Shown one piece after another: positions 1 through 37,776 of a stretch of DNA of 37,776 bases. This DNA is from Chloroflexota bacterium. Lineage in GTDB: Bacteria; Chloroflexota; Dehalococcoidia; GIF9; UBA5629. The notes below the pieces were generated by a model. The model did not search any database. It was not told where the DNA came from and was given only the letters and a program-made list of their open reading frames with translations. Made by a program: the position numbers and the translations under genes. Where the stretch lies: positions 1 to 37,776 of the forward strand of contig VGNY01000010.1 in NCBI GenBank assembly GCA_016865895.1, read 5' to 3'. The first letter of the stretch is position 1. The number at the start of each line of letters is the position of its first letter.

Positions 1-29
1 CGCTGCTCTACCAACTGAGCTACACCCCT
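1..29 (-). tRNA. 5' part of a tRNA (possibly tRNA-Trp), cut by window edge
   Basis: The reverse complement reads AGGGGTG, then TA, then a D arm (GCTC-loop-GAGC), and runs off the window before the anticodon. The 5' acceptor strand AGGGG(C/T)G is typical of bacterial tRNA-Trp, but the anticodon cannot be seen, so the identity is a guess. Confidence 0.75.
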
Positions 30-54
30 ATGTTGCTAAATTTCAAGTACCAAG

Positions 55-127
55 TACCCCTGGGGCGATTCGAACGCCCGACACGCGGTTTAGGAAACCG
101 CTGCTCTATCCTCTGAGCTACAGGGGC
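55..127 (-). tRNA. tRNA-Arg (anticodon CCT)
   Basis: On the minus strand a full cloverleaf can be drawn. The acceptor GCCCCTG pairs with CAGGGGT, with a G-U at the first pair. The D arm is GCTC/GAGC, the anticodon loop TTCCTAA gives CCT, and the T arm is GGCG-TTCGAAT-CGCC. CCA is not encoded. It lies about 25 bp from the partial tRNA at the window edge, on the same strand. Confidence 0.93.
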
Positions 128-139
128 AGAGAGCTTAGT

Positions 140-589
140 TTAATGACGTGACTTCTTGATTATGTACCCCTCAGGGGTACTATAGGCTTCAGGTCTTAAT
201 CCCGGCCGAGGTACTATGCTCTCATCTTCCTGTTCTTCTACCTCTCTTTCCTCCCTTTCAATCTTCTCCACAGCCTCAGCCTTTTTGGGAGGAGCGGTGA
301 TTTCCGGGCTTGCAATCGCAGCTTTCTTTGACCGTTGCTTCAGCTCACCTAATGCCGTATCTAAATCCTTGAGGATTTCGCTGATTCTGCTCTCAACCAT
401 TGCGCTAGCTTCCTCGGTAGCTAGATTCTCAATCTGAGTGACATAATCTTGGAGCTTAAAGCTATGCTCCTCCAGTTTTTTAATCTGGTCAGCCAGTTTC
501 TTAGCCATAGCCTGTATCTCTGGAATCTCTGAATCGAGGAGATTCTTGATGATATTCTGGACTACAGCCCTGCGCTGCTTTTTAACCAT
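140..589 (-). CDS. small charged coiled-coil protein, unknown function
   Basis: A 149-residue protein that I do not recognise. Residues 1-95 are rich in Lys, Glu, Leu and Ile with heptad-like spacing, as in an alpha-helical coiled coil. Residues 95-130 are a Pro/Glu-rich acidic linker, and the tail is basic (IIKKSRH). There is no signal peptide and no membrane segment. The start is supported by GAGGAAGG about 9 bases upstream of the ATG. It lies 12 bp from the tRNA-Arg on the same strand and is divergent from the tRNA/tuf cluster. A cytoplasmic structural or nucleoid-associated role is possible, but nothing in the sequence establishes it. Confidence 0.7.
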   Translation of the reverse strand: MVKKQRRAVVQNIIKNLLDSEIPEIQAMAKKLADQIKKLEEHSFKLQDYVTQIENLATEEASAMVESRISEILKDLDTALGELKQRSKKAAIASPEITAPPKKAEAVEKIEREEREVEEQEDESIVPRPGLRPEAYSTPEGYIIKKSRH

Positions 590-595
590 TTTTTT

Positions 596-1075
596 CTAAC
601 CTTCCTCAATATTTTAGCGGAACTAGGTTCACCTACGGATACAATTTCTGTTGCGTCTTTCAGTTTCTCTTGCCGCTTTTCGCCCCGCCTGTGAACAATT
701 ATAACAATGGCGTATTTACAATGCAACAAGCCCTGTCCAGTTCTTGTCTGCCGTTGCGGGGACGAAGTGACGTGGCAATATCATCCCATTTCCCCGTCAT
801 TCTGATGGAGCGAAGCGACTGAAGAACCTCGGTGGTGCTTGGGCTGTGCAGAGATTGCTATGCGAGTTTACCCTGAACGAGAGATTCCTCCCCGTCGCTT
901 CCTTCACTTCGTTCAGGACTCAGGGTCAGAATGGCAGGTGGTGAAGAGCTCAGAATGACGTAAAGCGAGGGGCTCAGAATGGCACTGGGCGAAGGGCTCG
1001 TAATGCCGGGAGGAAAAGGGTTGAAATGATAGAATAGAGGGTAGTTGCTCGACAAATCGGGGGCTTTTGGGGTTT
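596..1075. repeat. gene-free stretch with degenerate palindromic repeats
   Basis: No convincing gene is present between the coiled-coil gene and the first promoter. From about 795 the stretch carries a degraded copy of the GTCATTCTGA..GCGAAGCGA..GAA repeat. At 905-1010 there are several short copies of a unit ending in CAGAATG, with GCGAAGGGCTC-like spacers. The same repeat family recurs near 21060, 31988 and 35685. The open frame at 858-1055 on the minus strand is made of this repeat and is not a gene. Confidence 0.6.
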
Positions 1076-1080
1076 TGAAT

Positions 1081-1109
1081 TTGACTTTTACTCTGGCTTT
1101 ACTTATACT
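1081..1109 (+). promoter_or_regulatory. sigma70-type promoter for tRNA-Thr/tRNA-Tyr
   Basis: TTGACT (1081-1086), a 17-bp spacer, then TATACT (1104-1109). Each box matches consensus at five of six positions. The expected start near 1116 lies about 40 bp before the tRNA-Thr(TGT) gene. Confidence 0.65.
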
Positions 1110-1157
1110 ATCACCCCATAGTCAATCAGGTTTCGGTGTTCGAGGGTTTATTAGATT

Positions 1158-1230
1158 GCCCGAGTAGCGCAATGGCAGCGCAACCGACTTGTAATCGGTA
1201 GGTTAGTGGGTTCGACTCCCCTCTCGGGCT
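1158..1230 (+). tRNA. tRNA-Thr (anticodon TGT)
   Basis: The acceptor GCCCGAG (1158-1164) pairs with CTCGGGC (1223-1229). The anticodon stem CCGAC/GTCGG-like encloses TGT, and the T loop is TTCGACT. CCA is not encoded. It is the first gene of a tRNA-Thr, tRNA-Tyr, tRNA-Thr, tuf cluster, the same order idea as the thrU-tyrU-glyT-thrT-tufB cluster of Escherichia coli. Confidence 0.94.
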
Positions 1231-1244
1231 TTTAGTCTAAGCTG

Positions 1245-1329
1245 GGAGGGGTGCCGGAGTGGACAATCGGAGCAGACTGTAAATCTGCCGCCTTAGGCTA
1301 CGTAGGTTCGAATCCTACCCCCTCCACCA
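1245..1329 (+). tRNA. tRNA-Tyr (anticodon GTA), CCA encoded
   Basis: This is a class II tRNA with a long variable arm. The acceptor GGAGGGG (1245-1251) pairs with CCCCTCC (1319-1325). The anticodon stem CAGA/TCTG encloses GTA, and the T arm is GTAGG-TTCGAAT-CCTAC. Unlike the other complete tRNAs in the window, the 3' CCA is encoded (1327-1329). It lies 14 bp after tRNA-Thr(TGT) and is probably co-transcribed with it. Confidence 0.94.
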
Positions 1330-1340
1330 CCTTTTTGAGA

Positions 1341-1450
1341 GTGTTTACTAATGTAGTGCGTCCCCCGATTTATCGGGGGATAGCCTCGCTATAGAAAGGC
1401 GACCCTAAAGGGTCGCACTACGTTGGGAAGGATTGTTCATAAACAATCCC
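1341..1450. repeat. palindromic mosaic repeat, copy 1
   Basis: The outer inverted repeat GTAGTGCG (1353-1360) / CGCACTAC (1414-1421) encloses two near-perfect hairpins. They are TCCCCCGATTTATCGGGGGA (1361-1380) and GCGACCCTAAAGGGTCGC (1399-1416). A further inverted pair GATTGTT/AACAATC lies at 1431-1447. Related modules recur at 5071, 28440, 29107, 31771 and 32061. Confidence 0.8.
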
Positions 1451-1462
1451 CCTTTTTAGGTT

Positions 1463-1491
1463 TTGAGACTTTCGAAAAATAGTGTTATAAT
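1463..1491 (+). promoter_or_regulatory. strong promoter for tRNA-Thr(GGT)-tuf operon
   Basis: TTGAGA (1463-1468), a 17-bp spacer, then TATAAT (1486-1491) with an upstream TG (extended -10). It sits directly after the palindromic repeat and 34 bp before the tRNA. A second TATAAT lies at 1506-1511 but has no good -35 box. Confidence 0.75.
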
Positions 1492-1524
1492 TTACGGCTA
1501 TACTGTATAATGAACGAAAAGTAT

Positions 1525-1597
1525 GCCCACATAGCTCAGCAGGTAGAGCACGTTCTTGGTAAGAACGGGGTCACCAGTTCGAATCTGGTTGTGGGCT
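1525..1597 (+). tRNA. tRNA-Thr (anticodon GGT)
   Basis: The acceptor GCCCACA (1525-1531) pairs with TGTGGGC (1590-1596). The anticodon stem CGTTC/GAACG has the loop TTGGTAA (anticodon GGT), and the T loop is TTCGAAT. CCA is not encoded. The gene ends 24 bp before tuf, so tRNA and EF-Tu probably share a transcript, as thrT-tufB does. Confidence 0.94.
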
Positions 1598-1621
1598 GGG
1601 TAAAAAAGGAGGTTTTCTAAA

Positions 1622-2821
1622 ATGGCAAAGAAGGTTTTTGAGCGTACTAAGCCCCATCTTAATGTGGGGACGATAGGCCACGTGGACCATGGTAAGACGA
1701 CCTTGACTTCGGCGATCACCTTATGCTTGTCGAAGCAGACTGGTACGCAATTTCGGTCTTTTGATTCAATTGATAACGCTCCCGAAGAGAAAGCACGTGG
1801 CTTGACGATAGCTATCGCTCATATTGAATATGAGACTGCAAAACGCCATTATGCTCATGTGGACTGTCCGGGACATGCCGACTATATTAAGAATATGATA
1901 ACCGGTGCAGCACAGATGGATGGGGCGGTATTGGTGGTTAGCGCTCCCGATGGCCCAATGCCTCAGACTCGGGAGCATATTCTTTTGGCTCGGCAGGTAG
2001 AAGTGCCCAGCATACTGGTGGCATTGAATAAGGTAGACATGATGGAAGATGAGGAGTTACTGGAGCTCGTGGAACTTGAAGTCAGGGAATTGCTTACTAA
2101 ATATAAGTTTCCTGGGGATAAGACTCCTGTGGTCCGAGTGAGTGCCCTAAAGGCTTTGGAATGTGGCTGTGGAAAGCGAGACTGCCAGTGGTGTGGCAAA
2201 ATCCTGCAATTGACGGATGCTATAGATGAGTGGGTTCCGCTTCCCGTGAGAGCTAAAGATAAACCGTTCTTGATGCCGGTAGAGGACGTTTTTGGCATTA
2301 AAGGACGAGGCACCGTGGCTACCGGCAGGGTAGAGCGCGGTATAGTTAAGACGGGCGACGAGATTGAAATCGTGGGCATAAAGGAGACGCGAAAAACAGT
2401 GGTAACGGGAGTGGAAATGTTCCACAAGACCCTAGAGATAGGTGAGCCAGGAGATGCTGTAGGCTGCTTGCTCAGGGGTATTGAGCGCGAGGATGTAGAA
2501 AGAGGGCAGGTTCTGGCAGCGCCAGGTTCGGTTACCCCACATACTCACTTTGAGGGTGAGGTGTACGTGTTAACCAAGGAAGAGGGTGGCCGACATACCC
2601 CATTTTTTAACGGCTATAAGCCTCAGTTCTATATTAGAACCCTGGATATTACCGGGACTGTGGAGTTACCCAAAGGTGTGGAAATGGTCATGCCCGGTGA
2701 TAACATAAAAATGACCATAAAGCTTATTTACCCTGTAGCATTGGAAGCGGGGTTACGTTTTGCTATCAGAGAGGGAGGCAGGACTGTCGGAGCTGGAGTT
2801 ATCGGTAAAATACTCGAATAA
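1622..2821 (+). CDS. tuf: translation elongation factor Tu
   Basis: GTPase of 399 residues that brings aminoacyl-tRNA to the ribosome in the cytoplasm. The G1 motif GHVDHGKT is at residues 19-26, DCPGH at 81-85 and NKVD at 136-139. Beta-barrel domains II and III follow ([22 protein letters not shown]). Two oddities stand out. Switch I reads [13 protein letters not shown] where most bacteria have ERGITINTAHVEY. The G domain also carries a Cys cluster, C181-x-C183-x4-C188-x2-C191, which could bind zinc. I believe similar features occur in Dehalococcoidia EF-Tu, but this needs an alignment. The start has an excellent AAGGAGG site. It is followed after 2 bp by rpmG. Confidence 0.98.
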
Positions 2822-2823
2822 TC

Positions 2824-2991
2824 ATGGCTAAGAAAGGCGAACTGCGTGGTGTTATCCATCTGGCGTGCACTCAGTGCCAGGAGAGAACATATACCACTGA
2901 CAAGAATAAGAAGAATGACTCTCAGCGATTGGAGTTAATGAAATATTGCCCTCGTTGCCGCAGCCATGTGCTCCATCGGGAGACTAAGTAA
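2824..2991 (+). CDS. rpmG: 50S ribosomal protein L33
   Basis: A protein of 55 residues, the usual L33 length. It begins [10 protein letters not shown] and has the zinc-ribbon Cys pairs C15-x2-C18 and C42-x2-C45 of the Cys-containing L33 type. It therefore probably binds zinc in the large subunit. It lies 2 bp after tuf and 3 bp before secE, the usual tuf-rpmG-secE-nusG order. No separate ribosome binding site is obvious, so translational coupling to tuf is likely. Confidence 0.96.
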
Positions 2992-2994
2992 TCT

Positions 2995-3225
2995 TTGACC
3001 AAGAAGAGCCAGCCCCAAATTATTAAGCCCAAGAAAAGGTCTCGTTTTGCTTTCTTTGGTGATGTTATAGGTGAACTGAGGAAGGTGGTCTGGCCATCGA
3101 GGCAGGAGACTTTGCGCCTGACAGCCATGGTGCTGGGTGTATGTATTGCTATGGGGCTTCTTTTGGGGGCTCTTGATTACGGCTTTGCTGAACTGGTTGC
3201 CAAGGTGCTCTTAGGTGGGGGATGA
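2995..3225 (+). CDS. secE: preprotein translocase subunit SecE
   Basis: A protein of 76 residues, a short single-membrane-span SecE. The amphipathic region FFGDVIGELRKVVWPSRQET (about residues 20-39) carries the conserved W-P-[ST]-R-x-E signature. It is followed by one hydrophobic span (about 43-63). It is the small essential subunit of the SecYEG channel in the cytoplasmic membrane. The start is TTG at 2995, because no in-frame ATG exists before the signature; GGGAG lies about 12 bases upstream. It is followed by nusG after 3 bp, as in most bacteria. Confidence 0.95.
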   Translation: MTKKSQPQIIKPKKRSRFAFFGDVIGELRKVVWPSRQETLRLTAMVLGVCIAMGLLLGALDYGFAELVAKVLLGGG

Positions 3226-3228
3226 CTT

Positions 3229-3759
3229 ATGAAGAATGGCAGTAAACAGTGGTATATAGTACATACTTACTCTGGTTACGAAGAGCGCGTACAAAGGGCT
3301 CTTGAACAACGAGTCAAGTTTATGGATGCTGAGGATAAGATATTCAAGATAGAGATACCTAAAGAGGAGGAAATTGAGATAAGAGGTGGGCAGCGGCGCA
3401 CGGTGGCCAAGAAAGTCTTTCCTGGGTATGTCATGGTTCAGATGAAGATGGATGATGACAGTTGGAACGTGGTGCGCAATACACCTGGCATAACCGGCTT
3501 TGTTGGTAGCGGCAACAAACCAACGCCTCTGTCTGAAGATGAGGTGAAGGCTATCTTAAAGAGAGCTGAAGGTTCCCCTCAGGTTAAAGTGGGTTTCAGG
3601 AAGGGAGAGAGCGTTCGCGTGGTTGATGGTCCTTTCACCGACTTTGTCGGTGTGGTTGACGAAATCAATGTAGCAAAAGGCAAGGTGAAAGTAATGCTAA
3701 CCCTTTTTGGACGGGAAACGTCTGTGGAACTCGATTTTTTGCAGGTACAGAGGTTATAG
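3229..3759 (+). CDS. nusG: transcription termination/antitermination protein NusG
   Basis: A protein of 176 residues, normal for NusG. The N-terminal NGN domain begins with KQWYIVHTYSGYE (residues 6-18) and contains KVFPGYVMVQM. The C-terminal KOW domain (about 125-175) contains VRVVDGPFTDFVGVVDEIN. It binds RNA polymerase to raise processivity and couples it to Rho or the ribosome. It lies between secE (3 bp) and rplK (stop directly followed by the rplK ATG), the conserved order. Confidence 0.97.
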   Translation: MKNGSKQWYIVHTYSGYEERVQRALEQRVKFMDAEDKIFKIEIPKEEEIEIRGGQRRTVAKKVFPGYVMVQMKMDDDSWNVVRNTPGITGFVGSGNKPTPLSEDEVKAILKRAEGSPQVKVGFRKGESVRVVDGPFTDFVGVVDEINVAKGKVKVMLTLFGRETSVELDFLQVQRL

Positions 3760-4182
3760 ATGGCGAAAAAGGTTAAAGCGATTATAAAACTACAGATTGA
3801 AGCTGGAAAAGCCACCCCAGCCCCACCAGTAGGGCCGGCTTTAGGGCAGCATGGGGTCAATATTATGGCTTTCTGCAAGGAATATAACGACCAGACTAAA
3901 TCCCAGGAAGGTTCCATTGTGCCGGTGGAGATAATTGTATACGAAGACAGGTCATTCACTTTTGTTACTAAGACACCCCCAGCGTCTGACTTGTTGAAAC
4001 GAGCCTTGAGTATTGAGAAGGGTAGTGGTACAACTGGCCAGCAGAAAGTAGGTACAGTATCCCGTGAAAAGCTTTATGAGATTGCCAAACTCAAGATGAA
4101 AGATTTGAATGCTGTTGACCTTGAGGCTGCAGCACGAATCGTCGCGGGCACAGCTCGTAGTATGGGAATTGATGTGGAGTAG
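3760..4182 (+). CDS. rplK: 50S ribosomal protein L11
   Basis: A protein of 140 residues, normal L11 length. The N-terminal domain has the signature [20 protein letters not shown] (residues 9-28) and [15 protein letters not shown]. The C-terminal rRNA-binding domain ends in [16 protein letters not shown]. It forms the stalk base that contacts elongation factors. It starts immediately after the nusG stop codon and is followed by rplA after 3 bp. Confidence 0.97.
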
Positions 4183-4185
4183 GCT

Positions 4186-4887
4186 ATGGCAGTTCATGGA
4201 AAGAAATACAAAGAATCAGTCAAGCTTGTTAATAGAGAAAGTGCTTATCTGCCTCGCGAGGCTATCGAGATAGCTAAAAAGGCTGCCTTCGCTGGTTTTG
4301 ATGAAACAGTTGAGCTGCATTTGAGGATGGGGGTCGACCCCCGAAGCGCCGACCAGCAAGTTCGTGGAATAGCTCTTCTGCCCAATGGATTGGGTAAGAA
4401 GGTTCGGATTCTCGTCTTTGCTCAGGGTGAAGCAGCTAGGGCTGCCGAAGCAGCTGGTGCTGAGTATGTAGGTGGTGATGACCTTGTTAATAAGATTGAG
4501 GGGGGCTGGCTTGACTTTGATGTAAGTATATCCACTCCAGATATGATGGGTAAGGTTGGGAAGTTAGGAAAGATACTGGGACGGAGAGGGCTGATGCCTA
4601 ACCCTAAGTCGGGCACGGTGGTGGCCCCCGAAGACTTGCCGAGAGCTATTGCTGATGCGCGCAAAGGTCGGGTGGAATTCCGACTGGACAGGACAGCGAT
4701 TATCCATGTTCCCATCGGAAAAATCAGCTTCGATGAGGCTAAATTACTAGAAAATCTGACTGCTCTGGTGGAGGCTGTGGTAAAAGCTAAGCCCAGCGGT
4801 GCTAAAGGACAATATATCAGGAGTGCTTTTTTGACCACCACGATGGGGCCTGGTATAAGGCTTGATTTGAAGCCATTACTAGCCTGA
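4186..4887 (+). CDS. rplA: 50S ribosomal protein L1
   Basis: A protein of 233 residues, normal L1 length. Signature stretches include [20 protein letters not shown] (about 45-64) and [20 protein letters not shown] (about 126-145), the classic L1 motif. It forms the mobile L1 stalk of the 50S subunit and in other bacteria represses its own rplKA mRNA. It is the last gene before a 291-bp gap that carries an L10-type leader. Confidence 0.97.
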
Positions 4888-4929
4888 TTTTGTTGCTGAG
4901 TTCTATTTAAAAATTGAATACTGGACTTT

Positions 4930-5020
4930 CATGCTGTGCTCATGACAGCAGGTGCCGGAAGGCTTAAAAATGTGCCTGCCGAGGTACGTTTAGTTTGGCT
5001 GCGTTTCTTTGTAGCTGAAT
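4930..5020 (+). promoter_or_regulatory. L10-type ribosomal protein leader for rplJ-rplL
   Basis: The gap between rplA and rplJ holds the expected autoregulatory leader. GTGCCTGCCGAGGTACG (near 4972-4988) resembles the conserved core of the Rfam L10 leader, where the L10(L12)4 complex binds. It is followed by an intrinsic terminator. The small open frame at 4936-5127 lies across leader and terminator and is not believed. No clear promoter was identified. Confidence 0.6.
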
Positions 5021-5022
5021 TT

Positions 5023-5057
5023 AGGTCCTTGTGTCATGCACGAGGACCTTTTAATTT
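5023..5057 (+). terminator. intrinsic terminator / attenuator before rplJ
   Basis: An 11-bp stem: AGGTCCTTGTG (5023-5033), loop TCATG, CACGAGGACCT (5039-5049), with one G-U pair. A T-rich tail TTTTAATTTT follows. It is probably an attenuator controlled by the L10 leader, or the end of the rplKA transcript. Confidence 0.75.
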
Positions 5058-5070
5058 TAAGGAGTGTTGG

Positions 5071-5147
5071 AGATTGTTTACTAGTGTAATGCGAGGCTTT
5101 AGCCTTGCTATGGAGAAGCGACCATAAATGGTCGCACTACATTGAAA
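5071..5147. repeat. palindromic mosaic repeat, copy 2, between leader and rplJ
   Basis: Two hairpins: GCGAGGCTTTAGCCTTGC (5091-5108) and GCGACCATAAATGGTCGC (5118-5135). They are flanked by TGTTTACTAGTGTAATGCG on the left and CGCACTACATTG on the right, as in the copy at 1341. The repeat sits between the L10 attenuator and rplJ. Confidence 0.8.
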
Positions 5148-5178
5148 ATAAATTATTTCTAGTTTCTAGGGGTGTGAC

Positions 5179-5706
5179 ATGTTGAAAAAAGAAAAAAAAG
5201 AACAAATTATAGATGAGGTAGCAACTAACTTATCTCGATGTACCATTGCTATAGCTACGGACTATCGTGGGCTTTCAGCTAAAGAAATGGTGCAGTTGCG
5301 CCGACGTTTGACTGAGCTTGGTATAGAGTACAGGGTGGTAAAAAACACGCTGACTCGGTTTGCTGCTGAGAGAGCAGGCAAAAAGCAGTTAGAGGCACTC
5401 TTGGCTGGTCCTGTAGCTATAGCTTTTGGCTATGATGATGCGGTTAAGCCGGCTCAGGTTTTGCGAGAGCATATTCGCTCCTCAGGCTCGGTGCTGCAAA
5501 TCAAGGGCGGAGTTTTGGGTGATAAGCTGCTTACAGCCGAGGATATTTCTGCTCTGGCTACTCTGCCGTCGAGAGAGGTCTTGGTTGCTAGATTAGTCGG
5601 GCAGTTGCAAGCCCCACTGCAGATTTTACATGATGTGTTGAGCGCACCTTTGTGTGAGCTTTTGAATGTAATGCAAGCTAGAATTAAACAAGTTGAAGGA
5701 GGATAA
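5179..5706 (+). CDS. rplJ: 50S ribosomal protein L10
   Basis: A protein of 175 residues, normal L10 length. It begins with a Lys/Glu-rich start ([14 protein letters not shown]), then the L10 core [17 protein letters not shown] (about 34-50) and [14 protein letters not shown]. The C-terminal helix (about 140-175) anchors L7/L12 dimers. It forms the stalk with L7/L12 on the 50S subunit. The upstream ribosome binding site is weak (AGGGGTGTGAC, G-rich). The rplL start lies 1 bp after its stop. Confidence 0.96.
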
Positions 5707-5707
5707 A

Positions 5708-6205
5708 ATGTCACAAAGTGAAATTGAATCAAGGCAACCGGAAGCAGAAGAGAAAGTCGAAGAGAAACCGAAAGTGAAAAAAGCGTCTAAGGCTAAAGAA
5801 GTTTCAGCGGAAGGAGCTAAAGCAATGTCAAAAGAAGAAATTATAGCTGCGGTTAAGAGCATGACGGTTTTGGAGCTAGCTGAGTTAGTGAAAGCTCTGG
5901 AAGAAGAGTTTGGAGTGACGGCAGCGGCACCAGTGGCGGTAGCTGCAGCGCCAGCGGTTGGGGGTGCCCCAGCAGCGGCAACCGAAGAGGAGAAGACGGA
6001 GTTCACTGTGATTCTCAAGGAGATTGGCGAGAATAAAATCGCTGTGATTAAAGCGGTGCGTGAGATGACCACCTTGGGGTTGAAAGAGGCTAAAGACTTG
6101 GTAGAAAGTGCCCCTAAACCTGTTAAAGAGGGTGTCAACAAAGAAGAAGCGGCGAATATCAAGAAGAAGTTGGAGGAAGCCGGGGCTAAGGTGGAAGTCA
6201 AGTAG
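5708..6205 (+). CDS. rplL: 50S ribosomal protein L7/L12 with possible N-terminal extension
   Basis: The normal L7/L12 core is clear. An N-terminal dimerisation helix ([20 protein letters not shown]) is followed by an Ala/Pro hinge and a C-terminal domain with [20 protein letters not shown] and [10 protein letters not shown]. From ATG 5708 the protein is 165 residues, about 39 longer than usual. The extra part is very rich in Lys and Glu. AAGGAGG lies 6 bases before ATG 5708. A second AAGGAG (5811-5816) lies 8 bases before the in-frame ATG 5825, which gives the usual 126-residue protein. Either or both starts may be used. The downstream hairpin terminator closes the operon. Confidence 0.93.
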
Positions 6206-6280
6206 TTGTACGAGATTAATTTTAGTTCGGGTAGCGTTACAGACGGCTTAAATTTTTAAGCGGTTAAGTGGTCTGGCAAA

Positions 6281-6334
6281 GCTCGCCAAAGGTTTTTTGG
6301 CATTGTGGGAGGGCTGACCTTTGGGCGAGCTTTT
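6281..6334 (+). terminator. intrinsic terminator after rplL
   Basis: GCTCGCCAAAGG (6281-6292) pairs with CCTTTGGGCGAGC (6318-6330) with one bulged base. The loop is 25 nt and TTTT follows. It overlaps the stop codon of the convergent antiporter gene. It closes the ribosomal operon without rpoB. Confidence 0.7.
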
Positions 6335-7605
6335 CATTGCTGGTCATCAATGCTATGATTGTTTCCCGGTGTTGCTGTGCCGCTTTCTTGAGTGGGTTGT
6401 TGTGGCACTTCGACATATGCTTGCCGGCCCAAAATGATGATACCTATAGCCGATATTATGACCGTGATGAGGATAATGGCCACAATGACGTCAGGATAGA
6501 CCCAAGCATCAGGAATACCGGAACTGAATACTATTTGAGCCATCACAGCTGCTGACAGACCTCTGGGCAACATGGTTGTCAACAGGCCTGAGTTGGCTAC
6601 CAGGGTTTTGTTACCTAAGCAACTCAATAGTACAGCAAAATATCTGCTGAATAAGAGCAGGAAAGACAAGATAAGAGAGAGGATAATGAGGACAGGTTGA
6701 TTAAATGTGATGATAAGTCCCAAATAGATGAAGAAGAAGGTCTTTATGAAGAATGAGGCTTGAGAGTGGAATTTCTTCATTATTTCGGTTGTCTCAATCG
6801 TTCGTTTGATGGTGAATAATTTGGGTATCGTGATACCGTTTCCTAGTACCAGACCAAATGTCAGGGCGAAGATGACGCCACTGCCGCCAATATACTCGAC
6901 CCCAAAGTAAAGGACAAAAACGACAGCCAGGGTTAGAATGTCGTCATATGTTTCATTTTTCAGTCTGGTAAGCAGCCAAAGCCATAGAATCCCGGCTACG
7001 ACTCCTAATGCAGCTCCGAGAGAGAACTCTATGGCTATGTATTTGGCCGCCGTTGTAAAGGCGTTGTTGTCGGCTGTACCTGCGGTCATTATTTCCAGAA
7101 TGACAAAGGCGATAACGATAACTAATGCACCGTTGAGAGCTGATTCCAGGTTCAGGAGTGAGGAGACTTCGCTGGGGGCTCTAACTCGCCTAATCAATGG
7201 CATGACTATGGAAGGGCTGGTGCCGCTTATAATAGCACCAAGCAACAAGCTATTCAGTAGTCCCCAGTCTAGAACGTAGTAAGCGAAGGCTGTTGTCACT
7301 GCCATGCTGAATCCGATACTCAGAAAGACCAAAAGCAGCGCTCGGTGTGCGGTGCGCAAGATTGTGCCGGGGTGTAGGTTCAGGCCGCTGTCAAATAGAA
7401 TGATTACCAGGGCCAAAACAGCTATTAGATGTGAGGCCGGAGCCAGTTGGGCAGGGTTGACGATATAGAAAACTGGCCCCATGAGGTAACCCACTGCAAT
7501 GAGTATTAATATGTCAGGGATGCTGGTTTTTCGGAACAGGTAATCAGCCAGGAAGCCGATAATCAAAAGCAGCCCCAACAGCCCTAGAATATGTGCGGCT
7601 GTCAT
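6334..7605 (-). CDS. cation/proton antiporter (CPA family, NhaP/KefB type)
   Basis: A 423-residue integral membrane protein with about 12 hydrophobic segments. It starts MTAAHILGLLGLLLIIGFL and contains the CPA1/CPA2 features IPDILILIAVGYLMGP (about 29-44) and VIILFDSGLNLHPGTI (about 67-82). The GAIISGTSPSIVMPLI stretch (about 122-137) is in the place of the transport-site helix. It most likely exchanges Na+ or K+ for H+ across the cytoplasmic membrane. There is no C-terminal TrkA-N domain, which argues against a full Kef channel; the substrate ion cannot be told. AAAAGGG precedes the ATG. The gene is convergent with rplL. Confidence 0.9.
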   Translation of the reverse strand: MTAAHILGLLGLLLIIGFLADYLFRKTSIPDILILIAVGYLMGPVFYIVNPAQLAPASHLIAVLALVIILFDSGLNLHPGTILRTAHRALLLVFLSIGFSMAVTTAFAYYVLDWGLLNSLLLGAIISGTSPSIVMPLIRRVRAPSEVSSLLNLESALNGALVIVIAFVILEIMTAGTADNNAFTTAAKYIAIEFSLGAALGVVAGILWLWLLTRLKNETYDDILTLAVVFVLYFGVEYIGGSGVIFALTFGLVLGNGITIPKLFTIKRTIETTEIMKKFHSQASFFIKTFFFIYLGLIITFNQPVLIILSLILSFLLLFSRYFAVLLSCLGNKTLVANSGLLTTMLPRGLSAAVMAQIVFSSGIPDAWVYPDVIVAIILITVIISAIGIIILGRQAYVEVPQQPTQESGTATPGNNHSIDDQQ

Positions 7606-7809
7606 CTGCCCTTTTGTGGCTCCATTATGCTTGAGCGAAGGTGGTCATACATTGCCTGGCTATCTATTGCATTCGAAATTTGCTAGCCCTTCAAAAGTAT
7701 ATAGCAAAATCTTGGCCTCGACAAGACGTCTAACTTGTTATCCTGCACTAGCCAGTTAAACCCAAATGTTGTAAGATTTGTTTACCAGATAACAAGAGGA
7801 GGGATTAGC

Positions 7810-8082
7810 ATGGCTGAAGCGGAATTTTATGAATTGACTGCCAGTGTAATATCTCAAAAGGGCCATTGTGCTCTCAACCACAAGGTTGGCGATGAATTTC
7901 GCATTGGTGACAAGACTCCTGCAGGCATGTGCCCCTGGGCATTTTACGCCTTGTTTCCTTTTATCTCGGTTCTTCAATTCGGCGGTTCTTTCCCCTGGGA
8001 AGAGGACCGGGATAAGACCGTAGTCGCCTGTCCTGACCCGGCAAACCCCGTCATCTTTGAATTGAAGCGCTTGCGGACATAA
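7810..8082 (+). CDS. TIGR04076-family small cysteine protein
   Basis: A 90-residue protein. The motif KGHCALNHKVGDEFRIGDKTPAGMCPWAF (the CxxxHKVGDEF element) is typical of the TIGR04076 family, whose function is unknown. Later CPDPANPVIFELKR completes the family pattern. The ATG at 7810 is preferred over an upstream in-frame start at 7735 because AGAGGAGGG lies 7-8 bases before it. The residues before 7810 are also not family-like. The amidase gene follows after 23 bp and may be co-transcribed. Confidence 0.85.
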   Translation: MAEAEFYELTASVISQKGHCALNHKVGDEFRIGDKTPAGMCPWAFYALFPFISVLQFGGSFPWEEDRDKTVVACPDPANPVIFELKRLRT

Positions 8083-8105
8083 CCGTTACTTAGCAGGAAG
8101 GGGGT

Positions 8106-9545
8106 ATGAAGATGGCGAAGTCAGACGATTTTGCTTTTCTTGATGCCACCGCTCAGGCTGAGCTGGTGAGAAAGAGAGAAGTTAAGCCATTAGAGCTAGT
8201 AGATGCGGCTATTAAGCGGATTGAGCGGCTAAATCCTACTCTTAATGCTGTGGTTACGCCCATGTATGAGCAGGCGCGTACCACAGCCGCAGGTAAGTTG
8301 TCCAAGAGGCCTTTCACCGGCGTACCATTTCTGATTAAAGATATTGTGGCTTCGTGTGCTGGGGTACGCATGACGCTAGGGTCAAGTTTTCTGCGGGATT
8401 TAGTACCGCCGAGGGACAGTGAACTTGTAGTGCGGTTGAAACGAGCCGGGTTGATTATATTAGGAAAGACTAACACGCCGGAGCTGGGGCTTTTGCCGAC
8501 GACCGAGCCTCGCTTGTTCGGGCCTACTCATAATCCCTGGAATACAAGCCGAACTGCTGGCGGCTCCAGTGGAGGCTCGGCAGCTGCGGTAGCTGCTGGC
8601 TTTGTTCCAATAGCTCATGCTAATGATGGTGGTGGCTCAATTCGGATTCCGGCTTCGTGTTGTGGACTCTTTGGCCTTAAGCCTACAAGAGCACGAAATC
8701 CTCTGGGACCTAGTTTTGGCGATATGATGGGTGGACTCGTAGTTGAACATGGTGTAACCCGCACGGTTCGAGATAGTGCTGCGTTGCTTGATGCCACTTC
8801 GGGTCCAGATTTGGGTGACCCCTATTGGGCTCCGCCGCCGAAGCGCCCGTTCTTGAAAGAGGTAGGTGCTGAACCTGGGCAACTCCGTATTGCTTTTACC
8901 ACTAAAGCTGCTACTGGTGTCCCAGTGCATGCTGATTGCGTCAACGCAGTTCGTGATGCTGCAGCGCTATGTGCTGACCTGAAGCATGAGGTAGTTGAGG
9001 CATCTCCGAAGGTTAATGGTGAGTTGGTGGGCCGTGCTTTCATGATTATCTGGTCGGTGGGCTGTGCCTGGACTATAGATGGTGCTGCTACGGCACTGGG
9101 TCGAAAAGCCGTCCGGGACGAGTTTGAACCGGCCACATGGGTGATGTATGAAATCGGGCAGCGACAGAGCGCACCAGCTTATCTGGGAGCTGTGACAATG
9201 CTCCAAGGCATAGCCCGTGATTTTGCCCGCTTTTTTGTTGATTATGATATCTTGCTTACTCCTACTCTTGCTGAACCACCGTTACCCCTCGGGTCGTTTG
9301 ATTCTCCACCGGAAGCCCCGCTACAAGCGCAACGCCGTGCTGCGGCTTTCTGTCCCTTCACACCGATTTGTAATATAACAGGGCAGCCAGCTATGTCGGT
9401 GCCACTTTTCTGGAATGAAAATGGTTTGCCGATAGGGACTCATTTTGTTGGCCGCTTTGGTGACGAGGCTACTCTTTTTCGTCTCGCAGCACAACTTGAG
9501 GCAGCACGGCCATGGGCGGACCGTCGCCCATCGATGTCAGTATGA
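8106..9545 (+). CDS. amidase signature family hydrolase
   Basis: A 479-residue cytoplasmic amidase. The catalytic triad is visible: Lys78 (in FLIKDI), the cis-Ser154 in AGGSSGGS, and the nucleophile Ser178 in [10 protein letters not shown]. The 24-residue spacing of the two serines is as in known members. Closest types are GatA-like amidases and fatty-acid-amide or acylamidases. There is no gatB or gatC neighbour, so a tRNA amidotransferase role is unlikely; the substrate is unknown. GGAAGGGGG precedes the ATG at 8106, and an alternative ATG lies at 8112. It lies 23 bp after the TIGR04076 gene. Confidence 0.92.
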
Positions 9546-9613
9546 AAATTCGTGTGTAGTTGCAACCCTGCAGGATTGATTAGTGAGACTAAAGCCAACT
9601 ATATGTTTTTGGC

Positions 9614-9641
9614 TTGACAAACCCCCATCATTCTGTATACG
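9614..9641 (+). promoter_or_regulatory. promoter candidate for the GAF histidine kinase
   Basis: TTGACA (9614-9619), a 16-bp spacer, then TATACG (9636-9641). It lies about 80 bp before the kinase ATG. Confidence 0.5.
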
Positions 9642-9721
9642 CTTACACCAATTTAGCTGTGGTTTTATCGCTGGTTGAACAAATGACTGCAGTGCTTGAG
9701 TTTAGGTGGTAATCTGGGTAT

Positions 9722-10918
9722 ATGGAAGAAGGTCAGCGCTACAAAGTACTTTACAAGATAGCTCATGAACTCAATTCCAATTTAGCACCTCAAGAGGTAC
9801 TGCGAACTATTGTGGAGACTATCTGCGATGCGGCTGGCGCAAAAGGTTGTTCACTTATGCTGTTGACTCCGGACCGAGAGCAGTTAATACATACTGTAGC
9901 GCATGGGTTAAGTGACTGGTATGTTCGAAAAGGGCCGGTGAGGGTAGATGCTGCTATGGCGCAGTCACTTGACGGCAAACCGGTGGCGATAATCGATGCT
10001 ACCACTGACAGCCGTGTTCAGTACAGGGAGCAGGCGAAAAAGGAAGGTATAGTGTCTATGCTCTCTATTCCTCTTATGCGGCGTGGTCAAGTTATTGGTA
10101 TTTTGCGCATCTATACCTCACAACCGCGCGATTTTACTGAACAGGAGATAGACTTTTTTGGCGCTCTGGCTAACCTGGGCGCTGTTGCTCTGGAGAGGGC
10201 GGAGTTGCTGGAGGAGGAGAAGAAGCGATTTCTTCACTTTGTCAGTATTGCTGCCCATGATTTGAAAGCGCCTCTTTCTGCAATACAGAGTTTTTTGGGA
10301 GTGATACTTGGTGGCTATGCCGGTGAGTTGAATGAAAAGCAAAAACACATGATGGAAAGAGCAAGTCAGAGGATTGCTGAGCTGCTTAACCTTATCAGCA
10401 ATCTGCTGGATATCCCTCGTATTGAGATGGGGCAGTTGGTTCAGGAGATGACGGAGGTATCGCTGGGCAAAATAATAGATAGTTTTGTTGAGGAAGGTTC
10501 TAGCCTGGCGCAGCAGAAGGGGATAAAATTCTCGGCTCAAGTACCTCAAGAGTTATCTTGTGTATATGGTTCTCCGACCAGGTTACAGCAAGTGATAACC
10601 AACCTTGTGAACAATGCCATCAACTATACTGACCAGGGTGAAGTTGTCCTGCGAGCTATAGAAACAGATAACGAGATTTTGGTTGAAGTGGCCGATACAG
10701 GGTGTGGGATTCCCTCCGATGACTTACCAAAGGTATTTCAGGACTTCTTCCGAGGTAGCAATGTCGGCCCTAAAGGTACTGGTTTGGGATTATCCATCTC
10801 CAGGAGGATTATAGAAGCTCACGGGGGCAAGATTTGGGCCGAGAGTCCCTGTGCTGAAACCGGTAAGGGAAGTAAGTTTTGCTTCACGCTCCCGAAAAAG
10901 GTAAAGGTGGCTATGTAG
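9722..10918 (+). CDS. soluble GAF-domain sensor histidine kinase
   Basis: A 398-residue protein without membrane segments. A GAF domain (about residues 10-160) senses an unknown intracellular ligand. The HisKA dimerisation domain carries the phospho-acceptor His179 in FVSIAAHDLKAPLSAIQ. The HATPase domain (about 280-395) has N-box NLVNNAINYT, DTGCGI and GTGLGLSI. Cytoplasmic location is inferred from the lack of a signal or span. Two receiver-only regulators follow (11019 and 11459) and are likely partners. The ribosome binding site is weak (AGGTGG about 12 bases upstream). Confidence 0.93.
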   Translation: MEEGQRYKVLYKIAHELNSNLAPQEVLRTIVETICDAAGAKGCSLMLLTPDREQLIHTVAHGLSDWYVRKGPVRVDAAMAQSLDGKPVAIIDATTDSRVQYREQAKKEGIVSMLSIPLMRRGQVIGILRIYTSQPRDFTEQEIDFFGALANLGAVALERAELLEEEKKRFLHFVSIAAHDLKAPLSAIQSFLGVILGGYAGELNEKQKHMMERASQRIAELLNLISNLLDIPRIEMGQLVQEMTEVSLGKIIDSFVEEGSSLAQQKGIKFSAQVPQELSCVYGSPTRLQQVITNLVNNAINYTDQGEVVLRAIETDNEILVEVADTGCGIPSDDLPKVFQDFFRGSNVGPKGTGLGLSISRRIIEAHGGKIWAESPCAETGKGSKFCFTLPKKVKVAM

Positions 10919-10989
10919 TTTTTGAGGTATATAGTTTGAGAGGTTTTGCGTTCGCACATATAGGAATATGGATTTATTGTGCTGTTATT

Positions 10990-10998
10990 TGATATAAT
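10990..10998 (+). promoter_or_regulatory. extended -10 element upstream of first receiver gene
   Basis: TGATATAAT (extended -10 TGnTATAAT) lies about 20 bp before the ATG at 11019, with no good -35. The resulting leader would be only about 14 nt and lacks a clear Shine-Dalgarno sequence. Confidence 0.45.
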
Positions 10999-11018
10999 TC
11001 GCCGAAGCTTACGAGCCG

Positions 11019-11423
11019 ATGATAGGTAAGAAGGTTCTAGTAGTTGATGATGACCCTGATATTTTAGATGCTGTGAGCATGATTCTGGAGGCGCAGGGCT
11101 ATGAGGTGGTCTTGGCTCATGATGGTGTGGAATGCTTAGATAAGCTCATTACAGAAAAGCCAGATATAGTGATACTCGACCTTCTGATGCCTAAGATGGA
11201 CGGCTTTGCTGTCTATAAGGAGCTCCAGTCTCCCAAGTGGGCCGAGTACCGTGATATCCCTATCCTCATCTTGAGTTCGGTGCGGGAGGAGGCTAGCCGC
11301 CGTCGCTACGAATTGGAAACAGGTCAAGAGCTTAAAGCGGACGAGTATATAGAAAAACCTATATTACCCGGTATCTTACTTGACTGTGTGGAAAAGCTGC
11401 TTAAACGAAGGCAGCGGCTCTAA
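11019..11423 (+). CDS. single-domain response regulator (receiver only)
   Basis: A 134-residue CheY-like receiver. The acidic pocket is at Asp10-12 (VVDDDPD), the phospho-acceptor is Asp54 in VILDLLMPKMDG, the switch residue is Ser in LILSS, and Lys113 is in YIEKP. There is no output domain. The segment between beta-4 and the KP motif is longer than usual (EEASRRRYELETGQELKADE). The next regulator shares this feature, which suggests an old duplication. The likely phosphodonor is the GAF kinase upstream. Confidence 0.93.
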   Translation: MIGKKVLVVDDDPDILDAVSMILEAQGYEVVLAHDGVECLDKLITEKPDIVILDLLMPKMDGFAVYKELQSPKWAEYRDIPILILSSVREEASRRRYELETGQELKADEYIEKPILPGILLDCVEKLLKRRQRL

Positions 11424-11458
11424 TCCGCAATGAAATGCTTTGAGGAGGTGACAAGATA

Positions 11459-11848
11459 ATGGAGCGCAAAAGTAAGGTTCTTCTTGTTGATGATGATAAG
11501 GACTTTGTGGAAGCAACTAAACTGGTCCTGGAGAGCAAGCCCTATGAAGTGATAGTTGCCTATGATGGGGATGAAGGATTGGCGAAAGCGAGGAAAGAAA
11601 AGCCTGATTTGATTATATTGGACATCATAATGCCTGTCAAGGATGGGTTTAGCGCTGCTGAACAGCTTAAAAAAGACCCTGAGCTTGGTAAAATCCCCGT
11701 CATAATGTTAACCAGCTTCTCCCAAAAGATGGGTGAGACTTCCCTGAGTGTCAGTCAGGGCCTTACACTCGATACCGAGGACTACGTGGACAAGCCAGTA
11801 GCTCCTGAAGAGCTGCTGAGGAGAGTGCAAAAGCTGCTTAAGAAGTAG
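11459..11848 (+). CDS. single-domain response regulator (receiver only)
   Basis: A 129-residue CheY-like receiver with Asp11-13 (LVDDDKD), phospho-acceptor Asp55 in IILDIIMPVKDG, Thr in MLTS, and a Lys in YVDKP. It has the same lengthened loop before DxYxxKP (KMGETSLSVSQGLTLDTED) as the regulator at 11019. A strong AGGAGGTGA site precedes the ATG. Its 3' end overlaps the convergent cyclic-nucleotide-binding gene by 11 bp. There is no output domain, so it probably acts by protein contact. Confidence 0.93.
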   Translation: MERKSKVLLVDDDKDFVEATKLVLESKPYEVIVAYDGDEGLAKARKEKPDLIILDIIMPVKDGFSAAEQLKKDPELGKIPVIMLTSFSQKMGETSLSVSQGLTLDTEDYVDKPVAPEELLRRVQKLLKK

Positions 11849-12347
11849 CTACTCGAGCCGTTTTTCTTTTCTCAGCGGCAGTTTTTTTGTCAGGGAGCTT
11901 AGCATGTATGTCTCTTAATCTTCTTGCGATAACTCTCACCAGGCTTTTCATCACCTCATAGCCAAGCACATGGTTTCGGTCCATCAGCTCGTTTAGCTCA
12001 GCGCCTGATACCGATATTACGGTGGAAGGCCTGACACAGATTGCCGACATATTCCGAGAGTGGGGTGGTATCAATGATGACCAGCCGAAAACATCTCCTT
12101 TGGTAACTGTATCGACCCGCACAAGTGTCAGCTTTTTTTCACCTTCTTGATGTAACGCAACCGCAAGGCTTACTGTCCCCTCCTCCACAATGTAGAAATC
12201 CTTTGCATCAGTATCTTCACGAAATATGACTTGTCCTGTTCTATAGTTGTGTCTGTGCCAGGAAGGTAGGCTCGCTATCTTTTCCAGGTCGCTGTCGCTA
12301 AGTCCTACGAATACTTCGCATCGTTTAAGTATTTGAACCAGGTTCAT
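11838..12347 (-). CDS. cyclic-nucleotide-binding domain protein without DNA-binding domain
   Basis: A 169-residue protein of the Crp/Fnr superfamily, consisting of only the cNMP-binding beta-roll. It opens with LKRCEVFVGLSDSDLEKIA, then IFREDTDAKDFYIVEEGTVSL, then GDVFGWSSLIPPHSRNMSAICV in the phosphate-binding cassette position. It ends after a helix and a Lys/Arg-rich tail (about 150-169), with no helix-turn-helix. It may therefore be a sensor that regulates a partner protein, not a transcription factor. It overlaps the 3' end of the receiver gene on the opposite strand. Confidence 0.88.
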   Translation of the reverse strand: MNLVQILKRCEVFVGLSDSDLEKIASLPSWHRHNYRTGQVIFREDTDAKDFYIVEEGTVSLAVALHQEGEKKLTLVRVDTVTKGDVFGWSSLIPPHSRNMSAICVRPSTVISVSGAELNELMDRNHVLGYEVMKSLVRVIARRLRDIHAKLPDKKTAAEKRKTARVATS

Positions 12348-12503
12348 TCGGGAATCCCTTTGATATTATTAATGGGAGGCATTTTGGCGTTGATTGAGAT
12401 ATTATCCTCACGGAACCATTATAGCTAGCAAACATAAAGAGGTAAAGTCAAGGAGGAACTGCACTGCTTGGCAAAAGGCTGCTATGCTGCGCCCCCCCCT
12501 TTT
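12348..12503. other. gene-free stretch
   Basis: This is the first part of the 379-bp gap before the NuoG/FdhA-like gene. I see no gene or clear structure in it. A run of C then T lies at 12491-12505, just before the promoter at 12504. Confidence 0.4.
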
Positions 12504-12532
12504 TTGACACATGCTTGAGGATGTAGTAAACT
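12504..12532 (+). promoter_or_regulatory. promoter candidate for the NuoG/FdhA-like operon
   Basis: TTGACA (12504-12509), a 17-bp spacer, then TAAACT (12527-12532). This would give a leader of nearly 190 nt before the TTG start at 12727. No known riboswitch was recognised in that leader. Confidence 0.5.
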
Positions 12533-12726
12533 CATTCGCTAGACTCCGAATAGGAGACGAGCAGCTGCTGTAGAATGGGAATTGGCTGTTTCTGCTATAA
12601 GGCCGTATCTAAGATATTTATGTTGTTGCATACTGAGTGTGGCTGAAGGCCTGAGTGAGCGGGTTGTGGTTGTGGCTCTTCGGTGGCTGACCTTGTGTGG
12701 TAGATTAGCGTAGAGAAGAGGCGAAA

Positions 12727-15381
12727 TTGGAGGCAATTACTATCACGCTCAACGGGCGGGAGATAAGTGGCCAGCCCGGGATGACCATCTTGGACTTGGC
12801 CCAGGAGGCAGGCGTACAAATCCCCACTCTTTGCCATGACCCTTATCTTGACCCTGTTGGTGCCTGCCGCATTTGTATAGTGGAAGATGAGCGGTCGGGT
12901 GTCTTGATGGCTTCTTGCGTTACTCCTATAGCACCAGGGATGGTAATTAGCACTCAATCGCCACGGGTGCTGGAGCGCCGGAGGACCATAGTCAAACTCA
13001 TGCTGGCTAGCCATCCCGATTCCTGTCTTGTGTGCGATAAAGGTAACCGTTGCCAATTGCGCAAAGTTGCCGCAGACATGGGCGTTGGGCTGGTAGAATT
13101 CCAGAGGATTCCCCAACTATCAACTATCGAGGAGGTTAATCCCTTCATTGAGAGAGATTTGAGTAAGTGTATCCTTTGTGCCAAATGTATCCGAGCGTGT
13201 CAGGAGCTAGTTGGTGAAGGTGCTATTGATTATCTTGGCCGCGGGTTTATCTCCAAGCCGGCAACGTTTGGTAACCTGCCGTTAGAAAAGTCCGAGTGCA
13301 CATTTTGTGGAACATGTGTAGCAATATGTCCCACAGGTGCCATCATGGAGAAAGAGAAAACTTATAGGGGGACGACTACGACAACTGTCCGTACAACCTG
13401 TCCGTATTGTGGCTGCGGCTGTGGCATTTATTTGGAGGTAAAAGACAACCATTTGGTACGAATCAGACCTGATGGGGATAATCTGCTGAATCATGGTACC
13501 CTTTGTGTCAGGGGGAGCTACGGCTGCGATTTTGTGCATAGCCCAGAGAGACTAACCAGCCCAATGATTAAGGTGAATGGCAACTTTGAGGCAGTGACAT
13601 GGGATGAAGCCTTGAGCTCGGTGGCTGATGCATTTAAGCGAATAAAAGAGGCTCATGGCTCTAACAGCCTGGCTGTCTTCGGTTCGTCCAAATGCACCAA
13701 CGAAGAGAATTACTTGCTACAAAGGTTTGCCCGATGTGTGCTAGGTACCAATAACATTGACAACGGCGGCCGGCTATACAGTACTGCCAGTGATATAGGG
13801 CTTTGGGAGACTATCGGTTATCACGGTACCACGAGCTCTCTTGATAGCCTGGAACGGTCTCAGGTGATATTAGTCATTGGAGCTAATCCGTCCTCCTCAG
13901 CGCCGCTGGTGGAGTATGCTATCAAGCGTGCTGTTAAACGTAAAGGCGCCAAGTTGTTGTTGATAGACCCCGCGGGAACGAAGCTTGCCTCGTGGGCGCA
14001 TCTCTGGATTAGACCTAAAGTCGGTACGGATGTGGTTCTTTTAAACGGTATGGCCAAGGTAATTATTGATGAAGAGTTGTTCAATAAAGATTACGTGTCT
14101 AAGAAAACAGACAACTTTGAGACATTGGATAAGGCTTTACAGGCATATACCATGGACTATGTGGAGCAAATTACAGGAGTTAAAGTGAAGGAGATACGCC
14201 ATGTCGCTCGGCTCTTCGCCGAGGCTGACTGTGCTTCCATAGTCTATGGTAACGGTATCACCCAATATGTTAATGGGGTAAGTAGTGTGGTTGCTTTGGC
14301 GAACTTGGCGATGTTGACTGGATGCATTGGGGATAGTGGGGGTGGCATCTACGTGCTGCAAAGGGAAAATAATGGGCAAGGGGCCTGCGACATGGGCACC
14401 CTCCCCGATTTTCTCCCAGGCTATCAGAGTCTGAAAGACGCTCAAGCCAGGGAGAGATTCGAAGCCCGATGGGGATGTCACTTACCTACTGATGCCGGGT
14501 TATCAGCCCTGGAGATGGTTATTGGGGCAAAAGAAGGCAAAATAAAGGGAATGTATATTGTGGGTGAAAATCCAGTGGTCAGTTTCCCCAATTCGAACCT
14601 TGTGAGGCAGGCTCTGGAATCATTGGATTTCCTGGTGGTGCAGGATATGTTTCTTACTGAGACGGCGAAACTGGCGAAGGTGGTCTTGCCAGCTGCTAGC
14701 TTTGCTGAAAAAGAAGGAACGTTTACCAATTTTGATGGCACAGTGCGGAAGTTACGAAAAGCCTTGGAGCCATGTGGAGGTAGCTTGCCAGACTGGGAAA
14801 TAACACTTCGGCTGGTACAGAAGATGAACTATCCGATGCTGTATTTTTCTCCTCAGGAAATGATGGACGAAATTGCAGAATTGGTTCCTTTGTATCAGGG
14901 CGTGAATTATGCTGATTTGGAGAAGAAAGGGCGGCATTCTCCTAGGCGTCAATTTTCCGGCACACTCGGGCATTTTTCTCCAGTCGAGTATATTTCACGG
15001 CCTGATAGTTTGGATAATGGGTATCCTTACACCCTGTTGACTGGAACTATCTTGTATCAATTCGGCACTGGTTCCAGGAGCTCGAGATCTTCACGCTTGA
15101 AAAAATTCTCACCGGAAGCTTTTGTTGAAATCAGCAAGGCTGACGCTAAAGGTCTCAAAGTCAAAGACGGCGACAAAGTCAGGATAGTATCGTCTGTTGG
15201 CGAGTTGGTGACTTCGGTTAAAATCACTGACATGCTTAATAAAGGGATGATTTTTATGCCTCTCTCATTTCCAGAGAGTTCGGTCAACGGACTTTTTGAC
15301 ATTGTATTAGCTCCCAGAACGAAATCCCCAGCTTTAAAAACATGTTCGGTAAGGCTGGAAAGGATTGGAAGCTGTGCCTGA
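12727..15381 (+). CDS. NuoG/FdhA-like iron-sulfur molybdopterin-fold subunit lacking the Cys/Sec ligand
   Basis: An 884-residue protein with the layout of NAD-linked formate dehydrogenase alpha subunits. A 2Fe-2S ferredoxin domain (C36, C47, C50, C64) is followed by a NuoG His/Cys cluster (near 97-113). Two 4Fe-4S clusters (CILCAKCIRAC, CTFCGTCVAICP) come next. The bis-MGD fold has its own 4Fe-4S site (CPYCGCGCG ... CVRG) and a C-terminal dinucleotide-binding domain. Where formate dehydrogenases have R-[LV]-[CU]-H, this protein has R349-L-Y351-S352, so the Mo/W ligand and its His are missing. There is no in-frame TGA. It may be an electron-transfer scaffold like NuoG. The TTG start has GAGG 5 bases upstream. 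It overlaps nuoE. Confidence 0.9.
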   Translation: MEAITITLNGREISGQPGMTILDLAQEAGVQIPTLCHDPYLDPVGACRICIVEDERSGVLMASCVTPIAPGMVISTQSPRVLERRRTIVKLMLASHPDSCLVCDKGNRCQLRKVAADMGVGLVEFQRIPQLSTIEEVNPFIERDLSKCILCAKCIRACQELVGEGAIDYLGRGFISKPATFGNLPLEKSECTFCGTCVAICPTGAIMEKEKTYRGTTTTTVRTTCPYCGCGCGIYLEVKDNHLVRIRPDGDNLLNHGTLCVRGSYGCDFVHSPERLTSPMIKVNGNFEAVTWDEALSSVADAFKRIKEAHGSNSLAVFGSSKCTNEENYLLQRFARCVLGTNNIDNGGRLYSTASDIGLWETIGYHGTTSSLDSLERSQVILVIGANPSSSAPLVEYAIKRAVKRKGAKLLLIDPAGTKLASWAHLWIRPKVGTDVVLLNGMAKVIIDEELFNKDYVSKKTDNFETLDKALQAYTMDYVEQITGVKVKEIRHVARLFAEADCASIVYGNGITQYVNGVSSVVALANLAMLTGCIGDSGGGIYVLQRENNGQGACDMGTLPDFLPGYQSLKDAQARERFEARWGCHLPTDAGLSALEMVIGAKEGKIKGMYIVGENPVVSFPNSNLVRQALESLDFLVVQDMFLTETAKLAKVVLPAASFAEKEGTFTNFDGTVRKLRKALEPCGGSLPDWEITLRLVQKMNYPMLYFSPQEMMDEIAELVPLYQGVNYADLEKKGRHSPRRQFSGTLGHFSPVEYISRPDSLDNGYPYTLLTGTILYQFGTGSRSSRSSRLKKFSPEAFVEISKADAKGLKVKDGDKVRIVSSVGELVTSVKITDMLNKGMIFMPLSFPESSVNGLFDIVLAPRTKSPALKTCSVRLERIGSCA

Positions 15382-15862
15382 GACTAAAACAAAACCCGGG
15401 CTTAATTTGGCGCGGATAGATGAGCTTATCACTGAAGGTCGGGAGCAGAAGTGGGCTTTGATTCCACTCCTTCAGAAAATACAGGAAGAGTTTGGATATA
15501 TCCCTCCTGAGGTGGTGCAGCCTATCGCTAGGGCTTTGGGCTTATTTCCAGCACAGGTACAAGGAGTGATTACCTTCTATGCACAGTTGTATACCAAACC
15601 ACAAGGGAGGAAAGTTGTCAGGGTATGTCGGGGGACAGCGTGCCACGTACGAGGTGGGAAAACGATATTGAAATTGGTGAAACAGCATCTGGGTCTTGAA
15701 GAAGGTGAGACTACTCCTGATTATGAATATACATTGGAGACGGTTGCCTGCATAGGGGTTTGTGCTCTGGCCCCCAACATAGTCATTGGTACGACGACCT
15801 ACGGGCACATGAATCCCAAAAAAGTAGCCCAATTATTTGGTGAGGGAAAGGGTGCGGAATAG
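15374..15862 (+). CDS. NuoE-like [2Fe-2S] subunit (24 kDa type)
   Basis: A 162-residue thioredoxin-like ferredoxin subunit. The N-terminal helical part contains LLQKIQEEFGYIPPEVV (about 32-48). The [2Fe-2S] ligands are C85, C90 (CRGTAC) and C126, C130 (CIGVC), the family pattern. It passes electrons from the flavin subunit to other clusters. GTG 15374 is preferred over TTG 15365 because AAAGGA ends 9 bases before it. Either start overlaps the upstream stop, implying coupled translation. The next gene starts 1 bp after its stop. The partners are the NuoG-like and NuoF-GltD proteins. Confidence 0.92.
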   Translation: MPETKTKPGLNLARIDELITEGREQKWALIPLLQKIQEEFGYIPPEVVQPIARALGLFPAQVQGVITFYAQLYTKPQGRKVVRVCRGTACHVRGGKTILKLVKQHLGLEEGETTPDYEYTLETVACIGVCALAPNIVIGTTTYGHMNPKKVAQLFGEGKGAE

Positions 15863-15863
15863 T

Positions 15864-18800
15864 ATGTCAGAGCAGAAGGTCGTTTTTGTTTGCCAAGGCA
15901 CGGGCTGTGTTTCAGGCGGCTCAGATGCTGTTTACGATGCACTCAAATCAGAGGTAGAGCGGCAAAGATTGGCGGGTGTTGAAATAGACTTCACTGGTTG
16001 TCATGGCTTTTGTGAGCAGGGTCCCAATGTAGTCATCGAACCTGAGGGTATTTTCTACACCCACGTAGAGCCGGGGGATACGCCCGAGATTGTTAGCTCC
16101 CACCTGAAAGGTGGCAAGCCGGTGGAACGCCTCTTCTATCGTGACCCTGTTACAGGTCAAAGTATACCGTATTATTCAGAAATAAACTTCTATAAAAAGC
16201 AGCAACGTGTCATCCTGCGTAATTGTGGTCACATTAATCCGGAGAAGATTGACCACTATATTGCTAGTGGAGGTTATAGAGCGCTCAGGAAGGTTATCCT
16301 TATCACACCTGACGAAGTCATCGAAGAAATCAAGAAGTCTGGGTTGCGTGGTCGGGGTGGGGCTGGTTTCCCTACCGGGCGAAAGTGGGAGTTTTGCCGG
16401 AACTCACCTGGCGGCACGAAGTACGTCATTTGTAATGCTGACGAAGGTGACCCTGGTGCCTTCATGGACCGCTCTATCTTGGAAGCTGACCCTCATTCTG
16501 TTATCGAGGGTCTAACGATTGCTGGATATGCCATAGGTGCCAGGGAGGGGTACATTTATGTGCGTGCTGAATATCCGTTGGCGGTGAAGCGATTTCGTAT
16601 TGCTCTAGAGCAAGCTAAGAAAAAGGGTTTTCTCGGTGACAATATTCTTGGCTCGCACTTCTCTTTCATAATTCATGTCAAGGAAGGTGCTGGTGCCTTT
16701 GTTTGTGGTGAGGAGACAGCACTGCTTGCTTCTATTGAGAGCAAAAGAGGCATGCCTCGCCCTCGTCCACCCTTCCCAGCACAGTCTGGTTTGGATGGGA
16801 AACCCAGCAATATCAACAACGTGAAAACGCTGGCTTCAGTCCCTGTCATTATTGATAAAGGTGCTGAGTGGTTCGCCAGCTTAGGCACTGAGAAAAGCAA
16901 GGGGACTGCTGTTTTTGCTCTTACTGGTAAGATTGCCAATAGCGGCTTGGTGGAGGTGCCGATGGGTACTCCGCTTGCTACTGTTATCTTCGATATCGGT
17001 GGTGGTATCCCCCGTGGTAAGAGGTTCAAAGCAGTACAGACGGGTGGCCCCTCAGGCGGGTGTATCTCAACCCAGTTCATAGATACCACGGTGGACTATG
17101 ATTCTCTGGCTCAGTTAGGCTCCATTATGGGGTCTGGTGGCATGGTGGTTATGGATGAGGCCACCTGTATGGTTGAGGTGGCTCGCTATTTCTTGAGTTT
17201 TACTCAAGATGAGTCCTGTGGGAAATGCGTCCCTTGCCGTTTGGGAACAAAGCAGATGCTAGAAATTTTGACCCGAATCACTCAAGGGAAAGGGCGCGAT
17301 GCAGATATGGATACTCTGCTTAATATAGCCAGGACAGTCAAGGAGTGTTCACTGTGCGGCCTGGGTCAGACCTGTCCCAACCCTGTGCTGACAACAATTA
17401 ACTATTTCAGGGATGAGTATGAAGCTCACATAAAAGAAAAAAAGTGCCCCGCCGCAGTGTGTGACTCCTTGATGGTATCGCCGTGCCAGCATACTTGCCC
17501 GGTTGGAATTAACATTCCTAAATATGTTGCCCATATCGCTGCCGGGGAGTATCTAGAGTCTATTGAAACAATCAGGGACCGGAATCCGTTTCCAGCGATA
17601 TGCGGGCGCATCTGTCATCATCCCTGTGAGGGCAGGTGTCGTAGGGGTGAGCTTGATGAGCCTGTAGCCATCAGGTCGCTGAAACGGTTTGCTGCCGATT
17701 GGTACTTTGACAATTTGGCTGAATTACCTCCACCCACGCCTTTCCCTAGAACTAAATCTCAGAAAGCGGCAGTGGTAGGTGCTGGTCCTACCGGACTTAG
17801 TTGTGCTTATTACTTAGCCCAGATGGGTTACGGAGTTACCGTTTTTGAGGCTTTGCCTGTTGGTGGGGGCATGCTCTCTGTGGCTATACCTGAATTTCGA
17901 TTGCCTCGTAAAGTTATTCAACAGGAGATTGAATATATCGCCAAACGTGGAGTTGACATAAGATATGACATGCCAATCGGGGTGAGCTACACTGTGGACG
18001 ACCTTCTTAAGAAAGATGGTTACTCGGCCGTGTTTATCGCTGCTGGAGCTCAGAGAAGCCAGCGGATAGGTATACCTGGTGAACTGGAGGATGTCGAGGG
18101 TTTCCATTATGGGCTGAGGTTCTTGAGGGATGTCAAAGTCGGAAAACAGGTTCGAGTCGGGCATAGAGTGGCGGTTATTGGGGGTGGGAATGTGGCTCTT
18201 GATGCTGCGCGCACAGCTCTCCGTCTTGGTGCTGATGAAGTCAGCATCTTCTATCGCCGGTCGCGGGAGGAAATGCCGGTGACCGAGGTGGAATATGATG
18301 AGACAGTAGCTGAGGGCATTAGCGTTAATTTTCTGGTCAGTCCTACGCGCATAGTCAGTGACAATTGGAAGGTTACCGGCTTGCAGTGTAGTCGTATGCA
18401 GTTGGGCGAGATGGATGTCAGTGGGCGCCGTAGACCGGTGCCGATTCCGGGCTCAGAATTTTTCGCTGAAGCTGATACCGTAATTGCTGCGGTTGGCCAA
18501 GCTCCTGACCTATCGTTTTTACCGCCTGACAGCGCTCTCGAGCGGACACGCTGGGAGACACTGGCTGTTGACAATAATACCTTGGCTACTAATGTCCCCG
18601 GTGTCTTCGCTGGCGGTGACTTTGTCACCGGCCCAGGCATGGTCATAGATGCTATTGCCGCTGGTAGGAGAGGGGCTTTAGCTATAGATAAATACCTTAA
18701 GGCGGATACCTCAAGGGTAGAGATGTATGACCTGAAGACTGAGGTCATTGTGGAAGCTGCCACTAAGGTAGAGGAAGAAACATGGGAAGCGCAGCCGCGG

Positions 18801-18926
18801 CTGGAAGTGCCGACACTTCCCACCGAAAAAAGGAAACACAGCTTTGATGAGATAGAGCTTAGCTTCTCAGAGGAGAAGGCGAAGCATGAGGCTAAGCGGT
18901 GCTTGAGGTGCGACCTGGAGCGATGA
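15864..18926 (+). CDS. NuoF-GltD fusion: NADH-binding flavin subunit joined to a glutamate-synthase-beta-like oxidoreductase
   Basis: A 1020-residue fusion. First comes a thioredoxin-like [2Fe-2S] domain (C10, C15, C46, C50). The NuoF part follows: FMN/NADH site GRGGAGFPTGRKW (163-175), NADEGDPGAF (191-200), and the 4Fe-4S ligands C452, C455, C458, C498. A GltD-type unit follows: an eight-Cys domain binding two 4Fe-4S clusters (C528 to C592), the FAD motif GAGPTG (639-644), and a second dinucleotide fold VIGGGNVALDAA. It ends CLRCD. It thus has two flavins and two pyridine-nucleotide sites, as HydB-like and NfnB-like enzymes have separately. ATG 15864 (GAGGGAAAGGG upstream) is preferred over TTG 15837. 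Confidence 0.92.
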   Translation: MSEQKVVFVCQGTGCVSGGSDAVYDALKSEVERQRLAGVEIDFTGCHGFCEQGPNVVIEPEGIFYTHVEPGDTPEIVSSHLKGGKPVERLFYRDPVTGQSIPYYSEINFYKKQQRVILRNCGHINPEKIDHYIASGGYRALRKVILITPDEVIEEIKKSGLRGRGGAGFPTGRKWEFCRNSPGGTKYVICNADEGDPGAFMDRSILEADPHSVIEGLTIAGYAIGAREGYIYVRAEYPLAVKRFRIALEQAKKKGFLGDNILGSHFSFIIHVKEGAGAFVCGEETALLASIESKRGMPRPRPPFPAQSGLDGKPSNINNVKTLASVPVIIDKGAEWFASLGTEKSKGTAVFALTGKIANSGLVEVPMGTPLATVIFDIGGGIPRGKRFKAVQTGGPSGGCISTQFIDTTVDYDSLAQLGSIMGSGGMVVMDEATCMVEVARYFLSFTQDESCGKCVPCRLGTKQMLEILTRITQGKGRDADMDTLLNIARTVKECSLCGLGQTCPNPVLTTINYFRDEYEAHIKEKKCPAAVCDSLMVSPCQHTCPVGINIPKYVAHIAAGEYLESIETIRDRNPFPAICGRICHHPCEGRCRRGELDEPVAIRSLKRFAADWYFDNLAELPPPTPFPRTKSQKAAVVGAGPTGLSCAYYLAQMGYGVTVFEALPVGGGMLSVAIPEFRLPRKVIQQEIEYIAKRGVDIRYDMPIGVSYTVDDLLKKDGYSAVFIAAGAQRSQRIGIPGELEDVEGFHYGLRFLRDVKVGKQVRVGHRVAVIGGGNVALDAARTALRLGADEVSIFYRRSREEMPVTEVEYDETVAEGISVNFLVSPTRIVSDNWKVTGLQCSRMQLGEMDVSGRRRPVPIPGSEFFAEADTVIAAVGQAPDLSFLPPDSALERTRWETLAVDNNTLATNVPGVFAGGDFVTGPGMVIDAIAAGRRGALAIDKYLKADTSRVEMYDLKTEVIVEAATKVEEETWEAQPRLEVPTLPTEKRKHSFDEIELSFSEEKAKHEAKRCLRCDLER

Positions 18927-18979
18927 TGACTGGGATTGCTCGGAGGAATGCTCTATTGGTTAATTAGGAGGGTGTGACG

Positions 18980-19624
18980 ATGAAATCTATCACTAAACAG
19001 AAGTCTTTTGATGAAATCAGAGAGCAATTGGAAGGATTAGACAGGGTTTACATCATTGGCTGTGGTACTTGTGCCACCATGACAAAAACTGGGGGTATAG
19101 AGGAAGTTCAGGATATGAAGGACCGTCTTCAGGAACTGGGTAAAATTGTTACCGGCTCGACGGTTATCCCTACCGCTTGTGATGAGATGACGGAAGTTGC
19201 TCTCAAAGAGAACAATGGAGCCATCAGTAGTTCGAACTGTATTCTGGTCATGTCCTGTGCCTTGGGGGTGCACAAAGTCAGTTGCTATATTGATAGATTT
19301 GTCATTCCGGCGCTGGATACGCTATTCATCGGCTTGGAGGATGAGCCAGGCAACTTTCATGAAGTCTGTGCCCAGTGCGGTCAGTGTGTTTTAGGTCAAA
19401 CTGCTGGTATTTGTCCGCTAACGGCTTGCCATAAGGGATTGCTAAACGGACCATGCGGCGGTACTAATAGAGGCAAGTGCGAGGTAGACATAACAAAGGA
19501 TTGTGCCTGGACACTCATATATCAGCGACTGGAAGCACAGGGCAGGCTTGATATGATGCGCAAGTATCAGCCGCCCAAGAACTTCCAGGCGGCACCCAGG
19601 CCGCGAACGATCAAAATCGCATGA
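18980..19624 (+). CDS. metV: MetV-like zinc/iron-sulfur partner of methylenetetrahydrofolate reductase
   Basis: A 214-residue protein of the methylene-tetrahydrofolate reductase C-terminal (MetV) family. It has 13 cysteines. The dense motif C130-x2-C133-x2-C136 ... C145 ... C150 ... C159 ... C167, with GPCGGTNRGKCEV, is the family hallmark. In acetogens MetV binds MetF and helps bring electrons to its flavin. ATG 18980 is chosen because TAGGAGGG lies 7 bases upstream; a GTG at 18974 is possible. It lies 54 bp after the NuoF-GltD gene and 16 bp before metF, so all five genes are probably one operon. Confidence 0.9.
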   Translation: MKSITKQKSFDEIREQLEGLDRVYIIGCGTCATMTKTGGIEEVQDMKDRLQELGKIVTGSTVIPTACDEMTEVALKENNGAISSSNCILVMSCALGVHKVSCYIDRFVIPALDTLFIGLEDEPGNFHEVCAQCGQCVLGQTAGICPLTACHKGLLNGPCGGTNRGKCEVDITKDCAWTLIYQRLEAQGRLDMMRKYQPPKNFQAAPRPRTIKIA

Positions 19625-19640
19625 GGGGAAGGAGATGCTT

Positions 19641-20525
19641 ATGGTAACACGCTTTAAAGAAGCTCTAAACTCCGGCAAGTTTGTAATAACCAGTGAGATT
19701 GGGCCACCTAAAGGTACCAACATTGAGAAGATGCACCATCACATTGACCTTCTCAAAGATAAAATTGTTGCCATGAATGTCACTGACCATCAAAGCTCGG
19801 TGATGCGTTTTCCTTCTATCGGTGGTTGTCTGGCGATTAAAGAGCATGGTGGTGAGCCGATACTGCAGATGACCTGCCGCGACCGAAACCGTCTTGCTCT
19901 TCAAGCTGAACTGCTTTTTGCCTATACTAGAGGTGTAAGGAATGTCCTCTGCCTTACCGGAGACGCTGTTCCAGTTGGTGACCATAAAGAGGCCAAGGGC
20001 GTCTTTGACCTGGATTCAGTTCAACTGTTAAAGGCTATCCGCCAGATGGAATCAGGTAAAGACCTTGGTGGCAATGACCTCGATGGGGCTGTTGAATTCT
20101 GCGCTGGGGCTATAGTCACACCAGAAGCTAACCCGATAGAACCTCAATTGCTCAAGTTTGAAAAGAAGGTCGAAGCTGGAGCTGAATTCTTTCAGACTCA
20201 AGCTATCTACGACCTGGATAACTTTGGCAAATTCATGAAGTATGCTCGGCAGTTCCCCGTCAAAATTCTGGCCGGGATAGTCTTGCTTACCTCGGCAAGG
20301 ATGGCGAAATATATGACTGAGAATGTACCCGGCATCTTTGTGCCTCAGAACCTGATTGATGAGCTAGCCGCTGCCCCCAAAGGTGAAGCACTAAATAAGG
20401 GTATTGAGATCGCTGGCAGAATGATTGCCGCTCTGAAAAAGGATTCCATATGTGACGGAGTCCATGTTATGGCCATCGGCAGGGAAGAATTAGTTCCGGA
20501 CATACTAGCCGCCGCTGGTCTTTGA
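19641..20525 (+). CDS. metF: methylenetetrahydrofolate reductase
   Basis: A 294-residue flavin-binding TIM-barrel enzyme that reduces 5,10-methylene-THF to 5-methyl-THF in the methyl branch of the Wood-Ljungdahl pathway. Family features are FVITSEIGPPKGTN near the start (catalytic Glu), NVTDHQSS, LQMTCRDRNR, NVLCLTGD, and FFQTQAIYD. It is cytoplasmic. ATG 19641 is preferred over ATG 19635 because AAGGAG (19629-19634) is then 6 bases away instead of touching. No fused C-terminal domain is present; that role is taken by the MetV protein upstream. Confidence 0.95.
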   Translation: MVTRFKEALNSGKFVITSEIGPPKGTNIEKMHHHIDLLKDKIVAMNVTDHQSSVMRFPSIGGCLAIKEHGGEPILQMTCRDRNRLALQAELLFAYTRGVRNVLCLTGDAVPVGDHKEAKGVFDLDSVQLLKAIRQMESGKDLGGNDLDGAVEFCAGAIVTPEANPIEPQLLKFEKKVEAGAEFFQTQAIYDLDNFGKFMKYARQFPVKILAGIVLLTSARMAKYMTENVPGIFVPQNLIDELAAAPKGEALNKGIEIAGRMIAALKKDSICDGVHVMAIGREELVPDILAAAGL

Positions 20526-20579
20526 ACACTTCAAACAAACTATCGCAAAGACTTGCCAATTTCGGACAGGACAGCGCTG

Positions 20580-20966
20580 ATGAAAACTATAGGTAGAATC
20601 TTGCTTGTTCTGGGGATGGTAGGGCTGCTGCTGACTCTGATATTTTGGCTTCCGGCAAAAATCAACCTACTCATTGTGGTGCTTATTTCTATAGTTTGCG
20701 TGGTGTCTATCTGGGGAGGGGGAAAGCTGTCTCTGGTAAGAGTAGAATCCAGGCAAGAGTCGATAAGCACGCATCAACCGATGACTCAGCAAGTTCAAGG
20801 AATGCAGCAAAGGGTCACCTGTTCTAAATGCGGTGGGCAATGTGCCCATGGTCAGCGGTTCTGCGGAGCCTGCGGTTCGAGCCTGGCATCTTATTGTCCC
20901 ACTTGCGGTGCTGCTATTGCCGCCCCATCAAAGTTCTGTGGAAATTGCGGCACCTCGCTGGGTTGA
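20580..20966 (+). CDS. two-span membrane protein with double zinc ribbon
   Basis: A 128-residue protein. Two hydrophobic segments lie near residues 4-25 and 30-50. A linker follows, then two zinc ribbons of the double-zinc-ribbon type: CSKCGGQ...FCGACGSSL and CPTCGAA...FCGNCGTSL. The ribbons are most likely cytoplasmic. The function is unknown. ATG 20580 is chosen because the in-frame upstream extension lacks a ribosome binding site; AGGACAG precedes this ATG. It lies 54 bp after metF and may be read through from that operon. Confidence 0.75.
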   Translation: MKTIGRILLVLGMVGLLLTLIFWLPAKINLLIVVLISIVCVVSIWGGGKLSLVRVESRQESISTHQPMTQQVQGMQQRVTCSKCGGQCAHGQRFCGACGSSLASYCPTCGAAIAAPSKFCGNCGTSLG

Positions 20967-20997
20967 AAAGTTGACACTAGACTCATTTACGGAGGGA

Positions 20998-21295
20998 TTT
21001 GGAAATTTAGGCTGTCATTACGAGCCTTTCGTCCTATGTCATCGTGAGCCCTTCGCCTTCTGTCATTCTGAGCGTAGCGAAGAATCTCATACCGTTCAGG
21101 ATAAACCCCGTGAAGAACTTGGAGACCCTTCGCTATTGCTCAGGGTGACAGTTAATGTTCAGGATAAACTCCGAGCGGCACCCCCTTACGCCCAACCCCA
21201 AGATTCTTCGGTCGCCCTTCCGTGGAAGGGCTCTCTCAGAATAACAGAAAGAGTCGAGATTGCCACGGCACTTTATGTCTTACAATGACGATTAG
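20998..21295. repeat. GTCATTCTGAGCG-type repeat cluster
   Basis: The gap between the zinc-ribbon gene and the deacetylase gene holds several copies of this family. TGTCATTCTGAGCGTAGCGA (21060-21079) is the clearest copy. CCCTTCGCTATTGCTCAGGG (21126-21145) is an inverted partner. GTTCAGGATAAACTCC units (near 21098 and 21157) repeat, and GAGATTGCCACGGCAC lies near 21257. Open frames across it are spurious. I see no promoter of note. Confidence 0.7.
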
Positions 21296-21314
21296 GAATA
21301 TCTCCCGTTGATAG

Positions 21315-22445
21315 GTGGTGGTAGAGAAAAGGAGAAAGGTGGCTGTTGGGATTTTATATCAGGAAGGGCTGAAGGAATATGATTTCGGCCCGGGGCATCC
21401 TTTCCGCGGCGCGCGCTCTGAAGTGTTTCTCCAATTCTTGAGGCAGAATATTGCCGAGGATGATAATTATCGAATTCTAAAAGCCGCCCCTGCGACTGAA
21501 GATGACTTACTCTTGATTTGCCAGAAGGACTATATCGAGTTCACTGAAGGATACTTCAAAGCTGCAAATCTGGGTTTGACTTTCCCCGGCCGGTTCTATG
21601 ACTATCACAGCATGGATAATATGCCTATTGGTAGACCGGGGAAGTTAGAAGAAGCGGCCAGACTGGTTATTGGGCAGGCTAAGATGGCTTGCGATTTGGT
21701 GCAGGCTGGCATATATAAGAAAGTGATTTCAGTTGGCGGTGGATTGCATCATGCCAGGCCTTCCTACGGGGAAGGATTTTGCCTGTACAATGATGTCGCT
21801 TTCTGTGGTTTCTATCTAATGCACCAGCACAAACTTGACAGGATTCTGATTCTGGACACCGATGCTCATGCCGGGAACGGGACTGCTGAGTATTTCTACG
21901 AGGAGCCAAAGGTATTGTTTATTGACCTGCATCAGAACCCGAGGACTCTTTATCCCGGAACCGGTTTTGCCCACCAAATCGGCGCTGGCGAAGGGAAAGG
22001 CTTTACCGTCAATGTCCCGATGCCAGTCGGTGCTGGCTATGATTCCTATCGGTTGGTTTTCGAGTCTATAGTGGAGCCATTGGCTCGGGAATTCAAACCT
22101 CAAATTATTGTTAGGAATGGAGGTTCTGACCCCCATTTTAACGACCAACTGACTGCATTGGGGCTATCGGTGAAAGGGTTTAGAATGATTGGGGAGAAGG
22201 TAAGGGAAATGGCGAAGGTGTGTGGTGATAAAGTCATTGACCTGATTGCTTCGGGCTATAATGAGAAGGTTCTGCCCTATGCCTGGCTGGCTTTGATTTC
22301 TGGATTGGCTGGCTTCAAGCTCGATGTATTGGAACCGGAGCCTATGCCTCAGCGATTTATGTCTGACACTGCTTTTATTCAGACACAGAAGGTGATAGAA
22401 GAGGTCAGGAGTAACCTTAAAGATTATTGGACATGTTTGCGGTAA
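21315..22445 (+). CDS. histone deacetylase family (acetoin-utilisation/AcuC type) hydrolase
   Basis: A 376-residue arginase-fold zinc amidohydrolase. The active-site pair is H145-H146 in GGGLHHARPSYGEGFC. The zinc ligands are D183 and H185 in DTDAHAGNGT, plus D272 in NGGSDPHFNDQ. A Tyr in SGYNEKVLPYAW (about 313) is at the usual catalytic Tyr position. Prokaryotic members remove acyl groups from proteins or polyamines; which applies here is unknown. The GTG start (21315, or GTG 21318) has a weak site (GATAGG). It stands alone between a repeat cluster and the HdrB-like gene. Confidence 0.9.
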   Translation: MVVEKRRKVAVGILYQEGLKEYDFGPGHPFRGARSEVFLQFLRQNIAEDDNYRILKAAPATEDDLLLICQKDYIEFTEGYFKAANLGLTFPGRFYDYHSMDNMPIGRPGKLEEAARLVIGQAKMACDLVQAGIYKKVISVGGGLHHARPSYGEGFCLYNDVAFCGFYLMHQHKLDRILILDTDAHAGNGTAEYFYEEPKVLFIDLHQNPRTLYPGTGFAHQIGAGEGKGFTVNVPMPVGAGYDSYRLVFESIVEPLAREFKPQIIVRNGGSDPHFNDQLTALGLSVKGFRMIGEKVREMAKVCGDKVIDLIASGYNEKVLPYAWLALISGLAGFKLDVLEPEPMPQRFMSDTAFIQTQKVIEEVRSNLKDYWTCLR

Positions 22446-22466
22446 AAGCTGTGCAGGAAGCTTTTT
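22444..22466 (+). terminator. short terminator-like hairpin after the deacetylase gene
   Basis: AAAAGCT (22444-22450), an 8-nt loop, then AGCTTTTT (22459-22466). It overlaps the stop codon. The stem is short and A/T-rich, so termination efficiency is doubtful. Confidence 0.4.
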
Positions 22467-22567
22467 ACCTGCTGGTATGTCACTTCTTGGATTAGCCATG
22501 TGTGAAGTGCTATACTCGAAGGTGGCAAGTTTCTTGCTGTAGGTGAATTACTATTAGGGGGGATAAG

Positions 22568-23365
22568 ATGATAGATACCAAACTGGTAGATAACATTAGG
22601 TCTTATGGTACTTGCAAAGGTTCGGGGGAAGAAAGGCGAAAGATTCTGGTGGATGACATTGGGTTCAGAATAGGCGAGAAGGCGGAGTATGTCCTTATCA
22701 CCGGCTGTTTTCAGCCTGAGGGGATGCCACACGTGATGCGGGCACTGAAGAATCTACTCGACCGTTTCCAGGTGGACTGTACGCTGCTGCAAAAGGAGTA
22801 TTGCTGCGGCTGGATGCCACTGGGGCAGCCTGCGGTGATGGCCAAGAACGAGGATGACATCGCCAAGACGAAAGAGTTGGCCAGAGAGTTCATTTTGGAG
22901 AACTTCAAACAAGCTGAGGCGTTAGGGGCGAAGTCAATCGTCTTGTTCTGTAGCGCTTGTGAGCCTAATTATACCAACTGTCTGGGAGCTACTAAGCTGG
23001 AGGTCATCTCTTACAGTGGGCTCCTCGACCGCTATTTCACCGGTGGTAAGTTGAATTTGGAGCTGGACTATTATGCCGGGTGCTACAGATTTCGACGGCG
23101 GATAACCACCGAGCCAGTGGATGTTTCACCTGCGGTGCGAGTGCTCAACAAGATACAATGGCTCAAGGTGAACTATCTGGATACTAACCTGTGCTGCTAC
23201 ATACCGTCGCATCAGGAGCAGCTCATTGGTAGCCTGACAACTAAGACATTAGTCAACATCTGTTCCGGTTGCTACCACAGTCTCAGAGGTAAGCTACAGG
23301 AGAAGCCTGATATTCAAGTAAAGATGTTGCCCGAGGTGGTGTGGGAGTCCGTTCGAGACAGGTAG
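22568..23365 (+). CDS. HdrB-like CCG-domain protein
   Basis: A 265-residue protein with two CCG-type cysteine modules. The first is C47, C79-C80-G, C128-x2-C131; the second is C172, C209-C210, C232-x2-C235. In heterodisulfide reductase HdrB such modules bind noncubane 4Fe-4S clusters that reduce disulfides. HdrA and HdrC are not adjacent. A role as thiol/disulfide or electron-transfer subunit for a neighbouring enzyme is possible but unproven. No signal peptide is seen. The site TTAGGGGGG is 6 bases before the ATG. A cupin and the DmsAB-like pair follow on the same strand. Confidence 0.85.
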   Translation: MIDTKLVDNIRSYGTCKGSGEERRKILVDDIGFRIGEKAEYVLITGCFQPEGMPHVMRALKNLLDRFQVDCTLLQKEYCCGWMPLGQPAVMAKNEDDIAKTKELAREFILENFKQAEALGAKSIVLFCSACEPNYTNCLGATKLEVISYSGLLDRYFTGGKLNLELDYYAGCYRFRRRITTEPVDVSPAVRVLNKIQWLKVNYLDTNLCCYIPSHQEQLIGSLTTKTLVNICSGCYHSLRGKLQEKPDIQVKMLPEVVWESVRDR

Positions 23366-23423
23366 TTCCGCGTCATTAGTGTCTCTTTTTTGCCAAACTT
23401 CCTGAGTGAAAGGAGCTGAAAAC

Positions 23424-23729
23424 ATGGCGCAAGTGGTAAGGTTAATTGACCTGGTGAACTATCAGGAAGGCTCTATCGTCAGCAGGGAGATAATAAGCAA
23501 GCCGACGGGAACGGTAACCTTATTTGCTTTCGACGCAGGACAAGGCTTGAGCGAGCATACGGCGCCGTTTGATGCGTTGGTTTATCTCCTTGATGGTGAA
23601 GCGGAAATCGTTATCTCTGGTAAAGCTCATCGCTTGAAGGAAGGTGAAATGGTGATAATGCCAGCCAATCAACCTCACGCCCTGAAAGCAATAACAAAAT
23701 TCAAGATGATTTTGACCATGATAAGATAG
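23424..23729 (+). CDS. small cupin-domain protein
   Basis: A 101-residue single cupin. Motif 1 is HTAPFDALVYLLDGEAEI (about 39-56) and motif 2 is GEMVIMPANQPHAL (about 74-87). Only one of the usual two His in motif 1 is seen, so metal binding may differ. ATG 23424 is chosen because AAAGGAG lies about 8 bases upstream; a GTG at 23406 would include that site. It ends 4 bp before the DmsA-like gene and is probably co-transcribed. The ligand or substrate is unknown. Confidence 0.85.
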   Translation: MAQVVRLIDLVNYQEGSIVSREIISKPTGTVTLFAFDAGQGLSEHTAPFDALVYLLDGEAEIVISGKAHRLKEGEMVIMPANQPHALKAITKFKMILTMIR

Positions 23730-23733
23730 CAAA

Positions 23734-25914
23734 ATGGATAAAACAAAGATAATTACCACCAGTTGCAGTCACGATTGCGGTGGGCGATGTATGCTCAAGG
23801 TGCATGTGCATGATGGCAAAATCGTCAGGATGGAGACTGATGATGGCGAGGAGCCTCAGTTCAGAGCCTGTCTCAGAGGAAGAGCCTATCGGCAGCGGGT
23901 CTATTCATCTGACCGACTGAGATTTCCGTTGAAAAGAGTAGGCCCACGAGGTGAAGGCCAGTTCGAAAAGATTTCCTGGGATGAAGCTCTGGATGCCGTA
24001 GCTAGAGAGCTAATCAGAGTCAGGGATACTTATGGCAATGCTAGCATCTTACTTCTCGGTGGGTCAGGAAGCCAGGCTGCATTGCATAGTGCTGGGGCAG
24101 TAGAGCGTCTATTGGCTAAATTTGACGGCTATACCCGGACCTGGGGTACCCCCTCTTTTGAAGGGGCACTGTTCGCCTCCATGGCAACTTATGGCACCAT
24201 GATGACGGGCAATGCGAGGGAAGACCTGCTCCATTCTCAACTCATTATCATGTGGGGCTGGAATCCCGCCGTAACCATCTGGGATACCAACACGGCTTTC
24301 ACCTTAGTTAAGGCCAAGGAAAAAGGTATCAAGATAATTTCTATTGACCCGCGTCTCACCGAGTCTACAGCGGTATTTGCTACTGAGTGGATTCCTATCA
24401 GGCCGGGCACTGATACGGCTATGTTTGTTGCTATGGCCTACGTGATAATCAAACGCGGATTCCAAAACCAGCAGTTTCTTGATAAATATACCGTTGGCTT
24501 TGATAAGTTCCGGGATTATGTTATGGGGGTAGAGGATGGCATATCCAAGACGCCTGAATGGGCAGAGAAGATAACCGGAGTGCCACGGGCTACAATCGAA
24601 CGGCTAGCAATAGAATATGCAACCTCTAAACCGGCGGCGCTGATACCGGGCTGGGGGCCAGCTCGTGGTGCCAGAGGTGAGCAATTCAGTCGAGCAGCTT
24701 GTACCGTTGCTGCTATAACTGGCAATATAGGCGTAGAAGGTGGCTATGCTGGTGGATTCATGCGAGCTTTCCATAGTCGGCAGATGGGTATGCCTCGCGG
24801 GGCGAGAAATCCGGTGGAAGAAGGAACACCGCCGCGGCCGAATAGCTTGTATAGGTTGCGTGGCGCTGCCAAGCCTACCAGCGCCCGTATCCACAGCGAG
24901 AAGATATATGATGCTATACTCAGGGGCAAAGCTGGTGGCTATCCCTGTGACCCCAGGCTGGCTTATATTGTAGCTTCGAATTTTCTTTGCTCCCATCCCA
25001 ACACCAATAGGGGTATAGAGGCTTTTAAAAGCCTTGAGTTTATCGTGGTACATGAGCAGCGGATGACACCTACTGCGAAGTTTGCTGATATACTGTTGCC
25101 AGTGAACACCTTTATGGAGCGAGAGGACGTAATTTCCCCCTGGCTCGGGTCACCTTACTATCTTTATATGGACAAGGCTATAGACTCAATGTACGAGTCT
25201 AAATCCGACCGTGATATCTGTGATGAGCTGGCACTCCGCCTTGGTATTACTGATTATAGAGAGGGTCGTACTGATGGGGAGTGGCTGAAGATAATCGCCG
25301 AGCGTACTGGTGACATTCCCGATTTTGAAGATTTCAAGAAGAGGGGGGTGGTTAAGCTCAAGGTGGATAAGCTGTTTGTGGCGTTCAAAGAACAAATCGA
25401 AGACCCGGTGGGTCACCCCTTTCCTACTCTTTCCGGTAAGATTGAAATCTACTGTGAGCATCTGGCAGAAATGGATAATCCGTCAATTCCGCCCGTTGCC
25501 AAATACCTGCAGGCGCCTGAAGGTTACGGTGACGCCTTGTCACAAAAATACCCTTTACAACTTCTGACTACCCACCACAAGCCGGCAACCCATACCACGA
25601 TGGAGAAAATACCGTGGCTTGATGAGGTAGAGCCGAGGCGTGTCTGGATTAATACCAAAGACGCAGAGACGCGTGGCATCTGTGATGGTGACGGAGTGTT
25701 GATTTTTAATGACCGAGGTAAGGTGTTGATGCGAGCTGATGTCACCGAGAGAATCATGCCAGGAGTGGTCAATATCGGCCACGGTGGTTGGTTCGATGTT
25801 GATGAGCTTGGAGTAGACCGGGGTGGTTGTTCTAACACTTTGACATCCAGTGAGCATTCTCCTGGAGGGGCCTGGTCCACGAATACCGTCCTGGTTGAAG
25901 TAAGAAGGATTTAG
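23734..25914 (+). CDS. DMSO-reductase-family molybdopterin oxidoreductase (DmsA-like), no Tat signal
   Basis: A 726-residue catalytic subunit with bis-MGD fold. The N-terminal 4Fe-4S site is C11, C15, C19 and C46 (CSHDCGGRC ... RACLRG). Ser141 in WGTPSFEGALF aligns with the Ser that coordinates Mo in DMSO reductase, so it differs from the NuoG/FdhA-like protein. The C-terminal domain (about 600-726) closes the cofactor. There is no twin-arginine leader, implying a cytoplasmic enzyme. Possible substrates are S- or N-oxides or other oxo-acceptors; sequence alone cannot decide. The ATG lies 4 bp after the cupin stop, with no clear ribosome binding site. The DmsB-like subunit follows. Confidence 0.92.
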   Translation: MDKTKIITTSCSHDCGGRCMLKVHVHDGKIVRMETDDGEEPQFRACLRGRAYRQRVYSSDRLRFPLKRVGPRGEGQFEKISWDEALDAVARELIRVRDTYGNASILLLGGSGSQAALHSAGAVERLLAKFDGYTRTWGTPSFEGALFASMATYGTMMTGNAREDLLHSQLIIMWGWNPAVTIWDTNTAFTLVKAKEKGIKIISIDPRLTESTAVFATEWIPIRPGTDTAMFVAMAYVIIKRGFQNQQFLDKYTVGFDKFRDYVMGVEDGISKTPEWAEKITGVPRATIERLAIEYATSKPAALIPGWGPARGARGEQFSRAACTVAAITGNIGVEGGYAGGFMRAFHSRQMGMPRGARNPVEEGTPPRPNSLYRLRGAAKPTSARIHSEKIYDAILRGKAGGYPCDPRLAYIVASNFLCSHPNTNRGIEAFKSLEFIVVHEQRMTPTAKFADILLPVNTFMEREDVISPWLGSPYYLYMDKAIDSMYESKSDRDICDELALRLGITDYREGRTDGEWLKIIAERTGDIPDFEDFKKRGVVKLKVDKLFVAFKEQIEDPVGHPFPTLSGKIEIYCEHLAEMDNPSIPPVAKYLQAPEGYGDALSQKYPLQLLTTHHKPATHTTMEKIPWLDEVEPRRVWINTKDAETRGICDGDGVLIFNDRGKVLMRADVTERIMPGVVNIGHGGWFDVDELGVDRGGCSNTLTSSEHSPGGAWSTNTVLVEVRRI

Positions 25915-25924
25915 TGGCTTAAGT

Positions 25925-26497
25925 ATGCAGTTAGGGTTCTACATTGACCAGTCGAGATGCACGGGTTGTTACACTTGTACTGTGGCGTGCAAGGACTGGC
26001 ATGATATTCCAGCGGGCCCGGTGAACTGGCGCTGGGTGGTGACAGTGGAGGATGGGAAATACCCGAAGGTATTTGTTGCCTTCCTTTCCCTTTCCTGCTT
26101 GCATTGCGCTGAGCCTAGCTGTATGTCAGTTTGCCCGGTGGATGCCATCAGCAAGCGGCAGGAAGATGGCATTGTTGTGGTAGACCAGGAAGCCTGTCTT
26201 GGTAAGGAAGCATGTGGCCAGTGTAAAGAGGCTTGTCCCTACGTGGCGCCGCAGTTCAGTGCCGATGATGGAGCCAAAATACAGATGTGCCACCTGTGTG
26301 TGGATAGATGGCAGGAGGGCAAGAAGCCTGTTTGCGTCGAAGCCTGCCCAATGTGGGCTTTAGATGCTGGGCCGCTTGAGGAACTGGAAGCCAAGTATGG
26401 AAAAGTGAAAGAGGTTGAGGGGTTTAAGTTTGTTGAGAAGAATAGGCCCTCTGTGGTGTTGAAAGCAAGAGAGCCTGAATTATTAGGATACCCATAA
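25925..26497 (+). CDS. DmsB-like four-cluster 4Fe-4S electron-transfer subunit
   Basis: A 190-residue ferredoxin-like subunit. The clusters are set by C12-x2-C15-x2-C18-x3-C22, CLHCAEPSCMSVCP, CGQCKEACP and CHLCVDRW ... CVEACP, the DmsB/PhsB pattern. It carries electrons to the DmsA-like subunit 10 bp upstream. There is no signal peptide, consistent with the partner. A membrane anchor (DmsC/NrfD) is absent downstream; the next gene is a C_GCAxxG_C_C protein. The electron donor may therefore be a soluble carrier, perhaps the HdrB-like protein upstream; this is inference. Confidence 0.92.
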   Translation: MQLGFYIDQSRCTGCYTCTVACKDWHDIPAGPVNWRWVVTVEDGKYPKVFVAFLSLSCLHCAEPSCMSVCPVDAISKRQEDGIVVVDQEACLGKEACGQCKEACPYVAPQFSADDGAKIQMCHLCVDRWQEGKKPVCVEACPMWALDAGPLEELEAKYGKVKEVEGFKFVEKNRPSVVLKAREPELLGYP

Positions 26498-26676
26498 AGC
26501 GATGGTTTGGTTCCACCTTCATTTGTGTTTTCTCACTGACCTTGAAATTAATACTTGTATGAAATATGGCAGACAGGGAAAAGTAACCAGTTCAGACATA
26601 TTGTCTTACAAGAACTGCAGTAGTAGAATGGGGGTATCAGAGATTGAATTGATAACCTAGATCGTAGGAGTTTAAA

Positions 26677-27162
26677 ATGTCTCAGACGAAGCAACAAAAT
26701 GTGAAGGAATTACAAGAGAAGGTAGTGCGATATTTTTGTGATAGGCCAGGCAACTTTCCTACTGGGCGGCCATACAACTGCTGCGAGAGCACTCTCTTGA
26801 CTCTGGCAGAATATCTTGGCGTAGATTCTGACCTGATTCCCAAGATTGGCACTGCAATAGGTGCTGGGGTTAGCTTGAATGGACTTCTCTGCGGGTCTAT
26901 TTCAGGTGTGGCCATGGTGATAGGTATCAAATACGGGCGAAAAAGCCCTGAGGAGAGTCCCCAGCAAGTATGGGCCAGAATGGATGAATATCTTGATGCC
27001 TTCAAAAAGAAGTTCCGTTATGTAAATTGTAGACAACTGACTGGTGTGGACGTAAAAACACCGGAGGGATGGAAAGAATATATTGAAAGGGTTCACGATT
27101 ACGAATGCACTGAGCGACTGAAGTTTGCGGTTGAGAAAGCAGTAGAAATCCTGTCTAAATAA
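26677..27162 (+). CDS. C_GCAxxG_C_C family redox protein
   Basis: A 161-residue protein. It has the conserved-cysteine layout of the C_GCAxxG_C_C family: NCCESTLLTLAEYLG (about 35-49), GLLCGSISGVAMVIG (about 70-84, replacing the usual GCAxxG), NCRQLTGVD and YECTERL. Members are small putative redox-active proteins, common in anaerobes and often near oxidoreductases. A good TAGGAG site lies before the ATG. It lies 179 bp after the DmsB-like gene and is probably a separate unit. No ligand is predicted. Confidence 0.88.
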   Translation: MSQTKQQNVKELQEKVVRYFCDRPGNFPTGRPYNCCESTLLTLAEYLGVDSDLIPKIGTAIGAGVSLNGLLCGSISGVAMVIGIKYGRKSPEESPQQVWARMDEYLDAFKKKFRYVNCRQLTGVDVKTPEGWKEYIERVHDYECTERLKFAVEKAVEILSK

Positions 27163-27169
27163 CGCGCTG

Positions 27170-27198
27170 TTGACAAAATACCGAGGTAGGACTATATT
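27170..27198 (+). promoter_or_regulatory. near-consensus promoter
   Basis: TTGACA (27170-27175), a 17-bp spacer, then TATATT (27193-27198). This is one of the best promoters in the window. It points at a 170-nt untranslated stretch before the HEAT/CARDB gene. Confidence 0.75.
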
Positions 27199-27204
27199 AA
27201 AGGT

Positions 27205-27322
27205 GTGTAACACGAGAAAATAAGTGTAAAAAACGACTCGATTCGGGTTGGACAAGATGGGGGTGAGAAAAGGGCACTGGAATCGCTGATTTGTAACGGT
27301 TACTGGTGCCCTTTTCGTTTTA
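27205..27322 (+). ncRNA. candidate small RNA or attenuated leader
   Basis: Between the promoter at 27170 and a terminator-like hairpin ending near 27315 there is about 110 nt without a convincing open frame. It could be a free-standing small RNA or a leader whose terminator regulates the HEAT/CARDB gene. No known riboswitch family was recognised. Confidence 0.35.
27268..27322 (+). terminator. intrinsic-terminator-like hairpin in leader
   Basis: AAAAGGGCAC (27268-27277) pairs perfectly with GTGCCCTTTT (27306-27315). A small inner hairpin GTAAC/GTTAC lies at 27293-27303. The 3' side ends in TTTTCGTTTT. It lies 53 bp before the HEAT/CARDB gene. Confidence 0.6.
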
Positions 27323-27374
27323 TGATTTCGGCAGCTAATACTATCGCTGAAATCGCACACGGAGGTGTATGGGA

Positions 27375-28409
27375 ATGGCGCAAGGGGAGATAAAAGACCA
27401 CATCAAGGCGCTGAAGTATGAGGGTGATGCTATGCGCCAGGCCGCCTTTGAGGTATTGGTTAAAATCGGTGAGCCTGCTGTGCCTGCCCTGCTTGAGGCA
27501 CTCAAGGATGAAGATAGCGACACGTGTCAGGTAGCTGCTTGGGCTCTGGTTAAGATTGGTGAGCCTGCTGTACCAGCCCTTATCGAAATGCTTAAAGATA
27601 CGAACGAGCGCGGTGAAATCCATCAGGTAGTTACCTGGATACTGACCAGGATGGGTGGGTCTGCTGTGCCTGCTCTCATTGAGGCACTTAAAGGGCAAAA
27701 CCAAGGTGTGAAGCAATCGGCTATCTTTACTGGTGCCGAACCAGAGGCGGCTGCGATGCCAGTGGTGGGAGAGGCAGGGTTGCCCAAGCCAAAGCTACAG
27801 GTGGAAGACCTTTTCAGAAAGCCAGAATCAAAGAGCAAGTTACGTCGGCCCCACCGTATGGCTGTAGTTCCCTTCGGTATCACTGAGTTGAAGGTCAGCC
27901 CGATTCAAGCTCAACCTGGAGAAACTGTAACCATTTCTTGCAAAGTGACCAATAACAGTGATGTTGACAGTTATTATCCTATCACCTTGAGGATAAACGG
28001 TTTTGTGGTAGATGCGGAAGTGGTAAGCCTGCCTCGACGAACCACCGTGCCCATAAGTTTCACTACCGTCGGAACTGTGCCCGGAGATTATAAGGTGGAG
28101 GTCAATGAGTTGGCTGGTAGATTTTCTGTCGTCGGGAAGGAACTTAGGGGTAAGATAAGAGATTCAGACTTTTTCAAATTAATGGCAGGTGAAGCAGCAG
28201 TCGAGACGAGTCTCAAACAGGAACAAGTCATAAGAGAACATGTTGTTTCACCACCACGGGGAGTACAGTCTGCTGTTGATAAAGTAGCCGACTATATCGA
28301 ATCCGGGCTTGACAAGATGGGTGACGGCATAATATTCCCGTTCAAGAAATTGGCTGGTGCCTCCACGGTATTCAAGGATGAGGATAGAAAGACAAAGAAA
28401 CATCGGTAG
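27375..28409 (+). CDS. HEAT-repeat protein with CARDB-like domain
   Basis: A 344-residue protein. Three HEAT/PBS-lyase-type repeats contain the near-identical unit KIGEPAVPALLEALKD at about 30-45, 60-75 and 92-107. A linker is followed by a beta-sandwich of CARDB type (about 165-255: ITELKVSPIQAQPGETVTIS, VTNNSDVDSYYPITL, VPGDYKVEV). The tail is charged. No signal peptide is visible, although CARDB domains are usually extracellular. It is a likely scaffold or binding protein. ATG 27375 is preferred over ATG 27369 because GGAGG is then 9 bases away instead of 3. Confidence 0.8.
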   Translation: MAQGEIKDHIKALKYEGDAMRQAAFEVLVKIGEPAVPALLEALKDEDSDTCQVAAWALVKIGEPAVPALIEMLKDTNERGEIHQVVTWILTRMGGSAVPALIEALKGQNQGVKQSAIFTGAEPEAAAMPVVGEAGLPKPKLQVEDLFRKPESKSKLRRPHRMAVVPFGITELKVSPIQAQPGETVTISCKVTNNSDVDSYYPITLRINGFVVDAEVVSLPRRTTVPISFTTVGTVPGDYKVEVNELAGRFSVVGKELRGKIRDSDFFKLMAGEAAVETSLKQEQVIREHVVSPPRGVQSAVDKVADYIESGLDKMGDGIIFPFKKLAGASTVFKDEDRKTKKHR

Positions 28410-28439
28410 ACAGGCAGTTTGTCAGAATGTAGGTGTGAG

Positions 28440-28530
28440 GCTTCAGCTTTGCTGGCATGACGCTAAAGCGTCCCGGTTACATGGTTGGTAATTGACGACC
28501 CTAAGGGGTCGTATTACATTAGAAAACGAC
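28440..28530. repeat. palindromic mosaic repeat, copy 3
   Basis: It holds GACGCTAAAGCGTC (28459-28472) and ACGACCCTAAGGGGTCGT (28495-28512), preceded by a degraded GTGAGGCTTCAGCTTTGC and followed by ATTACATT. It belongs to the same family as 1341 and 5071, more diverged. Confidence 0.7.
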
Positions 28531-28538
28531 CGCTAAAA

Positions 28539-28582
28539 TTCACCAAAATCTCACACTCTCTTCATAATCTATTCACATTCGC
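28539..28582 (+). promoter_or_regulatory. four 11-bp direct repeats, probable OmpR/PhoB-type operator
   Basis: Four consecutive units begin YTCAY at exact 11-bp steps: TTCACCAAAAT (28539), CTCACACTCTC (28550), TTCATAATCTA (28561) and TTCACATTCGC (28572). OmpR/PhoB-family regulators bind such 11-bp direct repeats. A -10-like GATAAT (28597-28602) and a strong Shine-Dalgarno (28611) follow. The last unit takes the -35 place. The likely binder is the regulator encoded at 29278. Confidence 0.5.
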
Positions 28583-28627
28583 CTGCTATTATTTGTGATA
28601 ATAAAACTTGAAAGGAGGCGAATGCAC

Positions 28628-28981
28628 ATGAACAAGTTTCTGAAAATCGGTGTTCCAATCCTGGTCGCAGTGCTGGTGCTGATTGTTGGCACCGGGCTGG
28701 TTCTGGCTAAGATAGACACGCCGGTTTTCACTGGCTCACAGGCATCGTATGATGCTGGCTACTCGTGGTGCCCGCAGCAGTGCCAGGGCCCACAGGGCTG
28801 CGTTTGCCCTCAACAGGCGAACTGTGCTAGTAATTGCCCTGGCTTCAATGGTGGTGCGTACCTCGGCTGTGGTGGTGCCAACTGTTCTCAGGGCGGTTAT
28901 TGTGGGGGCTACTGTGGTGGCTACTGTGGTGGTGCCGGTACTAATGCCGGCTACCAGACTCGATGCGGCTGCCGGAGATAG
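28628..28981 (+). CDS. small exported Cys/Gly-rich protein
   Basis: A 117-residue protein that I do not recognise. Residues 1-28 (MNKFLKIGVPILVAVLVLIV...) form a signal peptide or single anchor. The mature part has 15 cysteines in short motifs (CPQQC, CVCPQQANC, NCPG) and a GGYC repeat (three units near 90-102), then CGCRR. This suggests metal binding or a disulfide-rich surface peptide. ATG 28628 lies 9 bases after AAAGGAGG, against 3 for ATG 28622. The four-repeat operator lies upstream, and the two-component system at 29278 lies downstream. Confidence 0.8.
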   Translation: MNKFLKIGVPILVAVLVLIVGTGLVLAKIDTPVFTGSQASYDAGYSWCPQQCQGPQGCVCPQQANCASNCPGFNGGAYLGCGGANCSQGGYCGGYCGGYCGGAGTNAGYQTRCGCRR

Positions 28982-29055
28982 TCTTTTAGGCTAACTTCGC
29001 TAGCAGGCTTATAGGGCAAAGATAAATACCTCCTAAGTTTTCACCTCCTGAGTTG

Positions 29056-29081
29056 AGGGGCGAAGTGACCACTTCGCCCCT
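29056..29081 (+). terminator. strong hairpin after the Cys-rich gene
   Basis: A perfect 12-bp stem, AGGGGCGAAGTG (29056-29067), 2-nt loop AC, CACTTCGCCCCT (29070-29081). The tail is ATTAACTTTAT, not a clean T-run. It could stabilise or terminate the Cys-rich transcript. Confidence 0.5.
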
Positions 29082-29106
29082 ATTAACTTTATATGCTACA
29101 ATTGAG

Positions 29107-29240
29107 AGTGTTTATCAACAAACGATTCCTGATGTAGCTGTGACCCATTAGGGTTGCTTTTTATGTTCCACCAAATCTATGATTTGGTGGGAACCTTGGG
29201 TAAAAAGCGAGGCTGAAGCCTCGCCGCTACATTGGGGAAC
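29107..29240. repeat. palindromic mosaic repeat, copy 4
   Basis: CCACCAAATC (29168-29177) and GATTTGGTGG (29181-29190) form a 10-bp stem with loop TAT. GCGAGGCTGAAGCCTCGC (29207-29224) is a second perfect hairpin, followed by CGCTACATTG. The left edge GTGTTTATCAACAAAC resembles the outer edges of the copies at 1341 and 5071. Confidence 0.75.
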
Positions 29241-29277
29241 AGTCTCTACAATTCAGATTGGAGTAAGGTAGCAGGCG

Positions 29278-29964
29278 ATGGCGTATAGTAAAATTTTGCT
29301 AGTTGAAGACGAGGCTAAGGTCTGTGAGCTTGTCAAAGCATATCTGGCGAAGGATGGCTATGACGTTATTATTGCTGCTGACGGCAAAGCCGCCATTGAG
29401 CAGGCACATCGCCACAAGCCAGACCTGATATTGCTGGACCTGAATTTGCCTGAGCTAGATGGCCTGGAAGTTTGTCGGGCTATCAGAAAACAATCAAACG
29501 TGCCGATTATTATGCTGACAGCTCGTGATGAAGAAGTGGACAAGGTTGTGGGACTGGAGATGGGTGCTGATGACTATGTTACCAAGCCGTTCAGTCCTCG
29601 CGAGCTGGCTGCCAGAGTTAATGCTGTATTGCGCCGGTATAGAGAGGGGTTGAAGCAGGGTGAACAGATTGTTGCTGGAGAGCTCCGATTAATCCCGGAA
29701 AGGCATGAGGCGACCTATTTGGGGAAACCGCTCAGTCTTACTGCTGCTGAATTCAAATTGCTCTCCGTCCTGGCACGTAATCCCGGTAGAGTCTATACTA
29801 GGCTGCAACTGATGGATTCAGCCTTCGGCGAGTCCTACGAAGGCTACGAACGCACCGTAGATGCTCATATCAAGAACATCAGGCAGAAGATATCCAGAAC
29901 GGCGACAGAATCTCCCAATCCGCTAGTTACAGTCCGTGGGGTTGGCTACAAAGTGGAAAAATGA
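29278..29964 (+). CDS. OmpR-family response regulator
   Basis: A 228-residue DNA-binding regulator. The receiver has Asp11 in LLVEDEAK, phospho-acceptor Asp54 in LILLDLNLPELDG, Thr in MLTARD, and Lys in YVTKPFSP. The winged-helix output domain (about 130-228) has SLTAAEFKLL, GRVYTRLQLMD, YERTVDAHIKNIRQKI and VRGVGYKVEK. It probably binds the 11-bp direct repeats at 28539, as expected for this class. It overlaps the kinase gene by 4 bp (ATGA), a typical pair. No strong ribosome binding site is seen (GTAAGGTAG). Confidence 0.95.
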   Translation: MAYSKILLVEDEAKVCELVKAYLAKDGYDVIIAADGKAAIEQAHRHKPDLILLDLNLPELDGLEVCRAIRKQSNVPIIMLTARDEEVDKVVGLEMGADDYVTKPFSPRELAARVNAVLRRYREGLKQGEQIVAGELRLIPERHEATYLGKPLSLTAAEFKLLSVLARNPGRVYTRLQLMDSAFGESYEGYERTVDAHIKNIRQKISRTATESPNPLVTVRGVGYKVEK

Positions 29965-31106
29965 TGCATAGTTTGTCGATAAAGCTCTCGCTTCTCTTTG
30001 TGGGCATTGCCTTGGTCAGCGTAGGCGTTATAGCTCTTTGGGTAGATAATTCAGTCCAGAATGAATTTAGATGTTACTGCCAAAGAAGTTATGAGGGACA
30101 AGCTCCGCCTGATTCGGTTTGTACTGACCCGACGTGCGATGGTCGCTGTGGTGAGATGCCGTTCTATTATATAGGTGAGGCTGAACAAGCTTTTCTTAAT
30201 GCCGTTCGCAATTCTTTATGGCTGGCAGCATTGGTAACTGTTGTGATTGCTGTTGGTCTGGGATTCTTGTTTAGCCGGCTTATCACCGGTCCCATGAGGC
30301 GGCTGACACTATCGGCACGTAAGATAGCTACTGGTGACTTTTCACAACGTGTCCCCAAGAGTACCGATGATGAAGTCGGTGAGGTTTCTGCAGCCTTTAA
30401 CACAATGGCAGAGCAACTGGAGAAGAAAGAAAAAGGTAGGCGCCAATTACTGGCTGACATCGCTCATGAATTGCGTAATCCTCTCAGCATCATTCAAGGG
30501 AATCTGGAAGCCTGGCTTGACGGGGTTATTGCCCCTGCTCCAAAGCAAATCGCCTCAGTGTATGATGAAACTGTACTTCTTTCCCGACTGATAACCGACC
30601 TCAGGGACATATCGCTGGCGGAAGCTGGTCAACTTAAGTTATACCGAAAAGTCACAGACCTGAGCGAATTCATTCCTGCGGAGGTTGCCGGTGTCCAGAG
30701 CCGATGCCAGGAAAAGCAGATTTCTATCAGTGCTGAGTTACCCGCTGGATTGCCCTCTGTTTTTATTGACAGTGACCGTATACGCCAGGTGCTGCACAAC
30801 CTCATTGATAATGCTCTCAGATACACTCCTGCTGCTGGTACTATTAAAATCGGCGCCAATCATACCGCAACAGACGGGGTTACGGTATCCGTTGCAGATT
30901 CGGGGAGAGGTATAGACGCTGAAGACTTGCCTCATGTTTTCGACCATTTCTATAAAGTGGACCGGTCGCGGCATAGGGGGCATGGGGGAGCTGGGATAGG
31001 GTTGGCTATGGTCAAGCAGCTTGTGGAGCTGCACGGGGGTAAGGTGTGGGTGGAAAGTAAGCGTGGGAAGGGGAGCACATTTTATTTCACATTGCCGGCA
31101 GCTTAA
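29961..31106 (+). CDS. membrane sensor histidine kinase with Cys-rich external loop
   Basis: A 381-residue protein. One span lies at about 5-28, an external loop at about 29-84, and a second span at about 86-107. A HAMP linker follows, then HisKA with phospho-acceptor His169 (LLADIAHELRNPLSI), then HATPase with DNALRYTP, DSGRGI and GGAGIGLAM. The external loop has five cysteines: C38, C40, C54, C59 and C63 (FRCYC ... CTDPTCDGRC). They suggest metal or thiol-redox sensing. The neighbours are a Cys-rich exported protein and a cation-efflux-like protein, consistent with this. It overlaps the regulator gene by 4 bp. Confidence 0.94.
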   Translation: MMHSLSIKLSLLFVGIALVSVGVIALWVDNSVQNEFRCYCQRSYEGQAPPDSVCTDPTCDGRCGEMPFYYIGEAEQAFLNAVRNSLWLAALVTVVIAVGLGFLFSRLITGPMRRLTLSARKIATGDFSQRVPKSTDDEVGEVSAAFNTMAEQLEKKEKGRRQLLADIAHELRNPLSIIQGNLEAWLDGVIAPAPKQIASVYDETVLLSRLITDLRDISLAEAGQLKLYRKVTDLSEFIPAEVAGVQSRCQEKQISISAELPAGLPSVFIDSDRIRQVLHNLIDNALRYTPAAGTIKIGANHTATDGVTVSVADSGRGIDAEDLPHVFDHFYKVDRSRHRGHGGAGIGLAMVKQLVELHGGKVWVESKRGKGSTFYFTLPAA

Positions 31107-31138
31107 CAATAACGCAGATTTTCTGATACTATGGCTCA

Positions 31139-31756
31139 GTGAACACTGGCAGCTCCGAGATTTCTAAACTTCACCGCAGGGCACTCCTGCTGTCTTACTT
31201 TACTGTCGGCTACAACGTGCTGGAGGGCGCTGTATCAATTTTTGTCGGGTTGCTGGCTGGCAGCATAGCTCTGGTCGGCTTTGGGCTTGATAGCTTTGTT
31301 GAATCTCTATCAGGCGGGGTGATGGTCTGGAGATTCAGGAAACACGGAGAGTTGTCACGGGACGAGGAGGAAACGGTTGAAAAGAAGGCAACTAGGTTGG
31401 TTGCCTACACCTTCTTTATACTTGGTGCCTATGTCTTGTATGAATCAGTTAAGAAGCTCATAATTCAGGAAATCCCGTCGCCGAGCCTTCTCGGGATTAT
31501 CATCGCCATTGCCTCCGCAATACTGATGCCGATTCTATTTCGCCTGAAATATCAGACGGGCAAGTTATTAAACAGCAGAAGCCTCATAGCTGACTCGAAA
31601 GAAACGCTGGCTTGCTTTTTCCTGTCGCTGGCTTTGCTTTTGGGATTGGGCCTCAATTATCTGCTCGGCTTGTGGCAGGCAGACCCCATCGTGGGCTTAG
31701 TGGTTGTAGCTTTCCTCATAAGGGAGGGCTACGAGTTGCTGATGGGCGAAGAGTAG
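31139..31756 (+). CDS. cation-efflux-like membrane protein (CDF transmembrane domain only)
   Basis: A 205-residue protein with five or six hydrophobic segments. The CDF-like elements are LVGFGLDSFVESLSGGVMVW (about 39-58) and SLIADSKETLACFFLS (about 142-157). They place Asp and Glu in the paired helices where zinc-type CDFs have Asp/His. The cytoplasmic C-terminal domain of usual CDFs (about 300 residues) is absent. It probably moves a divalent metal, but the substrate is unknown. The GTG start lies 32 bp after the kinase stop, so it may be part of that operon. Confidence 0.8.
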   Translation: MNTGSSEISKLHRRALLLSYFTVGYNVLEGAVSIFVGLLAGSIALVGFGLDSFVESLSGGVMVWRFRKHGELSRDEEETVEKKATRLVAYTFFILGAYVLYESVKKLIIQEIPSPSLLGIIIAIASAILMPILFRLKYQTGKLLNSRSLIADSKETLACFFLSLALLLGLGLNYLLGLWQADPIVGLVVVAFLIREGYELLMGEE

Positions 31757-31770
31757 TTGCCACCTTTGTA

Positions 31771-31792
31771 GTGCGACCCTTTAGGGTCGCAC
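31771..31792. repeat. perfect GTGCGACCCT hairpin (mosaic repeat, copy 5)
   Basis: GTGCGACCCT (31771-31780), TT, AGGGTCGCAC (31783-31792) form a perfect 10-bp inverted repeat 14 bp after the cation-efflux gene. It may also serve as terminator. It is the same module as at 1399. Confidence 0.8.
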
Positions 31793-31816
31793 TGCGGTGA
31801 TGGTTTTGGGTGAGGC

Positions 31817-31970
31817 TAATGGTCATTGACTAATTATCATACCACATAACAGCATAAGGGATAGCCTAGAGCATCTGTTCTAGGCACGATTGGAGCAGAT
31901 ACTCCAATCTACCCGAGGCAAAATGTTTTTGCCTTTGCCGAATGTCAGTATATTTTATCAATGACCATAA
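31817..31970. repeat. 154-bp element with terminal inverted repeats and three internal hairpins
   Basis: The ends TAATGGTCATTGA (31817-31829) and TCAATGACCATAA (31958-31970) are inverted copies (12 of 13). Inside are three consecutive perfect hairpins: GCCTAGA/TCTAGGC (31864-31885), GATTGGAG/CTCCAATC (31888-31909) and AGGCAAAA/TTTTGCCT (31916-31934). No open frame of note is present. It resembles a miniature inverted-repeat element or a structured RNA. Confidence 0.65.
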
Positions 31971-31984
31971 GGTCTGCCCCTCAT

Positions 31985-32165
31985 AATTGTCATTCTTGAG
32001 CGCAGCGAGGAATCTCCAGTACATGTTGCCGCGAGGCTTTGGCTCCCCACCGAGATTGTCACGTCCCCCGATAAATCGGGGGACTCGCAATGACAGTTAG
32101 CATGTAGCCGCGAGGCTTCAGCCTCGCCCAGCTTTCGGCGACCTTAAAAGGTCGCATTACATTTT
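31985..32165. repeat. palindromic repeat cluster, copy 6
   Basis: It holds GTCATTCTTGAGCGCAGCGA (near 31989), TCCCCCGATAAATCGGGGGA (32064-32083), GCGAGGCTTCAGCCTCGC (32110-32127) and GCGACCTTAAAAGGTCGC (32138-32155). It combines modules seen separately elsewhere in the window. Confidence 0.8.
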
Positions 32166-32234
32166 ATCATGCAGTTATTTTATAATGCGTGCTAGTTTGT
32201 GGTTGTCGATAATGAATAGTCCAGGAGGCAAATC

Positions 32235-32570
32235 ATGGACGTCAAGTTACTGTCATTATATTTCGTGCTAGGTGGAACTATTGTGGCTCTGGTGACTTAC
32301 TTTGGTAGCCAGGGAAAAGGGCTGCTTGCCGCTTTCGTGGCATTTTTCCCTAGCGTCACCATTGTGACTCTGGTCAGTATATACCTGACCGCTGGTGTCA
32401 GTGCTACGGTCTCATATTTTAGAGGTATGCTGTTTTTGATACCGGCCTGGCTGCTATACGCCATCGCTATGATATTTATCTTACCTCGATGGGGGCTCGT
32501 GCCCTCTGTTCTCATTGGGATATTTCTTTACGTGGCTACTGCTTTGATAACCATGCGGTTTGTCCACTAG
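32235..32570 (+). CDS. small four-span membrane protein (GlpM/DUF3147-like)
   Basis: A 111-residue protein with four hydrophobic segments at about 3-22, 29-50, 62-82 and 87-107. The FFPSVTIVTLVSIY and FLIPAWLLYAIAM stretches resemble the GlpM/DUF3147 membrane family (FPxxxLI..., IPxxxY), but the assignment is tentative. There is no catalytic motif. AGGAGG lies 8 bases before the ATG. The DUF169 gene follows after 41 bp on the same strand. Confidence 0.75.
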   Translation: MDVKLLSLYFVLGGTIVALVTYFGSQGKGLLAAFVAFFPSVTIVTLVSIYLTAGVSATVSYFRGMLFLIPAWLLYAIAMIFILPRWGLVPSVLIGIFLYVATALITMRFVH

Positions 32571-32611
32571 TGGTTATTGACTGATGCAAAATCAGGTAAG
32601 GAGATTGATAT

Positions 32612-33382
32612 ATGGATATGAAGCTCAAAGAAAAATTTGGTCTGCTTTGGGAGAAATATTTCAAAGATGCTGAACCTCCGATTATGTTCTATTACACTGA
32701 TGACGAAGGTCATGCCGGATTGGTTAAACCTAGCTTGGCGCATAGATGTGTAATTCGGGATTTGGCAAAGGTGAGGAAGGGAAATTCTTTCTGTTACAAC
32801 ACGGATTCAATCGGCTGTCTTGGTGGGAAGAGATATCTTGGTTTTGCCGAAAAAGCTACGTCTGAGTTTGAAGATTTCTTCGCCTCTTTCCTTTCCTGTG
32901 GTATACCCGGCCAAATTCATGGAGAGCGCTACAAAAAATCTCCGGAGCTTGTCAAGAAGGGGCTGAAATATTGGTCTACATTTAAAGCCCCCGCCCGTTT
33001 TATAGTGTTTAAAAGATGGGAGATGCTTGAAGAGTCAGATAACCCAGAAGTTGTTGTCTTCTTTGCTCAGGCTGATGTTCTGGCAGGCCTTTTTACTCTG
33101 GCGAATTTCGATGAAGCTGAGCCAAATGGAGTATTTGCTCCGTTCTGCGCCGGTTGTGCCTCTATAGTTCAGTATCCCTATCTTGAGGGCAAGTCTCAGC
33201 GTCCCAGAGGTGTTATCGGTATGTTCGATATATCAGCCCGCCCATTTGTCCCCAGGGATGTACTCACATTTTCAGTGCCCATGAATAAATTTATCAGGAT
33301 GGTGGATAATATGGAGGAGAGCTTCCTTATCACTGATTCGTGGAAGAAAGTGCAGAAGAGGATGAGGTTTGTTGGGCACTGA
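32612..33382 (+). CDS. DUF169 family protein
   Basis: A 256-residue soluble protein of the DUF169 family, common in anaerobes and of unknown function. The motifs I take as family features are PIMFYYTD near residue 23, HRCVIRDLAKVRKGNSFCYN, GCLGGKRYLGF, and later FAPFCAGCASIVQYPYLEG and FDISARPFV. Conserved Cys (in FCYN, GCLGG, FCAGCAS) suggest a cofactor or metal, unproven. AAGGAG lies 8 bases before ATG 32612. The acyl-CoA dehydrogenase follows after 151 bp. Confidence 0.85.
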   Translation: MDMKLKEKFGLLWEKYFKDAEPPIMFYYTDDEGHAGLVKPSLAHRCVIRDLAKVRKGNSFCYNTDSIGCLGGKRYLGFAEKATSEFEDFFASFLSCGIPGQIHGERYKKSPELVKKGLKYWSTFKAPARFIVFKRWEMLEESDNPEVVVFFAQADVLAGLFTLANFDEAEPNGVFAPFCAGCASIVQYPYLEGKSQRPRGVIGMFDISARPFVPRDVLTFSVPMNKFIRMVDNMEESFLITDSWKKVQKRMRFVGH

Positions 33383-33533
33383 GCAAGAGCCCATTGCTGG
33401 CCAAGCATAAAAATTTGATATTTAGTACTACTTTAGGTAGACCTGGGTGGAAAGAACACATTGCTAGTATGAAACACGGTTGTGGTTGCACCGGCTTTAG
33501 GCAACCCCTTTCCTTTGGGAAGAAAGGAGAATC

Positions 33534-34704
33534 ATGAGACCTGAGGAATTAAGGAATTTTGAACTGACTGACCGTCAGAAGGGAGTGCGGGCGATGGCGA
33601 AAGATTTTGCCCAGCAGGAGATTCTCCCTAACGTGCAGCAATGGGAGAAAGACGGACGTTATCCCAAGGATATTGTCAAGAAAATGGGAGAGCTAGGTAT
33701 GCTCGGCGTCTTTGTTCCTGAGAGATATGGTGGGGCCGGCCTTGATTATCTGAGCTATGGCATAATCTGTGAAGAGGTCGCTTATGCCGACTGGGTATGC
33801 GCATCAATTATTTCGGTTCAAAACTCCCTGGTAGAGAGCGGGATTCTCAATTTTGGAACCGAGAAGCAAAAGCAACGGTACCTGGTGCCTCTGGCGAAGG
33901 GCGAGATGCAAGCCTCGTCTGCATTGACTGAGCCAAGTGGAGGAACTGACCTTGTTGCCCTCGAGACAACGGCGAGACGAAATGGTGACTCCTACATATT
34001 GAACGGGCAAAAAACGTTTTGTTCCCATGCCAGTCATAGTAATGTGTATTTTACGCTGGCTACTGTTGATAAATCGCTGGGGAGAAAAGGTATCTGTGCT
34101 TTTCTGGTTGACAATCCATCGCCGGGCATGGTGGTGAACCCTTTGAACATGAGCACTATGAAGAGGAGCAATATTGCCCAAATCTTTTTTGACGATGTTC
34201 GTGTTTCTAAAGAAAACTTGCTGGGTGAGGAAGGGCTGGGGATGACTATCGTAGGTGCGACTCTTTCTACAGGGAGATATTCTGTAGCTGCCAGATGTGT
34301 GGGACAGGCTCAGGCTTGCCTTGATGCTGTTCTCAGCTATGCCCCCCCAGAGAGTGATATTCGGGCAAAAAGAAAGCGAATTCCAGATGGTAAAGCAGAT
34401 GGTTGCTGATATGGTTGTGTCTGTGGAAACAGCCCGCTTACTTGTTTACAGGCTGGGACACCTGTTGGATGCCGCTGTCGGACGTGTAACCTCTATTGCC
34501 TCTATGACAAAACTCTATGCCAGTGAAGTTGCGACTAAGGCGGCGTTGGATGCAATTCAGCTTCATGGTGGTTACGGTTTCACCGAGGAATTTCCCGTAG
34601 GGCGCTATCTGCTGGAAGCAAAGGTACTGGAAGTCGGGGAAGGGAATAACCAATTGCACCGCGAAATCATTGCCGACTGGGCATTTGGTGTCCGAGATTA
34701 TTAG
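33534..34704 (+). pseudogene. acyl-CoA dehydrogenase, frameshifted
   Basis: Flavin enzyme that introduces a double bond into acyl-CoA. It reads in frame from ATG 33534 to about residue 270, then breaks at a run of seven C (34342-34348). The downstream part continues in another frame: QRVIFGQKESEFQMVKQMVA, YGFTEEFPVGRYLLEAKVLE, GEGNNQLHR with the catalytic Glu. With six C the reading SYA-P-QRVIFGQ is restored, giving 389 residues, the normal length. The frame stops at 34409 as written. A sequencing or assembly error in the homopolymer is likely; a real frameshift is possible. AAAGGAG precedes the ATG. Confidence 0.85.
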
Positions 34705-34767
34705 AGGGCCCGTGGCCTTCATAAATGTTTGTGAACATCAGATGTAAATATCGTGTCCTCTTGCCTG

Positions 34768-34941
34768 CTAGACGGAACTTCTCTGGCGGTATTGGAGAGC
34801 TTCGGCGAGGTGGTTGGCTTTGATGCTGTCGGCTCTGTCGAGGTCGGCGATTGTCCGAGCTAACTCGAGGACGTGGTGGAGGGCACGGGCGGTAAGGTGG
34901 AGCTGTTTCATTGCCGCAGAAGCGGCGTGGGATACAAATGA
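34768..34941 (-). pseudogene. C-terminal remnant of ComM/YifB-type Mg-chelatase-like ATPase
   Basis: On the minus strand a short open stretch encodes about 51 recognisable residues ending at a stop. It contains AAMKQLHLTARALHHVLELA and RTIADLD, then HLAEALQYRQR, the typical C-terminus of the ComM/YifB family. An in-frame stop lies upstream, and the rest of the roughly 500-residue protein is absent. It is a decayed gene fragment, perhaps left by a rearrangement. The remainder of the 34705-35052 gap holds nothing recognised. Confidence 0.75.
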
Positions 34942-35052
34942 TTAGTGCTTCCAAATGCAACAATTTGACGGATTCACAGTGTAACCAACTTCGATGCCGG
35001 TTTAAGTTTATTTGGGTGCTGGCTCTATATGTGGGCTCTAACTTTTTCGATG

Positions 35053-35364
35053 TCAGCTCTGCTTGACCACCACGTCCAGAATTTTTGCCGACGAAGCCAG
35101 GGTTTTCCAGTTGTGGGCTGTGCCTGCCGGGATGAAATAGGTCTCCATCGGTTTGAGTAACTTCTTTTCTTCACCGATGGACATCTCTATTTCTCCGTCT
35201 ACAACTATCCCACACTGGTCAAAGGGGTGGTTGTGGGCAGAACCTTCTTTGTTGGCTGTGATTTCCATAAATGCCATAGTCAGGTTTGCCCCGGATTTCA
35301 CCTTGCTCCAGATGCCGGGGCGGAATTCATCCAGTTTTAGTGTCTTTAAGTCCCAAAATCCCAT
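35053..35364 (-). CDS. single-domain cupin
   Basis: A 103-residue cupin. Motif 1 is GSAHNHPFDQCGIVVDGEIE (about 41-60) with the His pair and Gln/Glu of metal-binding cupins. Motif 2 is METYFIPAGTAHNW (about 73-86). It is probably a small metal-binding enzyme or sensor; the ligand is unknown. GGAGGAG lies 7 bases before the ATG. It is on the minus strand, isolated from the plus-strand genes before it. Confidence 0.88.
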   Translation of the reverse strand: MGFWDLKTLKLDEFRPGIWSKVKSGANLTMAFMEITANKEGSAHNHPFDQCGIVVDGEIEMSIGEEKKLLKPMETYFIPAGTAHNWKTLASSAKILDVVVKQS

Positions 35365-35499
35365 CTTTCTCCTCCGTTAGCATGCTTGCAATATCCTCAT
35401 AAAGGTACAGTTTGTTCAATGATAATGCCTTGATGAAAGTATAACATGTGGTTGTCGATAAAGGTAAGTTGACAGTGGCAGAATGAAGTGGCTGTGAGA

Positions 35500-35770
35500 T
35501 TCTTCGTCCCTATAATGGTTATTGACCATTTAACTTAACAACATATATTGAGTGCACAAGCGAAACCATGAGACCCTTCGCTTTCGCTCAGGGTGACAGG
35601 TGATGCGCTCAGGGTGACAGCGTGTTACTAAATAACACTGTTACCGAATAGTAGGTGATGCGTTCAGGGTGACATTGCTAAAATTGTCATTCTGAGCGGA
35701 GCGAAGAATGACACCCCCTTCTATCGTGGGATTGTCACGTCCCGATTTATCCTGAGATTCGCAAGACGCA
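35500..35770. repeat. GTCATTCTGAGCG-type repeat cluster
   Basis: CCCTTCGCTTTCGCTCAGGG (35574-35593) is followed by three CAGGGTGACA units (near 35588, 35608 and 35664). TTGTCATTCTGAGCGGAGCG (near 35684) and GTCACGTCCCGATTTATCC (near 35736) come next. Near 35514, AATGGTTATTGACCATT resembles the terminal repeats of the 154-bp element at 31817. The rest of the 450-bp gap shows nothing. Confidence 0.65.
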
Positions 35771-35814
35771 TGGCATGAAGCGGTTGTTTAATCACAGCCA
35801 GCTTCTCATCGGTC

Positions 35815-36348
35815 TTATTTTATCTGCATAGGTATACCGGCTACCATGAGGTAGATGTCGTTGGCTTGGTGGGCGATGAGCTGGTTGGCTTTGCCTAGTA
35901 GGTCGCGGTATATGCGGCCGACTTTGTTTTCGGGTACAAGGCCCATGCCGACTTCGTTGGAGACGATGATGAAAATGCAACTTAGCTTGGCTATGCAGGC
36001 GATTAGCCGGTCTATTTCAGCGGCCATCCGTTTTTCAGCCTCGGGATAGTCAGGCTCATCCTTGAGCAGGTTGGAGGCGAGCAAGGTAAGGCAGTCTATT
36101 ATTACCACTTCGGCATTGCCGACATGCTTTTGTATTTGTTTGCCGATATCAGTAGGTATCTCCAGGGTTCTCCAGCTTTTAGGACGAGTTTTTCTGTGCT
36201 CTTCGATGCGCGCCTGCATCTCTTTATCTAACGCCTCACCTGTAGCCACAAAGAGGACTTTGTTGCTGAGTTTGGTAGCTAGTTCCTGGGCAGAATGGCT
36301 CTTACCGCTTCGGGCACCACCGAGGATGAGGATGGACTTTTTAGCCAA
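35815..36348 (-). CDS. cobU: bifunctional adenosylcobinamide kinase / adenosylcobinamide-phosphate guanylyltransferase
   Basis: A 177-residue enzyme of the late B12 nucleotide-loop assembly. The P-loop is GGARSGKS (10-17). The second motif ARIEEHRKTRPKSWRTLE carries His51 near the guanylylated His of CobU. The third motif is VVIIDCLTLLASN. It converts adenosylcobinamide to AdoCbi-GDP. It overlaps the upstream DUF71 gene by 8 bp, so the three genes form an operon. Corrinoid salvage fits an organism that uses B12 proteins such as the methyl-transfer enzymes of the Wood-Ljungdahl pathway. Confidence 0.95.
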   Translation of the reverse strand: MAKKSILILGGARSGKSHSAQELATKLSNKVLFVATGEALDKEMQARIEEHRKTRPKSWRTLEIPTDIGKQIQKHVGNAEVVIIDCLTLLASNLLKDEPDYPEAEKRMAAEIDRLIACIAKLSCIFIIVSNEVGMGLVPENKVGRIYRDLLGKANQLIAHQANDIYLMVAGIPMQIK

Positions 36349-37012
36349 GGCTGTACTCCTGTATATCTAAAGTCCAGTGGCCATCTCTGGCTATGGGGAT
36401 TGACTTACCTATTATTATTGGTTTCTTGAACAGAGGTCCATCGTAAACAAAAGTGTGAAATTCGCCAGTTTCACCGCAGACATCTATTTTTGACTTTGTC
36501 GTAAGTGCCTTAAGCTCATCGACTAATTTGCTATCAACTTGCCTGCCTAGCCATTCTTTGCCAAAGATTTCGGCTTTGACGCTGACTACTATGGCTTTGA
36601 AGCCAGTCTCAATGAAGTCAGTTAAAAGCCCGGCGCTGTCCATTCCCCACAGGGGCAATAACGCCTTAACCCCCGATTCACCGCAGACTCTATCTATCCA
36701 GTCCTTGTGTTCCTGGAGGTAGATATCTCCGGTAATCAAGCCAGTAATGCCTTTAAGTTTAAGCTCCTTCAAGGCGGTTTTGAATCCATCCTCGTAGGTT
36801 ACCCAGGTGACTTTTTGCTGGAATATGGGTATCCCCATGGCCTGTGCCTGTAAGGCAATCATTTTACTGTTTAAGCCGTGAGACATAGCCCTTGTTGAAT
36901 CTTCATTGATGAAGTTGAGCAAGTAGCTGACCTTTAAGCCTTGGGAAATCGCTCTCCAGAGGGCGAAGCAACTATCCTTGCCACCGCTCCATGAAGCCGC
37001 ATATTTATCCAC
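36341..37012 (-). CDS. DUF71/Dph6-like ATP pyrophosphatase
   Basis: A 223-residue PP-loop protein. The PP-loop motif SGGKDS lies at 9-14. Later GLITGDIYLQEHKDWIDRVC and GEFHTFVYDGPLF are the features I expect of the DUF71/COG2102 (diphthine-ammonia ligase) family. Bacteria lack diphthamide, so the archaeal and eukaryotic function does not apply. Published comparative genomics predicted a role in B12 salvage for bacterial members. Here the gene overlaps cobU and cobS by 8 bp on each side, which supports this. Confidence 0.9.
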   Translation of the reverse strand: MDKYAASWSGGKDSCFALWRAISQGLKVSYLLNFINEDSTRAMSHGLNSKMIALQAQAMGIPIFQQKVTWVTYEDGFKTALKELKLKGITGLITGDIYLQEHKDWIDRVCGESGVKALLPLWGMDSAGLLTDFIETGFKAIVVSVKAEIFGKEWLGRQVDSKLVDELKALTTKSKIDVCGETGEFHTFVYDGPLFKKPIIIGKSIPIARDGHWTLDIQEYSLG

Positions 37013-37742
37013 TGTAGTATCTCCAGATTATGATTATTAGAATAAGCACTAACACCTCAGCTATCTCGTTGATGGCGCCGTAATTGTCCCCAGTAAGTCC
37101 GCCCAGTCGAGAGCGAAAATGGCTGGAAATGCCGAAGACGATGAGCCACAGGGCTGCCATCAGTGCCAGCCCCCACCACTTCAGCAAGGCTATGGTTATA
37201 ATTAGAGCTGTAACTGTGGCAATGGTCAGTCTCTGCCAGATGGCTCCCTGTTTGAAGGCAAGTCCCATACCGGAAATTTTGGCATAAGGGAAAGTGAAAA
37301 TACAAGTGACCATTGTCCAACGGCTCAGAGTGGGCATGAGCAACAGCGCCTGTAATGCTGGTGCTGATGATAAGGAGACGTATTTGAGCAGTAGCAGGAG
37401 AATGGCACCGGCAATACCGAAGGTACCGACTTTGCTGTCTGACATTATAGTCAGTCTTTCCGCTTTGGATTTGCCGGCGATAACACCGTCACATGTGTCT
37501 ATGAAGCCGTCGAGGTGATGTGCGCCAGTCAGGATGACTAGGGCTATAATGAGCAGCGCGTATACCACCGAAGCCGGTAGGATTAAGTTTAATGCGTAGT
37601 TAAGGCCAAGTAAGATAGCTCCTAGGATTAAGCCTACCAATGGGAAATAAGTCAGGGATTGACCGGAGGCTTTGGCTGTGACCTCTTGCCGAAGGGGGGT
37701 GGGGAATATGGTTAGGAATTGTAGGGCTGCCCAGAAACCCAT
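37005..37742 (-). CDS. cobS: adenosylcobinamide-GDP ribazoletransferase (cobalamin synthase)
   Basis: A 245-residue integral membrane enzyme that joins AdoCbi-GDP with alpha-ribazole in the last step of cobalamin assembly. The signature HHLDGFIDTCDG (near residue 75) carries the metal-binding Asp residues. MSDSKVGTFG and GGLTGDNYGA follow, and there are about six membrane spans. ATG 37742 is taken as start; TTG 37754 would add four residues and is closer to AAAGG. It overlaps the DUF71 gene by 8 bp. The upstream region, where a B12 riboswitch might lie, is outside the window. Confidence 0.94.
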   Translation of the reverse strand: MGFWAALQFLTIFPTPLRQEVTAKASGQSLTYFPLVGLILGAILLGLNYALNLILPASVVYALLIIALVILTGAHHLDGFIDTCDGVIAGKSKAERLTIMSDSKVGTFGIAGAILLLLLKYVSLSSAPALQALLLMPTLSRWTMVTCIFTFPYAKISGMGLAFKQGAIWQRLTIATVTALIITIALLKWWGLALMAALWLIVFGISSHFRSRLGGLTGDNYGAINEIAEVLVLILIIIIWRYYSG

Positions 37743-37776
37743 GGTGACAAACAAACACCTTTCTTATTTACTTGGC

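What the first reader, a model, noticed from the sequence alone, without database searches (positions are those of the whole stretch)
13750..13800. FdhA-like subunit has lost the Cys/Sec-His active site
Formate dehydrogenases have R-x-[CU]-H at the metal ligand. Here the sequence reads NNIDNGGRLYSTASDIGL, with Tyr351-Ser352 in place of Cys/Sec-His. The reading frame is intact and there is no in-frame TGA, so an annotation as formate dehydrogenase is probably wrong. The nearby Ser could still coordinate Mo, or the fold may hold no metal, as in many NuoG proteins.
Basis: seen in the sequence. Interest (0 to 1): 0.72.

Follow-up and report, generated by a model that had tools for sequence, protein, structure and literature searches.

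The report
Dead formate dehydrogenase wired to MTHFR
This gene encodes a formate-dehydrogenase look-alike that has lost its whole catalytic site but kept its iron-sulfur clusters, and in dozens of bacteria from three phyla it sits in the same five-gene operon as methylenetetrahydrofolate reductase, so it is most likely a retired enzyme now used as an electron wire in the Wood-Ljungdahl carbon-fixation pathway.

Summary
The frame 12727-15381 (884 aa) is open, has no in-frame TGA, and reads Tyr351-Ser352 where formate dehydrogenases (FDHs) have Cys/Sec-His. It is a lineage trait. None of 71 relatives from Chloroflexota and Bacillota (one filed as Thermodesulfobacteriota) has [Cys/Sec]-His; nearly all have also lost the catalytic Arg (Gln in 61) and other residues invariant in active FDHs. 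13 operons from the phylum of that Thermodesulfobacteriota genome have lost them too. The FDH fold and the Fe-S ligands remain. The ligand loop is variable and has deletions, while the gene is under purifying selection. Ser352 is not conserved, so Ser-ligated Mo is unlikely.

Synteny gives the function. The gene leads an operon FdhL-NuoE-NuoF(-GltD)-MetV-MetF; wherever an unbroken contig was long enough, MetV (42/42) and MetF (39/39) follow. This is the uncharacterised "X-type" methylenetetrahydrofolate reductase noted in 2021. Best reading: FdhL is a NuoG-like wire carrying NAD(P)H electrons to MetV-MetF. The sister clade keeps an intact FDH site, and one member has the same operon order (FdhA-NuoE-NuoF-MetV). 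The genome's real FDH is a separate selenocysteine enzyme. Complex formation and electron donor are inferred. New variant of a known kind.

The parts
12727..15381 (+). fdhL: NuoG-type N-terminal Fe-S region plus full-length, catalytically dead FdhA domain (884 aa, TTG start)
   Evidence: fold model pLDDT 89, pTM 0.91, TM 0.94-0.96 to FDH alpha subunits
12832..13329 (+). N-terminal Fe-S ligands (Cys36/47/50/64 [2Fe-2S]; His96/Cys100/103/109; Cys148/151/154 + 201; Cys191/194/197 + 158)
   Evidence: all retained in the relatives except C158 (Asp in 23 of 69); Pfam Fer2_4, NADH-G_4Fe-4S_3, Fer4_Nqo3
13399..13506 (+). FDH-type [4Fe-4S] ligands Cys225/228/232/260, kept
   Evidence: 70/70, 70/70, 70/70 and 71/71 conserved
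13750..13803 (+). former metal-ligand loop NNIDNGGRLYSTASDIGL; Tyr351-Ser352 (13777-13782) replace Cys/Sec-His
   Evidence: loop entropy 1.48 bits in FdhL against 0.68 in FDHs
14353..14379 (+). former catalytic-Arg loop: V-L-Q545-R-E-N-N instead of P-L-R587-G-Q-N-N
   Evidence: Gln in 61 of about 70 FdhL, Arg in all 49 active FDHs of the set
15365..15862 (+). NuoE-like [2Fe-2S] subunit, overlapping the end of fdhL
   Evidence: NF005722 above cut-off; next gene in 57/57 testable loci (one broken locus excluded)
15837..18926 (+). NuoF-GltD fusion: HydB/StnB-like NADH/FMN module (about residues 1-540) fused to a GltD-like FAD/NADPH module (about 546-1029)
   Evidence: NuoF 48/48, GltD 43/45
18974..19624 (+). 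MetV
   Evidence: PF12225; 42/42 testable loci
19635..20525 (+). MetF, methylenetetrahydrofolate reductase
   Evidence: PF02219; 39/39 testable loci
9722..12347 (.). flanking histidine kinase, two response regulators (+) and Crp-like gene (-); probable regulation, not part of the enzyme
   Evidence: same order upstream of fdhL in the closest relatives (L042, L043, L074, L126)

Best explanation
FdhL is the large linking subunit of an X-type methylenetetrahydrofolate reductase complex (FdhL + NuoE + NuoF-GltD + MetV + MetF). It descends from a functional formate dehydrogenase alpha subunit, lost the Cys/Sec-His-Arg site and probably the bis-MGD cofactor, and kept its Fe-S chain. Proposed electron path: NADH at the NuoF FMN and/or NADPH at the GltD FAD -> Fe-S clusters of NuoE/NuoF/FdhL -> MetV [4Fe-4S] -> MetF flavin -> methylene-THF (or the reverse when methyl groups are oxidised). 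Shown: loss of catalytic residues, retention of Fe-S ligands, purifying selection, conserved operon, relationship to an active sister clade. Inferred: absence of Mo/W, physical complex, identity of the electron donors, and whether electrons are bifurcated.
For: Catalytic loss across the family: in about 71 FdhL the equivalents of H387, R587, H427, R713, R829 and H901, 100% conserved in 49 active FDHs, are replaced, R587 with one Arg exception. Fe-S ligands conserved. dN/dS 0.09-0.21 over the whole gene. Ligand loop more variable than in FDHs while the N-terminal Fe-S region is twice as conserved. Operon FdhL-NuoE-NuoF-(GltD)-MetV-MetF wherever an unbroken contig is long enough, also in the phylum of the Thermodesulfobacteriota locus L113, where the site is equally lost in 13 of 13. 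One branch separates all dead from active sequences. Sister clade with intact C-H-R; one member (L199) has FdhA-NuoE-NuoF-MetV in order, another (L132) fdhA overlapping metV. The own genome carries a separate Sec-FDH and the same NuoE/NuoF-GltD/NuoG module on a [NiFe] hydrogenase, showing that the module is plugged onto different catalytic partners. The CdhC family of CODH/ACS is present. Precedent: StnC, inactive FdhF-like domain, no formate activity (PMC7483475, PMC10482914).
Against: No biochemistry. Synteny does not prove a complex: the Sporomusa Stn genes lie downstream of metVF, yet the purified enzyme was a StnABC transhydrogenase (PMC7483475). In StnC the FDH-domain clusters are off the main electron path, so this domain could be structural only. 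Apo or modified pterin binding cannot be excluded from sequence.
Confidence: 0.66

Rival explanations
1. FdhL-NuoE-NuoF-GltD is a free-standing Stn-like NADH/NADPH/ferredoxin transhydrogenase that is only co-transcribed with metVF.
For: Same modules as StnABC; in Sporomusa ovata stnABC lies next to metVF and purifies without it (PMC7483475).
Against: Adjacency to metV-metF is fixed across the operons that could be tested in three phyla. Two operons (L073, L105) keep FdhL-NuoE-NuoF-MetV-MetF but have no GltD, so they could not use NADPH there. The StnB-type C-terminal 2x[4Fe-4S] domain is absent here, replaced by GltD.
Confidence: 0.22
2. FdhL still binds a Mo/W-pterin cofactor with Tyr351, Ser352 or no protein ligand and catalyses a different reaction.
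For: Tyr351 is common (58 of 62); the complete C-terminal pterin-binding domain and FDH fold are kept.
Against: Position 351 is also Cys, His, Thr, Asp or Glu, and 352 varies; the loop has deletions; R587, H427, R713, R829 and H901 are lost together; in the divergent phylum the loop is degenerate.
Confidence: 0.08
3. Pseudogene, sequencing or assembly error.
For: The genome is a fragmented assembly (306 contigs, 8.9% contamination).
Against: Same substitution in dozens of independent assemblies, open frames, dN/dS 0.09-0.21.
Confidence: 0.01

Closest known systems
X-type (group III) methylenetetrahydrofolate reductase, NuoEFG homologues upstream of metFV (Microbiol Spectr 2021, PMC8515935)
   Same: Gene order and subunits; reported from Desulfobacterales and Chloroflexi; proposed, not tested, to bifurcate electrons.
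   Different: That paper calls the large subunit a NuoG homologue. Here it is shown to be a full-length dead FdhA, with a sister clade that is still catalytically intact, and NuoF mostly carries a fused GltD.
StnC of the Sporomusa-type transhydrogenase (8OH5/8OH9; PMC10482914)
   Same: Inactive FdhF-like domain with Fe-S clusters retained, NuoE/NuoF partners, encoded beside metVF, annotated as formate dehydrogenase.
   Different: In StnC the GltD domain is fused to the NuoG-like chain; here it is fused to NuoF. FdhL is far closer to true FDHs (583 bits to 6tg9 against 304 to 8oh5_C) and keeps the whole C-terminal domain.
NAD-dependent formate dehydrogenase FdsA/FdhA (6tg9, 7vw6)
   Same: Same domain order and fold over the full length (TM 0.94).
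   Different: Metal ligand, His, Arg and further invariant residues all lost.
HydA of the bifurcating [NiFe] hydrogenase HydABCSL (7t2r/7t30) and NuoG of complex I
   Same: NuoG-like wire subunits between NuoEF and a catalytic module.
   Different: Lower similarity (249 bits to 7t2r_A); 7t2r_A is shorter and matches only to residue 553; different catalytic partner.

Membership tests
Metal-dependent formate dehydrogenase alpha subunit | Overall FdhA sequence (TIGR01591) | tested here: met
   710 bits, cut-off 666
Metal-dependent formate dehydrogenase alpha subunit | Cys/Sec metal ligand followed by catalytic His | tested here: not met
   Tyr351-Ser352; none of 71 relatives has [CU]-H
Metal-dependent formate dehydrogenase alpha subunit | Catalytic Arg (R587 R. 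capsulatus) | tested here: not met
   Gln545
Metal-dependent formate dehydrogenase alpha subunit | Mo/W bound, formate oxidation | not testable with these tools
   needs purified protein
X-type MTHFR complex | NuoE/F/G-like genes directly upstream of metV-metF | tested here: met
   window 12727-20525; 39/39 testable loci
X-type MTHFR complex | Subunits form one complex that reduces methylene-THF | not testable with these tools
   never purified as far as the searched literature shows
Stn transhydrogenase | StnC = GltD fused to NuoG-like chain | tested here: not met
   GltD is fused to NuoF
Stn transhydrogenase | StnB C-terminal 2x[4Fe-4S] domain | tested here: not met
   NuoF runs straight into GltD; absent in L073/L105
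NuoG (complex I) | TIGR01973 cut-off | tested here: not met
   351 bits, cut-off 470
NuoG-like wire subunit (function) | Fe-S ligands intact, no catalytic Mo site | tested here: met
   (residues only; metal content not tested)

The most novel reading that the evidence does not exclude
A line of formate dehydrogenases joined to MetVF became an electron hub: an ancestral FdhA-NuoE-NuoF-MetVF enzyme fed formate electrons straight into methylene-THF reduction (its active form survives in the L132/L199 clade), and in the FdhL lineage the formate port was shut and mostly replaced by an NADPH port (GltD), giving an NAD(P)H-dependent, possibly electron-bifurcating MTHFR.
Probability: 0.28. Interest if true: 0.75.

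Novelty: new variant of a known kind. Interest (0 to 1): 0.5.

Why it matters
The electron donor and energy coupling of methylenetetrahydrofolate reductase is an open question in acetogen bioenergetics. This identifies the large subunit of the least-studied MTHFR type as a decayed formate dehydrogenase, corrects an FDH annotation that inflates predictions of formate metabolism in Dehalococcoidia, Bacillota and Desulfobacterota genomes, and gives a natural active/inactive sister pair in the same operon type with which to test how a catalytic subunit becomes an electron wire.

Tried and rejected
A shallow fold (19 orthologues) gave a poor model (pLDDT 66) and was replaced by a 46-sequence model. 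A phylum-wide DNA pattern for the motif found only 3 of 400 genomes: too strict for synonymous and amino-acid variation, so it is not a measure of prevalence. One regional call failed on length and one on handle type. Considered and rejected: hidden Cys/Sec elsewhere in the loop (alignment shows none), recoded TGA (none in frame), pseudogene (dN/dS, open frames). Literature searches for an earlier description of the dead FdhA in X-type MTHFR found none, but only open-licence papers are held.

Full report
OBSERVATION. The + frame 12727-15381 encodes 884 aa without an in-frame stop. At 13750 it reads NNIDNGGRLYSTASDIGL, with Tyr351-Ser352 at 13777-13782. The best solved relative is Rhodobacter capsulatus formate dehydrogenase alpha (6tg9, E=1e-173), and the alignment puts Y351 on the metal ligand C386, S352 on H387 and Q545 on R587. 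The roles of H387 and R587 in the active site are documented (PMC10385643, PMC13397495).

A LINEAGE TRAIT. Relatives in the same family and order (52-79% identity) lack the ligand and the His. None of 71 aligned FdhL rows has [Cys/Sec]-His; position 351 is usually Tyr but also Cys, His, Thr, Asp or Glu, and 352 is Ser, Asn, Gly, Tyr or others. Against 49 active FDHs (R. capsulatus FdsA included), residues equivalent to H387, R587, G588, H427, R713, R829 and H901 are 100% conserved in the active set and almost wholly replaced in FdhL; one FdhL row keeps Arg at 587. Only H387 and R587 are documented catalytic residues; that the others belong to the cofactor pocket is inferred from their position in the pterin-binding domains. 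81 of 175 conserved positions of the FDH domain are still kept.

STILL A FUNCTIONAL PROTEIN. The cysteines for one [2Fe-2S] and four [4Fe-4S] clusters are conserved throughout, apart from C158 (Asp in 23 of 69). dN/dS for close pairs is 0.09-0.21. Conservation is inverted relative to FDHs: the ligand loop has entropy 1.48 bits (0.68 in FDHs), with deletions in three rows, while the N-terminal Fe-S region has 0.80 (1.58 in FDHs). That is what is expected if catalysis was dropped and electron transfer kept. The FdhL set is less diverse than the FDH set, which makes the higher loop entropy the more telling of the two. The model built on 46 sequences (pLDDT 89, pTM 0.91) matches FDH alpha subunits at TM 0.94-0.96; since active FDHs were in the alignment this confirms the fold, not the cofactor.

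OPERON. fdhL overlaps a NuoE gene, followed by a NuoF-GltD fusion, metV and metF. Leaving out one locus where fdhL itself is broken (L078/L125), every locus with enough downstream sequence has NuoE (57/57), NuoF (48/48), MetV (42/42) and MetF (39/39); GltD is present in 43/45, the exceptions being L073 and L105. In genomes drawn from the phylum of L113's genome, the MetV most like this one lies in the same operon, and the FdhL there, only 40-47% identical, has also lost the site in 13 of 13. This is the X-type MTHFR that PMC8515935 noticed and left untested.

EVOLUTION. All dead sequences lie on one side of a branch with SH-aLRT 100, compatible with one loss if the root lies among active enzymes; the root was not inferred and these were quick trees. 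The nearest active relatives (L132, L153-L156 and copies) keep C-H-R. L199 has the order FdhA-NuoE-NuoF-MetV with metF nearby on the other strand. L132 has fdhA overlapping metV, then metF, without nuoEF. The branch joining them with FdhL against other FDHs is supported at 99. In L199 NuoF ends in a two-[4Fe-4S] domain, in L105/L073 in nothing, in most FdhL operons in GltD. So the operon association with MetV probably preceded loss of the formate site.

GENOME CONTEXT. The same genome has a selenocysteine FDH on contig C76 with NuoE/NuoF and Nfn-like genes, a [NiFe] hydrogenase on C7 with a NuoE/NuoF-GltD/NuoG set of the same build, and CdhC of CODH/ACS. FdhL is therefore not needed for formate oxidation.

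MECHANISM. Most likely NADH (NuoF) and/or NADPH (GltD) electrons pass through FdhL to MetV and MetF. I hold the catalytic loss to be about 95% certain and assembly with MetVF about 65-70%; bifurcation is open. The main rival is a separate Stn-like transhydrogenase encoded next door, since Stn lies next to metVF in Sporomusa and purifies alone.

NOVELTY. Dead FDH-like wire subunits (StnC, NuoG, HydA) and the X-type operon are known. What appears new, within the open-licence literature searched, is that the large subunit of X-type MTHFR is a decayed full-length FdhA in three phyla, with an intact-site sister clade in the same operon type. New variant of a known kind, interest 0.5.

Noticed in passing
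L132:1390-5660 (G050:C74); L199:4994-12257 (G581:C29): Intact Cys-type FdhA directly joined to metV (and metF) without nuoEF, or FdhA-NuoE-NuoF-MetV: candidate formate-coupled methylene-THF reductase, nearest active relative of FdhL.
   Followed up: partly
L124:15-7640 (G000:C7): [NiFe] hydrogenase genes next to NuoG-like, NuoF-GltD fusion and NuoE: same module build as the FdhL operon on another catalytic partner.
   Followed up: partly
L121:377-11593 (G000:C76): Selenocysteine FDH with two NuoF-like genes, NuoE and a NuoG/GltD fusion, plus ferredoxin-NADP-reductase-like and GltD genes: probable bifurcating FDH of this genome.
   Followed up: partly
L196 (G563:C128:5000-16979), match on - strand 9058-11697: A second, independent loss of the FDH site (NNIDSSARLRD, KGENN) in another FdhA lineage.
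   Followed up: no
L139 and L141: FdhAs that keep Cys-His but have Leu or Ser in place of the catalytic Arg.
   Followed up: no
FdhL residue 158 (window 13198-13200): This ferredoxin-motif cysteine is Asp in 23 of 69 FdhL sequences, possibly a changed cluster.
   Followed up: no
L238, L239, L244-L246, L248, L249, L251, L254, L255: A second divergent MetF-like gene (28-30% identity) lies directly upstream of FdhL in operons from the phylum of L113's genome.
   Followed up: no
L078 and L125 (CP070642.1, G025): fdhL is broken at residue 608 and its 3' part lies elsewhere on the same chromosome; likely an assembly misjoin or a rearrangement.
   Followed up: no
window 23734-26497: DmsAB-like molybdoenzyme pair (TIGR02166 and TIGR02951 below cut-off), downstream of a HdrB/CCG-like protein at 22568-23365.
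   Followed up: no
L102 (VGNW01000019.1): The one FdhL with Cys at the ligand position, but Ser follows and the catalytic Arg is lost.
   Followed up: no
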